From the NCBI GenBank assembly GCA_003569165.1, contig BGOI01000002.1:1-64000 (forward strand): 64,000 bases of DNA. Reading direction: 5' to 3'. Under the pieces are notes generated by a model. The model saw only the letters and a list, made by a program, of their open reading frames with translations. It searched no databases and was not told where the DNA came from. The position numbers and the translations under genes are program-made. This document shows positions 1 through 64,000 of the stretch, piece after piece. The stretch is from Opitutia bacterium (GTDB lineage Bacteria > Verrucomicrobiota > Verrucomicrobiia > Opitutales > UBA953). How positions within the stretch are numbered: the stretch's first letter is position 1; every line of letters starts with the position of its first letter.

Positions 1-2
1 TT

Positions 3-494
3 TCAGTAGAAGTCTTTTCTAGAACGCCACATCAAGCCCCTCGGCCATGACGGCCGAAGCGGGCGAGGATAAGTTTGCGGGCCGCGGGGGTCCCAGTCGA
101 AGTAATGGACATGCAGGCGCGGGGGTTGAGACCCGGCACCCAAGGTGACATGGAGGGGAAAGAGGCGCGTCACGCCCTTGTAGGTCGCGCTGTAGTCGGC
201 GGCGTAACGGATCTTAGCCCGCTCGCCGAGGTCGCTGCCGAAATGGCTGAGGCCGGCTTGTTTTGCCAGGTACTCGTCGGGCTTAAGCTCATTGGCCGGG
301 TCAGTCTTGAGTTTGGCGAAGGCGACGAGGCCGGTGAGGTAGCGATCCAAGGTCCCGTCATGCTCGAACGGGCAATCGGGCGCCTCGTCCGTAGCTTCCG
401 TCAGCACGATGATGTGCTCGTCGAACTCCGGCTTCTGCATGTGCGTAGCCAGAACCTCATGGGCGGCGCGATGTGGCTTAGCGACTTTTGCCAT
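3..494 (-). CDS. hypothetical protein; may be the frameshifted continuation of 401..787
   Basis: ORF MAKVAKPHRAAHEVLATHMQKPEFDEHIIVLTEATDEAPD...; overlaps 401..787 in another frame. Confidence 0.5.
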   Translation of the reverse strand: MAKVAKPHRAAHEVLATHMQKPEFDEHIIVLTEATDEAPDCPFEHDGTLDRYLTGLVAFAKLKTDPANELKPDEYLAKQAGLSHFGSDLGERAKIRYAADYSATYKGVTRLFPLHVTLGAGSQPPRLHVHYFDWDPRGPQTYPRPLRPSWPRGLMWRSRKDFY

Positions 495-787
495 CGGGAC
501 AGCTTCTCGTGAAGCGGCTGGATGGCATTACGACCGATCAGCTGACGGCAGAGCTGGTGGGCCTCCCCGGTACGGCGCGAGGATGCCCGCACGGTGAGAT
601 GCCTATCGGAAGCGAGGTGGAAGTTGATCGTCGAATGATCCGCGAGGAACGTGATGATGGCGGCGGAAGACTCCAGCGTCGTGCCGACCATCTGGAGTGA
701 ACCTTTGGCGGTGCGCTTGATGATCTCCAGGAGACTGCGTCCCGGGAGTTCGTAGCGGTAGTTGAGGCTGAGCGGGTGGGTACTCAT
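401..787 (-). CDS. hypothetical protein (N-terminal part MSTHPLSLNYRYELPGRSLLEIIKRTAKGSLQ...)
   Basis: ORF with protein-like composition upstream of 3..494 on the same strand. Confidence 0.45.
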   Translation of the reverse strand: MSTHPLSLNYRYELPGRSLLEIIKRTAKGSLQMVGTTLESSAAIITFLADHSTINFHLASDRHLTVRASSRRTGEAHQLCRQLIGRNAIQPLHEKLSRWQKSLSHIAPPMRFWLRTCRSRSSTSTSSC

Positions 788-1100
788 GTGCGGTGAGGGA
801 ACTCCAGTTTTTCCGCCGAGTTTCAGCCCGCAAGGGCATCAGGTCACCTGGCCGTTCTGGCACTAGGGCCCGCCCTGTCGCACGAAATGGGTAGACCTAC
901 GAAAGACCTTTTAAATATGGGCCGAATACATGTCGCATGAAATAGGGAGAGCGGCCAGTGGCTGATAATCGGCCGATGAATTTGTAATCGAATCGGCGGA
1001 CGCCACTGATGTTAGGCCGGAAGATAGAGCCTGCCAGTTATTGTATTATCCTTAAGGTCTTTTGATTTGAATCCGGCAAGGCGCTGGCTATCTCAATGGC

Positions 1101-1481
1101 ATGCGCCCCATCCTTACCCTAGCCCTAGCCGTCCTTGCGTTCACATTCTCAGGTTGTGATTCCGCCAAGAAAAGCAGTTTTGTCGGTCGCTGGATCAGCA
1201 AAGAGACCCGCGTGGACAAAGGCATCATCAGCAGCGACAAGACCGACCTGATCGTGAGGACCATCACGCTTGACGCTAACGGCAACGGGCAGCTCAGCAT
1301 TACCCTCAACGGAAGGCCCACGCAGAACGCCTCCGGAAAGTGGTCGGTCCTTAACGACGTCTTTTTCCTAGACTACGACAACGGGCAGACCCTCTACCTT
1401 CGCGTTGTGCGCATCACCGCCGAACGTTTCGTCATCAGGAACCCTGATGGCAGCGAGCGCATCTACGATCGTATTCAGTAA
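1101..1481 (+). CDS. small predicted lipoprotein
   Basis: N-terminus MRPILTLALAVLAFTFSGCDSAKK has a lipobox (FSGC). Confidence 0.75.
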   Translation: MRPILTLALAVLAFTFSGCDSAKKSSFVGRWISKETRVDKGIISSDKTDLIVRTITLDANGNGQLSITLNGRPTQNASGKWSVLNDVFFLDYDNGQTLYLRVVRITAERFVIRNPDGSERIYDRIQ

Positions 1482-1494
1482 ACAATTCGCGCCT

Positions 1495-2376
1495 CTAATC
1501 CCCGACGCCGAGTTCCTTGGCGGCGTCGTCAAGGTTGACGATACGCTGGGGATAGAAGATGCGCTCGGTGTGCCAGCCGACGAGACGCACCCAGAGGCTG
1601 TGGTTCGTCGCCCGGAGCTGGGTCCGGGCGGCGGCGGGCGTGAGATGTCCGCCGATCTGCACGCCCGCGGCGAGGACGGCGAGCCCATGGTGCGCGAGCT
1701 GCCGATGGCCGGACACCCAAAGGCCCGCGCGATCCGCGGACCGCTCCTGGCAGCGGCGATACCATGCATAGAGCGGGTAGATCAGCCGACCAAATCCTGC
1801 CAAGGTGTTCGAGCTCCAACGATAATGTCCGAAAGCAATCTGCCCGCACTTTCGGCCGATGTGGAAGCGCAGGACGTCCAAGTCGCCACGACTCAAGGCG
1901 GCATCGACCATGCTGGCTCGCAGCAGCAGGCAATCATCGCCGCCCAACCGCATGCCGGCCTGCTCGAGGACGAGGTCCTGGACGACGTAGGCCTTAAGGC
2001 CATGCAGGCCGAGGCGAGCCTGGGACTCCTGCACGAGCGCATGCAGTTCGGGCCAGTGCTCCTCCGAAACCAGGATAGCATTCCCGCGCACGCGGGCCGC
2101 TCGGACGCTCAGCCAGTAGGAAGCCATGATCGCCGCGCCGAGGGCGGCGCCGACGGATGGTCCGATGGCCTTTCCGAGCTCAGGATATGCACCCATGTAG
2201 TAGAAGAGCGCCAACCCGACCATTGGCCCTAAAGAGACGCAAAGCAGCTTAGCCCATCGCTCCGAGGGCACGCGCAGGCGGCGACGAAGGGCGCCCGCCC
2301 ACTCCGGATCGACGGGCTGGGCGACAGGCGGAAGGGCGGGAGGCTTGGCCATGCTCAGTGGACCCGGGCGATACAC
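1495..2376 (-). CDS. membrane-anchored M48-like peptidase homologue, probably catalytically degenerate
   Basis: CQERSADRAGL resembles the M48 YEFSADRAG motif; the HExxH position reads IGRKCGQIAFGH. Confidence 0.6.
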   Translation of the reverse strand: MYRPGPLSMAKPPALPPVAQPVDPEWAGALRRRLRVPSERWAKLLCVSLGPMVGLALFYYMGAYPELGKAIGPSVGAALGAAIMASYWLSVRAARVRGNAILVSEEHWPELHALVQESQARLGLHGLKAYVVQDLVLEQAGMRLGGDDCLLLRASMVDAALSRGDLDVLRFHIGRKCGQIAFGHYRWSSNTLAGFGRLIYPLYAWYRRCQERSADRAGLWVSGHRQLAHHGLAVLAAGVQIGGHLTPAAARTQLRATNHSLWVRLVGWHTERIFYPQRIVNLDDAAKELGVGD

Positions 2377-2452
2377 CAGAGCCCGACCCAGATGACCGAG
2401 ACAAAACTCACGAGCATCGAAGCGATCGTGAATAGGGCGAAGAGATACGCTA

Positions 2453-2543
2453 GGGGTCAGGCCGTTACTGACTCTGACTGATACTAAATCGACCTGAATG
2501 GCCTGAATTTGGTATCAGCGCTCTGTAGTAACGGCCTGACCCC
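2453..2543. repeat. REP/MITE-like palindromic element with 17-bp perfect terminal inverted repeats
   Basis: GGGGTCAGGCCGTTACT (2453-2469) versus AGTAACGGCCTGACCCC (2527-2543); inner arms TGATACTAAAT/ATTTGGTATCA. Confidence 0.85.
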
Positions 2544-2659
2544 GTGTTCGGCCCCACTCCCTCATCGTCGCCTGCGCCCAGGCCTGCGTCCAGATCGAGC
2601 AAACCATCACCGACTTCCTCCGCAAAGGGAAGCTGATCGGCCCCGGCAGGCCCGTCGAA

Positions 2660-3235
2660 ATGACCGAAGTGTTCCGCCGTAAAAATATCCGACACGCGCA
2701 TGAGATGGGGCGCCCGGTTTCAGAGGAAGCCAAGGCCAAGCGCCGTGAGCGCCGTGAGGAGGCGGTCGCCGACCGGCCGCTGGCCCGTTTTGCAACCGTC
2801 ATCGAAGCCGCCCTCGCGGCCGAAGAGACTACCGGCCCTTGGCTGGTCCTGACGGAACGCGCAAAACAAACCGCCCGAGAGTCGAATTACGTGGACCCCG
2901 ACTACGTCTACCAGGCTCTCGTGGATCTAGCCCATGCCGCCCGACATAACAGCGACGAGCATGGGCTGGGGATGTCCTGGGCGGACTTCCTCGGACAGCT
3001 CCGCGGGCATGACTTCGTGCCCAACACCTCGCCGAACACGATCAAGCAGTACCACTCCGCCTACCATATCACATACCGCGGAGAGTTGCTCAGCATCCAA
3101 GCGCATATCCGGCAGGGAACGGGTTCAGCTAAGGACTGCCTACGCATCTACGTCGTCCAGCCGCGCAAGCCCGGCGACGCCGTCATCGTCGGCCAGATCG
3201 GCGCCCACCTGCCCACCGATGAGCGCGCCCACTGA
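2660..3235 (+). CDS. hypothetical protein, probably 5'-truncated or with an alternative start upstream
   Basis: The open frame extends upstream to about 2544 without an ATG, meeting a stop in the palindromic element. Confidence 0.6.
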   Translation: MTEVFRRKNIRHAHEMGRPVSEEAKAKRRERREEAVADRPLARFATVIEAALAAEETTGPWLVLTERAKQTARESNYVDPDYVYQALVDLAHAARHNSDEHGLGMSWADFLGQLRGHDFVPNTSPNTIKQYHSAYHITYRGELLSIQAHIRQGTGSAKDCLRIYVVQPRKPGDAVIVGQIGAHLPTDERAH

Positions 3236-3363
3236 TTACTCCGCCATGAAGCCACGCACTCCGCAGCCCCCTGCCCCTTTGGTCAATCGTCCGCATCTCC
3301 GCGGCAATCGACCCCTCTCCCGGAACGTCTAATCCCAGACCCCGCCATAGAAAGGAGCCCACC

Positions 3364-3453
3364 ATGACCTACGATCCCAAGTCCGATCGCGATAACCACT
3401 CTAACCAGTGCAATCCGAACAACGACGAGTACTGGAACAGCCGCGAGCAGTAA
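3364..3453 (+). CDS. 29-aa small protein MTYDPKSDRDNHSNQCNPNNDEYWNSREQ
   Basis: Strong RBS (gaaaggag) upstream, followed by an intrinsic terminator; non-random composition. Confidence 0.65.
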   Translation: MTYDPKSDRDNHSNQCNPNNDEYWNSREQ

Positions 3454-3473
3454 GTCCGGCCAAGAAACTTTGC

Positions 3474-3501
3474 GCGGGGCTACGCAGTAGCCCCGCTTTT
3501 T
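3474..3501 (+). terminator. intrinsic terminator
   Basis: GCGGGGCTAC-GCA-GTAGCCCCGC-TTTTT. Confidence 0.9.
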
Positions 3502-3543
3502 CACCCTCAACTTCCACCTCCAAACATGGAAAGGATCAACAAC

Positions 3544-3633
3544 ATGCCCGACAACTACGGTAACGGCGGCGGCTATCCCAGCACCACCGGCAACTCCTCC
3601 GGCACCGGCCGCTCCAACGGCTCGCGCAAGTAA
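3544..3633 (+). CDS. 29-aa Gly/Ser-rich small protein MPDNYGNGGGYPSTTGNSSGTGRSNGSRK
   Basis: RBS (ggaaagg) upstream, own terminator downstream. Confidence 0.55.
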   Translation: MPDNYGNGGGYPSTTGNSSGTGRSNGSRK

Positions 3634-3651
3634 GCGGAGACAGATAGAAGT

Positions 3652-3682
3652 AGAGGGGCCGCGAAGCGGCCCCTCTTTGTTT
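3652..3682 (+). terminator. intrinsic terminator
   Basis: AGAGGGGCCGC-GAA-GCGGCCCCTCT-TTGTTT. Confidence 0.85.
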
Positions 3683-3714
3683 ATGGGTGTGGCGGATGCC
3701 TCGCCGACGCGTCC

Positions 3715-4479
3715 CTACCTCAACGCGACGAGGGCTAGGTCGGCGATGAGCCAGGTCCAAAGGGCGAAGGCGATGAGGCCGGCGATGACAAGGCCGAAGA
3801 GGTAGGCGGGAATCCCGAGGAGGATGATACGAAGGGCGCCGAGAGAGTGCGCGCGGATGAGCGCCGCCAGGAGCCAGGTGTGCGCGACGAGCCGGATGAG
3901 AAGAAAGCCGGCGAGCAGCCAGACGCTAATGGAGAGTATGGAGTATCGAGTATTGAGTGTGGTGAGGATAAGGCCGGCCCAGGCGAGCGTGGCGAGATCG
4001 GCGCAGAGATGGTTAAGGAGGAACGCACGTGCGGTGCCCTTCCAGCCGCCGGGCGCGCCTCCGAGCAGGAGGACGCCGTGCACGAGGCCGAAGCCGAGGA
4101 GAAGAAAGGCCGCCGGCAGGACGAGCGTTAGCAGAACTGCCCAGGTCGTCATGAAGGCTTCTCCGATTAATGCATAGGGCCCAACGTACTGGTTAATTAA
4201 CTGGATGACGGGCTGGGCTAACCCACCCATCCACTCCTGAGGGATGGCCTTCAGGGCTTGTTCCTTCGCGAGGTCGCTGCCGAGGCTGATGGCGCGCGTG
4301 AGAGGGTTGTGGGAGGTGAGGAGAGCGAAGCCGCCGAACCAAGCGGCGGGAAGCGCCGCGAGAGACCAGAGAGGCAGAGTGGTGGCGTTAGCTGGCCGGT
4401 TGACAAGTTGATCAGGGTGCAATGGGGAACTGCTGGCATGGTGAACTGCTGCGAAGCGAGGTAAGGGTAAACAGTGCAA
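3715..4479 (-). CDS. multi-pass membrane protein (Yip1-like); N-terminus uncertain because it reads through repeat sequence
   Basis: Several hydrophobic helices; the stop codon lies in CCCTACC of a repeat. Confidence 0.55.
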   Translation of the reverse strand: MHCLPLPRFAAVHHASSSPLHPDQLVNRPANATTLPLWSLAALPAAWFGGFALLTSHNPLTRAISLGSDLAKEQALKAIPQEWMGGLAQPVIQLINQYVGPYALIGEAFMTTWAVLLTLVLPAAFLLLGFGLVHGVLLLGGAPGGWKGTARAFLLNHLCADLATLAWAGLILTTLNTRYSILSISVWLLAGFLLIRLVAHTWLLAALIRAHSLGALRIILLGIPAYLFGLVIAGLIAFALWTWLIADLALVALR

Positions 4480-4519
4480 AGGTGCAACTGCGGCGGAGCC
4501 GCGTGCAAAAGTGCAAAGG
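4420..4519. repeat. dispersed intergenic repeat modules (CTGCTGCGAAGCAG type and GTGCAAAGGTGCAA..GCGGCGGAGCCGC type)
   Basis: Same words recur near 7056-7092, 8705-8811, 8874-8920, 10808-10842 and 20866-20893. Confidence 0.75.
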
Positions 4520-4694
4520 GTGGAGGCAATCGTTTCGGGTAGCGGGTGGCAGCCTCAGGTGGCGGGTGGCGGGATGACGGCCGTTCGGGAGCCGGCCGCA
4601 GAATCCTGATTGCCGAGGGCCGAAGTGCCGATTCCCGAGGGGCTGATTCCCCGGGGGCCGGCACCTGTCACCTGTTTCTTTTTCACTCAGCGGA

Positions 4695-4812
4695 GGTAGG
4701 GCTGACCATCCTTGGTCGGCCGGGCGGTCGAGCAGGGATGCTCGACCCTACCAGAGACAGAGGACAGCACGTGGTGCTGTCCCACCCTCGATGCAGCGGA
4801 CGCATCCCTACC
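4695..4812. repeat. CCCTACC-flanked variable hairpin array
   Basis: Hairpins 4701-4720, 4726-4747 and 4762-4782 plus a truncated unit. Confidence 0.85.
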
Positions 4813-4833
4813 AAGGCGGGGGCGTAAACGGAA

Positions 4834-4859
4834 AGAGCCCGGCCGTAAGGCCGGGCTCT
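4834..4859 (-). terminator. terminator hairpin of the OMP gene
   Basis: AGAGCCCGGCC-GTAA-GGCCGGGCTCT next to the 4884 stop. Confidence 0.65.
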
Positions 4860-4883
4860 GGTGCAAGAAGCTATCCGTGAAGC

Positions 4884-5501
4884 TTAGAAGCTGTAACCGG
4901 CCGAGACGCCGAGAGCGTCGCCGCCAGCGGACGTGCCGGTGAAGGCGTAGGTCAGCGAGAGGTCGAAGTTCTTGGTGAGGTTATAGCGGAGGCCGACGGA
5001 GAAGATGTTGTCGTTCTCGGAGGCGACGGCGCCGTTGATGACACTGCCGACAGCCACGAGGGCGCCGAGGTTGGTGCGGACACGCTGGTAGCCGACGGAG
5101 AACTCGGCGGAGCTGCCGAGCGCCTGACGGTACTGGAGGCCGAGGGAGGTCTGCTCGGCGACGGCGAAGCCGTTGGAAGCGCCGAACTGGCCCTGCTGGT
5201 AGCCCAGGCCGACCGCGAGATCGCCCGCGCCGACGTTGAACTTATAGGCCAGACCGAAGCCGGTCATGTAACCGCCGAAACCGGCGATGTCGCCCTTGCC
5301 GTCGACATCGGCGTAGGTGCCGGAGACGAGGACGCCGGAATTGGCGAGCTCCGCGGTGGCGCTGACATTGAAGCCCTTGATGGCGTCGCTGGTCACGTAG
5401 CCGACTTCGGCGCGGTTATAGTTGAGACCCGAACCGGCGCCAGCGGCGGCGGAGGCCGAGGCAGCGACGAGGGTGAGGAGGAGGAGGGGGGTATGTTTCA
5501 T
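4884..5501 (-). CDS. outer-membrane beta-barrel protein
   Basis: Signal peptide MKHTPLLLLTLVAASASA, alternating beta strands, C-terminal SAGYSF. Confidence 0.75.
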   Translation of the reverse strand: MKHTPLLLLTLVAASASAAAGAGSGLNYNRAEVGYVTSDAIKGFNVSATAELANSGVLVSGTYADVDGKGDIAGFGGYMTGFGLAYKFNVGAGDLAVGLGYQQGQFGASNGFAVAEQTSLGLQYRQALGSSAEFSVGYQRVRTNLGALVAVGSVINGAVASENDNIFSVGLRYNLTKNFDLSLTYAFTGTSAGGDALGVSAGYSF

Positions 5502-5542
5502 AGCACCCCCGAGCAAACATCCCGACCGGCCGGGGGCAACCC

Positions 5543-5571
5543 GTATTTTATACAAAGTTTCTAATATAATA
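5543..5571 (-). promoter_or_regulatory. AT-rich promoter-like motif shared with 7002-7032
   Basis: Minus strand TATTATATTAGAAACTTTGTATAAAATAC. Confidence 0.55.
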
Positions 5572-5597
5572 AAAAGGGCGCGACCGGAGCCGCGCCC
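5571..5597 (-). terminator. intrinsic terminator of the lipoprotein operon
   Basis: Minus strand GGGCGCG-GCTCCGGT-CGCGCCC-TTTTT. Confidence 0.8.
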
Positions 5598-5615
5598 TCA
5601 GGGAGGGACGGGACG

Positions 5616-6032
5616 TCAGTCGACGTTCTGGGCGGTCAGGAACATGCTCTTCGACAGCGAGCTGAAGAAGGCCTGATAAGGCGCCGGATCGGTGACGGCG
5701 GCTTCCTGGTACTGGGCGTTGGCGCGGACCAGCAGCTGCTTGGCGTTACGCGGACGGACGGTGACGGACATGCGCAGGGCATAGCCGTCGAGCTTGGTCG
5801 CGGTGATCGAACCCAGTTCGAGGTCGGCCTTGTCGATGACGAAGCCTAGGTCCTGCAGGGTCGAGATGACCGTGCGGAGGGTCTTGGTCTTGTCGGTCGT
5901 GTCGAAGGCGCGGCTCTGGATCTGGCGGAGCTGGACCTGGTTGGAGCCGACCTCGAGGGCCGAGTCGGTGGAATTATGCGCGCAGCCGGTGACGGCGAGG
6001 GCGGCGGCGAGGAGGCAGAGACGGTTGATCAT
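5616..6032 (-). CDS. predicted lipoprotein, paralogous to 6036..6560
   Basis: Lipobox VTGC; QLRQIQSRAFDTTD..DLGFVIDKADLELG matches the neighbour. Confidence 0.7.
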   Translation of the reverse strand: MINRLCLLAAALAVTGCAHNSTDSALEVGSNQVQLRQIQSRAFDTTDKTKTLRTVISTLQDLGFVIDKADLELGSITATKLDGYALRMSVTVRPRNAKQLLVRANAQYQEAAVTDPAPYQAFFSSLSKSMFLTAQNVD

Positions 6033-6035
6033 GGA

Positions 6036-6560
6036 TTAGATTTTCTGGGCTTCGAGGAAGACGGACTTCGAGAGCTTCTCGAAGAACTGCTGGTAGAGCT
6101 CCGGCTCGCGCAGGCCTTCGAGGCGAGTGAGCTGTCCGTAGCTGTTCCAGACCGCGCGCTGGAAGGTGGCGCGGACGACCCACTCCTGCCCTTCCTTGCC
6201 GGCGACCGGCTTCACGACGATGCAGAGACGGATCTTCTGCGACTTGTCCATCGAGTTGGCGGCGTTGGCGCCGAACAGGAGCGCCATCGCGAAGCGGGAC
6301 CCGGCGTCGCTGGCTTCGCGAGTCTTGGAGGCCACGAGCACGCCGAGCTTGGTCTCGGATTCGTCGATGGTGAAACCCATGTCCTGGCCGACGCCGGAGC
6401 AGGCGGCCAAGATATCGGCTTCCTTGCCGCCGGCGAAGCGGCGGGACTCGAGCTGGCGGCGCTCGAGGGAATCAGGCTGGAGGGCGAGGGCGTCCTCGGG
6501 GATGCCGGTCTGGCAACCGACGACGAAGAGGCCGAGCAGGCAGAGGGAAAGCAGGCGCAT
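6036..6560 (-). CDS. predicted lipoprotein
   Basis: Lipobox VVGC; ERRQLESRRFAGG..DMGFTIDESETKLG. Confidence 0.7.
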   Translation of the reverse strand: MRLLSLCLLGLFVVGCQTGIPEDALALQPDSLERRQLESRRFAGGKEADILAACSGVGQDMGFTIDESETKLGVLVASKTREASDAGSRFAMALLFGANAANSMDKSQKIRLCIVVKPVAGKEGQEWVVRATFQRAVWNSYGQLTRLEGLREPELYQQFFEKLSKSVFLEAQKI

Positions 6561-6563
6561 GAC

Positions 6564-6962
6564 TTAGAACTTGGAGGTGTGGTAAGCCAGGTCGCGGACC
6601 TTGCCGGCCTTGTCGAACTTCACGATGATGGTGAGCGTGCTCTGGGAGCGCTCGGCCGCGGCGGCGGAACCGCCGACGAACAGGGTCAGGGGGCCGTTGG
6701 CGGACGTGGCGCGGACGGAGGACGTCACGCGGTCGTAGATCCAGACTTCGCGGCCTTCTTCGTCGGTGGACAGGATGTTCGGGGAGCCGAGGGCTTCGGC
6801 GACGGCGGCGTTGGTCATGCCGACCTTGACGCTGCGCTGGGCGGCGCCGACGGAGATGGTGGCCTTATCGTCGCCCTTGACGCTGTTATGGACGTCCTGG
6901 GGGTTGAGACAGCCGACAAGGAAGAGGGCCGGAGCGAGGAAGAGGAGACGGGTGGGGTTCAT
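6564..6962 (-). CDS. predicted lipoprotein with SmpA/OmlA-like region
   Basis: MNPTRLLFLAPALFLVGC lipobox; VGMTNAAVAEALGSPN..EVWIYDR. Confidence 0.65.
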   Translation of the reverse strand: MNPTRLLFLAPALFLVGCLNPQDVHNSVKGDDKATISVGAAQRSVKVGMTNAAVAEALGSPNILSTDEEGREVWIYDRVTSSVRATSANGPLTLFVGGSAAAAERSQSTLTIIVKFDKAGKVRDLAYHTSKF

Positions 6963-7001
6963 GACGGCCGACTGTGAACATCGGGACGGAGGGAGCAAGG
7001 G

Positions 7002-7032
7002 GTATTTTATAGAAGAAGATTATAATATAATA
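7002..7032 (-). promoter_or_regulatory. AT-rich promoter-like motif shared with 5543-5571
   Basis: Minus strand TATTATATTATAATCTTCTTCTATAAAATAC. Confidence 0.55.
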
Positions 7033-7120
7033 CGCGGCGCGGGGCGGCGCCTTCGTGGGGAACTGCTGGCACGCTGGCATGCTGCGAAGCAGAGACAGAG
7101 TTACGGGTGGCGGGTGGAGG

Positions 7121-7332
7121 CAGGAGGTAGGGGCGCGACGGTGTCGCGACCGAGGGGATGAGGGTCGAGGGCGGACGCGTCGCCGACGCGTCCCTACCTG
7201 CGCGGCGGAGCTGCGAGGGGTTGGCGGTTAGCGGTTGGCGGTTGGCGGTTGGGAGCGCAAAGAGGCGGCTAGGGCAGCACGCGGTGCTGCCCCTACCTTA
7301 GAGACAGCGGATGCGATGTCATCGCATCCCTA
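7121..7332. repeat. CCCTACC-flanked variable hairpin array plus GCGGTTGGCGGTT short tandem repeats
   Basis: Hairpins 7134-7148, 7173-7193, 7272-7292 and 7309-7329. Confidence 0.85.
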
Positions 7333-7335
7333 CCT

Positions 7336-8916
7336 TTATTTCTTTTTTTTGCCGCCGCCTTGGCCGCCCTTGCCGCCGCCGCGTTGTTCCTTGGCGTTGG
7401 GGTCGTAGGCTTCGTTCTTCTTGTCGGCAAGGAAAGCACCGGTGTCCTTCTGCCAGGCGAGGAGGAGTTTCTTGAGTTCCTCGACCTTGGCGGGCTCGGC
7501 CTTGGCAAGATCGTGCTCCTCGCTGGGATCCTTCTTCACGTTGTAGAGCTCGAAGGTGGGTCCGGCGAATTTCTGGATGAGCTTGTAGTCGCCCGCGCGC
7601 AGCAGGCTCATGGGTTCGCCCTTGCCGATGTAACACGGGAAGTGCCAGTAGATAGCGTTGCGGTTGAGCGCGGCGCCGGTCTTGAGCTGCTTCATGAGGC
7701 TGACGCCGTCGGTGGGCTGACCCTTCGGCAGCGGGAGGCCGGCGGCTTCAAGGATGGTCGGCATGAAGTCCATGCTGGCGACAGGCTCGTCGAAGGTCTT
7801 GCCGGCGGGGATCACGCCAGGCCAGGAGACGGCACCCGGCACGCGGATGCCGCCTTCGTAGAGGAGGCCCTTGCTGCCGCGGAGCGGGTTGACGACGTAA
7901 GGCAGGCCGCCGTTGTCGGACGTGAAGATGACGAGGGTGTCCTTGGTGAGGCCATCGGCTTCGAGCTTGGCCATGATGCGGCCGATGCTGGTGTCGACCG
8001 CTTCGACGGTGGCGGCGTATTCGGGCGTGATGCCCTTATCGAGACCGGTGGGCGTCTTAGCCTTGTACTTCGCGACGAGCGCCGGCTTGGGATCGAACGG
8101 CTCGTGGACGGAGTGTTCGGCGTAGTAGAGGAAGAACGGCTTGGCCTTGTTCTTATCGATCCAGGACAGGGCCTCGTCGCAGAGCGCATCGGAGAGGTAG
8201 CGGCCTTTGCCGTCCATGTAGGCGTCCTTCTCGAAGTTCACGTCGTCCGGGCGCTTGTAGACGTCGAAGCCACGACCGGTCGGCGAACCGGGGGAGCCAT
8301 TGCGGCCGCGGCCGATGTTCCACATCCCGATGAGCGCGGTGGAGTAACCGCCAGACTTCAGGACGTCGGCGACGGTCTTCGTGCCGGCGGGAAGCTCGTC
8401 GTTACCCTTGGTCGACATCACCTTCATGTGCGGCTGACCCGGGGCGTAGCGGTCATCGACCACGGTGTAGACGCCGTGTCGCGGGGTGTATTGGCCAGTG
8501 AGGAGGCAGGCGCGGGTGGGCGCGCAGTTCGGGGCGCTGGCGTAGCACTGCGAGAACACCGCGCCGGACTTGGCGATCTTGTCGATGTTCGGGGTGCTGA
8601 TGTATTTGTTCCCGACGAAGCCCGTGTCGCGATAGCCCATGTCGTCGAGGAGGATGAGAACGATGTTGGGTTGGCGGGCGGGCGCGGCGGAAGCGGCGAG
8701 AAGGCACAGTGCAAAGGTACAAAAGTGCAAACCGGCGCGGAGCGCCTGGGCAAAGGTTGCGAGATTACAGCGGGGGAACTGCTGGCAGGGTGAACTGCTG
8801 CGAAGCAGGGCGGCGCGGAGTATGGAGTATCGAGTATGGAGTTTAAGGAGAGGCATGGTGGTGGGTAAGTTATGTGCAAAGGTGCAAATGCGGCGGAGCC
8901 GCGTGCAAAAGTGCAA
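7336..8916 (-). CDS. sulfatase (arylsulfatase family); N-terminus uncertain, runs into repeat DNA
   Basis: NIVLILLDDMGYRD and sulfatase signature CAPTRACLLTGQ (CxPxR). Confidence 0.85.
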   Translation of the reverse strand: MHFCTRLRRICTFAHNLPTTMPLLKLHTRYSILRAALLRSSSPCQQFPRCNLATFAQALRAGLHFCTFALCLLAASAAPARQPNIVLILLDDMGYRDTGFVGNKYISTPNIDKIAKSGAVFSQCYASAPNCAPTRACLLTGQYTPRHGVYTVVDDRYAPGQPHMKVMSTKGNDELPAGTKTVADVLKSGGYSTALIGMWNIGRGRNGSPGSPTGRGFDVYKRPDDVNFEKDAYMDGKGRYLSDALCDEALSWIDKNKAKPFFLYYAEHSVHEPFDPKPALVAKYKAKTPTGLDKGITPEYAATVEAVDTSIGRIMAKLEADGLTKDTLVIFTSDNGGLPYVVNPLRGSKGLLYEGGIRVPGAVSWPGVIPAGKTFDEPVASMDFMPTILEAAGLPLPKGQPTDGVSLMKQLKTGAALNRNAIYWHFPCYIGKGEPMSLLRAGDYKLIQKFAGPTFELYNVKKDPSEEHDLAKAEPAKVEELKKLLLAWQKDTGAFLADKKNEAYDPNAKEQRGGGKGGQGGGKKKK

Positions 8917-8993
8917 AGGTGGAGGTAATACGGCGGAGCCTCGAGGTATTGGCGGTTAGCGGCTGGCAGCTGTGGACACAAAGAGACAGCCTA

Positions 8994-9056
8994 TGTCGTG
9001 ACGCGGTCCCGACCCTACCCGAAAGAATGTCATCCATGCAGTCATCGATTCAGCCC
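8994..9056. repeat. intergenic repeat TGTCGTGACGCGGTCCCGACCCTACCC and ATTCAGCCCTC modules
   Basis: Identical 27-mer at 31207-31233. Confidence 0.8.
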
Positions 9057-9061
9057 TCCGC

Positions 9062-10681
9062 TCAGGCGCTGCGCGCCTTCACTTCGTAAGCATGGGCGAT
9101 CATGCCGTGCTTGGCGTCCTTGGTCTCGTCCTTGGGCAGGAAGCAGCGGACGTATTCGACCTTGGCGGAGGCGGGCGTGACGGTGACGCGCACGTAGCCG
9201 GCGCTGGGGAGCTTCTTGCCGGACTGGTAGCGGTCTTCGTTGTAGGCGACGTAGCCGTGGTCGGAAGGCATGGGGAGCTCCTGGTAGATGACGCCGTCCT
9301 TCTCCTGCTGGCAGTAGAGGTGGTCGTGGCCCTGGAAGAAGACGCTGACCTTGTGCTTCACCATCAGCTGGTGGATCGGAAGTTCCCAGCCCGGGCGCTT
9401 CTCCTTGAAGGTGCCTTCGCCCTTCTTACCCTGGCCGCCCCATTCGTAGAGATCGGCCTCGTCGACGCCGCCGCGGCCGGAGCCGAGGACGTGGTGGGCG
9501 AAGACGAACTTGTGCTTCGCCTTGCTGGTCTCGAGGGTCTTCTTGAGCCAATGGTACTGGGCGTCGCCGATGGTGATGCCCCACCAGTCGCGGTTCTTCT
9601 TGTCGTCGCCGCCTTTCTCGCCCTTGCCGCCTTTGCCGCCGAAGCCGCTGTCGACGAGCGCCGGGGAGTGCCAGTAGTTGTCGAGCAGGATGAAGAGCGC
9701 GTCGCCCCAGGTCCAGGCGCAGTAGCTCTTGAGCGCGCCGATGTCCTTGAACGGCTCGGCGTGGCCCGTGTAGATGCCCTCGTTGCCCGGGATCGGGTAG
9801 AGGGAGTTGCGGGCCTTCTGCACGCCGATGGCGACATCGCGGCGTTCGTCCTTCTGCGAGAAGTTGAAGAGCGAGCCCTGCTCGTGGTTGCCGTTCATCA
9901 GGAAGACCTGGCCGACGGAGCCGACGAGGCCGAGGAAGGGACGCTGCAGGAGGTAAGGAATCTGGCAGTTGGCGTCGTTGATCGTGCGGATGCGTTCGAT
10001 CGAGAAGTCGTCGCCGATGCAGATATGGAAGTCGGGCTTGTCGGCCGCGGCGGTCGCGAGCGTGCGGGCGTAGAGGTCCGGGTGGCTGGCCTGGGCGCGC
10101 TCCGGGTGCGAGTCGCCTTGGAGCGTGAAGACGAAGGACGTGCCCGGGGTCTTCTGCGTGGAGAAGCGGGCCTCGGCGCGCTGCGTGTAGTTGCCCGACC
10201 CCGGCTTGCGGTAATTCAGGCGGTAGAAGTATTCCGTGTTCGGCGTGAGGCCGTCGATGACGACTTCCGTCGCCTTGCCGGCGGGCAGCTGGGTCACCGC
10301 CGTCTTGCGGGCGTACTTACCCTTCGCCGTGCCGATCTCGAGGAACGCTTCGAGGGCGGAAGCCGGCACGAAGCTGGCCGTGATGGCCTTGTCGGTCGCG
10401 CGGCCGAAGATCAGCGAGACCTTGGAGAATTCCGCGAGGGATTCCGGGAGGACGTATTCGCCTTGGAAGGTCGGGCCACGGGCCTTGGAGCTGTCATCGC
10501 CGCCGCCCTTGCCGCCTTTGCCGCCCTTCCCTTTCTTCTCCTGCGCGGAAGCGGACGGCAGGAGCGTCCAGCCGAACGTCGCGGCCATCAGGCCGATGAA
10601 CTGACGTCGCACCACCTGGCCGAAGGCGGGCTTATAGAACGGGTTGGGTTTTCCGGACGAGGGATCTTCGGCGGGGTTCAT
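9062..10681 (-). CDS. secreted metallophosphoesterase, purple acid phosphatase-like
   Basis: Tat-like RRQFIG; GDSHP, GDD, GNHEQ, FAHHVLGSG and GHDH metallophosphatase motifs. Confidence 0.8.
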   Translation of the reverse strand: MNPAEDPSSGKPNPFYKPAFGQVVRRQFIGLMAATFGWTLLPSASAQEKKGKGGKGGKGGGDDSSKARGPTFQGEYVLPESLAEFSKVSLIFGRATDKAITASFVPASALEAFLEIGTAKGKYARKTAVTQLPAGKATEVVIDGLTPNTEYFYRLNYRKPGSGNYTQRAEARFSTQKTPGTSFVFTLQGDSHPERAQASHPDLYARTLATAAADKPDFHICIGDDFSIERIRTINDANCQIPYLLQRPFLGLVGSVGQVFLMNGNHEQGSLFNFSQKDERRDVAIGVQKARNSLYPIPGNEGIYTGHAEPFKDIGALKSYCAWTWGDALFILLDNYWHSPALVDSGFGGKGGKGEKGGDDKKNRDWWGITIGDAQYHWLKKTLETSKAKHKFVFAHHVLGSGRGGVDEADLYEWGGQGKKGEGTFKEKRPGWELPIHQLMVKHKVSVFFQGHDHLYCQQEKDGVIYQELPMPSDHGYVAYNEDRYQSGKKLPSAGYVRVTVTPASAKVEYVRCFLPKDETKDAKHGMIAHAYEVKARSA

Positions 10682-10847
10682 GGGGTGAAGTTATGAAAGT
10701 GAAACGCCGAGGTGGAGGAGAAGTTGAAGAATGGAGGCAGGAAAATTTTCAGGAAAATACGGGGCTTAATGGAGGGTTAAGGTTGCGCGGTGCAAGGCGC
10801 CGCGCGGGGATCTGCTGGCACGGGGAACGGCTGCGAAGCAAGGTAGG

Positions 10848-10938
10848 GCCGACCATCCTTGGTCGGCCGCGGCCAAGCAGGGATGCTTGGCCCTACCCGA
10901 GGCACATGAGGACAGTACGTGGTGCTGTCCCTACCTTA
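10848..10938. repeat. CCCTACC-flanked variable hairpin array
   Basis: Hairpins 10848-10867, 10871-10892 and 10910-10930; CCCTACCTTA includes the stop codon of the neighbouring gene. Confidence 0.85.
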
Positions 10939-12281
10939 GGACAACTTCTTAAGTTCGCCGGTGCTGTCGCCGAGCTGGACGTCGCGGATGTCCATGCGGT
11001 TGAGCATGCTGACCCAGAGGTTGTTGAGCGGGGTCTCCTTCTGATAGACGATGTGGCGGCCTTGGCGGATCGTGCCGCAGCCCTTGCCGGCGAGCAGGAT
11101 CGGGAGGTCGTCATGGTTGTGACGGTCGCCGTCGCCGTTGCCGGAGCCGTAGACGATCATCGAATGGTCGAGCAGGTTGCCGTCGCCTTCCTTCACGGAC
11201 TTCAGGCGCTCGAGGAGGTAGGCCAGGTGCGTCGAGTGGAAGACGTTGATGTCTTGGATCTTCGCGAGCTTCGCCGGGTCGTGGCCATGGTGGGAGATGC
11301 TGTGGTGGCCGTCGCGCACGCCGATGAACGGGTAGGAACGGTTGCTGCCCTCGTTGGCGAGGACGAACGTCGCCACGCGCGTGGTGTCGGTCTGGAACGC
11401 GAGCACCATCAGGTTTGCGAGGAGGCGGAGGTGTTCGGCGTAGCTTTCCGGGATGCCCTTGGGGGTCAGCGCGCCGACCGGCAGCTTCTTCTGGCCGTCG
11501 GCGCCAGACTTCGCGATGCGGAGCTCCATCTCGCGGACCGCGGTGAAATATTCATCCAGCTTACGCTGGTCTTCGGCACCGAGGCGGCCGTTGAGGTCGC
11601 GGTAATCCTCGCGTACCGCATCCAGGACCGACTTGCGGGCGGAGTCGCGGCGCTGGCGTTCGAGGTCGGAGCCCGAACCGAAGAGACGTTCGAAGATGAG
11701 CTTCGGGTTCACTTCCTTCGGCATCGGCTGGGTGGCCGAGCGCCAAGAGATGTTGGACTGGTAGATGCAGGAGTAGCCCGAGTCGCACCCGCCGGCGAGC
11801 TTGCTGGCCTCGGTGCCGATTTCGAGGGAGGCGAGGCGGGTGCGGTCGCCGATGCGCGCGGCGGCCATCTGGTCGGCCGAGACGCCGGCGCGGATGTTGG
11901 CGCCGTCGGTCTTGCGGGGCTGGGCGCCCGTGAGGAAGGCGGCCATCGCGCGGGCGTGGTCGCCGCCCCGTCGCCGTGGGCGCGGGCCTTGTCGGCCGCG
12001 AGACCGGTGAGGACGGAGAAGTCGGACTTATGGGCGGCGAGCGGCGCGAGGATCGGCGGCAGCTTGGAAGGCAGCGCCCCTTCGGCGCCGACGCGCCAGC
12101 CGTCCATGTTCACGCCGTTGGGGACGTAGAGGAACGCCATGCGGTTCGGCGCGGCGTTCTTCGCGGGCGTGTTGCCCGCGGCCCAGGAAGTCTGGAGGCC
12201 CATCGCCTCGAGCCACGGCAAGGCCATGACGGCGCCGAGGCCCTTGAGGACCGTGCGTCGGGGAAGGAGGTCGGTCTTCAT
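10936..12281 (-). CDS. DUF1552-type protein, one frameshift near 11966-11969
   Basis: MKTDLLPRRTVLKGLGAVMALPWLEAMG...AHGDG / ..MAAFLTGAQPRKTDGANIRAGVSADQ in two frames. Confidence 0.8.
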
Positions 12282-12288
12282 GACGGGG

Positions 12289-14609
12289 CTATTTCTTCTT
12301 AGGAGATTCAGACACCGGTTCAACCTGGGATGTTCCCCGGCGGAGGCGGAAAGGGTCGCTCATGACCACCCCGAGAATCAGGGAGGAGAAGCGGTTGCCA
12401 GATTTGCGGGTCGAGTCCGTGATCTTATCGAGGGCCGGGCCGTCGTAGTAGTCCAGCCCGCGGCCCAGGCCGTAGGTGAGGAGCTTTGAGGAAAGATTGC
12501 GGACGAACTTCTCGTCGTCGGCCTTAAGGATCTTCTTCAGTTCGCCGGCGCCGGAGAAGGCTTGGCCGTTGGGCAGCTTACCCGAAGGGTCGATCGGCTT
12601 GCCGTCTTCGGCCGTACGCAGTTGGCCGACCGCGTCGAACTTCTCGAAGGCGAAGCCGATGGCGTCCATGCGGGTGTGGCAGGAGGCGCAGGCCGGATCG
12701 CGGCGGTGCTGCTCCATGCGTTCGCGAAGGGAGCCCTTGAGCTGCTGGCCTTCGAGCGTGGGCACCGAGGGCGGCGCGGGCGGCGGCGGCGTGCCAAGGA
12801 TTTGTTCGAGGATCCACTTGCCGCGCTTGACGGGCGAGGTGCGCGTCGGATTAGACGTCGCCGTGAGAATGGACGCGTGCGTGAGGATGCCGCCGCGATC
12901 GCCCTGGGGGAGCGTCACGCGGACGAAGACTGGCTCACCGCCGCGTTCGCGGGGGATCTCGACATTACGCAGCCCGTAGAAGGCGGCGAGGTCGCGGTCG
13001 ACGTAGGTGAAGTCGGCGTCGAGAAGGTCGAGCACGTTACGGTCTTCGCGGACGATTTCGGCGAAGAATAATTCCGTCTCCTTCATCATCGAGACGCGGA
13101 GAGCGTCGTTGAAGGCCGGGAACATGCCTGGGTCCGGTGAGACCGTCGTGAGCTGGCGGAGCTGGAGCCATTGGATACCGAAGCCCTGCGTGAGGTATTG
13201 CGCCCGCGGATCCTTGAGCAGCCGGCGCGTCTGGGCCTCGAGGTTGGCGGACAGCTTCTTCTGGTAGGCGAGCTGAAAGAGTTCGTCATCCGGCAGCGAG
13301 CCCCAGAGGAAATAGCTCAGGCGTGAGGCTAGGGCGAACTCGCTGATCGCATGCGCGTCGCGTTGGGTCGCCATTTCTTCCTGCTCGGCACGGAAGATGA
13401 ACTTCGGGGAGGCCAGCACGACCGCCATCATCGCTTGCGTGCCGGTTTCCCAGGAGCCGGAGGCCCGCTCGGCATCGAGGAAGATCTTGGAGTAACGAGC
13501 GACTTCGGCGTTGGTGGCGACGCGGCGGAAGGCGCGGCTGACGAACCAATTCGCCACCGCCTTGGCGCGGGCATCGCCCGTCGCGGTGCCGATCACCGTG
13601 GCGACCCGGCGCTGGAATTCCGTGCGCGTGTCGGTCGGGCCAAGGAGGCGCAGGCGCAGGCCGGAGAGCGTGCGGGCATTACCAGAAATCTTCGCGGGCG
13701 GGTTGAGCCACTTCAGCGTGAACTCATGCTTGCCGGCATTGAGCTTCACCTTGGCCTCGGCGACTTCGGATTTCTTGGCCGACTTAAACTGATAGGTGCC
13801 GACCTCTTTGCCATCGACGACGAAGGCGACCTTCGGGGGCGGATCACTGGCCGAACCCGTGGCGCGGAGATTCACCGAGATAAGGTAATCGCCGTCGCGG
13901 GGGGCTTCCATCGGGCCCGTGAGATAAGGAGCCGGATCGAAATAACGCTGCTGGCTATCGCGGCGGCCCTTCGGGAGCATCTCGATCATCGCGAGCCCCG
14001 TGCCATCGAGTTCATTGGGCGTGGTCGGCATCGCCTTGGCGGCGATTTGTTCGCCGACGGCGAGGAAGCGCTCTAGGTGGACCGGCGAGAACGTGAGCAC
14101 ATCACCGATGTTGTCGAAGCCGTAGCCCGTATCGTCGGCCGGGAAGTCAGCGGAGAAATTACCGTCGACGAAGCAGAGGTCACGAATCGTGTTATTAACT
14201 CCAGGCGGTTGAGGCGCCGCATCGTGATCTCGCCTGGATCTGGCTTCGCCTTCGAAATCGCGCGGGCGAGGAGCTTGTGGACGGCCGTCTGGAGGCCTTC
14301 GATCTCGGCGGCCGTGGGGCGGACCTTCTTCTTGGCGGGCGGCATCTCGCCGGAGGTGACTTGATTGACGACCTCGCGCCAGACGCGCTGATCGCGGAAG
14401 AAGCGGGTGTCGTCCTTAAATCCCTCGAGGTTGAGGTGGCCCTTCTCGAGCTCGGCGTCGTGGCACTCGTAACAGTACTTGTTCAGGAAGGGCACGATGT
14501 CCTTCTGGAAGTCTTGGGCGGCGAGAGGGGCCAGGCAGGCAGAGACGACCGCCCCGAGCATTACGATGATCGGGGTGGGCCAAGCTGCGCGAGGGGCCGA
14601 GAGCTGCAT
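12289..14609 (-). CDS. DUF1592/DUF1588/DUF1585-type c-type cytochrome domain protein, one frameshift near 14196
   Basis: CYECH haem motif, CASCHTRMDAIGFAFE, FRRVATNAEVARY; N-terminal part in ORF 14073..14609. Confidence 0.8.
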
Positions 14610-14757
14610 CCGTCATTTAAACATAGCGAGCGGGGGTAGGTTGCAAACCAAAGGCCTAAACCGTCAAAAAGTTGTTAAAATTTCGTAAAAAAACCTAAAT
14701 GGCTGACTGGTAATCGATTGGATATGCCATTCCGGACGCTTTATGGGGGTTATTGGC

Positions 14758-14769
14758 CTAGAATAGGGT
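14758..14769 (+). promoter_or_regulatory. CTAGAATAGGGT motif upstream of the gspC-like/gspG operon
   Basis: Exact 12-nt copy upstream of gspD (26669-26680, minus). Confidence 0.5.
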
Positions 14770-14891
14770 GAAAATGACCTATTTAGGCAATATTCCTCGA
14801 TACCACGTGATGGGCGGCCAAGATGACGATGAAGTTGGCAACCTAAACCATTGCTTGGTGTTTTAGAGATACCCCCTCCCCTTTTAATAAG

Positions 14892-15560
14892 ATGCGCACC
14901 CTCCCCCGACTCTCCTGCAGCCTACTGACCGTGGTCCTGCTCGGCCTTGGCACCGCTTCGGCGATCGACCTCGAAGGCCTCGTCAAGAACTCGCCCTTCG
15001 GCGGCACAGGCGCGCCGGCCGGTCCGGGCGTGGCCCCCAGCACCCTTGAATTCCGCGGCATGTACGCCGAAGGCGGCGTGAACTACTACAGCATCTACAA
15101 CACCCTAACCAAGCAGTCGAGCTGGGTGGCCGAAGGTGAAGCCCCGTCGACGAACGTACCCGTCGTCGTCAAAGGCTTCGACGTCGCGAACGAAACCCTC
15201 GTCATCGACAACGGTGGCCAGCCTCAGCAGATGGCCCTGCACCAGGCCGTCGTGATTACTTACAGGGGCCCGAGCCCCGCACAGCTCGCTGCCGTCTCTA
15301 ACGCCGTTGCCCAACCGAGCTCCGAGGCAGGTGCCACCGGAGTTTTCCGCGCTGGCAACCTCACCCCGGAGCAGGTCGAAGCCTTCCGCGAGTCCATGAA
15401 GGACAAATTCAGCAAGGGCCGCGGACCCGACGGTGGTCAGGGCGGCGGCGATCCGCGCCAGCGCGGCGGCGACACCACCAGCGGTAAGACGCCCAAGACC
15501 CCGGCCGTCGCGCCCGCGGCGACGACGACCAAGCCCCAGAAGACCCCGAAGGTCCGCTAA
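14892..15560 (+). CDS. secreted/periplasmic T2SS-associated protein, possible GspC-like homology region
   Basis: Signal peptide, directly upstream of gspG; STLEFRGMYAEGGVNYYSIYNTLTKQSSWVAEGE. Confidence 0.55.
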   Translation: MRTLPRLSCSLLTVVLLGLGTASAIDLEGLVKNSPFGGTGAPAGPGVAPSTLEFRGMYAEGGVNYYSIYNTLTKQSSWVAEGEAPSTNVPVVVKGFDVANETLVIDNGGQPQQMALHQAVVITYRGPSPAQLAAVSNAVAQPSSEAGATGVFRAGNLTPEQVEAFRESMKDKFSKGRGPDGGQGGGDPRQRGGDTTSGKTPKTPAVAPAATTTKPQKTPKVR

Positions 15561-15577
15561 GCCTTTTCTTTTTCCCC

Positions 15578-16024
15578 ATGACCACCGTCCAAAAGACCAC
15601 CGCCCGCCGTCTCCGCAAGGGCTTCACCCTGCTGGAAATCCTGATCGCCGTCGCGATCGTCGGGATGCTCGTCGGCCTCGCCGTCACGAACACCGACAAG
15701 ATCCTCGGCCAGAGCCAGGAAGGCGTCGCTAAACTCTTCGTCAACGAATCGCTCAAGACCTCCCTCGTCCGCTTCCGCATCGATATGGGCGACTATCCTT
15801 CCACCGAGGAAGGCATCAAGGCCCTGATCACGGCGCCGGAAGGCAAGGCCGACAAGTGGCGCGGCCCGTACATGGAAGCCAAGGGCGGCCGCTCGCCGAT
15901 CGACCCGTGGAACCAGGAGTACCAGTACCGCTACCCCGGCACCAAGAACACCGAGAGCTACGACCTTTATTCGATGGGCCGCGACAAGAAGCCGGACACC
16001 GATGACGACCTCGGCAACTGGTGA
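15578..16024 (+). CDS. gspG: type II secretion major pseudopilin GspG
   Basis: GFTLLEILIAVAIVGMLVGLAV; KWRGPYMEA..DPWNQEYQYRYPG. Confidence 0.9.
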   Translation: MTTVQKTTARRLRKGFTLLEILIAVAIVGMLVGLAVTNTDKILGQSQEGVAKLFVNESLKTSLVRFRIDMGDYPSTEEGIKALITAPEGKADKWRGPYMEAKGGRSPIDPWNQEYQYRYPGTKNTESYDLYSMGRDKKPDTDDDLGNW

Positions 16025-16563
16025 ACCTGGCACCGCAGCATCGAGCCGCCTCTCCGGCGCGCCGCGGCTTCACTTTACTGGAGACGCTGCTCGTCCTCGG
16101 CCTGATGAGCATGCTCGCAGCCGTCATGATTGGCGGCTCGGCGCAGTTGCTTAAGGGCACGGCGCGTTCGGATCCGGAAGACGCGCTGATGGCGCTCATG
16201 CAGACCATCCGCCGCCAGGCGGTCGAGAAGGGCAAAATCCTCGAACTCGCGCCGACGGACACCAATGAGGAAGACGCCCCGGATTTCCTCTGGGGGGAGG
16301 AGCGCGTCGACGAAGACCATCCGCGCACCGAGGAACGGCTGCCGAAGATCGAAGGCGTGAAGGTCAAAATCCTCGCGCCCGAAAGCACCGGCGCGATTCT
16401 GCTCGGCGGCGTGGCTTCCGAGCAGGCCCTCACCCGCATGCGTTTCTACCCGGACGGCACGTGCGACCGCGTGCGGTTGGACATCACCCGGAATGAGAAC
16501 CGGACGATCGTCCCCATCGACCCCCTCACCTGCGCGCCGCTCCCGGCCATCGACGCCAAATGA
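16021..16563 (+). CDS. gspH: type II secretion pseudopilin GspH-like
   Basis: RRGFTLLETLLVLGLMSMLAAVMIGG; position after gspG. Confidence 0.75.
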   Translation: MNLAPQHRAASPARRGFTLLETLLVLGLMSMLAAVMIGGSAQLLKGTARSDPEDALMALMQTIRRQAVEKGKILELAPTDTNEEDAPDFLWGEERVDEDHPRTEERLPKIEGVKVKILAPESTGAILLGGVASEQALTRMRFYPDGTCDRVRLDITRNENRTIVPIDPLTCAPLPAIDAK

Positions 16564-17207
16564 AACGCCGCGGCTTCACCCTCATCGAGGTCCTCATGAG
16601 CCTCGCCATCTTCGCGCTCGCCGCCGTGAGCCTGGGCGCCGCCTATTCAAACGTCCTGCTGGGGCGCCTTGCGCTGCAGCAGGACGAGCAGCGCTTGGAT
16701 GACCTCTCCCGTTGCCGCGCCGCGCTCATGGAGACCCCCGGCTTTGATGACGTCGAAGCGGGCGGCGAGATTCATCTGCCGGGCGGGCGGACGGCGCGCT
16801 GGGAGGGCAAGATTGAGGCGACCGCGGTGAGTGACCTCTTCGCCGTGCAACTGATCGCCGAGATCGAACGAGCGGACGGCGCCGAAGCCGAAGAATTCAC
16901 CGAGACGCGCATGCTCCTGCGCCCGACGTGGTCGATCCCCTCGGACCGCCAAAAAATCCGCGACGACGCGCGCCAGCGCCTCGAGAAGGAACGAGGCTAT
17001 AAGGAAGCCGACGGCAATTCTGCCTTCATCAGCGCGCCCACGCGCGGCAAGAAACTCGTGCCCGGCCAGAGCGGCGCCAGCGGCGCTAGCGGCAAGGGCG
17101 GCAAAGGCCAGCCCGGCACGCCCACGAATGGTCAGGGCGGCAAAGGGCAAGGCAGCAAAGGCGGTCAACCTGGAGGACAGCCCGCCGCGGCGCCGGCCAA
17201 GCGATGA
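16560..17207 (+). CDS. gspI: type II secretion pseudopilin GspI-like with Gly/Lys-rich C-terminus
   Basis: RRGFTLIEVLMSLAIFALAAVSLGAAY. Confidence 0.7.
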   Translation: MKRRGFTLIEVLMSLAIFALAAVSLGAAYSNVLLGRLALQQDEQRLDDLSRCRAALMETPGFDDVEAGGEIHLPGGRTARWEGKIEATAVSDLFAVQLIAEIERADGAEAEEFTETRMLLRPTWSIPSDRQKIRDDARQRLEKERGYKEADGNSAFISAPTRGKKLVPGQSGASGASGKGGKGQPGTPTNGQGGKGQGSKGGQPGGQPAAAPAKR

Positions 17208-17845
17208 AAGCGACCTTCCGCCGTGGCTTCACGTTACTCGAGATGCTCGTCTCGCTCGCCTTGCTCGGCGTGCTGATGGTCACGCTCAACACCTTCCTCT
17301 TCTCCATGAGTGAGCTCTGGGGCGGAGGCCGCGACAAGCGGCTCTTCGACCAGCATGCGCGCGCGGCGTCCGCGCTCGTGCGCAATGCGTTCGAACTGGC
17401 CACCTACGGGCCAAGTTCCTCCGGCGTCGCGCTGAAGGATGTCGACGATGGCGCAGGCACGACCAAGCCGCGCCTCAGTTTCCTGCTAGCCGACGCCGGG
17501 CGCCTGGCGGACTGGCCCGAAGCGCCGCTCCCCGACGTCGACTTCAACGTCTTCGTCGAAGAGGGCCGCGGGCTCGTCTTCCAGTGGCAGTCGCGCCTCG
17601 AGCTCGAGCGGGACAAGGCGGACAAGCACGAGACCGTCATCAGCCCCTTCGTGACCGCGATCCATTACGAATACTACGACCCCGACCTCAAGGAATGGAA
17701 AGTCGAGGAGGAGCCGGTCAACGACGTCGGCGCCACCACGTGGAAGAAGCCGGCGCGCATCCACTTGCTCTTCGAACGCGGCGCGCTCAAGGCGACCAAG
17801 GTCATCAACCTCCCCATCAAGCGCTCTGGCGCCTCCACGCCATGA
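17204..17845 (+). CDS. gspJ: type II secretion pseudopilin GspJ-like
   Basis: RRGFTLLEMLVSLALLGVLMVTLNTFLFSM. Confidence 0.75.
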   Translation: MKATFRRGFTLLEMLVSLALLGVLMVTLNTFLFSMSELWGGGRDKRLFDQHARAASALVRNAFELATYGPSSSGVALKDVDDGAGTTKPRLSFLLADAGRLADWPEAPLPDVDFNVFVEEGRGLVFQWQSRLELERDKADKHETVISPFVTAIHYEYYDPDLKEWKVEEEPVNDVGATTWKKPARIHLLFERGALKATKVINLPIKRSGASTP

Positions 17846-19233
17846 CCGTAAAGAAGCGCCGCGGCTCCGTCATCATCGTCGTCCTCGTGCTCATCACGCT
17901 GGCCTCGTTGCTGCTGGCGCGGTTCATGGAGGACAACTCCCTCGAGCTCGCTATCGCCACGCGCGACGCGGACCGCCGACGCCTGCGGGCTGACGCGCAG
18001 TCCGAACTCGAGCTCGCGCTGGCCGTCATCGCCGAAATCCGCTCGATCGACCTCAACAAGATCCACGCCCCTTCGCAGGGTTACGACGACCCGCACACCT
18101 ACGCCGGCTTCCCGCCGCGCGATGGCCTCGAGGTGAAGTTCGACTACGAGGACGAGACCGCCAAGCTGCCGCTCAGCGTCCTGTCGAAGAACGACGTCAT
18201 CCAGCTGCTCTACTCCCTCGGCATGGAACAGCGCGACGCCGAGCGCGTCTCGGACGCCATCGTCGCGTGGCAGAGCAAGTCCTACGAATCCATCGAGGAG
18301 GAGGCCACGGATGCTGCCTACCAGCGCAGCACGCTTTCGTTCCGGCCCGCGCGCCGCCCCATCCGGAGCTTCGATGAGTTCCGTTCCATCGGCGTTGCCA
18401 AGGAGCAGTTCTACGACGAGCTCGGCCGACCGACCCCGATCTTCGAGGCCTTCAAGAGCTGCGTCAGCCTCTACACCTTCCCGCAGGCCAACATCAATAC
18501 CGCCTCGGACGCCGTGCTCCTATCGCAAGGCCTGGACGAGAAGCAGGTCGCCCTGATCCGCGAGCACCAGAGCGAGATCGGCAAGCGCATCGTCGGTACC
18601 CCGCCCTATTTCCGCGTCACCAGCGAAGTTCGCCAGCTCGTCGGCGGCGGCATCAATATGGCCAAGTTCGACGACGAGGTCATCCTCATGTGGGTGCGGG
18701 TGACCGTGAAGGAAGGCCTTTCCAAATGCCGGGTCAGCGCCCTAGTGGCCATCCGCGAGGACGTCGCCTACCCGACCGCCGCGGCCAATCCCGACACCGA
18801 CCCCAGCATCGGCCTGAACCGGACGGGGGCAACCACCACGACCGCAAGAACTACGGGAACCTCGACACCGGTTCCGCGGTCGACTACTACGACCCCCTCC
18901 CCCTATCTCACCCCGGGAATCGAAGCGCCGGCCACCCTCGGCAAATCAACCCTGAGCGGCCGTATCGCCAGCACGACGATTGCGTACCCGTTCCAGATTC
19001 TCGCCTGGGAAGAAGATAACGGAGCCCCGCCCCCGCCCAAACCCCGGGACGACTCCGACGAACCTTCAGCCCCCTCCGAACCCACCGCCCCCCGGGCACG
19101 AAGACCCTCACAAATGACCTCTCTCTCCGCCTTTTCAAGGATGCCAAGCCGCAGGAAGCCGCGATGCTTCCCGGCAACCGCTTCTTCGTTCGCCGACTCT
19201 CCGTCGAAGGCGATGACATCCCTGGCCAGGTGA
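17842..19233 (+). CDS. gspK: type II secretion GspK-like; C-terminal part disturbed by probable homopolymer indels
   Basis: MTVKKRRGSVIIVVLVLITLASLLLARFMEDNSLELAIATR; NINTASDAVLLSQGLDEKQVALI. Confidence 0.8.
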   Translation: MTVKKRRGSVIIVVLVLITLASLLLARFMEDNSLELAIATRDADRRRLRADAQSELELALAVIAEIRSIDLNKIHAPSQGYDDPHTYAGFPPRDGLEVKFDYEDETAKLPLSVLSKNDVIQLLYSLGMEQRDAERVSDAIVAWQSKSYESIEEEATDAAYQRSTLSFRPARRPIRSFDEFRSIGVAKEQFYDELGRPTPIFEAFKSCVSLYTFPQANINTASDAVLLSQGLDEKQVALIREHQSEIGKRIVGTPPYFRVTSEVRQLVGGGINMAKFDDEVILMWVRVTVKEGLSKCRVSALVAIREDVAYPTAAANPDTDPSIGLNRTGATTTTARTTGTSTPVPRSTTTTPSPYLTPGIEAPATLGKSTLSGRIASTTIAYPFQILAWEEDNGAPPPPKPRDDSDEPSAPSEPTAPRARRPSQMTSLSAFSRMPSRRKPRCFPATASSFADSPSKAMTSLAR

Positions 19234-20264
19234 ACCTCGCGCTCGAGGCCATCTCGCCCTTCCCGCTTGAGCAGATGCTCATCGGTTTCGTCACGTCCGC
19301 CGACGGCAAGCAGGTGCTCGCCTACGCTGCGCACCGTCGCCGCTTCACCGCGGAGGAAAGCTTTGCTTGGCCGGAAGACTGCCAAGTCGTCCCGGAATTC
19401 CTGGCCCTGTGTGGCCATCGCCCGGCGGCCGACGGCATCGTCGTGCACCGCAGCGACGAACGCCTCACCGCGCTCGCTTGGAAGGCAGGCGACGAGTTGC
19501 CCGCTGCGATCGTCGTGGCCGAGCTCGCTGACACGGACGAAGCCGCCATCGCCCGCGAGGCTGCCACCCGCGCGGACCTTGCCGCCGAGACCCCGGTCGA
19601 GAACGTCACCGGTGGCCTCGCCGGCGCGATTGTCGAAGGCGATCTCATCCTCAAGGGCGAGTTTGAGGGAATGTTCACCATCCCCAAGAAAGGCCTGGAC
19701 GACTCTGATATCCGCGACAGCGACTTCCTCGCTGAACGTCGCAAGAAGGAGCGCCTCAACCTCATGCTCTGGAACGCGGCCCGCGCAGGCGCTGCCGTCC
19801 TCGTCGTCTCACTCCTCCTCGACATTGCCGGTGGCGTCGTCGGCATGCGCCGGGCTTCGCTGGAAGTTGCCAACGAAGCCCGCCGTCCGCAAGTCGAGGA
19901 CATCGAGGCCTCGCAGGCCATCACCTCGCGCATCCTCGAGCTCGGCGTCAAACGCCTGCTGCCGATGGAGATGCTCGCGCTCGTGAACGAGAAACGTCCC
20001 GCCACCGTCGAGTTCACCAACATCCAGTGCGAGATCAAGAAGGCTAAGGATAGCACCATCGCCAAGCCGATGATGACCGTGGACGCCAAGACGCCGAACG
20101 CCGGCGACATCTCTGACTTCCTCAAGGCCGTACAGGCCATGCCGGAGGTCGAAGCTGCGACGAACAGCGAGCCGCGCGTGCGCGAGACCTCCACGACCTT
20201 CCGCATCGAGATCATCTTCAAGCAGGCCGTCCTCCTCAAGACCGCCGAAACCCCTAAACAATGA
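19164..20264 (+). CDS. gspL: type II secretion GspL-like; true start probably upstream across a frameshift
   Basis: LPGNRFFVRRLSVEGDDIPGQVNLALEAISPFPLEQM, one TM helix, gene order. Confidence 0.65.
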   Translation: MLPGNRFFVRRLSVEGDDIPGQVNLALEAISPFPLEQMLIGFVTSADGKQVLAYAAHRRRFTAEESFAWPEDCQVVPEFLALCGHRPAADGIVVHRSDERLTALAWKAGDELPAAIVVAELADTDEAAIAREAATRADLAAETPVENVTGGLAGAIVEGDLILKGEFEGMFTIPKKGLDDSDIRDSDFLAERRKKERLNLMLWNAARAGAAVLVVSLLLDIAGGVVGMRRASLEVANEARRPQVEDIEASQAITSRILELGVKRLLPMEMLALVNEKRPATVEFTNIQCEIKKAKDSTIAKPMMTVDAKTPNAGDISDFLKAVQAMPEVEAATNSEPRVRETSTTFRIEIIFKQAVLLKTAETPKQ

Positions 20265-20827
20265 AACATTTCTTCTTCAGCCTGAAACCCCGAGAGCGCT
20301 TCATGGCGCTTGGCGCGCTGCTCGTGGCCGCGACCCTTTGGTCGACGGGTGCCTGGGAACGCGTCCGCGGCAGCTGGGATGACTGGCGCGCCCTCGAGGA
20401 AAACGCCCTCGTCCAGAAATCCTGGATCGCGAAGGAACGCGAGATTCGCAACGCGACTGCGTTGGCCGTGCAGGGACTCGATTCCGGGCATGGCTACGAC
20501 CAAGCCAAGCTCGTCGCCGAAGCCATCAACGCCACCAACGAAGCCGGCCTGAACGCCAACACCGAGTCGCCTAAGACGACCAAGGCGGGCAAGTTCGCGA
20601 TCCACTCGCTCCAGATGAGATGCAGCAAGGCGGACCTCGCGAGCGTGCTGCGCTTCTACGAAAGCGTGAAATCGCGCGCCCCCTACCTCGCCATCGGTAA
20701 TCTCTCCATGACGGCGGAACGCGGCACCGCGGGCACCGTCACCTTCAAGGCCACGATCACCGCACTGGAACTCCTCGGCGAATTGCCGGCCGGAGTGAAG
20801 GCGGCGGGCGCGGAGGAAGGCAAATAA
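20261..20827 (+). CDS. gspM: type II secretion GspM-like
   Basis: FFFSLKPRERFMALGALLVAATLW, short membrane-anchored protein after gspL. Confidence 0.55.
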   Translation: MKHFFFSLKPRERFMALGALLVAATLWSTGAWERVRGSWDDWRALEENALVQKSWIAKEREIRNATALAVQGLDSGHGYDQAKLVAEAINATNEAGLNANTESPKTTKAGKFAIHSLQMRCSKADLASVLRFYESVKSRAPYLAIGNLSMTAERGTAGTVTFKATITALELLGELPAGVKAAGAEEGK

Positions 20828-21180
20828 GAGGGCCCGAGGACCGGAGGGCCGGAAGGAAGAAAGGCAGTGCAAAGGTGCAACTGCGGCGGAGCCACGAGGG
20901 GGTATCCCTCGAGGGCTAGAGGGCACGAGGACCCGAGGACCGGAGGACCGGAACGGCGCACCACTAGTTGACCCGTTGATCAGTGGGCCAGTTGGCCGGC
21001 GAGACAAACTAGCTGGCCGGTTGACAAGTTGACAGGTGGGCAAGGGAGCAAATACCCCGCTCAAAGGGGAACCGGAGACCGGGATGTTTGCTGCGGGCAT
21101 TGGGTAGGGCGGGCAAGGTGAACCCGTTTCGGGTGGCAGGTGGCAGCCCCGGGTGGCGGGTGGCGGGTGCGCCGCAGGGC
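20828..21180. repeat. mosaic of degenerate dispersed repeats (GAGGACCGGAGGACCGGA, TTGATCAGTGGGCCAG, AAAGGGGAACCGGAGACCGG, GGTGGCGGGTGGCGGGTG)
   Basis: Same words recur at 31003-31140 and 44405-44500. Confidence 0.75.
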
Positions 21181-21184
21181 GGCC

Positions 21185-21492
21185 GGAGGTAGGGGCACGA
21201 TTTATCGTGCACTCCTCATGCGGAGGGCGCGGCGAAGCCACGCCCCTACCTTAGTTCGCCCTGCGGCGAACGGTAGGGCTGACCATCCTTGGTCGGCCGA
21301 GCGGTCGAGCAGGGATGCTCGACCCTACCTAGATACAGCGGACGGCTCGGAGAGCCGTCCCTACCATGGGAGACAGACGGATGCGATGCCATCGCATCCC
21401 TACCCGGGCGGCTGACCAAGGGTGGTCAGCCCTACCGAGATACAGAGGACAGCACGTGGTGCTGTCCCTACCTAGAGACAGCGGACGCGTCG
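21185..21492. repeat. long CCCTACC-flanked variable hairpin array (about 9 hairpins)
   Basis: Hairpins 21195-21210, 21278-21297, 21303-21324, 21340-21360, 21379-21399, 21410-21431, 21447-21467 and others. Confidence 0.9.
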
Positions 21493-21493
21493 C

Positions 21494-22726
21494 TCAGAAC
21501 CGGAAGCTGGAGCTGACTTCGAAGACGGCGGCGACGATTGCGAAGGCAATGAAGGCGACGAAGGAGAAGGCGGCGACGAGGACGGAGGCGGAAATCGTCT
21601 GCGAGACCGTGCCGAGCCAGCGGTCGAGCTCGGCGCGATAAGAGCGAGAGATATCGCGGAGGCCGGGCGCCAGGTTGCCGGTCTGTTCGGCGACGGCGAC
21701 GCGATCGAGGAGGAGGCGCGGGAAGTAGCCCGTGCGGGCGAGGGCCTTTGAAAGGCTATCGCCTTCGAGCACGCGGTCGGTCGCTTCACGGAGCTGCTGG
21801 CGGAGGGCGCGATTCGGCGCGGTCTTCTCGGCGAGGCGAAGGGCTTCGGCGGTCGTGATGCCGTTTTCGAGGAGCACCGCCAGCGTGTGACAGAAATTTA
21901 ACACGGAGACGCGCATCACGAACGAGCCCGCAAGCGGAACCCGGAGGAGGAGTGCGTCGGAGGCGATCTTGCCTTCCTCCGTCTTGCGCCAGCGGGCGAT
22001 ACCGATCACGGCAATGATACCGGCGACGACCACGATCGGGCCGACGATCACAAAGACGTCGGCGAAGGTCATGAGTAGCTTCGTGGAAAGCGGTAGCTTG
22101 CCGCCGAGGGAAGAAAGCAGCGTCTGCAGGCGGGGCAGCAGGAAGAGCACGAAGAAGATCACGACGCCGACGGCGATGACGCAGATGAAGAGCGGGTAGG
22201 CCATCGCGCTGACCAGCTTGCGCTTAAATTCCTTCTGCTCGGTAAAGTGCGAGATGAGGCGCTCAAGGACGTCGCGGATGTTGCCCGTGGCTTCGCCGGC
22301 GGCGATGAGGTTAAGTGTCTGGCCGTCGAAGACTTTCGGGTAGGTGCCCATCGCGACCGAGAGGCTCTGGCCTTCGCCGAGCCGGGACCAGATACCGGCG
22401 CAAAGGACGCGGAGGCGAGATTTCTGAAGACGGAGGGCGAGGAGGCGAAGCGCTTCGCCAGCGGACATGCCCGACCGGACGAGGTCGGCCATCGATTCAA
22501 GGAAGGGCAGGCACTCCGCTTCGGTCGGCTCGAGCTCTTTGTCGGAAGGACCGCCTTCGCGGACGGCTTCCTTAGCGCGCACGGCAGCGCCCGCTTCCTC
22601 GACCTTGACTGGCTTGAGTCCGCGGGCCTGGAGTTTACGGAGCGCCTCGCGGCGCGTCGGCGAGTCGATGGTGCCTTCAGTCACGGCGCCCCCGGCGTCG
22701 CGCGCGGTGTAGTTGAAGACGGCCAT
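21494..22726 (-). CDS. gspF: type II secretion inner-membrane protein GspF
   Basis: MAVFNYTARDAGGAVTEGTIDSPTRREALRKLQARGLKPVKV; GMSAGEALRLLALRL. Confidence 0.9.
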   Translation of the reverse strand: MAVFNYTARDAGGAVTEGTIDSPTRREALRKLQARGLKPVKVEEAGAAVRAKEAVREGGPSDKELEPTEAECLPFLESMADLVRSGMSAGEALRLLALRLQKSRLRVLCAGIWSRLGEGQSLSVAMGTYPKVFDGQTLNLIAAGEATGNIRDVLERLISHFTEQKEFKRKLVSAMAYPLFICVIAVGVVIFFVLFLLPRLQTLLSSLGGKLPLSTKLLMTFADVFVIVGPIVVVAGIIAVIGIARWRKTEEGKIASDALLLRVPLAGSFVMRVSVLNFCHTLAVLLENGITTAEALRLAEKTAPNRALRQQLREATDRVLEGDSLSKALARTGYFPRLLLDRVAVAEQTGNLAPGLRDISRSYRAELDRWLGTVSQTISASVLVAAFSFVAFIAFAIVAAVFEVSSSFRF

Positions 22727-22732
22727 CGCGGC

Positions 22733-24415
22733 TTATTCGTTCGAGCTCAGGTTACGGACGAGCTCGTCGATGGTCGTGAGACCAGCGGCGACCTTGATCC
22801 AGCCGGCCTTGGCGAGAGGACGCATCCCCTGCTCGATCGCCTTGTCGGTCAACTCGCGGTTGGAGACGCGGCTCACGATGAGGTCGTGCAAAGGCTTCGG
22901 GTGGAAGATTTCGAAGACGCCGACGCGGCCGCGGTAACCCGTGTTGCGGCACTTGCGGCAGCCGACAGCTTCCTTGAGGGACGTCACGTCCTTCAGGAAG
23001 GATTCGTCCATGCCGAGCGCTTCGAGGGCGGGCAGGATTTTCTTGCGGTCGACCGGGACGGTCTTGGCGCAATCCACACAGAGGCGACGGACCAGGCGCT
23101 GGGCGATGACGAGCTCAACGGCGGAGCCAACGAGGAAGGGCTCGACGCCCATGTCGACGAGACGCGTGATCGCGCCAGGTGCGTCGTTCGTGTGAAGGGT
23201 CGAGAAGACCAAGTGGCCCGTGAGCGAGGCGCGGATCGAGATTTCGGCCGTCTCCAAGTCACGGATTTCGCCGACCATGATGACGTCCGGGTCTTGGCGC
23301 AGCGTGCTGCGAAGGGCGCCGGCGAAGGTGAGGCCGATTTCGGAGCGCGTCTGCACCTGGTTGGCGCCGGGCACTTCGTACTCAATCGGATCTTCGATCG
23401 TCACGATACGGATGTCGGGTGAATTGATCGCCTGGAGGAAAGCGTTGAGCGTGGTCGACTTGCCGGAGCCCGTCGGACCCGTGACCAAGATGATGCCGTG
23501 CGGGTAGTCGAGGACCTTGCGGACCGCGGCCTGCTCGTCGGCGTTCATGCCGATGCGGTCCATGTTGTAGGCCTCCTTGCGTTGGTTGAGGAGACGCAGC
23601 GAGACCGATTCGGCGTAGATCGTCGGAATCGTCGAGACGCGGATATCGAGGACGTTCTTGCCGTCGCGGAAGTTGATGCGGCCGTCCTGCGGGAGGCGGC
23701 GCTCCGAGATGTTGAGGCGCGCCATGATCTTCAGGCGCGAGATGATGGCGTCCTGGAAGCGGGCGAGATTATCCGGGAGCGGGATCGCGATCAGGATGCC
23801 GTCGACGCGGTAACGGATGCGGAGATTATTTTCCTGCGGCTCGAAGTGGACGTCGGTCGCGCCTTCGGCGACGGCCTGCGAGAGGACTTCGGTGACGAAG
23901 CGCACGACCGCGGCGTCCTGGTCGGCTTCGACATCATTATTGGCTTCGGCGGCCGGGAGGTCATCGCCTTCGTCTTCGAGGCTGCCGGAACCCACGCCGT
24001 AGTTTTCGTTGATGAGGGCGCTGACGCGTTCGGGTGGGGCGAGGTACCACTTCGGGCGACGGGCGGCGAAGGTCGCGATCCAGTCGCACGTATCCGTGTC
24101 GGGCGGAAGGGCCGTGACGAGGCGGAGGCGGCCTTCTTCGCCACCGGGGAGGAGCGTCGGGACGACCTGGGCTTCGGAAGCGATGCGCGCGGGCAGGATT
24201 TTCATGCCTTCCGGATCGATCGCCGGCTCGTCGAGGACTTCGAGGCCCGTGAGGCGGGAGAGTTCGGCAAGGAGCGCGGCCTCGTCGAGGTTGAGCGCCT
24301 GAGCGAGGAACTTGAAGCGACCTTCGCGCGGCGTCTCCGCGAACGAAGCGCGGACTTCGTCGGTCAGGCGCTCGGCCAGGGCCGAGGGCAGTCCGTGCCG
24401 GTCGACGGTCAGCAT
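22733..24415 (-). CDS. gspE: type II secretion ATPase GspE
   Basis: Walker A GPTGSGKSTTLNAFLQ, Asp box, CRKCRNTGYRGRVGVFEIF zinc motif. Confidence 0.92.
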   Translation of the reverse strand: MLTVDRHGLPSALAERLTDEVRASFAETPREGRFKFLAQALNLDEAALLAELSRLTGLEVLDEPAIDPEGMKILPARIASEAQVVPTLLPGGEEGRLRLVTALPPDTDTCDWIATFAARRPKWYLAPPERVSALINENYGVGSGSLEDEGDDLPAAEANNDVEADQDAAVVRFVTEVLSQAVAEGATDVHFEPQENNLRIRYRVDGILIAIPLPDNLARFQDAIISRLKIMARLNISERRLPQDGRINFRDGKNVLDIRVSTIPTIYAESVSLRLLNQRKEAYNMDRIGMNADEQAAVRKVLDYPHGIILVTGPTGSGKSTTLNAFLQAINSPDIRIVTIEDPIEYEVPGANQVQTRSEIGLTFAGALRSTLRQDPDVIMVGEIRDLETAEISIRASLTGHLVFSTLHTNDAPGAITRLVDMGVEPFLVGSAVELVIAQRLVRRLCVDCAKTVPVDRKKILPALEALGMDESFLKDVTSLKEAVGCRKCRNTGYRGRVGVFEIFHPKPLHDLIVSRVSNRELTDKAIEQGMRPLAKAGWIKVAAGLTTIDELVRNLSSNE

Positions 24416-24416
24416 G

Positions 24417-26558
24417 TTACTTCTTGTCGGGGGCGGCCGGGGCGGCGGGCGCCTTGCCGGGGACGTTATCGATGATCTTCTTCACCTCGGTGCCATTGGC
24501 GCTGTTGGCGACCCGGCTGAGGGCGTCGAGGTTGTCGACGGCCGAGCTGTTGAGCACGTAAGGGCGGAGGAAGATGACCAGCTCCTGCTTCTCCTCAAGG
24601 TTGGTCGAGGAGCCGAAGATATCGCCGATGATCGGGATGGGGCCGAGGCGCGAGGTGGACTTCGTGGTCACCGTGCGCTGGAGGCCGCCGAGGACGACGA
24701 TCTCGCCGCTCATCGCGCTCACGTAGGAATCGGTCGTGCGACGGCCGATGATCGGCTGGTCGTTGCCATCGAGAATGGTCGAGCCGAGGATGTCTTCGAC
24801 CGACTGCGAGATCTGCAATTGAACAGCGCCGTCCTTCCCGATGAGCGGGAGCACCTTGAGCGTGATGCCGATATCGCGCTGCGAGACCGTAGAGGTGATT
24901 TGGCCCGTGGTGGCGGCGACCGTCGAGCCCGTGATGACCGGGCGAGATTCGCCGACAAAGAGCGTCGCTTCCTTATTATGGGTCGTCGTGATGGCCGGCA
25001 CCGAGAGGATCTTCAGGTCGCCCTTGCGCGGGGTGGTGACGAGGCCGATCGTGGCGCTCAGGCTGTTCGTGCCGGGAGCGAGCGAGCCTTGGACCGGATT
25101 CACGATGGTCTGGCCGGTGTTGAGGACAGGATTGACCGGGGTGACGGGGATGCCCGTGACGCCGAAGCCGGCGCCGCTGCCGCCGATGCCGACGAGCTTG
25201 CCGTTTTGGACCGTGAGCCCGAGGGTGCTGAAGCCGTTGCTTTCGTTATCGGAGAGCTTCACTTCAGCGATGACGACTTCGATGCGGACCTGCGGGAGGA
25301 CGATGTCGACCTTGTCGATCAGGTCATAAAGCAGGCGAAGGTCATCGTTGGTGCCCGAGACCACGACCGAGTTGCTGCGGACATCGGGGAGAACGGTGAG
25401 GTTGCTGCTGAACTCGTCGGCGCCCATCTGGGAAGTGGTGGCACCGGCGGGAGCCCCGGGGGCGGCGACCGGGGTCGGGGTGCGATTGACGGTAGCGCTG
25501 CGGACCGTGTTGCCAGCGCGGGCAGCGGCGGTCGTCTGGCCCGTGACGAGGGAGGTGACGAGGGTCGCGACCTGCTGGGCGTCGGCGTGGCGCAGGAAGA
25601 TCACATCGGTCTTCGTGTTCGGGTTGGATTTCTGGTCGAGCGTCTCAATCAGCTTGTCGAAGAAATCATGCTGGTCAGCCGAGCCCATGAGGAGGACGCG
25701 GTTGGTGCGCTCGTCGGCGAGGAAGGTAGTGCCCGTGCTGAGGCGGAAAGGCGCACCGCCAGAGGCGACCGCCTGAGTGCGGAGCATCGCCGTGAGCTTG
25801 TTGACCAAGTCGGTGGCCATCGCATTCTTGAGCGTGTAGCTCTTGGTCACGACGAGGTCGAGCTGGGGGCGGTCGAGTTCGGCGACCAGTTTCTCGATCT
25901 TCTGGAGGTTCGTGATCGAGTCGGTGATCAGGAAGGCGTTGTTACGGCCGAAGTAGACGGGCGGCGAAGCGAGGGTCGTGTTGAGGCTCGAGATGATCTG
26001 CGTGATGAACTCCTGGGCATTGGCGTGCTTGAGCGTGTAGATCTTCGTGGCGATACGGCCGCTGGGCGGCAGCGTGAGCGTCGAGCCCGTGAGCAGCGTA
26101 GGCGACTCGGACTTCGCGACGAGGTTCGGGACGACCTTCAGGAATTTGTCGCCCTGCTGAATGACGGCGATGCCGTTGAGGTTGAGGAGCGTCTCGATCG
26201 CGAGCAGGGCTTCATCGCGGGTGATCGAAGCCGGGAGCGAGAGCGTGTAGACGCTGGCTGGGAGAGCCTGCGGGCGGAGGATAGACTTTCCCGTCCAGCG
26301 CTGCATCAGGTCGAGGACCTGGGCGATGGTCTCATCGCGCAGGATGACCGGACCGACTTGATCGGAGCCGCTAAGGCCCGGGAGCGGGACAGCGGCGACG
26401 ACGCCAGCGACCGGAGCCGGGGCGGCGACGGGCGCCGCGGCAGGGGCTGGAGCGGCCTGCGCGAAGCTCAAGGTCGGCGCCAAGGCGGCGGCGACAAGCA
26501 GATAGAAAAGGGGCAAGGTGGCCCGACCTTTTCGTTGGGTCGAATGGATGCTGTTCAC
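24417..26558 (-). CDS. gspD: type II secretion secretin GspD
   Basis: Secretin N domains; VPAITTTHNKEATLFVGESRPVITGS, VVLGGLQRTVTTKSTSRLGPIPIIGDIFGS. Confidence 0.92.
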   Translation of the reverse strand: MNSIHSTQRKGRATLPLFYLLVAAALAPTLSFAQAAPAPAAAPVAAPAPVAGVVAAVPLPGLSGSDQVGPVILRDETIAQVLDLMQRWTGKSILRPQALPASVYTLSLPASITRDEALLAIETLLNLNGIAVIQQGDKFLKVVPNLVAKSESPTLLTGSTLTLPPSGRIATKIYTLKHANAQEFITQIISSLNTTLASPPVYFGRNNAFLITDSITNLQKIEKLVAELDRPQLDLVVTKSYTLKNAMATDLVNKLTAMLRTQAVASGGAPFRLSTGTTFLADERTNRVLLMGSADQHDFFDKLIETLDQKSNPNTKTDVIFLRHADAQQVATLVTSLVTGQTTAAARAGNTVRSATVNRTPTPVAAPGAPAGATTSQMGADEFSSNLTVLPDVRSNSVVVSGTNDDLRLLYDLIDKVDIVLPQVRIEVVIAEVKLSDNESNGFSTLGLTVQNGKLVGIGGSGAGFGVTGIPVTPVNPVLNTGQTIVNPVQGSLAPGTNSLSATIGLVTTPRKGDLKILSVPAITTTHNKEATLFVGESRPVITGSTVAATTGQITSTVSQRDIGITLKVLPLIGKDGAVQLQISQSVEDILGSTILDGNDQPIIGRRTTDSYVSAMSGEIVVLGGLQRTVTTKSTSRLGPIPIIGDIFGSSTNLEEKQELVIFLRPYVLNSSAVDNLDALSRVANSANGTEVKKIIDNVPGKAPAAPAAPDKK

Positions 26559-26668
26559 TGGAATAAGGGGTATGACTTGGATAACACCAAACCTGAGGAA
26601 TAGTTCGACGAAAAATCCGTTTTAGGGCGGTTATTTTGGGAGTTAACCCCATGGGGGATAAGGGGCAG

Positions 26669-26680
26669 ACCCTATTCTAG
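26669..26680 (-). promoter_or_regulatory. CTAGAATAGGGT motif upstream of gspD
   Basis: Exact 12-nt match to 14758-14769. Confidence 0.5.
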
Positions 26681-26755
26681 TGAACAAGATTTCACCATTT
26701 TACTTGCCAGGCACCCAAAAGATGGCATATCAGTCACAAAAGACCCCTTTTATCG

Positions 26756-27295
26756 ATGCGCGAAGACCTCCCCGACTGGCTGGGCAAGCCCCCCCTCCGT
26801 GGAACCGACGAATGGAAAGTCTGGTTGGCCAAGTGGCGGCGCTATGCCAAGGCCGAGCTGCGGGACACGGCCGCAGACGACCCGGATTACGACTATGGCC
26901 TCCTGACCGTCGAAGAGCGCTGGCAGGTCGCCCTGAGATTGCAGGTCCAGGGCCAGATCGAAGCCGGCCGCCAGAACGGCCCCGTGCCGATGTCTTTGGT
27001 GCTCGGCCGGAAGGTCAGCGACCTTGACCACGCGGGCGTCGTCGCCTGGCAAGTCGGTCGGTCAGTCGTCTCGCCCATTCCGGACGAAGCCTTCACCCGC
27101 GCGCTCGAGTGGAGTAATCAGCGGGAGAACCCGCGTCGCCGGCGTATCTCGCACGGCATCCGCTACGGCTTCATCGCCGGGCTTGGCGGCGAGGCCGCGT
27201 CACCGGCCTGGTCTTCGCCCGACTATGTGGCCGCGTACGAAGCCGCGTGGGAACTCGGCAACGCGATCGCGATCGAAGGCGACCCGCGGGGATAA
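26756..27295 (+). CDS. hypothetical protein
   Basis: ORF MREDLPDWLGKPPLRGTDEWKVWLAKWRRYAKAELRD... with plausible composition. Confidence 0.6.
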   Translation: MREDLPDWLGKPPLRGTDEWKVWLAKWRRYAKAELRDTAADDPDYDYGLLTVEERWQVALRLQVQGQIEAGRQNGPVPMSLVLGRKVSDLDHAGVVAWQVGRSVVSPIPDEAFTRALEWSNQRENPRRRRISHGIRYGFIAGLGGEAASPAWSSPDYVAAYEAAWELGNAIAIEGDPRG

Positions 27296-27345
27296 GTTGC
27301 GGAAGGCCCGCGCCTGGGCAGAGTGTCTTTCTCATAAGCATCCTG

Positions 27346-28703
27346 ATGGAAACCTTCGTACAAATCATTCTCCTCCTCGCGGTTCTCGGCGTCCTCGCCT
27401 ACCTCGCCTTCTTCAAATCCACCGGCCCGAGCGTCGACGACAAGGGCAGCGAACTTTTGATCGCCGACCTCCGCCGTCAGCTCGGCGAAGCGAACGCCAC
27501 CGCGGAACGTGAACGTAACGCGAAGGCCGACGCCCAGGCGCGCGCCTCCGGAGCGGAGTCCGCCCGTAACGCCGCCGCCCAGCAGCTCACCGAAGCCCAG
27601 CAGGCCAACGCGCGGGCTGTCGAACAGCTGCGGGCCGACAACGCCAAGGCTCAAGCTGAAGCCAGCGCCCGCCACGAGCGCGATATCGCCGAACTCAAGG
27701 TCTCGTTCTCCAAGATGAGCACGGATGTCCTCCGCGGAATGACGCCCGACGTCACCAAGGAGGTCGCCAGCCAGGTCTCGCCGCTCATCTCCCAGATTAA
27801 CACCGCCTTGGAAAGTTATCGTAACGCCATGCAGCAGGGCATGCGCAGCCAAGGCGATGCGCTCGCCGCCGTCGGAGCGCAGATGAAGACCATCAGCGAG
27901 ACCACCGCCGCCTTGGCGACCAGCACGACGGACTTCACTTCCGTCCTGAAGTCGTCGCAGCACCGCGGAAAGTGGGGCGAACAGACGCTGCGCAACGTCG
28001 TCGAAGCGGCCGGCCTGAGCCCGCATTGCGACTTCGCCGAGCAGGTCTCGCAGGACGATGCGCGTCCCGACCTGATCGTGAAGTTGCCTGGCAACCGCTG
28101 TATCATCATCGACTCCAAGGTGCCCGAGTTTGACGTCGCCATCGCCGACCAGGCCGCGCCCAATCGCCGCGAACTCGTCGCCGCGCACGCCGCCAAGCTG
28201 CGCAAGACCATCCGCGACCTCGCCGCCAAGAATTACCCGGCGGCCATGGAGAAGCAGGGAGTGACGCCGTTCGACAAGGTGGTGCTCTTCCTCCGGCCGA
28301 ATCCCTGCTGAGCACCGCGCTCGAAGGCGACAATGAGCTCATCCTCGCCGCCGCTCGAGAAGGCATCCTCATCGCCACCCCTGCGACCCTCATGGGCTTC
28401 CTCGGTGCGATCAACCTCGCCTGGCAGCAGCACACTCAGGCGGAAAATGCCGGCCGCATCGCGGAGGAGGCCACCGAGCTCTTCGATCGCCTCGTGAAGT
28501 TCGCCGAACATTTCACCAAGGTCCGCAAAGGCCTGCTCGCCGCCTCGGAAAGCCTCGATGCGGCCATCGGCAGCTACGAGACGCGTATCCGACCGCAGGG
28601 CGAGCGCGTGCGCGAGCTCGGCGGAGCCTCCAGCCGTGACGCCCTGGGTGAGATCCTTCCGGTCAACGCCACGATCCGCCGCCTCGAGAATTCAGCGGAG
28701 TAA
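27346..28703 (+). CDS. rmuC: RmuC-family DNA recombination protein, frameshift near 28291-28297
   Basis: HRGKWGEQTLRNVVEAAGL, DLIVKLPGNRCIIIDSKVP; downstream frame LLSTALEGDNELILAAAREGILIATPATLMGFLGAI. Confidence 0.85.
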
Positions 28704-28716
28704 CGGGGAGTCCTGC

Positions 28717-28792
28717 TGGTGGAGCCGATGAGGTTCGAACTCACGGCCTCGTCATTGCGAACGACGCGCTCTACCAACTGAGCTACGGCCCC
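28717..28792 (-). tRNA. tRNA-Ala (CGC)
   Basis: Cloverleaf GGGGCCG..TTCGCAA anticodon loop..GTTCGAACC..CGGCTCCACCA. Confidence 0.92.
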
Positions 28793-28901
28793 AAACAGCA
28801 GGAGGATGAGGGAAGCCGCCCCCGCTGGGTCGGTCAAGGTTTAGATACCTGTCGCCTTGCTTCGGCTTGGTTTAGACCTATGTTCGACGGTCCCAATCAC
28901 C

Positions 28902-29561
28902 ATGCGCGTAGCCAAAGAAACCGTCGTCGCCATCGAATACACCCTGAAGGACGACCAGGGCAACATCATCGACGCCTCCGGCGATCGCGGCCCGATGGAG
29001 TATCTCCACGGCGCCCAGAACATCATCCCCGGCCTCGAGCAGGGCGTCGAAGGCCTCGTCGCCGGCGACACCAAGAACGTCCTCGTGCCTCCGCAGCTCG
29101 GCTACGGCGAATACAGCGAGAAGCTCCTCCAGCAGGTGCCCCTCAACGCGTTTGGCGCGAACACCCCGCAGATCGGCATGCGCTTCCACGCCGAGACCAA
29201 TCTCGGCATGCGCGTCCTCACGATCAAGAAGATCGAAGGCGAGGAAGTGACCCTGGACGGCAACCATGAGCTCGCCGGCAAGACCCTGCACTTCGACATC
29301 AAAGTCGTCTCCGTCCGCGCGGCCGAACTCACCGAACTCTCCCACGGTCATCCCCATCAGTCGGGCGGTTGCTGCGGCGGCGGCGGTTGTGGTTCCGGCG
29401 AAAGCTCCGAAGGCGGTTGCTGCTCCACTGGCGAAGCCTCCGAAGGTGGCTGCTGTTCCTCGGAAGAAGGCGCGGCTTCGAGCGGTTGCTGCTCCACCGA
29501 ACAGCCCGTCGCCCAGAAGCAAGGTGGCTGTGGTTCCGGCGGCTGCGGTTGCTCGGCCTGA
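28902..29561 (+). CDS. FKBP-type peptidyl-prolyl isomerase (SlyD-like) with Cys-rich tail
   Basis: VVAIEYTLKDDQGNIIDAS..PMEYLHGAQNIIPGLEQGVEG; C-terminal CCGGGGCGSGE..GGCGSGGCGCSA. Confidence 0.88.
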   Translation: MRVAKETVVAIEYTLKDDQGNIIDASGDRGPMEYLHGAQNIIPGLEQGVEGLVAGDTKNVLVPPQLGYGEYSEKLLQQVPLNAFGANTPQIGMRFHAETNLGMRVLTIKKIEGEEVTLDGNHELAGKTLHFDIKVVSVRAAELTELSHGHPHQSGGCCGGGGCGSGESSEGGCCSTGEASEGGCCSSEEGAASSGCCSTEQPVAQKQGGCGSGGCGCSA

Positions 29562-29582
29562 GCCTAGCTTCATCGCCTAACT

Positions 29583-29611
29583 AAAAGACCCCGGAACGCC
29601 GGGGTCTTTTT
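29583..29611 (+). terminator. intrinsic terminator
   Basis: AAAAGACCCCGG-AACG-CCGGGGTCTTTTT. Confidence 0.9.
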
Positions 29612-29655
29612 ATTGCCCATGTCCGCATGGATGGCAGGCTGACGTCACCCCGCGC

Positions 29656-30966
29656 ATGCGTTCTGCCCCTATCCATGCCCGTGACCTGACGCCGGGCCAG
29701 ACGCGCGTCTCGATCGCGATCATCGCGGTGCTGTTCTTCATCTTCGGCTTCGTGTCGTGGGTGAACGCGATCCTCATCCCCTATTTCAAGATTGGCTGCG
29801 AGCTGACGCACTTCGAAGCGTACCTGGTCACATTCGCTTTCTATATCTCGTACCTCCTATTCTCAATGCCGGCGGCGCACCTCCTCAAGCGCACCGGTTT
29901 CAAGCGCGGGATGATGATTGGCTTCTGGGTCATGGCGGTGGGCGCCTTCCTGTTCATCCCGGCGGCGATGACGCGGACGTACGGCCTTTTCCTCGGCGGC
30001 CTGTTCACGCTCGGCGCCGGCCTCGCCATCCTGCAGACGGCGGCGAATCCCTATATTACCATCCTGGGTTCCAAGGAGACCGCCGCGCGCCGCATCTGCG
30101 TGATGGGGATCTGCAATAAAGGTGCGGGGATTCTCGCACCGATTATCTTTGCGGCCGTCGTGTTCAAGGTCACCGACACCGATCTCTTCGCGGGCCTAGC
30201 GACGATGGGGCCGGCCGAGAAAGCCGCCGTGCTCGACGAGCTCATCCGCCGCGTCGTCGTCCCCTACGCGTGGGTCGGCGCGGCGCTCCTCCTGCTCGGA
30301 TTCCTCGTCCGCTTATCACCTCTCCCCGAGATAGACACCGAACACGAGACCGCCGAGGTCGCCGAAGCCAACGCCGACAAGACGGGCATCCTACAATTCC
30401 CGCACCTCATCCTCGGCGCACTCGGCATCTTCCTGCATGTCGGCACGCAGACCGTGGCGGTCGACACCATCATTGGGTACGCGGACACGATGGGCATTCC
30501 GCTCGCCGACGCGAAGATTCTGCCCGGCTGCGTGCTCGGGGGAATGATCTTCGGTTACCTATTAGGACTGACCCTCATCCCGCGGTACGTCTCACAGGTG
30601 ACGGCGTTGCGGCTCTGCACTGTCCTCGGCGTGGTCGCCACACTCGGCGTGCTGTTCGCCCCAGGCAAGCTGATGCTCTTCGGATTGAACGCCGACATCT
30701 CGCTCTGGTGTATCACGCTGCTCGGGCTCTCGAACTCGCTCACTTGGGCCGGTATCTGGCCGCTCGCGCTCGACGGCCTCGGGCGCTTCACCAAGACCGG
30801 CGCCTCCCTGATGATCATGGGCCTCTGCGGTAACGCGCTGATCCCACTCGGTTACGGCTGGCTGGCGGATCAATACTCCGCGCGCGGCGGGTACTGGATC
30901 CTGCTCCCCTGTTATTTATATCTGACGTATTACGCGATCAGTGGGCATAAGAAGAGGAAGTGGTAA
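29656..30966 (+). CDS. MFS sugar transporter, FucP/GluP-like
   Basis: FFIFGFVSWVNAILIPYFK..ILQTAANPYITILGSKETAARR. Confidence 0.85.
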   Translation: MRSAPIHARDLTPGQTRVSIAIIAVLFFIFGFVSWVNAILIPYFKIGCELTHFEAYLVTFAFYISYLLFSMPAAHLLKRTGFKRGMMIGFWVMAVGAFLFIPAAMTRTYGLFLGGLFTLGAGLAILQTAANPYITILGSKETAARRICVMGICNKGAGILAPIIFAAVVFKVTDTDLFAGLATMGPAEKAAVLDELIRRVVVPYAWVGAALLLLGFLVRLSPLPEIDTEHETAEVAEANADKTGILQFPHLILGALGIFLHVGTQTVAVDTIIGYADTMGIPLADAKILPGCVLGGMIFGYLLGLTLIPRYVSQVTALRLCTVLGVVATLGVLFAPGKLMLFGLNADISLWCITLLGLSNSLTWAGIWPLALDGLGRFTKTGASLMIMGLCGNALIPLGYGWLADQYSARGGYWILLPCYLYLTYYAISGHKKRKW

Positions 30967-31002
30967 CGGCGGTTGGATGCGGGGCGCAAGCGCCGCGAGG
31001 GG

Positions 31003-31300
31003 ACACGATTCGAGGACACGAGGGCCGGTGGGCACGAGGACTCGTAGCACAAATGAGAGGCACGGAGGCTCAGAGGCTCGGTTGACCAGAGGGATTCCTC
31101 GCTCAAGGGGAGACCGGAGACCGGATGATTGGCTGGGGGATATGTCCTCAGCTAACATTCCAGTTTCCAGTCTCCCTTGGTTTTGCGTGAAGGCAATTGC
31201 AGGCACTGTCGTGACGCGGTCCCGACCCTACCCATTGCATCTCATCTATTCAGCCCTCGATGCAGTCCTCTATGCTGTCATCGACTCAGTCATCTACCCT
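31003..31300. repeat. mosaic of dispersed intergenic repeats
   Basis: 27-mer shared with 8994-9020; AGACCGGAGACCGGATGATTGGCTGGGG shared with 44471-44498. Confidence 0.75.
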
Positions 31301-31304
31301 GCCC

Positions 31305-31712
31305 TCACCAAATCCAAACCAGCGCGATCTCGACGTCGGGATGCAGCGACTGTTTCACGGGGCAGGCGTTGGCGGCGCGGATGAGGCGATCACGGAGGTC
31401 TTCGGCGATGCCCGCCGGCATATGAATCGTCGCCTCAAGTTTCGCGATCCGGCGCGGCGGCTGGGCGGTCATGTGTTTCTCGACGTCGACGCGGAGGCCG
31501 CGGAAATCGAGTTCGAGTCCCTTGGCTTGGATGCCCAGGATCGTCATGATGCAGGTCGCCAGCGAAGTCGCGGTAAGGTCGGTCGGCGAGAACGACTCGC
31601 CCTTGCCGTGGTTGTCGACGGGCGCGTCGGTGTGCAGCACGGTACCGGAGGGACCGTGGGTGGCGCGCACGCGGAGGTCGCCGAGGTATTCGCAGGAGAT
31701 TTTGACGCCCAT
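31305..31712 (-). CDS. OsmC family protein
   Basis: MGVKISCEYLGDLRVRATHGPSG..ESFSPTDLTATSLATCIMTILG. Confidence 0.85.
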   Translation of the reverse strand: MGVKISCEYLGDLRVRATHGPSGTVLHTDAPVDNHGKGESFSPTDLTATSLATCIMTILGIQAKGLELDFRGLRVDVEKHMTAQPPRRIAKLEATIHMPAGIAEDLRDRLIRAANACPVKQSLHPDVEIALVWIW

Positions 31713-31747
31713 GTTTGGAAGTGTGGCGAAGTCATGGCGTCCCCCAA

Positions 31748-31776
31748 ACAAAAAGCCCCGGAGGTCCGGGGCTTTC
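31748..31776 (-). terminator. intrinsic terminator of ferredoxin gene
   Basis: Minus strand AAAGCCCCGGACCTCCGGGGCTTTTTG. Confidence 0.8.
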
Positions 31777-31795
31777 GGGGGAATCGCCAAAGCGA

Positions 31796-32029
31796 TTATT
31801 CGCCGTCCTTGCCGATAGCGTCGACCGGGCAGCCTTCGAGGGCTTCCATGCACTTGTCGATGCCTTCCTGGTCGGTCGGCTGGGCAAAGACGTAGGAGTA
31901 GCCACCATCGTCCTGACGAACGAAGGATTTCGGGGCAGTCTCGCGGCAGAGATCGCAGTCGATGCACTGGGAATCCACGTAGAATTTACCGGGGGCGCTT
32001 TCGGGACGCTTGTCGTTCTTGTCGGCCAT
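31796..32029 (-). CDS. ferredoxin, single [4Fe-4S]
   Basis: CIDCDLCRETAP...CMEALEGCPVDAI. Confidence 0.85.
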   Translation of the reverse strand: MADKNDKRPESAPGKFYVDSQCIDCDLCRETAPKSFVRQDDGGYSYVFAQPTDQEGIDKCMEALEGCPVDAIGKDGE

Positions 32030-32076
32030 AGGGTGTGATTAATTGGAAGACGGCGGGCGTCTGTCAAGAATCCGCG

Positions 32077-32568
32077 TCAATTCGCGGGCAGCATGACAAT
32101 CAGCCGATGGCGAAAGCCGTCACGGCCGGCTAGATAGGCGGCGGAGAGGCGGTCCGTGGTGGCGAAGGTCACCTCGATGGTGCCGGCAGGCGTCAGGTTT
32201 GGGCGGAGGCCTGGGCTGACCTGCCGATCAAAGGCGGTGAGCGGGCGCACCGTGACCGAGTCGATCGGCAGCTCGTGCTCCTGCAGGATGACGAAACGGA
32301 TACGGCCGCGGGTGGCGGCGTCGACACCGTCCCAGCAGAAGAGCTGCTCCATGGCGATCGCGTCGTGCGTCTCGTAGGCCTGACGGAGATCATCGGCGAG
32401 GGCACGGAGACTGCGCGCATTCCACCAGCCCCAAACGGCGACCAGCGCGACGCCAAGTAAAAGGCCCACCAACGCCGCGGAGAGGCGACGGAGCCAGGGT
32501 TGCCGGAGGAAGAGTTGCAGCACGAGGGAGAAGGGCGTTGACCGAATAGCAGGGTCGGAGATAAGCAC
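32077..32568 (-). CDS. hypothetical membrane-anchored protein (start estimated)
   Basis: One TM helix [25 protein letters not shown] followed by soluble domain. Confidence 0.55.
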
Positions 32569-32577
32569 GCAAGAGCC

Positions 32578-33786
32578 ATGGCGCACGAAAGCAAGCCCTC
32601 CTCTGATTCCGGCCGATACGCGGCCCGGGGTGTGTCCGCCTCCAAGAGCGAAGTCCATGCCGCCGTCGACCGCCTCGACCCCGGCCTCTTTCCACAGGCC
32701 TTCTGCAAGATCGTCGCGGACAACCTGACGGGCGACGCCACGAAATGCGTCGTCACGCATTCGGACGGCTCTGGCACCAAGGCCTTACTTGCTTATCTCT
32801 GGTGGAAGGAGACCGGCGATGCCTCCGTCTTCCGCGGCATCGCGCAGGACAGCATCGTCATGAACATCGACGATCTCCTGTGCGTCGGCGTGACCAAGGG
32901 CGTCATCCTCTCCTCAACTATCAACCGCAACGCCAAGGCCATCCCGGGCGCGATCCTCGCGGAGCTTATCAACGGCACCGAAGACGTGCTGGCCATGCTG
33001 CGCGAACAGGGCTTCGGCATCACCTCTGGCGGCGGCGAGACGGCCGACGTCGGCGACCTCACGCCCACGCTGACCGTGGATTCCACCGCCACCGCGATCC
33101 TCAACCGGGCCGAAGTCGTGGACGCCGCGCACGTCGTCCCGGGCCTCGTCATCGTCGGCATCGCCTCCCATGGCCGTGCGAAATATGAGACCGCCGAGAA
33201 CAGCGGTATCGGCTCGAACGGCCTGACCAGCGCCCGCCACGAGCTCCTTTCGAAGTACTACGCAGAGAAGTATCCCGAAACCTACGACAAGGCCACCCCG
33301 GCCGACCTAGCGTACTGCGGGCCCCATCGCCTGACGGACCCCCTCCCCGGCTCGACCCTGACCGTCGGTCAGGCCCTCCTTTCGCCCACGCGCACCTACG
33401 CCCCCTATGCCCTGCGCCTGCTCCAGGCGCTCGGCCACCAGCGCGTCAAAGGCCTCGTCCATTGCTCCGGCGGGGGCCAGACCAAGTGCCGCCGGTTCGG
33501 CTCCAAGGTTCACTTCATTAAGGACAACCTCTTCCCGACGCCCCCCATTTTCGCCGAAATCGCCCGGGTCAGTGGGACGGACGCCAAGGAAATGCACCAG
33601 GTTTACAACATGGGGCACCGCCTGGAGGTGTTCGTGGAACCTAAGGACGCGGAGGTCGCGCTGCGCCTCGCCGCCGAGCTCGGCCTAGGTGCGCAGGTGA
33701 TCGGCCGAACCGAAGCCTCGACCCGCCCTGACGGGGCCAACCATGTGACCGTGATTAAAGACGGGCAGGTCCTAGCCTACGCCTGA
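32578..33786 (+). CDS. purM: phosphoribosylformylglycinamidine cyclo-ligase (AIR synthase), Bacteroidetes-like form
   Basis: [53 protein letters not shown]. Confidence 0.88.
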
Positions 33787-33819
33787 GGGGTCTCAGGGCT
33801 TGCTTCTTAAAGTGTCGGG

Positions 33820-33895
33820 TGGTCGGGCAGACAGGACTTGAACCTGCAACACCCTGCTCCCAAAGCAGGGACTCTACCAATTGAGATACTGCCCG
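33820..33895 (-). tRNA. tRNA-Pro (TGG)
   Basis: Cloverleaf CGGGCAG..CCTGCTTTGGGAGCAGG..GGTTCAAGTCC..CTGCCCGACCA. Confidence 0.92.
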
Positions 33896-33983
33896 GTACC
33901 CGAAGAAACAGTCTGATTTTGTGTTGCCGTCCTTGTCAAACTGCTAATCTCCAAGTGTTCCAACCCGCAAAACACCTCCATAC

Positions 33984-34487
33984 ATGGAAAACGACAACAT
34001 CTCCCCCTCCTCTTCCGAATCCAAGCTCCCGCTTATCGTGGGAATCCTCGGTTTCGCTCTCGGCACTGCCGGCCTCGTGCTCGGCATCCAGGCCAAGCGC
34101 CTCGCCGCGGCCGCCACGGATGACGCCATCGCCATCAAGGCCAACGTCGAAGTAGTTCAGAACGCGCTCGGCGGCAAGGCCAGCACCGCCGACCTCCAGG
34201 CCGTCCGTGCCGACCTCGACAAGGGTCTCTCCGACCTCGCCCTCAACGAGAAGACCCTCGCTGACCAGATCACCGCTCTCCAGAAGCTCGCTTCCTCCCC
34301 GAAGGCCACCACCGGTGCCGGCAAGGCTACGGTCACGGCTGGTCCCGGCGAATACGTCGTCGCCAAGGGCGACACGCTTGGCGGCATCGCCAAGAAGGTC
34401 GGCATCTCGCTCAAGTCCATCCAGGAACTCAACCCTGACGTGAACGCGAATCGCATGCAGATCGGTCAGAAGCTGAAGACCAAGTAA
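33984..34487 (+). CDS. membrane-anchored LysM-domain protein
   Basis: C-terminal YVVAKGDTLGGIAKKVGISLKSIQELNPDVNANRMQIGQKLKTK. Confidence 0.85.
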   Translation: MENDNISPSSSESKLPLIVGILGFALGTAGLVLGIQAKRLAAAATDDAIAIKANVEVVQNALGGKASTADLQAVRADLDKGLSDLALNEKTLADQITALQKLASSPKATTGAGKATVTAGPGEYVVAKGDTLGGIAKKVGISLKSIQELNPDVNANRMQIGQKLKTK

Positions 34488-34495
34488 TCTTGCGC

Positions 34496-35053
34496 ATGTC
34501 GGCGCCCTCTCGCTGGTCCGTCCAGCACGAAGAGCTCCACGCCGACTGCAGGGTTTTCCGGGTTTACAAGGAACACTGTAATCACCCTCTCGACAAACGA
34601 GAGGGTGATTTTTTTGTGCTCCGCTCCGGCGACTGGGTCCTCGCGCTCCCCATCACCGAAGACGGCCGGCTGGTGATGGTCCGCCAATATCGCTTCGGCA
34701 CGCGCGACCTTTCCACCGAAGCGCCGGGCGGTATCATCGAGCGCGGCGAAGACCCCGTGCTCGCCGCCGTGCGCGAGACCGAGGAGGAAACCGGCTTCGC
34801 CGGTGGCCGGGCTACCCTACTCGGCACCTGCGCTCCAAACCCCGCTATTCAGGCCAATCGCTGTCATTTCGTGCTCCTGGACGGCGTCCGCCCGACGGGC
34901 CTCCGCGCCCCGGACGAACACGAAGAAATTCAAGTGTTGGCCGTCCGCCCCAAGGCCGCCCTCGCGCAGGCGCTCGAGAACCAGGCGCAGCATTCGCTCG
35001 CCCTGCTCGCGCTCTATCGTCTTCGTGACGCACGACCCGAACTCTTTTCATGA
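34496..35053 (+). CDS. NUDIX hydrolase, ADP-ribose pyrophosphatase-like
   Basis: GGIIERGEDPVLAAVRETEEETGF Nudix box. Confidence 0.88.
   Translation: MSAPSRWSVQHEELHADCRVFRVYKEHCNHPLDKREGDFFVLRSGDWVLALPITEDGRLVMVRQYRFGTRDLSTEAPGGIIERGEDPVLAAVRETEEETGFAGGRATLLGTCAPNPAIQANRCHFVLLDGVRPTGLRAPDEHEEIQVLAVRPKAALAQALENQAQHSLALLALYRLRDARPELFS
34580..34615 (+). terminator. intrinsic-terminator-like hairpin inside the NUDIX ORF
   Basis: AATCACCCTCTCG-ACAAA-CGAGAGGGTGATT followed by TTTTT; 13-bp perfect stem. Confidence 0.8.
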
Positions 35054-35994
35054 CCACTCCTACCCGCATCAAGAACAAGGGCCGCGAGGCCGATCCGGTC
35101 CTCGTCGTCGGCTCCGTGGCTTACGACAGCATCATCACCCCGCACGACAAAGGGGAACGTATCCTCGGCGGCAGCGCCGCCTACGCGTGCCTCGCCGCCA
35201 GCTACTTCGCGCCGCCGCGCATTGTCGGCGTCGTCGGCCATGACTTCCGCGACCGCGACCGCAACAAGCTCGCCAAGCGCGGCATCGACCTCGACGGCCT
35301 CCTCACCGATTCGTCGGGTCGCACGTTCTTCTGGCGCGGCCGCTACCACGAAAATTACAACCGCCGCGATACCGAGGATCTGCAGCTTAACGTCTTCGAA
35401 CACTTCAAGCCCAAGCTGCCCGACGCGCACCGCGCCTCGCCTTACGTCATGCTCGGCAACATCCGGCCTGACCTACAGCTCGAAGTCCTCAACCAGCTCA
35501 CCGCACCACGCTACGTGCTCGCCGACACCATCGATATCTGGATCGAAACACAGCGGGAGAAACTCGGTGAAGTCATGCGCCGCGCCGACCTGCTCGTGGT
35601 CAACGACACCGAATCCGCTAAGCTCACCGGCGAAGCCAACGTCATCGTGGCCGGCCACGCCTTGCGTAAGCACGGGTGCAAGACCGTCATCATCAAGAAA
35701 GGCGAACATGGGGCGGTCCTCTTCCACGAGGAGGGCCTTTTCATGCTCCCCGCCTACCCCGTGACCGAGCTGCGCGACCCCACCGGGGCCGGCGATAGCT
35801 TCGCCGGGGCCCTCTTGGGCTACCTGGCCTCGGCCGGGGCGACCGATTTCGCGACCCTCAAGCAGGCCATGGTCTACGGCACCGCCGTCGCCAGCCTGAC
35901 CGTCGAGGCCTTCTCCACCGACCGCCTGGCCAAAGCCGGCTGCCGTGAGATCCGGGCCCGCCGCAAGGACCTCTTGAAGCTGATTAAGGCCTAA
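35050..35994 (+). CDS. PfkB-family carbohydrate kinase
   Basis: ILGGSAAYACLAASYF; DPTGAGDSFAGALLGYL. Confidence 0.88.
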   Translation: MTTPTRIKNKGREADPVLVVGSVAYDSIITPHDKGERILGGSAAYACLAASYFAPPRIVGVVGHDFRDRDRNKLAKRGIDLDGLLTDSSGRTFFWRGRYHENYNRRDTEDLQLNVFEHFKPKLPDAHRASPYVMLGNIRPDLQLEVLNQLTAPRYVLADTIDIWIETQREKLGEVMRRADLLVVNDTESAKLTGEANVIVAGHALRKHGCKTVIIKKGEHGAVLFHEEGLFMLPAYPVTELRDPTGAGDSFAGALLGYLASAGATDFATLKQAMVYGTAVASLTVEAFSTDRLAKAGCREIRARRKDLLKLIKA

Positions 35995-36194
35995 CCGCGG
36001 CGGCGGACCAGGAACCGCCAGAGCACAAAGAGTAGGATAGCCGAGAAGACCAGGTCGCCGACCACCAAAGGCCAGACCCGGGAGAGCTTTTGGGCGAAAA
36101 GGGCGTAGAGCAGGAAACCGGCCTGGAGGACGATCACCACCGTCAGGAGGGGGACGAAGCGGCGGAGCTTCGCGAGGGGATCAGGGTCGCTCAT
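35991..36194 (-). CDS. small membrane protein (2 TM)
   Basis: 67-aa ORF, two hydrophobic helices, overlaps neighbouring stop. Confidence 0.6.
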   Translation of the reverse strand: MSDPDPLAKLRRFVPLLTVVIVLQAGFLLYALFAQKLSRVWPLVVGDLVFSAILLFVLWRFLVRRRG

Positions 36195-36979
36195 GCGAAA
36201 TGACGGCGGTGGGCTTCGGCTAGGCCGAGCAGGGTCAGGTGCGGCTCATGCGACACGCGTGCCTGCCAAGAGGCCGGCAAGTAGACCGCCGCGCCGCCGG
36301 TGACAATCACCTTGGGCAGCGGGGAGCCTTGGCGGACGAGTTCGGCGCAGACGCCATCGAGCAAGGCACCGATCATCCCGGCAAACCCGAGGGCACAGCC
36401 GGAGCGCATCGCGTCGACGGTCGACTTACCAATGGCCGGCCCGCCGAGCAAGGCGGACGGATCAAGCGCCGGCAGTAAGGCCGTGCGCTCATGGAGATAC
36501 TGCGTCATCACGCCGAGGCCGGGTGCAATAATGCCGCCGGCGTACCCGCGATCGGTGAGGATATCGACCGTGGTGGCCGTGCCCATGCCGATGATGACCG
36601 CCGGGGCGCCCGCGACGAGTTGGGCGCCGACACAATCAGCGAGACGATCTTGGCCGACTTCGGCCGGCTTCGGATAATCGAACACGAGGCCTTGCACGTT
36701 GTCGTGACGCAGATGATAGAACGGTCGGCCGCTGCTCAGGAGCGCTGGCGAGATCGCCGCGGTCACCTTCGGGACAACGCTCGCGAGCGCGATGCCCTTC
36801 GTCGGATGCGCAGCGAGCAACGCGTTTAAGGCGGCGGTCTCAAGCGAAGCGGTGGGCAGCTCGCCATGGGCGAGTAGCTGGCGTCCGTCCACGACGCCCC
36901 AGTGCGCGTGCGTGTTGCCGACATCGAGGCAGAAGATGGACACGGGGAAGACGGTGGTCGGAAGCGGGCGCGGGCGCAA
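36191..36979 (-). CDS. coaX: type III pantothenate kinase
   Basis: CLDVGNTHAHWGVVDG; GMGTATTVDIL; GGIIAPGLGVM. Confidence 0.9.
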   Translation of the reverse strand: MRPRPLPTTVFPVSIFCLDVGNTHAHWGVVDGRQLLAHGELPTASLETAALNALLAAHPTKGIALASVVPKVTAAISPALLSSGRPFYHLRHDNVQGLVFDYPKPAEVGQDRLADCVGAQLVAGAPAVIIGMGTATTVDILTDRGYAGGIIAPGLGVMTQYLHERTALLPALDPSALLGGPAIGKSTVDAMRSGCALGFAGMIGALLDGVCAELVRQGSPLPKVIVTGGAAVYLPASWQARVSHEPHLTLLGLAEAHRRHFA

Positions 36980-36983
36980 GCGC

Positions 36984-37973
36984 TCAGGGTTTGCGCAGCG
37001 TGACTTCGCCCGAGGAGACGATGGTCTTGCGGCCGCCGCCGGTACGGAGAATCAGGGAGCCCTCTTCATCGATACCGTCGACAATCCCCGCGATGGGGTC
37101 GCCGCGTAGACCGACGCGGACGGACTTGCCGGCGAGCACATCGTGGTGCTGCCAAAGCTTACGGAACGACCGCGACCAGGTGCCTTCCTCGAACTGCTCC
37201 CAGGCTTGGAAGAGCGCGGCGATGACCGCAGCCGCCTCGCGGTTGATGTCGATCGGTTCGCCGAGCGCTGCTTCGAAGGAGCCAGCGGTCGCACGAATCT
37301 CGGCCGGGAAATCTTTGGGTTGGCCAGTGAAGTTAAGGCCGAGGCCGAAAACCAGTTCGCGGACTGAATCGGCGTCGAGGCGGGCCTCCGTGAGCATGCC
37401 GGCGACCTTGCGTCCATCGGGCGACTGCAGGTCGTTGGGCCATTTCAGGCCGAGTTTAAGGCCGAGAGATTTTTCGACGTGCGCGCAAAGCGCCAGGCCC
37501 ATCCAGAGCGTGAACGGCTTGAGGCGTTCCGGCGGGATGAACGGGCGGAAGGCGAGGGACAGGTAGAGGTTGCCGGCTTGAGTGCTATGCCACTTGCGAC
37601 CCAAGCGGCCGCGACCGGCCCGTTGCGAACGGGCAAGCACCGCGAACGGCGCTTCCTGGCCGACGGCGAGACGGCGCTCGGCTTCGGAGTTCGTGCTATC
37701 GACTTCGGCGAGTAACTCGACGGCGGGAGAGACCTTGAGGCGACGAAGGTGCGCGTCGAGCAACGCCGCGTTGATCTCGCGCGGGACGGACTTCAGTTCA
37801 TAGCCCTTCCGGGTCGAAGCCTTGAACGTGAAGCCATCGGCGCGGAGTCGCTCCATCCGGCTCCAGATCGCCACGCGGGAGACGCCGAGTTCTTTCGCGA
37901 GACGGTCCCCGCTGACCGGTTCGCCGTCGGCCTTGAGGAACGCCAGGAGGATGCTGCTGTCGAGGGCGGCCAT
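36984..37973 (-). CDS. birA: biotin-[acetyl-CoA-carboxylase] ligase / BirA repressor
   Basis: QRAGRGRLGRKWHS; LKWPNDL; N-terminal HTH. Confidence 0.9.
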   Translation of the reverse strand: MAALDSSILLAFLKADGEPVSGDRLAKELGVSRVAIWSRMERLRADGFTFKASTRKGYELKSVPREINAALLDAHLRRLKVSPAVELLAEVDSTNSEAERRLAVGQEAPFAVLARSQRAGRGRLGRKWHSTQAGNLYLSLAFRPFIPPERLKPFTLWMGLALCAHVEKSLGLKLGLKWPNDLQSPDGRKVAGMLTEARLDADSVRELVFGLGLNFTGQPKDFPAEIRATAGSFEAALGEPIDINREAAAVIAALFQAWEQFEEGTWSRSFRKLWQHHDVLAGKSVRVGLRGDPIAGIVDGIDEEGSLILRTGGGRKTIVSSGEVTLRKP

Positions 37974-37977
37974 GACG

Positions 37978-38904
37978 TCAGAGCCAGTCGAGTCCGAGGT
38001 CGCACCACGGCGCGGCATGGGTGAGGCCGCCGCTCGAGACGAAATCCGGCGCGAGCGCACCGATGAGCGGGAGTGATTCTAGGCTGACGCCGCCGCTGAC
38101 TTCAGACCAAGCGAGGCCACGGAGCTGTGGAATCGCCTCACGCAGATCGGCGAGCGGAAAGTTATCGAGCAGGATGATATCGGCACCAGCCGCGAGGACC
38201 GGGCGGATCTGGTCGAGGCGATCGACCTCGACTTCGACGAGGAGGTCCGGGCGGCTTTCGCGCGCGCGCTGGACCATCTTCGTGATCCGTTCGCCAGCCG
38301 TGGCGCCACTGGCTGCGAGATGGTTATCCTTCACCATGATACGGTCGAAGAGGCCGAGGCGATGATTGTAGCCGCCCCCTTGGCCCACGGCGTACTTCTC
38401 GAGCATACGGAAGCCTGGCGTCGTCTTCCGCGTATCGAGCAATTTCGTCGGTGACGAACCGAGGGCGAGGACGTGCTCGCGGGTGCGCGTCGCCACGCCG
38501 CAGAGGCGTTGCAGGAAATTAAGAAGGATGCGTTCGGCAGAAAGTAGGTCGGCGGCGGGGCCTTCGACTTCGGCGACCGCGGTGCCGGCCGGCACGAACT
38601 GCCCGTCATAGGCGAGCGGCTTCGCGTGGCAGCGACCCCCGTAAGCGGCGAAGACCACGTCCAGTAAGCCGAGGCCGGCGAGGACCATGGGGCGACGGGC
38701 GACCACGCGAGCGCGGGCGCGGGCCGCGCCGACGAGGAGAGCCGCGGAGGGATCTCCCGTGCGCAGTGGGCGCTGGGCGAGGCCTAAGCCGGCGAGATCT
38801 TCGTCGCGGGCAAACTCAGCGAAACGGAGCAACCACGAACGATCCAACTCGTCCCAGCGGAGACGGCGGATAAGTCGGTCGGTTTGGCCCGGATCGCGCG
38901 GCAT
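37978..38904 (-). CDS. nadC: nicotinate-nucleotide pyrophosphorylase
   Basis: LLDTRKTTPGFRMLEKYAVGQGGGYNHRLGLFDRIMVKDNH. Confidence 0.92.
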   Translation of the reverse strand: MPRDPGQTDRLIRRLRWDELDRSWLLRFAEFARDEDLAGLGLAQRPLRTGDPSAALLVGAARARARVVARRPMVLAGLGLLDVVFAAYGGRCHAKPLAYDGQFVPAGTAVAEVEGPAADLLSAERILLNFLQRLCGVATRTREHVLALGSSPTKLLDTRKTTPGFRMLEKYAVGQGGGYNHRLGLFDRIMVKDNHLAASGATAGERITKMVQRARESRPDLLVEVEVDRLDQIRPVLAAGADIILLDNFPLADLREAIPQLRGLAWSEVSGGVSLESLPLIGALAPDFVSSGGLTHAAPWCDLGLDWL

Positions 38905-38943
38905 GGGTTCACCTTATGACCCGACCCCTGTCGGGCAAGGGGG

Positions 38944-40077
38944 TTAACGGAAGAACTCCTTGAACTTAGCGCGCCAGGATTCGGAGACCGGCGCAGCTTC
39001 GTCGCCGCAGGCGGCGGCATAGGCCTTGAGGGCTTCCTTTTCCTTGTCGGTCATCTTCTTCGGCACGTCGATGTCGACGCGCACGAGGAGGTCCCCGGAG
39101 GTCGAGCCGCGGAGCGAAGGCATGCCTTCGCCGCGAAGGCGGAAGATCGTGCCGCCCTGCGTACCGGCCGGGATATTGAGCGTGGTCTTGCCCTTCAGCT
39201 TTGGGACGACGATCTTGCCGCCGAGGGCGGCGATCGAGAACTTCACCGGTACACTGCAGGCAAGGTCGTCGCCATCACGCTCGAAGAGTTGGTGATCCGT
39301 GACCGTGATATAGACGTAGAGGTCGCCAGCGGAAGCGCCCCGACGGCCGGCCGAGCCATTGCTGCTCGAGCGGAGCTTGGTGCCCGTGTCGACGCCGGGA
39401 GGAATGCGTAGGCTGACCGTAGATTCCGCGACCGTGCGGCCTTCGCCGGAGCAAGGCTTGCAGGGCTTGTCGATGCGTTCGCCTTGACCGCCGCAGGACG
39501 GGCAGGTCTGACGCATCTGGAAGAAACCGTTCGAACGGACGACCTGGCCTTGACCAGCACAAGTCGGACAGCGGCTCTTCTTGGAGCCCGGCTCGGCGCC
39601 GGAACCCGCGCACTTTGTGCAGGCGACGTGCTTGCGGTAGGGGATCTTGCGTTCGACGCCTTCCGCGGCCTCTTCGAGCGTGATCTTCAAGTCGACGCGC
39701 AGGTCTTCGCCGGCGTCGTCCTGGCCCTCGCTCGCGCCACCACCGAAGCCACCGCCGCCACCGCCGCCGAACATTTGTTCGAAGATGTCACGCGGATCGG
39801 TGCCGCGGAAACCTCCGCCGGCCGGGCCACGACCGGCACCCGCGCCTTTGTTGGGGTCGAACGCCGCTTCGCCATGCTGGTCGTACAGCTTGCGCTTCCC
39901 GTCATCACTGAGGATCTCGTAGGCGCGGGAAACTTTCTTGAACTTCTCCTCGGCCTCCTTGTTACCCGGATTACGGTCCGGGTGAAACTCCATCGCTTTT
40001 TTGCGATAGGCCTTCTTGAGCTCATCAGCGGACGCGCTCTTCGCGACGCCCAGCAGCGTGTAATATTCGTCGGCCAT
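38944..40077 (-). CDS. dnaJ: chaperone DnaJ
   Basis: J domain with HPD, Gly-rich region, four CxxCxGxG-type repeats. Confidence 0.93.
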
Positions 40078-40085
40078 CGGGGAGA

Positions 40086-40592
40086 TTACTTGGCGGCGCC
40101 GGAGGAGACGAAGACGGCAGCCGGACGGAGGACGCGATCGTGGAGCAGCCAGCCCGAGCGGGCGACGCGGAGCACCGTGCCTTCGGCGACGTCGGCGCTC
40201 GGCTCGGAGCCCACGGCTTCGTGCCGGGAGGGATCGAAAGCTTGGCCGACCGGATTGACCTCGACGAGGCCCTGCGCGGAAAGAATCGCGCGCAACTGGC
40301 CGACCGCCATGCGGAAGCCTTCGGCGACGGCGCGCCCGTCGGCCTGCTTCGCCGCGGACTCCAGGCCGAGGTTAAGAGAATCCAGGGCGGGCAGAAGGTC
40401 TTCAAGCAGGCCGGCCGTGGCGAACTTGCGGAGCTCGATACCCTCGCGGTGGTGGCGGCGCTGCTGGTTCTGCTGATCGGCGTTACTGCGCAGCACCGTG
40501 TCCTTGAGGAGCGCGATCTGGCCTTCGAGCTCAGCGATACGGGTCGCGGCGTCGGGCTGGTTAGGTTCGGAAGAAGAGGTCGGTTCGGTCAT
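40086..40592 (-). CDS. grpE: nucleotide exchange factor GrpE
   Basis: Position before dna[17 protein letters not shown]. Confidence 0.85.
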
Positions 40593-40596
40593 GAGA

Positions 40597-41367
40597 TTAT
40601 TTTTCGCCGAGCAGCTTCTCGGTCACAGATTTGCGGAGGCGCTCGCGGGCGAGGTCGAGGAGGAGTTCAGGCTGTTGCTGGACGGCGGTCTGCACAGCCT
40701 GCGTGCCCATCGGGCGGGAGACTTTCTCGTCGAAGTTGCGCTCGGTGATATCGCGGGCTTCGAAAACGTAGTTGAAGGCTTGGTCGACGACCACCTTACG
40801 CTGGTCGGTGCCGTCGCCCGAGATGATGGTGATCCGATTAACGCGAACCCGCAGGTGCTTGATGAGGAAAGGCTGCTTGGCGCTCGGCGGGCCGGGGGTG
40901 GGCTTGGGGGCTTCCGTCGCCACCGCGGATTTGAGCCCATTGAAGATATCCTTCGCGTTGTTATCTTTCAGGAAGTCGGCCTTGCCGACGATCGTCAGGT
41001 GCTCGATGTCGAGTTCGACGTCATGGAAGACTTGGCTGCCGCCTTTAAAGAAGGTCAGCAGATCGAGATCGATGGCGAGCCGACGGACCTTGAGGAACTC
41101 CTTCTCCGTCCAGCGGGTCGGGTTGGTGATGGTCAGGCCGGCGTAGGCCAGTCGTCCGGCGAAGAGGTTCGTGTCGTTGGACTCGACCGCCAGATGGGCG
41201 CCGGACTTCGTGGCGAGGGAGGAATCGAGCAGCTTGGGGGAGAAGCGCCCCAAGGCCCAGACGCCCAGCAAGCCCACCATCACGAGGAATAGCACCACGC
41301 CGCAGAGCATCGTAAGCAGTTTGCGCAGGGCGGACCCGAGGCGGGTACTTTTGGAGGGAGCGGACAT
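40597..41367 (-). CDS. AsmA-like membrane-anchored protein
   Basis: N-terminal TM helix; VRRLAIDLDLLTFFKG..HDVELDIEHLTIVG. Confidence 0.55.
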   Translation of the reverse strand: MSAPSKSTRLGSALRKLLTMLCGVVLFLVMVGLLGVWALGRFSPKLLDSSLATKSGAHLAVESNDTNLFAGRLAYAGLTITNPTRWTEKEFLKVRRLAIDLDLLTFFKGGSQVFHDVELDIEHLTIVGKADFLKDNNAKDIFNGLKSAVATEAPKPTPGPPSAKQPFLIKHLRVRVNRITIISGDGTDQRKVVVDQAFNYVFEARDITERNFDEKVSRPMGTQAVQTAVQQQPELLLDLARERLRKSVTEKLLGEK

Positions 41368-41606
41368 CGTGGGACGCTGAAATCGAGCAGTAGGCGTGCC
41401 ACTGAGCAGGGTCAACGGTGGAGGCGAAAAGCAGGGTTAACGGCCGTTTTTCTAGGAAGGCCTGCGCTCAGATGCCCGGGCGCGGCGGGCAGGCGGGTCC
41501 TTCTGTCCCGGAGGTGTGACGCCCAACTCGGACCGAGTTGAGCGCCGCCCGCTGGGGCGAGGTAAGGCTTGCGGCGGGGCGGTGGGTGGGCTTCCTCCAT
41601 ACTCCA

Positions 41607-42491
41607 ATGAGTCAGGAAGCCGCCAAATTGATGCTCGGTCTGCCTAAAGGCAGCCTGGAAGAGGCCACTCTCCAGCTGTTCGCCCGGGCCGGGTTCCCCG
41701 TCACCAAGAGCAGCCGCTCTTACCGCCCCTCCTTCGATGACCCCGCCCTCGACGGCCGGTTCATCCGTGCCCAGGAAGTGGCCCGCTATGTCGAACATGG
41801 CTTCTTCGACTGTGGCCTCACTGGCCAAGACTGGGTCCAGGAAAACAACGCCGACGTCGTGCAGGTCTGCGAACTGATCTACAGCCGCGCCTCCGCCCAG
41901 AAATCCCGCTGGGTGCTCTGCGTGCCCGAAGCCTCCCCGGTCCAGACCGCCAAGGATCTGGCCGGCAAACGCGTCGCCACCGAACTCGTCGAGACCACCC
42001 GCCGCTGGTTCAAGGCCCAGGGCATCGAATGCGAAGTCGAATTCTCTTGGGGTGCCACCGAAGTGAAGGTGCCTGAGCTCGCTGATGCCATCGTCGATAT
42101 CACCGAGACCGGCTCTTCCATCAAAGCCAACAAGCTGCGCATCGTCGCCCAGCTGATGGAGACCACCACCGTCCTCGTCGCGAACAAGACCGCCTGGGCT
42201 AACCCTGCCAAGCGCGCCAAGATCGAGCAGATTGTGCTCATGCTGCAGGGCGCCCTCGCCGCGCAGCACATGGTCGGCCTTAAATTCAACCTCCCGAAGG
42301 CCAAGCTCGACCAGATCGCGGCCGCCCTGCCTGCCTTGCGTAATCCGACCGTGTCCCCGCTGAGCAATCCCGAGTGGATCGCCGTGGAGACGATCATCGA
42401 CGCCCGCCAGGCCCGCGAGTTCATCCCGACCCTCAAGGCCTCCGGCGCCGAGGGCATCGTGGAGTATCCGATCAACAAGCTCGTCTACTGA
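41607..42491 (+). CDS. hisG: ATP phosphoribosyltransferase
   Basis: MLGLPKGSLEEATLQLFARAGF; DCGLTGQDWV; C-terminal regulatory domain. Confidence 0.9.
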   Translation: MSQEAAKLMLGLPKGSLEEATLQLFARAGFPVTKSSRSYRPSFDDPALDGRFIRAQEVARYVEHGFFDCGLTGQDWVQENNADVVQVCELIYSRASAQKSRWVLCVPEASPVQTAKDLAGKRVATELVETTRRWFKAQGIECEVEFSWGATEVKVPELADAIVDITETGSSIKANKLRIVAQLMETTTVLVANKTAWANPAKRAKIEQIVLMLQGALAAQHMVGLKFNLPKAKLDQIAAALPALRNPTVSPLSNPEWIAVETIIDARQAREFIPTLKASGAEGIVEYPINKLVY

Positions 42492-42502
42492 CGACCTGCG
42501 CC

Positions 42503-43372
42503 ATGGCTGACTCCGTCCGTATCGGTCTCATCCAGCTCACCGCTGAGGACACGCCAGCGGCGAACGTGCGGAAGACCATTCCCCGCATCGAAGAAGCGGC
42601 GGCAAAGGGCGCCAAAATCATCGGCCTGCAGGAGATGTTCACGACGAAGTATTTCTGCATCAACCAGGACCCGAAGAACTTCGACCTCGCTGAGCCCATC
42701 GAGACCGGACCGTCCGTGACCGAACTCGCCAAGGCTGCTAAACGCCTCGGCGTCGTCATCATCGCCCCGCTCTTCGAAGCGCGCGGCAGCGAAGTCTACC
42801 ACAACACCGCGGCCGTCATCGACGCCGACGGCACCGTGCTCGGCAAGTACCGCAAGATGCACATCCCGCAGGACCCGGGCTTCGAAGAGAAATTCTACTT
42901 CACCCCCGGCGACCTCGGCTTCCGCACCTGGAAGACCGCGCATGGCGACATCGGCGTGCTCATCTGCTGGGACCAGTGGTATCCCGAAGCCGCGCGCCTC
43001 ACCGCGCTCGGCGGCGCGCAGATCCTTTTCTACCCGACCGCCATCGGCTGGCTGCCCGAAGAGAAGGCCGCCCTCGGCCACGCCCAGCATAACGCCTGGG
43101 AAACCGTCCAGCGCGGCCACGGCGTCGCCAACGGTTGCTACGTCGCCGCGACCAACCGCGTCGGCACCGAAGGCCGCACCCAGTTCTGGGGCCAGAGCTT
43201 CGTCTCCGATCCGTACGGTGAAATCGTCGCCCGCGCCTCGGTCGAGAAGGAGGAGATCCTCCTCGCCGACTGCGACCTCGTGAAGCAGCGCGAGTTCCGC
43301 CGCATCTGGCCGTTCTTCCGCGACCGCCGCATCGACGCCTACGGCGACCTGACGCGCCGTCTGCGCGACTGA
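42503..43372 (+). CDS. aguB: carbon-nitrogen hydrolase, N-carbamoylputrescine amidase
   Basis: Nitrilase motifs KYRKMHIPQDP, GVLICWDQWYPEAAR; next to aguA. Confidence 0.9.
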   Translation: MADSVRIGLIQLTAEDTPAANVRKTIPRIEEAAAKGAKIIGLQEMFTTKYFCINQDPKNFDLAEPIETGPSVTELAKAAKRLGVVIIAPLFEARGSEVYHNTAAVIDADGTVLGKYRKMHIPQDPGFEEKFYFTPGDLGFRTWKTAHGDIGVLICWDQWYPEAARLTALGGAQILFYPTAIGWLPEEKAALGHAQHNAWETVQRGHGVANGCYVAATNRVGTEGRTQFWGQSFVSDPYGEIVARASVEKEEILLADCDLVKQREFRRIWPFFRDRRIDAYGDLTRRLRD

Positions 43373-43380
43373 CCTTCCGC

Positions 43381-44405
43381 ATGGCCTCGCCTCGCTCCCA
43401 CGGATTCCGCATGCCCGCGGAATGGGAACCCCAGTCCGCCACCTGGCTGTCTTGGCCTTCAAACACCGCGCTCTGGCCTGGACACTACAGCCTCATCCCC
43501 GCGAAGTTTGCAGAGTTCGCCGCGGCGATCTCGAAGTTCCAGCCGGTAAAGATCAACGCCGCGGGCAAGCTACGCACCGAAGCCGAACGTGAGCTCAAAG
43601 AAGCTAAGGCTGACCTTTCCGTCATCGAACTGACCGACATCGCTACCGACGACGTGTGGTGCCGCGACCACGGTCCGATCTTCGTGAAGAACGACCAGAC
43701 CAAGGAGCTCGCGCTCACCGACTGGGAATTCCACGGCTGGGGTGGCAAGTTCGAGGCCTCTCTCGACAACCAGGTCCCAGGCAAAATCGCCGCGCGACTC
43801 GGCGTGAAAAAATTTAGCTATCCCTTCGAACTCGAAGGCGGAGGCATCGAAGTCTCTGGTGACGGCCTACTCCTCACCACTGAGGCCGTGCAAAATAATC
43901 CGAACCGCGCCGAAGGGCGCGACGACGCCGCGTTCCACGCCGCGATCCGCGACGGGCTCGCAGTCGACGAACTCCTTTGGATCGGCGAAGGACTGGCCAA
44001 CGACGACACCGACGGCCACATCGACAACCTCGCCCGCTTTATCGCGCCGCGCACCATCCTCGCCGTCAGTGAAGCCGACAAAGCCTCGCCGAACTACGCG
44101 CCCATGCAGGAGAACCTCAAGCGACTGCGCGAGATGCGCCCGCGCGGCCAACGCCTCGACATCATCGAGCTCCCGCTCCCCAAATCCATCCGGCTCGCCG
44201 GACGCGACCTGCCGCCGAGCCACGCGAATTTCCTCATCGTGAACGGCGGCGTCCTCGTGCCGCTTTACGGACAAGATTCCGACAAGATTGCCATGGGCAT
44301 CGTGGGCGACTGCTTCCCCGGTCGGAAGATTGTCGTATCGATTGTCGCCTGCTGCTGATCGAAGGCGGCGCGCTGCATTGCCTCAGCCAGCAGCAGCCTG
44401 TTTAA
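43381..44405 (+). CDS. aguA: agmatine deiminase, frameshift near 44337 upstream of the catalytic Cys
   Basis: PAEWEPQSATWLSWP; VWCRDHGPIFV; shifted frame reads IDCRLLLIEGGALHCLSQQQPV*. Confidence 0.85.
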
Positions 44406-44509
44406 GGCCGCGACTAGTTGATCAGTTGACCAGTGGGCCGGTTGACAAGGATGCCCAAGCATCAAAGGGAAACCGGAGACCGGATGATTGGCTGGGGTAT
44501 CTTGGGTAG

Positions 44510-44630
44510 GGAGGCGATTGCCATCGCCTCCGTTCGAGACCGCAGCCGCAAAGTCGTCGGGTCTTAGCTAAGTCGAATAGACAAGTGAATCATCTGGCGA
44601 ACGGACGTGATAGCAATCACGTCCCTACCC
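44510..44630. repeat. CCCTACC-flanked variable hairpins
   Basis: Hairpins 44510-44531 (GGAGGCGAT-TGCC-ATCGCCTCC) and 44603-44624 (GGACGTGAT-AGCA-ATCACGTCC-CTACCC). Confidence 0.85.
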
Positions 44631-44669
44631 ATTGCGTCCCATGCCAACCGGTCAACTTACCTATCGCGC

Positions 44670-44819
44670 TTACTTCTTCGGCTTTAGTTTGGTCGCACAA
44701 CCACAGTCCCCAGCGCAGCCGCCTTCCTTGCGGCGGCGGGCCGCGGCGAGCCAGCGGCGGATCAGCCAACCGGCAGCGACTCCTATGATGGCCCCGACGA
44801 TGACAGCCTCGAAGTTCAT
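44670..44819 (-). CDS. FeoB-associated Cys-rich small membrane protein
   Basis: MNFEAVIVGAIIGVAAGWLIRRWLAAARRRKEGGCAGDCGCATKLKPKK, overlapping the feoB stop. Confidence 0.75.
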   Translation of the reverse strand: MNFEAVIVGAIIGVAAGWLIRRWLAAARRRKEGGCAGDCGCATKLKPKK

Positions 44820-46968
44820 GTGAGGCGGATGACGACCTGATAGACGGCCGTCCCGGCGAGCCAGGCAAGCGCCGTCATGTAGACAAAGGATCCCGCCGCC
44901 CACTTCCAGCCGCCGGTCTCTTGAGCGAGTGTGGCAATCGTTGGGCCACACTGCGAGCAGAGGGCGAAGAAGACCATCAGCGCGAGCACCGCGGCAAGGG
45001 AGAAGATCGGGGTACCGGCGCGCGGGCCCTCGGACCACTTCGCGTCCTGCATGGCCTGGCGGAGATGCTGGCTATCGGCCTCGGCGCCTTCGCCGACGGA
45101 GTAGGTCACGCCCAGCGTCGAGACGATGACCTCGCGCGCGGGGAAGCTCGCCAGCACCCCGACGGTGATCTTCCAGTCGAAGCCGAGCGGATCGAAAATC
45201 GGCTGCACCGCCTTACCGAAGCGGCCCATGTAGGACTGCTCGACGTAGGCCGCCTGGAGCTTGGCTTTCACCACTTCTTTAGTGGCCGAAGGATTCGCCG
45301 CCTTGATGCGCTCGGCGACGGACGCGTCGCGCGGGAAATAGGAAAGCGCCCACACGATGATCGTGATGGCGAAGATGACCGTGCCGGCCTTCGAGACGAA
45401 TTCGGCGGCGTTCTGCCACATGCGCCAAATGACATCGCGCGGCTTGGGCATCTGGTAGCGCGGCAGCTCGAGGACGAAGGGCTGCGGCTTCACCTTGAGG
45501 ACGAGGCGGGTGAGCACGAAGGCGGTCGGGACGGCGAAGAACAACCCGACGCAGTGCATGCCGATCATCACGACGGATTGCCAGCCCGCGCCATAGATCG
45601 GACCGATGAAGGCGGCGCACATCAGCGCATAGACCGGGAAGCGCGCCGAGCAGCTCATGAACGGCACGACGAAGGCGGTCGCGAGCCGGGCCTTCGGTCT
45701 TCGATCGTGCGCGTCGAAAGCAGGCTCGGGATCGCGCAAGCGAAACCGGAGAGCAACGGCACGAAGCTCTTCCCATTGAGGCCGCACCAGCTAAAGAGGC
45801 GGTCCATGATAAACGCGGCGCGCGCCATGTAGCCGCTATCTTCGAGGATCCCGATGAAAAGGAAGAGGATGAGGATCTGCGGCAGGAACACCAGGAACGC
45901 GCCGACGCCGCCGATGATACCGTCCGCCAGTAGGCTTTGGAGCATCGGATAGGCGTCGAGTTGCGGCGCAACGATGGCCTTCGTCCAATCGACCCCGGCC
46001 TGAATCCACTCCATGGGGAACTTCGCCAGCCAGAAGACGGAGCCGAAGAAACCCAACATGATCCCGAGGAACAGCACGGGCCCAAGGAAGCGGTGCAGAA
46101 GCAGGCGGTCGACGGCAGCGCTGCGGCCGGCCTTACCAGCGCCTTCGGTCACCACGCCTTCGAGGACGAGGCGCAGGTGCGCATAGTGCACGAGCGGCTC
46201 GGCAGCCATCGGGTTATAGCCGGAATTGCGGACGCGATCGCGCGCAGTGCGTAAGGTCTTTTCCCGCTGGGCGAGGGTCCAGCCGAGCCGATCGGCGGTG
46301 GACGGATTCGTGTCGAAGAGAAGTCGCTGCGCTTCGGCTTCCGAAATCGGCTTACCCGTGTCGGCGGCGGCGGCCGTCGCGACATCGACGAGGGCGGCGG
46401 CGATGTTGGTCGGCCAGGCAACGCGCTTCATCTGTGTCTGCTGGGCGATGGCGCGGGCGATGGCACGGCGGACATCGAGGATGCCTTCGCCTTTCCAAGC
46501 GGACGACAGCACGACCGGCACGCCGCCGAGGCGACGAGAAAGCCGCTCGGTATCGATGCGGAGGCCTTGCTCCTTGGCGACGTCGGCCTGGTTGAGGACG
46601 ATGACCACCGGACGACCGAGCTCAGCGACCTGTGAGGCGAGGAAGAGATTACGGAGCAGGTTCGTGGAATCGACGACGAGCACGACGGCGTCGGGGCGGC
46701 GATCGCCGGCGATGTTACCCGAAAGCGCATCGATGACGACTTGCTCGTCGGGCGAAGCGGCCGCGAGCGAGTAGAGTCCCGGGAGGTCGACGAGTTCGAC
46801 CTTCTGCCCGTCGCCGAGATCACAGGTGCCAGACTTGCGGGCGACGGTGACGCCAGGGTAATTGCCAACGCGCTGACGCAGGCCCGTCAGAGCGTTGAAG
46901 AGGGTCGACTTGCCGGTGTTGGGGTTACCGACGAGCGCGACCAGGAGGCCTGCTTCGGGAGTGCTCAC
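44816..46968 (-). CDS. feoB: ferrous iron transport protein B, frameshift near 45694
   Basis: VALVGNPNTGKSTLFNALTG; TRTIEDR / ARLATAFVVPFMSCSARFPVYALM in two frames. Confidence 0.92.
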
Positions 46969-47224
46969 GGCTGGCGCGGTCGCTGGATGGGACAGTCGGC
47001 GGAGACGTCGACGATTAGGTTCTCGGCTTCGGCGAGACGCAGGCTGACGACCTGGCCACCGAACTCGATGGCGAGCGGGTCGCCGAGCGGCGCCCTCCGA
47101 ATGAGCTTCAGGACCATGCCCGGGAGCAGCCCCAGAGCCATTAAACGTTGATCCACCCACGCTCGGGATTGAGCGAGGCCAGCTTGCCGAATTGGCCGGG
47201 CAGAAGTTGGGAAAGCGGAGTCAC
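46965..47224 (-). CDS. feoA: ferrous iron transport protein A, frameshift near 47157
   Basis: DQRLMALGLLPGMVLKLIRRAPLGDPLAIEFGGQVVSLRLAEA; N-terminal LSQLLPGQFGKLASLNPERG in another frame. Confidence 0.75.
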
Positions 47225-47229
47225 TCTAA

Positions 47230-47246
47230 TTGAGAATGAGTCTCAA
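47230..47246 (-). promoter_or_regulatory. Fur-box-like palindrome
   Basis: TTGAGA-ATGAG-TCTCAA immediately upstream of feoAB. Confidence 0.7.
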
Positions 47247-47347
47247 AACTAGCCCTTAGGCCCCCTTTGTCAACGCCGACCATCGGAGGGCGGCTAATTG
47301 CATTCCCGACTCCCCCTCCCCCGCTCGACCGCTTATAACGCCTCCCG

Positions 47348-48880
47348 ATGCACGAACTGACCCCAGACGTCGAATCGCCGGCCCGGCATACCGAGCGCGA
47401 CCATGGGGGTATCGGCGGACACCCCCGAGGTCTGAGCATGCTGTTCTACGCCGAGATGTGGGAGCGGTTCTCCTACTACGGCATGCGGGCGATCCTTCTC
47501 CTCTTCATGATCGCGCCCCTCGCGATGGGCGGGATGGGCATGGACCAGAAGTTCGCCGCGCAGATCTACGGCAACTACACCATGGCGAGCTACATGGTCT
47601 GCATCCTGGGCGGCTACTTGGCGGACAACTTCATCGGCGCCCGACGCGCGGTGCTGATCGGCGGGCTCATCATCACCGCTGGCCATTACTGCCTAGCGTT
47701 CGCCTCCGAGCCAACCTTCTACGCGGGGCTCATCCTCGTCGCACTCGGCACCGGCCTGCTCAAGCCGAGTATCAGCACGCTCGTTGGCGGACTCTACTCG
47801 CACGGCGACACACGACGCGACGCGGGCTTTTCGCTCTTCTACATGGGCATCAACCTCGGTGCGTTCGCCGCGCCGCTGGTCGTTGGCTGGCTTGCGCAGG
47901 GCGAACAGTTCAAGGCGCTGCTCACTGGCTGGGGACTCGACCCGACACATAGCTGGCACTGGGGCTTCGGCGCGGCGGGGATCGGTATGACCATCGGTAT
48001 GATTGTCTACCTACGACACTGGCATTGGCTCTCGCACATCGGTCATCCGCCGGAAGCAGACACTCCGCGCCCGTGGGGTAAGCTCGTACTGGTCGCTCTG
48101 GGCACTGCGGCGATGCTCGGCGTAATGATCGCGTCAGACTATGTCGCCTGGATTAATCCCATCGTCTTCGTGCTCCCGTTCGTCGGCGTGATCTGGTTCG
48201 GCGTCGTGAAACGGGATATAGATAGCCGCCGTATTGCGGCGATCCTCGTCTTCTTCATCTGCGCGATCCTCTTCTGGGCGGTCTTTGAACAAGCCGGCTC
48301 CTCACTCACACTTTTCGCGGATGAACTCACGCGCAACGAGCTGTTCGGGCGCGCATTTCCATCCTCCTGGTTCCAGTCCGTGAACTCGCTCTTCATCCTC
48401 GCGCTCGCGCCGTTGTTTGCGTGGCTGTGGGTCAGCCTGCGGGAGCGTCAGCCTTCAATCCCCATGAAGTTCGTCTGGGGCCTCGTGTTCCTCGGGCTCT
48501 CGTTCGCACTCCTCGTCCCCGCCGCGCAGCTCACCGACGCCGGCAAAGTGAGCCCATGGTGGCTCATCGGTGTCTACTTCCTCCAGACCATCGGCGAACT
48601 CTGCCTCAGTCCCGTCGGCCTGAGCGCGATGACCAAGCTAGCCCCCGCGAAGCTCGCCGGGCTTGTGATGGGCATCTGGTTCCTCGGCACCGCCCTCGGC
48701 AACAAACTCGCAGGGTCGATTGCGGCAGAGTTCAACGCCAAGGACCCGCAAGCCCTCGCGCACTTCTTCTGGCAGCAGGCGCTGCTCGTAGGTGGTATGA
48801 CCGTCCTCCTGCTGGTACTGGTGCCGTGGGTCCGCCGCCTGACTGGCGAACAGGCGACGTCAGATCAGAGTTCTGCCTGA
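47348..48880 (+). CDS. POT/PTR family peptide transporter
   Basis: EMWERFSYYGMRAILLLFM; GGYLADNFIGARRAV; FSLFYMGINLGAF. Confidence 0.9.
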   Translation: MHELTPDVESPARHTERDHGGIGGHPRGLSMLFYAEMWERFSYYGMRAILLLFMIAPLAMGGMGMDQKFAAQIYGNYTMASYMVCILGGYLADNFIGARRAVLIGGLIITAGHYCLAFASEPTFYAGLILVALGTGLLKPSISTLVGGLYSHGDTRRDAGFSLFYMGINLGAFAAPLVVGWLAQGEQFKALLTGWGLDPTHSWHWGFGAAGIGMTIGMIVYLRHWHWLSHIGHPPEADTPRPWGKLVLVALGTAAMLGVMIASDYVAWINPIVFVLPFVGVIWFGVVKRDIDSRRIAAILVFFICAILFWAVFEQAGSSLTLFADELTRNELFGRAFPSSWFQSVNSLFILALAPLFAWLWVSLRERQPSIPMKFVWGLVFLGLSFALLVPAAQLTDAGKVSPWWLIGVYFLQTIGELCLSPVGLSAMTKLAPAKLAGLVMGIWFLGTALGNKLAGSIAAEFNAKDPQALAHFFWQQALLVGGMTVLLLVLVPWVRRLTGEQATSDQSSA

Positions 48881-49632
48881 ACGCGAACGGACACCGGACA
48901 GTGATCCGAACCCGTGACCTTGTCGTGGATGTCGGGCTGAGAATACTTGAGGCCGTCAGACGTCAGGCAGTAATCCAGGCGCCAGCCGATATTGCGAGCG
49001 CGGATACCCGGGCGATAGGACCACCAGCTGTAGCGCTTTGCTAATTCGGGATGCTGCGCGCGGAACGTATCCGTGAAGCCGTGCTGAGAAAGGAGCTGGC
49101 TGAAAGATTCACGCTCCTCGTCGGTAAAGCCCGCGTTGCGGCGGTTCGTGGAAGGATTGGCGAGGTCGATCTCGGCGTGCGCGACATTGAGGTCGCCGCA
49201 GACCACGACCGGCTTCTGCTTGGCGAGGCGGGCGAGGTATTTGCGGAAATCGGCGTCCCACTGCAGCCGGTAGTCGAGGCGCTCCAGCTCGCGCTGGGAA
49301 TTAGGGACGTAGGCGCTGACGACGAAGAGCCCTTTGAATTCGGCCGTCACCACGCGCCCTTCGGGCGGATGGTCTCCCGGGAAATCAGTGGCGACGGAAA
49401 GCGGCGCGGTCTTCGAGAGCACCGCGGTGCCAGAGTAGCCCTTCTTCTCCGCTTCGTGCCAGAACTGATGCGGATAGGCCAGGCCGAGCGTGGAAGCGAC
49501 GGCGGTCTCACACTTCGTCTCCTGCAGGCAGAGCACATCTGGGTCGGCAGATGCGATGAAGTCGGCCAGCCCCTTACCGAGGGCGGAGCGAACGCCGTTG
49601 ACGTTCCAGGAATAGATCTTCGCGTGACTCAC
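48865..49632 (-). CDS. xthA: exodeoxyribonuclease III
   Basis: YSWNVNGVRSALGKGL; LQETKCE; GDLNVAH; GSDHCPV. Confidence 0.92.
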   Translation of the reverse strand: MSHAKIYSWNVNGVRSALGKGLADFIASADPDVLCLQETKCETAVASTLGLAYPHQFWHEAEKKGYSGTAVLSKTAPLSVATDFPGDHPPEGRVVTAEFKGLFVVSAYVPNSQRELERLDYRLQWDADFRKYLARLAKQKPVVVCGDLNVAHAEIDLANPSTNRRNAGFTDEERESFSQLLSQHGFTDTFRAQHPELAKRYSWWSYRPGIRARNIGWRLDYCLTSDGLKYSQPDIHDKVTGSDHCPVSVRVQAEL

Positions 49633-49639
49633 GGACGGA

Positions 49640-50517
49640 TCACTTAAAGAGCTGATTCATCTTCTGGTCGAGATCCTTACCCTTCTCGACGCCCTTCGAA
49701 TCGGCCGCAGGAGCCACGGGAGCAACCTCCACGACGGGCGCCGCCGGAGCCGGAGCCACGACCGCCGGGGTCGGCGTGACGATAACGGGCGCGGTGGGCA
49801 TCAAGTCGTCGGGCTTAACTCCAAAAAGGACATCGACGCGCTGGGCGAGGGTAAGCGGGCCCTTCGCAACAATGGCAGCCACCACGGGAGCGACCGGGGC
49901 CGGAGTCACGTCCGCCGGAGCGACTGGTGTCATCGCGGACGAGTTGGCAACGAAGGGCGCATCGACTTTCACGCCCTTAGCGACGAGCTCCGAGACACGC
50001 TTGCCGAGTTCGACGGAAAAATCGGTGAGCGTGCTCTTGATCTCGAACTTGGCACCCTTGGCCCGTACCTCAAGCGAGCCGTCAGCCAGGACCTTGGAAA
50101 CCTGTAATACCGTGCCGGCATCGAGCGCCAAATCTTGGACTTTCTTCCCGTCGACAATGACCGGGACCGTGGTCGCAGTCTTCACCGCCACCGCGGTCGG
50201 CCAGAGAACGAGGTATTCCGAGATGGCCTTAAAATCGATGGCTGGTTCGGCGGCGGCTGGGGTAGTCGCAGCAGGTGGCGATGGCGCGGCGGCGACGGGC
50301 GCTGGGGCGGGAGTCGCCACTGGCGAGGTGACCTTGGGCGCGGCGGGCACGACTGGGACGACGACAGGCGCCGAAGCGACCGCGACCTCAATCGGCTGGG
50401 CAGCGGACTCACTACGGCTGACGACGATGTTGAAACTCGGCGTGAAGAAAAGGATACCGCCGGCGCCGACGATCGCGCCGAAGAGGAAGATAAGGAGACC
50501 TCGGAAAAAGCTGCCAT
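49640..50517 (-). CDS. Ala/Pro-rich membrane-anchored protein; N-terminus frameshifted near 50505-50509
   Basis: MAAF / FRGLLIFLFGAIVGAGGILFFTPSFNIVVSRSES joins ORF 49640..50350. Confidence 0.6.
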
Positions 50518-50525
50518 GGAAAGGT

Positions 50526-52100
50526 TCAGGAGCCCGCCTTGATTTCGATGACGTCGTGCGGGGCCGCTTCGCGCTGGCCGGCAGGGGTCACGCGGATGTA
50601 ACGCGCGCGCTTGCGGTGTTCGGCGAGGTTGGCCGCGCCGAGATAGCCGAGGCCGCTCTGGACGCCACCGGCGAGGGTGCCGAGGACTTGGTCGACCGTG
50701 CCGGAAACTTCCTTGAGCGCTTCGATGCCTTCGGCGGCGACCTTGCTGAACTTGCCGCTGGCGGAATGGCCGTAGCGGGCGGCGGAACCCTTCCGCATGG
50801 CTTCGTGCGAACCCATGCCGCGGTATTCCTTATAAGTCTTACCGTTGATCTCCATCAGCTTGCCTGGGGCTTCGCGGCTGCCGGCGAGCAGGCCGCCGAG
50901 GATGACCGCGTCGGCGAGCGTGAGCGCCTTGACGATGTCGCCGCTCTTCGTGATGCCGCCGTCGGCGAGGATGCGCACGCCCTTCTTGGCGGCGGCGCGG
51001 GAGGCGACGTAAAGCGCGGTGAGCTGCGGGATGCCGACACCGGCGACGATGCGGGTCGTGCAAATCGAGCCGGGGCCCTGGCCAATCTTGACGGTATCCG
51101 CGCCCGCGGCGGCGAGGAACTCGACGCCTTCGCCGCTGGTGACATTGCCCGCGATGAGCGTGATGCCCTTATGGGCCTTGCGCAGCATGCGGAGCGCGTC
51201 GCCGACGCCCTTGGTGTGGCCGTGGGCGGTGGAAATCGCGAGGGCGTCCGCGCCTTCGTCGATAAGGGCGCTGACATGCGCAAGGAGGCGGGCGCGGTCA
51301 ATTTCGCCGTCGGCCGTGCGGGGGACCGCGATGGCGACACCAACGCGGAGACGGAAGTCGGCATCGCGGGTCGGGCGGACGTGGGCGCGGGATTCTTCGG
51401 AGATGCGCTCGATGTCGCTGAGGGTGAAAAGGCCGCGCAGCTTGTTCTTCGCGTCGACCACGAGAAGCTTGTTCTGGCCGACGTGTTCGGAGAACTTGCG
51501 GTCGGCGGTGGCGATGGGGTCCTTGCCGAGATCCTTCTCCGCGACGGTGAAGACCTTATCACGCGGGATCATGACCGCGACGACCTTGCGCTGACCGTGG
51601 CGTTCCTTGACCGTGCTGCCGGGCAGGAGGCCGAGGAGCGTCCCGTCCGAGGACGTCACCGGGAAGGTGCTGAAGGCGAGGCCGTCGCGTTCGATGCGGG
51701 CGAGGACCTGGCCGATGGTATCGTCGGCCGAGACCACCGCGGGGTCGCCAATCATGCCGTGGATGTGGTTCTTCACGCGGCGGACTTCGGCGACCTGGTC
51801 GGCTTCCCCCATATTATAGTGAAGGAGGCCCAGTCCGCCGTTGAGGGCCATCGCGATGGCCATGCGGTGCTCGGTGACCGTGTCCATATCGGACGAGACG
51901 ATCGGGAGGGATAGCGCCAGGGCGTCGGAGAGGGACGAATCGAGGCGGGTCATCCGGGGGAGAACCTCGGAATAGCGGGTCGCCAGGGAGACGTCGTCAT
52001 ACGTCAGGCCGAGGCCGGCGTTGGCGGGGAAGAAGTCGTCCGCGGACAGGTAAAAGCGTTCGTCTAGGGAAACGCGGCCCTTGGATTTCGAGGAGGCCAT
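50526..52100 (-). CDS. guaB: IMP dehydrogenase with CBS domains
   Basis: [51 protein letters not shown]. Confidence 0.92.
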
Positions 52101-52193
52101 GAGTGGTCGGTTTCCCCAAAGGGTGTTAGGCACCCCCCGGAGGGGTGGCAAATTGATTTTGCGAGTTTGTCCGGATTGCCGTCTATTCGCCCC

Positions 52194-53135
52194 ATGACGA
52201 GCGGTTATTTCGACTTCAAACGCGTCCGACGACGACTGCGCTCTCCGGTGACGACGGGCGCTGGCACCGTTGACAGCGTGGATCGCATCATCCTGCGGAC
52301 CCAGTCGGACCACGGTACTGGGTACGGTGAGATTGCCCCCTGGCCGGGCTTCCCCACCGAGTCCGTGGAACAGGCCCTGGAATTCCTCCGCTCGGCGCAA
52401 GGCAACCTTCCCCACCTTATCGCTGCCGTCGACGCCTCGCCCTCCTCGCTGCCCTGTCTCTCCTCAGCGCTCTCCAGTTGCCGCCTCTGGGATAAGATTG
52501 CGGGCTTTGGCGGCAGCCTCCCTTGCGCCGGACTCATGACGCTTTCCGTCATGGAGACCGACGCGAAGTTGTCCGCAGGCTTCAAGACGTTGAAGGTTAA
52601 GATTTCGCCGGAGACTTCCGAGGAATCCATCCACGGGGTGCTGAGCCGATTCCCGGGCCGACTGCGCTTGGATGCCAACGGCTCACTAGATCTGCAGACG
52701 GCGCGGCGCTGGACCGAGTTCGCGCGCGCGCAGACGCAGGTTGAATTCCTCGAACAACCGCTCCCGGTCGGACATCCAGGTTACGCCTCGCTCGGACCGG
52801 ATAAAATCGCGCTCGACGAATCTTTCCTCACGCCGGGCGGAATCGATTGGAGCGGGACGGTCGTCGTGAAACCTTTGCTCGCCGGAGATTGGGACGACCT
52901 CTTGGCATGGCGGGCTACCCGTGTAGGCGCCGTCGTCTATTCCTCCTGCTTCGAGACCGCGATCGGCCGACAAGGAGCGCTCTGGCTCGCTTCGCAGGAC
53001 CCGGCCGCCGGCACGGTGGGATTTGATACCTTAGGTCGCTTCGAAAGCGACGGCCGTGATCGTCACGTGCATGGACCGTCGGCGGGCGGCCTGCCGAGCT
53101 ATGATTGGGCGGGCTTCTGGCACGACCTGACATGA
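52194..53135 (+). CDS. menC: o-succinylbenzoate synthase-like (enolase superfamily)
   Basis: [37 protein letters not shown]. Confidence 0.75.
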
Positions 53136-54337
53136 GCGCCGTCGCGGTCTTCCACGCGCAACACGCCGCGCACCTGCAGGAAGCCCTGCAGGCTCATGAT
53201 GCCGGCCTGCCCGTCTTCTTGGGGAACCCGCGCTGGGCTGAAACTGATCTCGCTGAAGCCGCCCGCCAGATTCCCCGCGGCACGATCGTCAAAGGACACG
53301 CCCCCGAACCGCGCGGACTCGGCACGTGTGATTGGCCGAAAAATTGGCGCGGTCGGGTGATGATTCCCACCGGCGGCACCGGGGGGAAAGTAAAGTTCAT
53401 CATCCATTCTTCAGAAACCCTCCGAGCCGCGACGCTCGGCCTCCGTGATGCGCTCGTCGCCCGCGGCCTCTCGCCCATCCTGCACGGCGTCACCTGCACG
53501 CCGCCCTGGCACGTGAGCGGATTCATGCCGGCCATCCGCGCTCGCGTTACTGGCGGCCAGCATTTCGTCATCGATGGTCGCTTTAACGAAAACACCGCCC
53601 TGCCCTCCGTCGCGCTCCCCTCCTCGGGCACCAAAATCATCTCCTTGGTCCCGGCGCAATTATCGCGACTCCTCGCTCGTGCCGAGGGCGAAGCCTGGTT
53701 GCGGGCGTTTGATGTCATCTTGCTCGGTGGCTCGGTGGTGCCCACTCCGCTGCTCGCCGAGATTAGCACGCGACGAGTGCCCGTGTTTCTCACCTACGGC
53801 TCGACCGAGACCGCAGCGGCTTGTGCGCTTTGTCCGCCGGAAAAAATCTGGTCAGGCGAATCCGTCCGCGGCACTCCCTTGCCTGGCGTGACGTTTGCGA
53901 CGAACGGTGACGGCGTCATCACCATCGCCACCGCTGCGCTCGGTCTTGGCCTATGGCCCGACGGCCCGCTCGATAGCCCATGGGTGAGCGGCGATCGAGG
54001 CGACGTCGCCGCGGACGGGAGCGTGAAAATTTCTGGACGCGCCGACCGCGTGATCATCACCGGCGGCGAGAAAGTAGATCCGGGTCGCGTCGAGCAGGCC
54101 CTGCTCTCGACTGGCCTCATCAAGGAAGCCTTCGTGCTCGGCATGATCGACGCTCGCTGGGGCGAAATCGTGACGGCCTGCGTCATCGGCCCCGCGTCCG
54201 CCGAAGCTGCGCTGCGGCTGGCCTGCGAAGCGCTCGAGCCCGCGGCGCGCCCGCGGCGCTATGTGTTCATCCCCAGCATGCCGACGAATGCCAGCGGCAA
54301 GCCGGACCGGGAAGCGATTGCGAAGTTGACCGCTTAA
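53132..54337 (+). CDS. menE: AMP-dependent synthetase, o-succinylbenzoate-CoA ligase-like
   Basis: [51 protein letters not shown]. Confidence 0.8.
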
Positions 54338-55128
54338 GCGCGGACGGCTTTCCAGACGCGCAGGCAGGCTTCAACGAGCGCCGGGAATTCCGCGAGGGGC
54401 ACCTGCGACGGGCCGTCAGAAATCGCCTTCTGCGGATCGGGGTGTGTCTCCATGAAGAGGCCATCAGCGCCGGCGGCGAGGGCCGCTTTGGCGAGGACGG
54501 GGACATATTCGCGCTGGCCGCCGGAAGAGCCACCCGCGGCGCCGGGGAGCTGCACCGCGTGCGTGGCATCCATGATCGTCGGGTGACCGAAGCCGGCCAT
54601 GATCGGGAAGGAGCGCATGTCGACGACGAGGTTCTGGTAGCCGAAGGTCGTGCCGCGATCGGTCTGCCAGATCTCAGCGGCCTTGGCGCCTTCGAGCTTA
54701 TCGACGACGAAACGCATCTCGAACGGCGAGAGGAACTGGCCCTTCTTCACGTTGACGACCTTGCCGGTCTTGGCGGCCGCGACGAGGAGGTCGGTCTGGC
54801 GGCACATGAACGCGGGGATCTGCAGCACGTCGACGACCTTACCGACGACTTCGCACTGCTCGGGGCCGTGGATATCGGTGAGCACTTTAAAACCATAGTC
54901 CTTCTTCACCATCGCGAGGAGGTCGAGGCCGGCTTGCATACCGGGACCGCGGTCGCCGCCGAGCGAGGTACGGTTGGCCTTGTCGTAGGATCCCTTGAAG
55001 ATGATGTTCAGCTCCGGATGGCGGGCGGCCAGGGCTTTGAGCTCCGTGGCAACAGTCCGGCAATTGGACTCCGATTCGAGGGAGCAAGGTCCGGCGATGA
55101 GGAGCAGACGGCGCTTATCGTGCAGCAT
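54334..55128 (-). CDS. kdsA: 3-deoxy-8-phosphooctulonate synthase
   Basis: [41 protein letters not shown]. Confidence 0.93.
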
Positions 55129-55177
55129 GCGGCAGGATAGGACGGGCCGCGCCCTCAGGGCGAGCCGTAAGGAGCCC

Positions 55178-56902
55178 TCAGCGACCGAGCCAGGACAGCA
55201 CTTCCGGCAACGAACGCGTGTTGAGCACCTGCTCCGGCGTCAGCCAGCCCTTGCGGGCGATACGCACGCCGTGCGCGGCGAAGGCCAGCTGGTCGATATC
55301 GTGTGCGTCCGGATTGATCGAGCAGAGCACGCCCTTCTCAGCCGCGCGACGCCACCAGCGCCAGTCGAGGTCGAGTCGCCACGGGTTCGCGTTGAGCTCG
55401 ATGATCGTGTCGTTGGCGGCGGCGGCATCGATGACCTTGGCGATGTCGACGTCGTAAGGCTCACGCCTGTTGAGCAGGCGGCCGGTCAGATGGCCCACCA
55501 TGTCGACGTGTTCGTTCTCGATGGCCTTGATGATCCGGGCTGTCTGCGCCTCGCGATCCAAGGTGAAAAGGTTGTGCACCGAGGCCACGACGAAGTCCAA
55601 GCGAGCGAGCACGTCATCGGAGAAGTCGAGCGTCCCGTCCTTGAGGATATCGACCTCACTGCCGGAGAGCACGCGCACGCGATACTTCTTCGAGGCGTTG
55701 AGCTTGGCGATATCTTCGAGCTGCTTCGCGAGGCGGGCCTCGTCGAGGCCACCAGCTTGGAAGCTGGACTTCGAGTGATCCGAGATGCCGAGGTAATCCC
55801 AGCCGTGGGCTTCAGCCGCGGCCGCCATCTGATCAAGCGTATGGTCGCCATCTGATTCCGTGGTGTGGTTATGGAAGACGCCACGCAGGTCAGAGAACTG
55901 GACGAGTTTTGGCAGCTTGCCGGCTTCCGCGGCGTCGATCTCGCCGTTGCCCTCGCGGAGTTCGGGCGGAATCCAGGGCAAGCCAAGGGCACGGAAGACT
56001 TCTTCTTCGCTCGTAGCGCCGGGTGCGACAGACTTCTCGTCGACGGACTTGAAGCCCCACTCGCTCATGCTGAGCCCGCGGCCGAGCGCGCGGTGGCGCA
56101 TGGCGACGTTATGCTCCTTGGAGCCCGTGAAGTGATGGAGCGCGAAATAGAACTGCTCAGCCGGCACGACGCGGAGGTCGGCCTGCAGGCCGTTTTCGAA
56201 ACGCACGCTAGACTTGGTCTCACCATGCGCGGTGACTTCCTTGACGCCGGGATAGGCGACGAACCAATCCATGATTGGCTTGGGTTCCGATGAGGCCACG
56301 AGGAAGTCGAGGTCGCCGACCGTCTCGCGGGCGCGGCGGAGCGAACCGGCGGATTCGGCGAGCGAGACCTGCGGCAGCGCGCGCAGACCAGCCAGGATCG
56401 GCTCAGCGATGGCGGCGGCTTCGTACCAGCGGTGACGCTTGCCGTAGGCGATGCGATTCTTGATGCCTTCGAGAATCTTATCCTGCGTCTTGGCGCCGAA
56501 GCCCTTGAGCTCGGCAACCGCGCCGGATTCGCAGACCTCCTTCAACTTCGCAAGGTCCTCGACCGCGAGCAGCGTCCAAAGAGCGCGGACCTTCTTCGGT
56601 CCGAGGCCAGGGATCTGCATGACTTCCAGAAGGCCGGCAGGGATCGAAGCCTTGAGCTTCTGATGGAAGGGCAAGACGCCATCGCGACGAAGCGTGGTAA
56701 TCTTGTCGACCAAAGCTTCACCCAGGCCAGGGATGTCCGCGAGCTTGCCGTCGTAGATGAGCTCGCCGAGGTCCTCGGTCATGTTCTCCAGGATACGGGC
56801 TCCGGCGGAGTAGGCGCGGATCTTGAACGGATTCTCTCCGGTCAGCTCCATGAACGTGGCGATCTCGTCGAGGACGCTCGCGATGTCATTCTTCTCCATC
56901 AT
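55178..56902 (-). CDS. polX: DNA polymerase X / PHP domain protein
   Basis: [53 protein letters not shown]. Confidence 0.9.
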
Positions 56903-57492
56903 GGACGGCGGGCCTTCTCGGCGAGGTAGATACTTTGCAGGGCGGCGAAATCGGCTTCGCGGCTACCGCTCTCAATCACGTGTTGATAGGAGCCCGCGTG
57001 GCGGATTTCTTCTTCGGCGGCGGCGACGCGACGGTCAATCTCGTCGACCGGATCGGTGCCACGGCCCGTAAGCCGACGGCGGAGTTCGGCGTGGTCGCTC
57101 ACGCGGATAAAGACCGTGACGAGTGCGGAGGCGAGAAGCGGGTCGGCGGCGCCCTTAGTACGAATCGTGGCGGCCCCCTGAACGTCGACGTTCAGCAGCG
57201 CGTCAAAGCCAGCGCTGAGATGCGTGGCGACATCGGCGGCGCGCGGCCCGTAGAAATTACCGTGCACGGTGGCATGTTCGAGGAAGACGCCGGTGGCGAC
57301 CTGTTGCTCGAAGCTGTGGCGCGTCAGGAAATGATAATCGACGCCGTCCGCCTCGCCGGCGCGCGGCGCGCGGGTCGTGCAGGTGATCACGCGGCGGATG
57401 GCCTGCGGGTAGGCCTCGGTCAACCGAGAGCAGAGCGTGGTCTTGCCGCTGCCAGCGGGACCCGAGACGACGATGAGCAGAGCGCGGCTCAC
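56899..57492 (-). CDS. gmk: guanylate kinase
   Basis: ALLIVVSGPAGSGKTTLCSRL; TTRAPRAGEADGVDYHF; NVDVQGA; GTG start inferred. Confidence 0.88.
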   Translation of the reverse strand: MSRALLIVVSGPAGSGKTTLCSRLTEAYPQAIRRVITCTTRAPRAGEADGVDYHFLTRHSFEQQVATGVFLEHATVHGNFYGPRAADVATHLSAGFDALLNVDVQGAATIRTKGAADPLLASALVTVFIRVSDHAELRRRLTGRGTDPVDEIDRRVAAAEEEIRHAGSYQHVIESGSREADFAALQSIYLAEKARRP

Positions 57493-58028
57493 GCGAGTCG
57501 GAAAGACTGGGCGACGCAAGCGACGGCCAGAAGGAGGCTCAGCCCACCGAAGGCCTTGCGACGACCGTCCGTGGCGAGGACCCAATCGCACTGACGGCAG
57601 AACACCGGCGGCGAGCAGGCCCACCAGAAGCCGAAGAGCACCAGTACGCCGTAGCTCAGCGAGGCGTCGAGCAAGCTATAGGGAAGCTGGCGATAGCCAG
57701 CGTCCAGGGCATGGCGCGCGAGGAAGAGCATGATAACCCCGAGGGCGCGCACCGACAGGAAATCCGGCATGTAAACAAACGTCAGCAGGCTGAAGCCGAT
57801 GAAGCCGACGATCACCGGCATGCGCGGCAAGCCGGCGAGATCGGCTTCAGGGATGTTCATCAGCCACCAGGCGAACCAAGCGATGGCAACGAGGGCGAGT
57901 AAAGTCGTGGCGGTCTTGGAACGACGGAAGGAGCGAAGGACCGGCGCGTCGGTGACGATGAGCCAGCCGGCCAGAAGCAGGAAGGCGGCGAGCGCGTAGT
58001 AGGCTTGGGCGAGAGTCACGCTACCCAT
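57489..58028 (-). CDS. multi-pass membrane protein
   Basis: Several hydrophobic helices; overlaps gmk start. Confidence 0.6.
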   Translation of the reverse strand: MGSVTLAQAYYALAAFLLLAGWLIVTDAPVLRSFRRSKTATTLLALVAIAWFAWWLMNIPEADLAGLPRMPVIVGFIGFSLLTFVYMPDFLSVRALGVIMLFLARHALDAGYRQLPYSLLDASLSYGVLVLFGFWWACSPPVFCRQCDWVLATDGRRKAFGGLSLLLAVACVAQSFRLA

Positions 58029-58063
58029 TAGGACAACCCAGTCGCCCGAGGCAACCCGTAGGT

Positions 58064-59070
58064 TCAGCGGGCGCGCAGACGTGCGACGGACCAAGCGGCA
58101 TGTTCCGCGACCATCGGATCGGTCGACCCGAGGAGCGCCTCGGCGGCCGGAAGGTCGGCACGCTCGCCGACATTACCCAGTACGTGAGTGCATTACGATG
58201 CCAGCGGGCGAGGCCGAGACGTTCGACTGGCGTCCCCTTAAAATGCGTCAGGAACTGCTCGTCCGTCCAAGCCAGCGTTTCGCGTAGCGGCGGATGCGGG
58301 CGCGGGGCGAAATGAGCTTCGCGGGTAGCCACGGCCCACTTATTCCAAGGGCAGACATCGAGACAATCATCGCAGCCGAACACCCGGTCGCCGAGGGCTT
58401 CGCGGTATTCGACGGGGATGGCGCCCTTATGCTCGATGGTCAGGTAAGCCAGGCACTTGCGGGCATCTAATTTATACGGGGCGATGATTGCGGCCGTCGG
58501 GCAGGCATCGATGCAGCGCGTGCATGTCCCACAGCGGTCCGGCTCCTTGGTGGCGGAAGCTTCGAGTTCTAGGGTAGTCAGGATGACTCCAAGGAAAAGC
58601 CACGTCCCCGCGCCCCGGTGGATCAGAATCGTGCTCTTGCCCTGCCAGCCGAGGCCGGCCGCCGCCGCGACGGGCTTTTCGAGCACGGGGCCGGTGTCGA
58701 CGTATGGCTTCTGTTCACCGCCGAGTTCCTTCATCGCTTCGCAGAGCTGCTGCAGGCGGGCGAGAAGCACGTCGTGGTAATCGGCACCGAGCGCGTATTT
58801 CGCGATACGGTAACCGGCCGGAGGATGCGGTTGATAATAATTAAGCCCGACGACCACGAGGCTGCGGGCCTCCGGCATCACCTTACGGGCGTCGGTGCGT
58901 CGTTCGGGATTTCGAGCCAGCCAGGCCATGTCGCCGTGCATGCCATCGGCGATCCATTTTTTAAAATAGTCGGCGCGGACGTCGACCTCGACTGGCGCCA
59001 CGCCGAACGCGTCAAAGCCCAGCGCCTTCGCCGAAGCCTCGAGTCGCTGGCGGAGGGCGCGCGGGTCCAT
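58064..59070 (-). CDS. queG: epoxyqueuosine reductase QueG, frameshift near 58183
   Basis: CGTCTRCIDACPTAAI, CDDCLDVCPWN; shifted frame LGNVGERADLPAAEALLGSTDPMVAEHAAWSVARLRAR*. Confidence 0.9.
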
Positions 59071-59075
59071 CGGAC

Positions 59076-59624
59076 TCAGCCCAGGATCGAGAGCACGCGG
59101 CCCACGATCTCTTCGACTGGCGCGAGCTTGCCGTTGCCCTCGTAGCCGCAGGCCAGCATACCTTCAGCGGGCTCGACGATGGCGTGACCGCGGGAACGGA
59201 GGGTCTTCAGGTTAGCCTGGGTGGCGGCGTGCTCGTACATTTTACCGTTCATCGCCGGGCAAAGGAGGACTGGGCCACGAGTCGCGAGGTAGACGCTGGT
59301 CAGCAAGTCAGGGGCGAGGCCGTGGGCGAACTCGGCCATCACGTTGGCGGAAAGCGGCGCAACGAGGAGCAGGTCGGAGGAATCGGCTATCTCGATGTGG
59401 CCCGGGACGGAATTAGCTCCTTCGGCCCAGAGATCGAACGCCACCGGTCGGCGAGAGAGGACCTGCAGTGTCATCGGGGTGATGAACTGCGTTGCGCCCT
59501 TGGTCATGACCACCTGGACCTCGGCGCCGTACTTGACTAGCTGGGAGATCAGGTCCGCGGCCTTGTAGGCGGCGATGGAACCGGTGACACCGAGGGTGAT
59601 ACGTTTGCCGACGAGCTGGGACAT
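59076..59624 (-). CDS. phosphopantothenoylcysteine decarboxylase-like flavoprotein
   Basis: GVTGSIAAYKAADLISQL; LLVAPLSANVMAEFAHG; CPAMNGKMYEH; GMLACGYEGNGKL. Confidence 0.85.
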   Translation of the reverse strand: MSQLVGKRITLGVTGSIAAYKAADLISQLVKYGAEVQVVMTKGATQFITPMTLQVLSRRPVAFDLWAEGANSVPGHIEIADSSDLLLVAPLSANVMAEFAHGLAPDLLTSVYLATRGPVLLCPAMNGKMYEHAATQANLKTLRSRGHAIVEPAEGMLACGYEGNGKLAPVEEIVGRVLSILG

Positions 59625-59767
59625 GACAACGCCCCACGATGCTAAGCGGCCCTAATGAGGCGAGGGGAAAGGCGGTCGACCGTGCCGAAAACAAGAGCTT
59701 TCGGGCGAAACCTGCCCTCTTTCTTGTTTGCCATGCCAGCCCCCGGGGGTTCGCATTGGCTCCTCTT

Positions 59768-61264
59768 ATGCAATCCGACATTGGTCTCATCGGTCTGGCC
59801 GTCATGGGTCAGAACCTCGCCCTCAACATCGCCGACCACGGCTTCGCGATCTCGGTGTACAACCGCACGACCGCCAAGACCGACGAGTTCGTGAAGGAAA
59901 ACCCGAAGACTCCGGGCAAGCTGACTGGCTGCCCGACCATCAAGGACTTCGCGGCCTCCCTCAAGAAGCCCCGCAAAGCCGTCATCCTCGTCAAGGCCGG
60001 CGGCCCGACCGACGCGGTGATCAACGAGCTCGCCGCGGCCTTCGAGCCGGGCGACATCATCATCGACGGCGGCAACGCCCTCTGGACGGATACCATCCGC
60101 CGCGAAAAGGAACTTAAGGCCAAGGGCCTCCGCTTCATTGGCTCCGGCGTGTCCGGTGGCGAAGAAGGCGCCCGCTTCGGGCCGTCCCTCATGCCCGGTG
60201 GCGATGCTGCCGCCTGGGCCGAACTTAAGCCCATCTGGGAAGCGGTCGCTTCTAAGGTCGATGCCGTCACTGGCGTTGAACTGACCGGCGCGACCCCGGG
60301 TAAGCCCATCAAGGGCGGCGTCCCTTGCGTGGCCCACATCGGCCCCGATGGCGCTGGCCATTACGTGAAGATGGTCCACAACGGCATCGAGTACGGCGAC
60401 ATGCAGATGATCTGCGAAGCCTACGACCTCATGCGCGGCCTCCTCGGCATGACCCCGGACGAGATCGGCACCACCTTCGAAGAATGGAACAAGGGCGACC
60501 TGAATTCCTTCCTCATCGAGATCACCGCCAAGGTGCTCAAGCAGAAGGACCCTGAGACCGGCGTCCCGCTGGTCGACGTCATCCTCGATACCGCCGGCCA
60601 GAAGGGTACGGGCAAGTGGACGAGCGCCAACGCCCTCGATATGGGTGTCGCTGCTCCGACCATCGCCGAAGCCGTCTTCGCCCGCTGCCTCTCCGCCGTG
60701 AAGGATGAGCGCGTCAAAGCCGCCAAGGTCCTCCGTGGCCCGAAGCGCGCGATGACCAATCCGGATCGCGCCAAGATCATCGAACAGATTCGCGACGCCC
60801 TGTACTGCTCTAAGATCTGCTCCTACGCCCAGGGCTTCCAGCTCATGCGTGAGGCGCAGAACGAGTACAAGTGGAAGCTCAACTTCGGCGAGATCGCCCA
60901 GATCTGGCGCGGTGGTTGCATCATCCGCGCGAGCTTCCTCCAGAAGATCACCGAAGCCTTCGCCAAGAAGCGCTCGCTGGATAACCTCCTCCTTGACCCG
61001 TACTTCAAGAAGACCGTCAAGAAGGCGCAGAAGAACTGGCGCAAGGTCATCGCCCTCGCGGTGAAGCACGGCATCCCCGTGCCGACCCTCGGTTCGGCGC
61101 TCTCTTACTTCGACTCATACCGCACCGAGAACCTCCCGCAGAACCTGCTCCAGGGTCAGCGCGACTACTTCGGCGCCCACACCTACGAGCGCAAGGACAA
61201 GCCCCGCGGCGAGTTCTTCCACATCGACTGGCCGGATCCCAAGCGCCCGCAGATCAAGGCCTAA
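59768..61264 (+). CDS. gnd: 6-phosphogluconate dehydrogenase
   Basis: [44 protein letters not shown]. Confidence 0.94.
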
Positions 61265-61282
61265 GTGCCTTGACGGAAACAG

Positions 61283-61310
61283 AAAGGGCGTCCTCGCGGA
61301 CGCCCTTTTT
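61283..61310 (+). terminator. intrinsic terminator of gnd
   Basis: AAAGGGCGTCC-TCGC-GGACGCCCTTTTT. Confidence 0.9.
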
Positions 61311-61320
61311 CTTTGGCGAG

Positions 61321-62703
61321 TTACTGAGCGGACCAACCGCCACCCGTGGCGGCGGCGAGGCGGACCGCGACCTGGCGGCGCTCCCAGACGACCAGCGAGA
61401 GCGTGCGGGCCGCCGTGGCTTCGTCTCGGCGCGCGATGAGGATCTCGTTCTCGTTCGCGAGACCAGCCTGGCGGCGGGCTTCGGCGTTGGTGAGCCGGAC
61501 GCGTACCGCGGTGAGCACCCGGGCGGTCAGTTCCTCCTGCATGGCCAGCTCACGGAGATCGGCGAGTGCATCCTCGACTTCGCGGAAGGCGCCGAGGACG
61601 GCCTTGGTCCATTCCGCCCCAGAGCCGTCAATGCGCGCGCGGGCGACCTCGAGGTTGGCTTCGCGCCGACCAGCGTCGAACACCGGTAGATCGACCGAAG
61701 GCGTCAGCGTCCAGAAACTCGATGAGCCCCGGCCCACGCGCGAAGCCGGATCAGCCTGCCAACCGGCTTGGCCGTTGAGCGTCACCGAGGGATAGAAATC
61801 GGCGATGGCGGCGCCTTCGCGCGCGAGCGCGGCATCGATCCGCTCGGCCGCTGCCGCGAGGTCGGGACGACGCAGCAAGAGTTCGGAGGGCACGCCCGCA
61901 CCAAAGGTCGGCATCGCGGCGGAACCTTTAGCTTCCGGCAGCTGGAAGCCTGGAGTGGAACCAATCAAAGCGCGGAGCGCATTCTCGACGGCGGCGAGGC
62001 GGCGGCGGCCGAGTCCTTCGTCGACCTTGGCCTGCGCGGCGGCGAGACGCGCGGAGGAAAGCGGATCGGAGTCGAGCAAGCCTGCGACGACGGTCTTCTC
62101 GATAATCTCCATCTCGCGCCGGCGCGTCGCGAATTCAGTTTCTAGGTAGGCGAGCTGCTCGCGAGCGCCGCGAACGGCGAACCATATCCGGGCGACTTCG
62201 GCAGACAGGGCGAGATCCGCCTGTTGGGTCGTAAACTTAGCCGCGCGCAAATCGGCTTCGGCGGCCTTGGACTTCGCGGCCTCGCGGCCCCAGATATCGA
62301 GTTCCCACGAAGCCTTCACGCCAGCGGCGCCGACGTCGGTGCGACGCGGGATGCCGACGCCGAGCGGCACGCGACCGGTCTCCAGCGAGATGCGGGATGA
62401 TTCCAGGCCGGCGCCGACGGAAACGGCGGGCTGATTGCCGGCATTGACGGAGGCAAGCAAGGCCACCGCTTCACGCTGACGCGCGCGAGCGATGGCGAGA
62501 TCCGGGCTGTTCTTACGTGCCTGCGCAATGAGTTCGAGCAAGGCCGAGTCACCGAACGCCTCCGCCCACTTGGCATCAGCGGCGGCGCCAGCCTGCGAGA
62601 ACGCACTCGGCGTGACGAGGCCCTTCGGCTTCGCCATCGGATCATGGGCGCAACCTGCGAGGACCAGCGCCGCGAGGAGGAAGCTCTTATTTACCCGGAG
62701 CAT
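61321..62703 (-). CDS. outer-membrane efflux lipoprotein (TolC/NodT family)
   Basis: Lipobox LAGC; RRPDLAAAAERIDAALAREGAAIADFYPSVTLNGQAG. Confidence 0.88.
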   Translation of the reverse strand: MLRVNKSFLLAALVLAGCAHDPMAKPKGLVTPSAFSQAGAAADAKWAEAFGDSALLELIAQARKNSPDLAIARARQREAVALLASVNAGNQPAVSVGAGLESSRISLETGRVPLGVGIPRRTDVGAAGVKASWELDIWGREAAKSKAAEADLRAAKFTTQQADLALSAEVARIWFAVRGAREQLAYLETEFATRRREMEIIEKTVVAGLLDSDPLSSARLAAAQAKVDEGLGRRRLAAVENALRALIGSTPGFQLPEAKGSAAMPTFGAGVPSELLLRRPDLAAAAERIDAALAREGAAIADFYPSVTLNGQAGWQADPASRVGRGSSSFWTLTPSVDLPVFDAGRREANLEVARARIDGSGAEWTKAVLGAFREVEDALADLRELAMQEELTARVLTAVRVRLTNAEARRQAGLANENEILIARRDEATAARTLSLVVWERRQVAVRLAAATGGGWSAQ

Positions 62704-63610
62704 TTTGAGAAGCGTCGATATAGACGTCCATCTGCTGGCCGACAAAGAGCACGCGGTCCGCAGGGCGATCGAACTGATAGATCACCTGCAGCACGCGGGT
62801 ATCGACGCGCTCGATGCTCGCGCCAGTGAGCGAAGTCTTTGGGATGACGAAGGGTTCGATGCGGACGAACTTCAGGGCGATGGACCGGTCCTTGCCGCCG
62901 GCAAGCGAGCTCTCGCCTTTTAAGTAGCCCTTGGCGGGCAGGCCTTCGCGCATGCGCGTGGCCAACTGCTCATCGACGTCGCAACGGATCTGCAGGCGAG
63001 TGATGTCGCCAAGGACGACGGGGGCCTTCGCGCCGGCCGCCACGAATTCACCGACCCGCACGCCGACCTGGAGCACCGTCGCGTCGATGGGCGAACGGAG
63101 GATGAGGCGGTCGAGCAGGACCGCCGTCTGGTCGAGTTGGGCCTTAGCTAAGGCGAGCTTCGCCTTGGCCTCCTTGGCAGCCATCTGATAAGAAAGGAGT
63201 TCGGAGGCGGAGACGGCGCCGCTATCCTTGATGCCCGTCCAGCGTCGGGCGGCGTCTTCGGCACGCTCGGCGGTAGCTTCGGCGGCGGCGACCGCGGCCT
63301 TCTGCACCGCTTGCTGGGCGCGGAGGTCACGCTCGTCGAGGGTCAGGATCGGGTCACCGGCCTTCACCTTATCCCAGACCTTCACATGGACCTTCGCGAC
63401 GGTGCCGGACGTAGGCGAACCGAGGAGGGTATTCTCGGCGGCGGCTTCAATGAGGCCGGCGGCGGCGATCAGGCCGTCCTTATCGCGCGTAGCGGGCTCA
63501 TAGGGCGGCGGCTTGATCGGCGCCTCGTTGGCCGTACCGCGGGTGAGCTGCAGGGCGGCGATCGCGCCGGCAAGGGCGAGGGCGAAGAGCAGGATGCGTT
63601 TCTTGAACAT
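62687..63610 (-). CDS. HlyD/MacA-like periplasmic adaptor
   Basis: GTVAKVHVKVWDKVKAGDPILTLDERDL; LILRSPIDATVLQVGVRVGEFV. Confidence 0.85.
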   Translation of the reverse strand: MFKKRILLFALALAGAIAALQLTRGTANEAPIKPPPYEPATRDKDGLIAAAGLIEAAAENTLLGSPTSGTVAKVHVKVWDKVKAGDPILTLDERDLRAQQAVQKAAVAAAEATAERAEDAARRWTGIKDSGAVSASELLSYQMAAKEAKAKLALAKAQLDQTAVLLDRLILRSPIDATVLQVGVRVGEFVAAGAKAPVVLGDITRLQIRCDVDEQLATRMREGLPAKGYLKGESSLAGGKDRSIALKFVRIEPFVIPKTSLTGASIERVDTRVLQVIYQFDRPADRVLFVGQQMDVYIDASQNAPGK

Positions 63611-63618
63611 AAGGAGGA

Positions 63619-64000
63619 TTAGAGATGGGTGGTGTCGAGCAGCTTCGGATCGTCGACGACGCGGCTGATGCGGCCGTCTTCCATCTCCGCGATGCGGTCA
63701 GCGAAGCGGAAAATGCGGTGGTCGTGCGTGACGACGACCACGCAGCGTTCGGGCGAACGGGAAAGGTCACGGACAAGCTGCATGATGTGGCCGCCGGTGT
63801 CCTTATCGAGGGCTGAGGTCGGTTCGTCGCAGATCAGGAGCGGCGGCTCGTGGACGAGCGCGCGGGCAATCGCGACGCGCTGTTGCTGGCCGCCGGAGAG
63901 CGCGTTGGGGCGGCCTTCCTCGCGGCCCTTGAGGCCGACTTTATCGATGATGGCGAGCGAGCGAGCGTGGGCTTCGTCGTAAGGGCGACCCTGAATGAGC
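63619..64000 (-). CDS. ABC transporter ATP-binding protein (MacB/LolD-like), truncated by window edge
   Basis: Minus strand NALSGGQQQRVAIARALVHEPPLLICDEPTSALD..VVVVTHD. Confidence 0.9.
   Translation of the reverse strand, partial: LIQGRPYDEAHARSLAIIDKVGLKGREEGRPNALSGGQQQRVAIARALVHEPPLLICDEPTSALDKDTGGHIMQLVRDLSRSPERCVVVVTHDHRIFRFADRIAEMEDGRISRVVDDPKLLDTTHL

Follow-up and report, generated by a model that had tools for sequence, protein, structure and literature searches.

Recurring GTAG hairpins between the genes of an Opitutia bacterium are very probably REP elements of several RAYT lineages

The hairpin words that recur between the genes of an Opitutia bacterium (assembly GCA_003569165.1, genome G000) are very probably REP elements, small mobile DNA palindromes, which are probably copied by REP-type transposases (RAYTs) of the same genome. 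For the explanation as a whole, in which each stem word belongs to one RAYT lineage, we estimate a probability of about 0.92. The window, i.e., the whole stretch of 64,000 nucleotides that was analysed (positions 1 to 64,000 of contig BGOI01000002.1), holds the elements listed below. Words that a sequence-only reading had placed at 4695-4812, 7272-7292, and 10848-10930 were all recovered there when the sequence was re-inspected.

3694-3718, minus strand: decayed REP, GGACGCGTC-GGC-GAGGCATCC (element catalogue).
4696-4721, plus strand: REP class A, GTAG-GGCTGACCA-TCCT-TGGTCGGCC, hairpin at 4700-4721, T.G wobble at pair 4; REPIN half.
4726-4751, minus strand: REP class B, GTAG-GGTCGAGCA-TCCC-TGCTCGACC, on the plus strand GGTCGAGCA-GGGA-TGCTCGACC at 4726-4747; other REPIN half.
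4762-4786, minus strand: REP class C, GGACAGCAC-CAC-GTGCTGTCC, on the plus strand GGACAGCAC-GTG-GTGCTGTCC at 4762-4782; tag decayed to GGTG.
4788-4812, minus strand: probable decayed REP, GTAG-GGATGCGTCCGCTGCATC, class D-like (read from the sequence).
7127-7151, plus strand: REP with an imperfect stem, GTAG-GGGCGCGAC-GGT-GTCGCGACC (element catalogue).
7173-7197, minus strand: REP, GTAG-GGACGCGTC-GGC-GACGCGTCC (element catalogue).
7272-7296, minus strand: REP, GTAG-GGGCAGCAC-CGC-GTGCTGCCC, on the plus strand GGGCAGCAC-GCG-GTGCTGCCC at 7272-7292; the word also flanks RAYT C3:71723.
7309-7333, minus strand: REP class D, GTAG-GGATGCGAT-GAC-ATCGCATCC; the word also flanks a RAYT in genome G064 (L188).
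8994-9018, minus strand: imperfect REP-like repeat, GTAG-GGTCGGGAC-CGC-GTCACGACA, with a further copy at 31207-31231.
10843-10868, plus strand: REP class A, GTAG-GGCCGACCA-TCCT-TGGTCGGCC, GGCCGACCA at 10847-10868; REPIN half.
10871-10896, minus strand: REP class B dialect, GTAG-GGCCAAGCA-TCCC-TGCTTGGCC, on the plus strand GGCCAAGCA-GGGA-TGCTTGGCC at 10871-10892; other REPIN half.
10910-10934, minus strand: REP class C copy, GGACAGTAC-GTG-GTGCTGTCC at 10910-10930, one A.C mismatch on the GTAG strand.
21189-21249, no single strand: REPIN of GTAG-GGGCACGAT-TT (plus) and GTAG-GGGCGTGGC-TTC (minus); an identical pair flanks a RAYT in genome G068 (L201).
21273-21328, no single strand: REPIN of class A (plus) and class B (minus), arranged like 4696-4751.
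21340-21471, minus strand: four head-to-tail REPs of four classes, GGACGGCTC-TCC, GGATGCGAT-GGC, GGCTGACCA-CCCT, and GGACAGCAC-CAC.
44506-44628, no single strand: REP pair with GTAG outside, GTAG-GGAGGCGAT-TGCC (plus) and GTAG-GGACGTGAT-TGCT (minus).

The unit, read on the reverse strand, consists of GTAG, a 9-bp stem that starts with GG and ends with CC, and a loop of 2-4 nt, whereby the CTACC string shared by the words is the complement of GGTAG. The catalogue covers 445 kb in 20 stretches of an incomplete assembly (86.6%), selected around matches, and in this sequence 226 of the 823 CTACC sites carried a 9-bp stem with a score of 7 or more, compared to 6-29 for four control anchors. Altogether, 246 elements with at least seven Watson-Crick pairs were found in ~447 kb, including a few chance matches. 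Genome-wide, TGCTNNNNCCTACC gave 60 matches and its reversed control 5, while the perfect GTAG-GGACAGCAC word gave 36 matches and its control none. When copies were chosen by the inner stem and loop only, the GTAG tag was present in 42/44 class A and 46/47 class B copies of this genome, and in 103/115 and 120/123 copies, respectively, of other genomes. According to gene calls from a simple codon-usage script rather than a full gene finder, 181 elements are intergenic and 14 lie inside called genes, in DNA that is ~82% coding. Gaps between convergent genes have the highest density of elements (90 in 22 kb), and divergent gaps hold few (8 in 17 kb). Next to co-directional genes, 172 elements are sense and 137 antisense, which is close to a random orientation. 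REPs of several lineages occur together in mixed clusters between genes.

Many of the elements are arranged as inverted pairs. Pairs with GTAG outside outnumber those with GTAG inside by 70 to 7 in this genome and by 178 to 25 in other genomes, the commonest gap between the two REPs being 2 bp, and there are fixed partner stems, CCA-TCCT (class A) with GCA-TCCC (class B). Both class A/B pairs near the words described above (4696-4751 and 10843-10896) form two clean hairpins as single-stranded DNA, with z = -5.8 for the former. Such pairs of two inverted REPs correspond to REPINs, which would replicate as one unit.

Further repeats were observed between genes. The palindrome TGTCGTGACGCGGTCCCGACC-CTACC of 8994-9018 and 31207-31231 has 13 exact copies in the 445 kb, with identical mismatches in all of them; no RAYT flanked by this palindrome was identified. 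Repeats that have no GTAG hairpin include GGGGAACTGCTGGCA...GAACTGCTGCGAAGCA with four copies (window positions 4424, 7057, 8773, and 10806), GTGCAAAGGTGCAA...GTGCAAAAGTGCAAAGG with two copies that are 98% alike (4474 and 8874), GAGTATGGAGTATCGAGTAT (3934 and 8818), and TTGGCGGTTAGCGG (7217). Strings resembling them are also present between genes in relatives.

The genome encodes four RAYTs matching the NCBIfam model NF047646 (REP_Tyr_transpos) with E-values of 1e-18 to 2e-22. Against the model cut-off of 80 bits, C1:465330 scores 80.1 and the other three score 68-77; most RAYTs of this set lie just under the cut-off. As the Pfam model PF01797 had yielded one RAYT, where NF047646 yields four, the idea of one RAYT serving many words was abandoned. 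The RAYT at C3:76288-76665, cognate to the class C REP at 4762-4786, has GTAG-GGACAGCAC on either side, the one at C3:71723-72091 has GTAG-GGGCAGCAC as its flanking word, and the one at C1:465330-465704 lies within an array of class A/B words (CCA-TCCT/GCA-TCCC). Thus, for each of the three kinds of words in question, the genome itself encodes a transposase. The fourth RAYT, at C32:11596-11970, carries GGTCAGCAC/GGTCGGCAC pairs on both sides. About 30 more RAYTs of the genus are likewise flanked by their REP word, and stems of the classes in the run at 21340-21471 flank RAYTs in the genus. Around the third gene (G000:C1:465052-465927), class B REPs stand in tandem on both sides with a period of ~40 bp.

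At the protein level, the HUH motif (PDHxH), the FDHR motif, and Tyr-x(3)-NPxR are invariant among 17 RAYT sequences. A PDB sequence search returned as top match 4ER8, the E. coli TnpA-REP (a RAYT with its REP hairpin), with an E-value of 1e-16, and the same entry was the top fold match (E 2e-8, TM 0.71, rmsd 2.1) of an AlphaFold model (pLDDT 89). Judged by this model, the predicted proteins combine the HUH motif and a single catalytic tyrosine in a Y1 transposase fold, as is characteristic of RAYTs. A second set of Y1 genes exists in the genus (L158-L162, L164, L168-L170, L174, L176); these are mostly longer (open frames of ~250-335 aa) and show no GTAG doublets flanking the gene. Among the long Y1 transposases of the genus (300+ aa), most were without adjoining hairpins of the GTAG type.

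In order to find out whether pairing is maintained, copies selected by the loop and inner pairs only were aligned, and paired and unpaired changes of the arms were counted. For class B of this genome, 250 cells were unchanged, 21 were double and thus compensated, 1 was G.T, 3 were A.C, and 7 were other; for class A the numbers were 210, 22, 20, 3, and 9, respectively. The Watson-Crick fraction was 0.961 for class B, with shuffles reaching at most 0.869, and 0.879 for class A, with shuffles of at most 0.792; it exceeded the shuffles in the well-populated classes, whereby the shuffles ignore relatedness, so that the copy number overstates the independent events. The earlier statement that both arms changed together was correct and is general. 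Double changes are common across copies. The words which had been described as related versions need to be separated: GGTCGAGCA and GGCCAAGCA are indeed dialects within one lineage, whereas GGACAGCAC and GGGCAGCAC are not alleles of one element but REPs of two different transposases, C3:76288 and C3:71723. The G-U wobble proposed for 10910-10930 exists on the plus strand only and is an A.C mismatch on the GTAG strand; this copy folds poorly as DNA (-4.8 vs. -9.8 kcal/mol).

Which nucleic acid has to fold can be judged from the imperfect pairs, because a strand under constraint to fold can accommodate G.T but not A.C. On the GTAG strand, G.T outnumbers A.C by 149 to 21 copies and by 42 to 14 independent cases (p = 0.0002). 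Where the GTAG strand is sense to co-directional neighbours, the G.T : A.C ratio is 35:5 for copies and 18:5 for distinct words, and where it is antisense the ratio is 34:1 and 16:1, respectively; distinct words were counted too because the class A wobble at pair 4 may be one event that was copied often. As the bias is equally present in antisense elements, the fold appears to be kept on single-stranded DNA and not on gene-sense RNA, and the arms would change together because a DNA strand has to fold. Such a strand-specific bias would be explained if the RAYT recognises GTAG DNA in single-stranded form, as is known for TnpA-REP (PMC8266576). The excess of G.T could partly stem from cytosine deamination on an exposed strand instead of selection.

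The sequence-only reading had taken the coordinated changes as the mark of an RNA-level structure. Its maintained pairing holds, but RNA is not the best reading, because REPs flank RAYTs and the G.T bias occurs regardless of gene sense. If the hairpins were RNA elements, such as mRNA stabilisers, 3' end hairpins, or attenuators, the paired changes would keep a transcript structure. This would suit the concentration in convergent gaps and the rarity in divergent ones, as well as elements that often begin 1-5 bp past a stop codon, and Di Nocera et al. (2013; PMC3733652) interpreted the GT pairs of GTAG repeats as hinting at an RNA function. However, a transcript would read the 34:1 bias of the antisense elements as A.C, so that the bias should be inverted there; the elements have no fixed orientation, one member of each inverted pair is always antisense, and orthologous gaps are without elements or contain unrelated words. 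Moreover, an Rfam scan of the window yielded two tRNAs only and no match to the hairpins. We therefore regard an RNA function as unlikely. It is more improbable still that the arms are paired by mutation only, i.e., by template switching within the palindrome (quasi-palindrome correction) in the absence of selection. This process would likewise produce doubly changed as well as perfect stems and could play a part, but alone it predicts equal numbers of G.T and A.C intermediates, in disagreement with the 42:14 observed, and it leaves the GTAG tag, the flanking of RAYTs, and the agreement between RAYT and stem unexplained. That the palindromes arose by chance, the genome being GC-rich, or that they form a CRISPR-like array, has a negligible probability. 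Some clusters do show a period of ~37-40 bp (C1:465052-465263), yet the repeats differ by lineage and occur in both orientations, and chance is ruled out by the counts given above, with 226 stems against 6-29 at the control anchors and 0-5 matches for the reversed patterns.

The REP reading is consistent with the turnover at orthologous sites. The site 10843-10934 lies directly behind the stop codon of a conserved gene. Of the 29 genomes in which the orthologous site is readable, 20 have REPs there, in numerous different combinations, and 9 have none. In front of the same next gene, the gap measures 254 nt with three REPs here, compared to 213-215 nt without any REP in four relatives. At the loci examined downstream of the gene at window position 10936 (L238-L267), REPs of different species often lie 1-5 bp past the upstream stop codon, as if this position were a preferred landing site. 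Dialects are clustered along the genome, 24 of 30 neighbours being alike compared to 10.8 expected; such regional dialects of one REP would suggest short-range copying or gene conversion. In a scan of GTDB, the hairpin set was found mainly in Opitutae assemblies, many of them apparently freshwater by name. The class B word was also seen in assemblies labelled Abditibacteriales, Polynucleobacter, Aquidulcis, and Akkermansia (L101, L037, L078, L038, L050), which might reflect mis-binned contigs, wrong labels, or transfer.

Stem word and transposase also agree across the genus. The 37 RAYT genes fall into 14 stem classes, which need 13 changes on the RAYT tree, the minimum, whereas none of 200 shuffles of the classes on this tree was as low as 13. 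Most short RAYTs across the genus have a flanking stem word of their own. The density of GGACAGCAC is 9.6 per Mb in genomes with its RAYT and 3.1 per Mb in those without, i.e., ~3-fold (p = 6e-5, uncorrected for ancestry), although several genomes in which this RAYT was not found have many copies (e.g., 31 in G007 and 29 in G062). It might be, and we propose this tentatively, that stem word and transposase co-diversify in the genus, with at least a dozen REP/RAYT lineages that share one GTAG tag and many of which exist side by side in the gaps. If this is true, the RAYTs would read specific stem pairs beyond tag and shape, and the genus would constitute a natural data set for reading the RAYT-REP recognition code.

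A possible course of events is as follows. The GTAG strand would become single-stranded and the stem would fold, whereupon the RAYT may bind the GTAG tag together with the folded stem, cut beside the stem with its single tyrosine, and copy or move the REP or REPIN into a different gap between genes. Recognition would be weakened by a change in one arm and restored by a change in the second arm or by a tolerated G.T pair, so that paired changes are seen in the copies that survive. In the long run, a stem word and its RAYT would diverge together, which would give rise to the hairpin "dictionary."

The mobile-DNA reading thus replaces the RNA reading of these hairpins, and the comparison of G.T and A.C by strand and by transcription sense offers a test by which constraint on single-stranded DNA and constraint on RNA can be told apart in palindromic repeats. 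With its many RAYT/REP pairs, the genus could help to clarify how RAYTs recognise hairpins, above all those of perfect-palindrome REPs; the most interesting aspect is the number of lineages that would be co-diverging within it. In practice, the repeats probably fragment metagenome assemblies, and they can be mistaken for regulatory RNA. In a search limited to a collection of open-access papers, no description of the REP set of this genus was found.

The kind of element itself, i.e., GTAG REPs with compensated stems, REPINs, and RAYTs, is already known, whereby the set in this host is unusually rich. Di Nocera et al. (2013; PMC3733652) describe GTAG REPs in species including Opitutus terrae (Verrucomicrobia). 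One genome can hold several of these families, which have GT pairs, head-head dimers, and sub-families whose stems differ by complementary changes. The hairpins analysed here share with those families these features and the GTAG tag, a stem of 6-13 bp, a short loop, the intergenic location, and the head-head dimers; they differ from what is given there in that the host is a freshwater Opitutae genus, about a dozen words are each tied to a RAYT clade of their own, and the strand bias of imperfect pairs was measured. For Pseudomonas fluorescens, Bertels and Rainey (2011; PMC3116915) described REPINs and RAYTs, with compensatory changes in the spacer hairpin. There, too, an inverted doublet is the unit and is tied to a specific RAYT flanked by the same REP; in the present set, by contrast, the two REPs are most often separated by 2 bp and each form a perfect 9-bp hairpin of their own, usually with two different stems that are specific to their classes. 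The E. coli TnpA-REP (4ER8), which acts on the GTAG strand only and whose REP stems need a bulge (PMC8266576), has the HUH motif and single tyrosine in common with the present RAYTs and heads their PDB matches in both sequence and fold, with only ~22% identity over the aligned fold, whereas the stems found here are perfect and, among the group 2/3 REPtrons (PMC8266576), nearer to those of group 3. IS200/IS605 elements (IS608, ISDra2) have a Y1 HUH fold and subterminal single-strand hairpins at both ends as well, but the RAYT genes studied here are bordered by REPs that also occur dispersed throughout the genome, and their HMM and fold match to these elements is weaker than that to TnpA-REP.

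What the first reader, a model, noticed from the sequence alone, without database searches (positions are those of the whole stretch)
21185..21492. Arrays of hairpins with variable stems in a constant CCCTACC / AGAGACAG frame
Seen directly: a run of short units of consensus AGAGACAGnGGA-[stem]-[3-4 nt loop]-[stem']-TCCCTACC. Stem sequence differs between units but stays self-complementary: GGACGGCTC-GGA-GAGCCGTCC (21340-21360), GGATGCGAT-GCC-ATCGCATCC (21379-21399), GGCTGACCA-AGGG-TGGTCAGCC (21410-21431), GGACAGCAC-GTG-GTGCTGTCC (21447-21467), GGTCGAGCA-GGGA-TGCTCGACC (21303-21324). Constant linkers with changing palindromes differ from ordinary REP/ERIC repeats, where the palindrome is the conserved part. 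Inference: selection or a copying mechanism preserves pairing, not sequence. I do not recognise this as a named element.
Basis: partly seen in the sequence, partly recalled or inferred. Interest (0 to 1): 0.82.

Follow-up and report, generated by a model that had tools for sequence, protein, structure and literature searches.

The report
Mixed cluster of REP mini-transposons
The changing hairpins in a constant frame are a pile-up of many families of a known kind of tiny mobile DNA (GTAG-tagged REP elements), each family matched to its own transposase gene in this lake-bacterium genus, so the find is a rich example of a known system rather than a new element.

Summary
The hairpins are real and far beyond chance: in 464 kb of this genome GGTAGGG occurs 112 times and 68 are followed at once by a hairpin with at least 8 of 9 Watson-Crick pairs (shuffled about 0.1; nearly all permuted tails 0). 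The varying stems are not one shape-preserving element but many coexisting REP classes, each fixed in sequence and flanking its own transposase gene (RAYT/TnpA-REP). This genome holds four such RAYTs. Every stem word in the array, exactly or as a close subfamily variant, flanks a RAYT here or in a sister species. RAYT clades and stem classes agree perfectly (15 changes for 16 groups, the minimum; shuffled 38.6). RAYT-bearing genomes hold more REPs (median 102 v 27). The AGAGACAG 'linker' is one form of a CT-rich motif 5' of GTAG, matching the published C|T cleavage sites of RAYTs. What is unusual is the number of classes in one genus (at least 16) and dense head-to-tail arrays of unlike units. 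Known kind, new members; array assembly remains open.

The parts
21189..21212 (+). GTAG REP, class K partner: GGGCACGAT-TT-ATCGTGCAC (one mismatch)
   Evidence: cognate RAYT L132 in sister G059
21225..21249 (-). GTAG REP, class K: GGGCGTGGC-TTC-GCCGCGCCC; HH pair with 21189, 12-nt spacer
21273..21298 (+). GTAG REP, class I partner: GGCTGACCA-TCCT-TGGTCGGCC
   Evidence: same word flanks RAYT L140; own RAYT L122 has GGCCAACCA.tcct
21303..21328 (-). GTAG REP, class I subfamily: GGTCGAGCA-TCCC-TGCTCGACC; HH pair with 21273, 4-nt spacer
   Evidence: own RAYT L122 flanked by GGCCGAGCA.tccc (one pair different)
21329..21339 (-). linker, REP strand GCTGTATCTAG: CT-rich 5' flank of the 21303 unit
21340..21364 (-). 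GTAG REP, class J: GGACGGCTC-TCC-GAGCCGTCC
   Evidence: cognate RAYTs L084, L139
21365..21378 (-). linker, REP strand GTCTGTCTCCCATG
21379..21403 (-). GTAG REP, class F: GGATGCGAT-GGC-ATCGCATCC
   Evidence: cognate RAYTs L076, L078, L079; 16 copies in genome
21404..21409 (-). short 6-nt linker GCCCGG without the CTGTCTC motif
21410..21435 (-). GTAG REP, class H: GGCTGACCA-CCCT-TGGTCAGCC
   Evidence: cognate RAYTs L083, L136-L138
21436..21446 (-). linker, REP strand TCTGTATCTCG
   Evidence: same linker next to a different unit in sister L106
21447..21471 (-). GTAG REP, class A3: GGACAGCAC-CAC-GTGCTGTCC
   Evidence: cognate RAYT in this genome at G000:C3:76279-76704 (L121); 36 exact copies in genome
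21483..21493 (-). truncated REP of class C (GGACGCGTC), abutting the stop codon of the GspF-like ORF
   Evidence: intact copies near the same site in L107, L108
4696..4751 (.). HH pair GGCTGACCA.tcct / GGTCGAGCA.tccc, followed by a decayed GGACAGCAC unit
7127..7333 (.). array of four units: GGGCGCGAC, GGACGCGTC, GGGCAGCAC, GGATGCGAT
10843..10934 (.). array of three units: GGCCGACCA, GGCCAAGCA, GGACAGCAC
44506..44628 (.). HH pair GGAGGCGAT / GGACGTGAT, 71-nt spacer
8995..9019 (-). mismatch-class REP GGTAGGGTCGGGAC-CGC-GTCACGAC
31208..31232 (-). mismatch-class REP GGTAGGGTCGGGAC-CGC-GTCACGAC

Best explanation
The array is a cluster of GTAG-tagged REP elements from at least six different REP classes. 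REPs are miniature non-autonomous elements moved as folded single strands by RAYT (TnpA-REP), an HUH single-tyrosine transposase. Each RAYT clade recognises its own stem and loop; the GTAG foot is shared by all and is thought to guide cleavage at C|T dinucleotides, which explains the constant frame (GGTAGGG plus a CT-rich 5' flank, CTGYMTCNRG) around changing palindromes. New classes arise as RAYT and stem change together; old copies stay behind. Insertions survive mainly just after stop codons and between convergent genes, so unlike classes pile up there. Shown here: hairpins, classes, RAYTs flanked by matching words, clade-word congruence, site turnover, location bias. Inferred: movement itself, C|T cleavage at the linker, stem recognition by each RAYT.
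For: Hairpin after GGTAGGG 68/112 v about 0.1 shuffled. Four RAYT-like genes in the genome, each flanked on both sides by inverted GTAG REPs; they match NCBIfam REP_Tyr_transpos at 69-82 bits (cut-off 80), keep the HUH motif and a catalytic-type Tyr, and the best solved match of the RAYT profile is E. coli TnpA-REP 4er8, E = 7e-17. All array words, or close subfamily variants, flank RAYTs in the genus. RAYT tree: 16 word groups need 15 changes, the minimum (shuffled 38.6). REP counts with v without detected short RAYT 102 v 27, p = 1.3e-4; GGACAGCAC copies with v without its cognate RAYT 25 v 7, p = 2.6e-4. The same GspM-GspF gap carries different words in most sister species and none in others. 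CT at -5 of GTAG p = 7e-17; motif in 21/70 REPs v 3/577 other GGTAG sites. 37 of 69 REPs lie in convergent gaps (17% of intergenic bases), 1 in divergent gaps (22%). A prediction held: the RAYT clade without perfect REPs turned out to be flanked by the mismatch class.
Against: No movement was observed. Four genomes (G021, G057, G017, G020) have many REPs but no detected short RAYT, which needs RAYT loss, incomplete bins or missed genes. Three of the four own RAYTs fall below the NCBIfam cut-off (69-78 v 80 bits). The tight 11-14 nt head-to-tail spacing between unlike classes is not explained by independent insertion alone.
Confidence: 0.95

Rival explanations
1. A single element whose stem is actively diversified while pairing is preserved (by templated repair, or selection for hairpin shape only).
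For: Strong covariation across words; swapped units next to the same linker at one orthologous site.
Against: Words are few and repeated exactly within and between species, each tied to a RAYT clade. One class keeps a fixed mismatch.
Confidence: 0.03
2. The hairpins are kept as RNA elements: bidirectional terminators or 3'-end stabilisers after stop codons between convergent genes.
For: Bias to convergent gaps and to gene ends; hairpins often begin within a few bases of stop codons; RNA roles are proposed for other REPs (PMC3733652).
Against: No T-run behind the hairpins and no terminator-like call on them. Presence and identity at the same site turn over between close species, including none at all. 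The bias also fits insertion tolerated only away from promoters and genes.
Confidence: 0.2
3. Integron-attC, CRISPR-like or structured non-coding RNA array.
For: Regular hairpins in a row.
Against: Repeats vary and the head-to-tail spacers are 6-14 nt; no Rfam match above the gathering score; RAYTs lie beside copies.
Confidence: 0.01

Closest known systems
GTAG REP superfamily, including Opitutus terrae GTAG families 17, 19 and 20 (PMC3733652)
   Same: Terminal GTAG, 6-9 bp stems, 2-4 nt loops, HH/TT/HT pairs, several families per genome, gene-end location
   Different: [quoted passage not shown] here 15 of 41 neighbour pairs are HT, and at least 16 classes occur in one genus
Stenotrophomonas REP/RAYT classes SM1-SM13 (PMC3686654)
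   Same: 8-9 perfectly paired bases directly next to the tetranucleotide; one stem class per RAYT; several classes in one genome; classes outlive their RAYT
   Different: Different phylum and stem words; here the stem always starts GG, so the frame reads GGTAGGG
TnpA-REP biochemistry, group 3 (S. maltophilia, Marinomonas; PMC8266576)
   Same: Short perfect palindromic REPs, GTAG needed for cleavage, cuts at C|T 5' or 3' of the hairpin; here a CT-rich motif sits 5' of GTAG
   Different: No biochemistry on these RAYTs; cleavage at the CTGTCTC flank is inferred
REPINs of Pseudomonas fluorescens SBW25 (PMC3116915)
   Same: Inverted REP doublets as likely mobile unit, RAYT beside cognate doublets, clusters by insertion next to older copies
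   Different: SBW25 doublets usually pair identical REPs; all 22 HH pairs in the 464-kb sample pair two different words

Membership tests
GTAG-tagged REP elements | Short stem-loop directly tagged at one end by GTAG | tested here: met
GTAG-tagged REP elements | Repeated at many places in the genome | tested here: met
   117 model hits at E<=0.001 in the genome; 36 exact copies of one class
GTAG-tagged REP elements | Extragenic location | tested here: met
   2 of 70 inside predicted genes (own simple gene caller)
GTAG-tagged REP elements | Association with RAYT genes flanked by cognate REPs | tested here: met
GTAG-tagged REP elements | Mobilisation by the RAYT | not testable with these tools
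   only copy-number and site-turnover support
RAYT / TnpA-REP | HUH motif and single catalytic Tyr followed by the conserved N-P-x-R stretch | tested here: met
   M-P-D-H-x-H and Y123..N127-P128..R130 invariant in 12 proteins
RAYT / TnpA-REP | Match to the curated family model | tested here: inconclusive
   81.5, 78.4, 71.2 and 69.5 bits against a cut-off of 80; no other family scores higher; PDB best hit 4er8
REPIN | Two REPs in inverted orientation with fixed spacing | tested here: met
   22 HH pairs with recurring spacers of 2-4, 12 and 65 nt; the HT units of the array are not REPINs
Intrinsic terminators | Hairpin followed by a T-run | tested here: not met

The most novel reading that the evidence does not exclude
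RAYTs of different classes, sharing GTAG and C|T sites, join each other's hairpins head to tail, so mixed arrays are built by cross-class strand transfer at the CTGYMTC flank rather than by independent chance insertions.
Probability: 0.2. Interest if true: 0.5.

Novelty: new member of a known kind. Interest (0 to 1): 0.3.

Why it matters
It gives a clean natural set of at least 16 RAYT clades, each with its own stem and loop, in one genus. Three sister clades (GGA-, GGG- and GGTCAGCAC) differ by one base pair of the stem plus loop bases, so which transposase residues read which DNA bases could be tested directly. It also warns that a 'constant frame, variable palindrome' pattern is what mixed REP classes look like.

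Tried and rejected
Rfam: two sub-threshold chance matches. Terminators: none on the hairpins. Pfam Y1_Tnp alone found only one of four own RAYTs; a protein search found the rest. Empty-site comparison to fix insertion boundaries: the GspM-GspF gap is too divergent between species. Neighbouring units never share a word (0 of 41), but by my estimate from the word frequencies only about two would be expected, so no claim is made. The order-wide model scan shows these GGTAGGG families are mostly confined to this genus (7 of 103 genomes with any hit), though the model is tuned to this genus.

Full report
WHAT IS THERE. The five hairpins are as described. On the minus strand each reads GTAG + 9-bp stem + 3-4 nt loop + stem'. 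The cluster has eight units (21189-21471) and a truncated ninth against the stop codon of a GspF-like ORF (21483-21493). The first four form two inverted pairs with GTAG outside (HH); the last four follow the second pair head to tail on the same strand. The linker read as AGAGACAG is variable; GGTAGGG is constant.

CHANCE. In 464 kb (window plus C1:1-400000), GGTAGGG occurs 112 times and 68 are followed directly by a hairpin of at least 8/9 Watson-Crick pairs; shuffled sequence gives about 0.1, and permuted tails give 0 except one site behind GGTTGGG. Across 14 words taken mainly from RAYT-flanking REPs, the covariation score is 0.821 v 0.202 +/- 0.041 in shuffles, and falls below 0.15 when the partner is slid by 1-3 columns.

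CLASSES AND THEIR TRANSPOSASES. The genome has four RAYT-like genes: C32:11545-11985, C3:71714-72151, C3:76279-76704 and C1:465327-465740. They are flanked by, respectively, GGTCAGCAC/GGTCGGCAC, GGGCAGCAC, GGACAGCAC, and GGCCGAGCA/GGCCAACCA. In sister species RAYTs are flanked by GGATGCGAT, GGACGCGTC, GGCTGACCA.ccct/GGTTGAGCG, GGCGGGCTC/GGACGGCTC, GGGCGTGGC/GGGCACGAT, GGGCGCCAC/GGGCGCGAC, GGCGGCCAT/GGACGTGAT and others. Every word of the window array is thus found beside a RAYT, exactly or (GGTCGAGCA) as a one-pair variant. On the RAYT tree the 16 word groups need 15 changes, the minimum, against 38.6 when shuffled; each multi-member word group is one well-supported clade (labels were assigned by me from flanking words, one group (K) lumps two related word pairs, and near-copies inflate the contrast). 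The two main members of the set first labelled 'none' proved to be flanked by a class with a fixed G.A mismatch, GGTAGGGTCGGGAC-CGC-GTCACGAC, also present twice in the window.

THE PROTEINS. They match NCBIfam REP_Tyr_transpos (69.5-81.5 bits, cut-off 80), carry an invariant M-P-D-H-x-H and a Tyr four residues before N-P-x-R, and the RAYT profile finds E. coli TnpA-REP 4er8 first among solved structures (E = 7e-17).

DYNAMICS. Genomes with a detected short RAYT have median 102 model hits, those without 27 (p = 1.3e-4); counts saturate near 138. GGACAGCAC copies: median 25 where its cognate RAYT was found, 7 elsewhere (p = 2.6e-4); the other two classes tested point the same way more weakly. 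These tests do not correct for shared ancestry. The orthologous GspM-GspF gap holds different words in most sister species, and only 35 bp without any REP in four of them. In an order-wide sample 7 of 103 genomes had any hit. Related genomes are freshwater Opitutae/Opitutales MAGs.

PLACE IN THE GENOME. 37 of 69 REPs lie in convergent gaps (17% of intergenic bases) and 1 in divergent gaps (22%); 55 of 69 have the GTAG side facing a gene end (simple hexamer gene caller).

THE LINKER. Upstream of GTAG a degenerate TGYMTY motif occurs in 21 of 70 REPs v 3 of 577 other GGTAG sites. CT is enriched at -5 (p = 7e-17), -6, -9 and -10, and not behind the hairpin. Published TnpA-REPs cut at C|T 5' or 3' of the hairpin with help of GTAG (PMC8266576). 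So AGAGACAG is best read as the reverse complement of a CT-rich cleavage or target flank. Head-to-tail neighbours sit mostly 11-14 nt apart. At the GspF site the same linker follows GGACAGCAC in this genome and in L106, but the next unit differs. Whether arrays grow by repeated insertion at such sites or by cross-class strand transfer is open.

KNOWN OR NEW. The layout equals Stenotrophomonas REP/RAYT classes (PMC3686654) and the GTAG superfamily, which already includes Verrucomicrobia (PMC3733652). Inverted doublets match REPINs (PMC3116915). New members of a known kind; the number of classes and the heterotypic head-to-tail arrays are the unusual points.

Noticed in passing
window 8995-9019 and 31208-31232; L064, L124: A REP class with a fixed G.A mismatch in the stem, flanking its own RAYT clade in two sister species.
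   Followed up: yes
window 20964-21100 and 44411-44505; sister loci L097, L099, L103, L108: A second interspersed intergenic repeat without the GTAG hairpin (actagttga..., ...ctcaaaggggaaccggagaccgg...), often beside REPs.
   Followed up: no
L048 and other C1 stretches: HH pairs of several words share a 65-nt spacer with conserved ends (gtgggcggacggagg ... gcgaac), as if one spacer type served several stem words.
   Followed up: partly
G021, G057, G017, G020: Many REPs but no short RAYT detected; candidates for RAYT loss or binning gaps.
   Followed up: no
L056, L121 (two genes) and sisters in the tree: Three sister RAYT clades whose cognate stems differ at stem pair 3 (A-T, G-C, T-A) plus loop bases: a ready set for mapping recognition residues.
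   Followed up: partly
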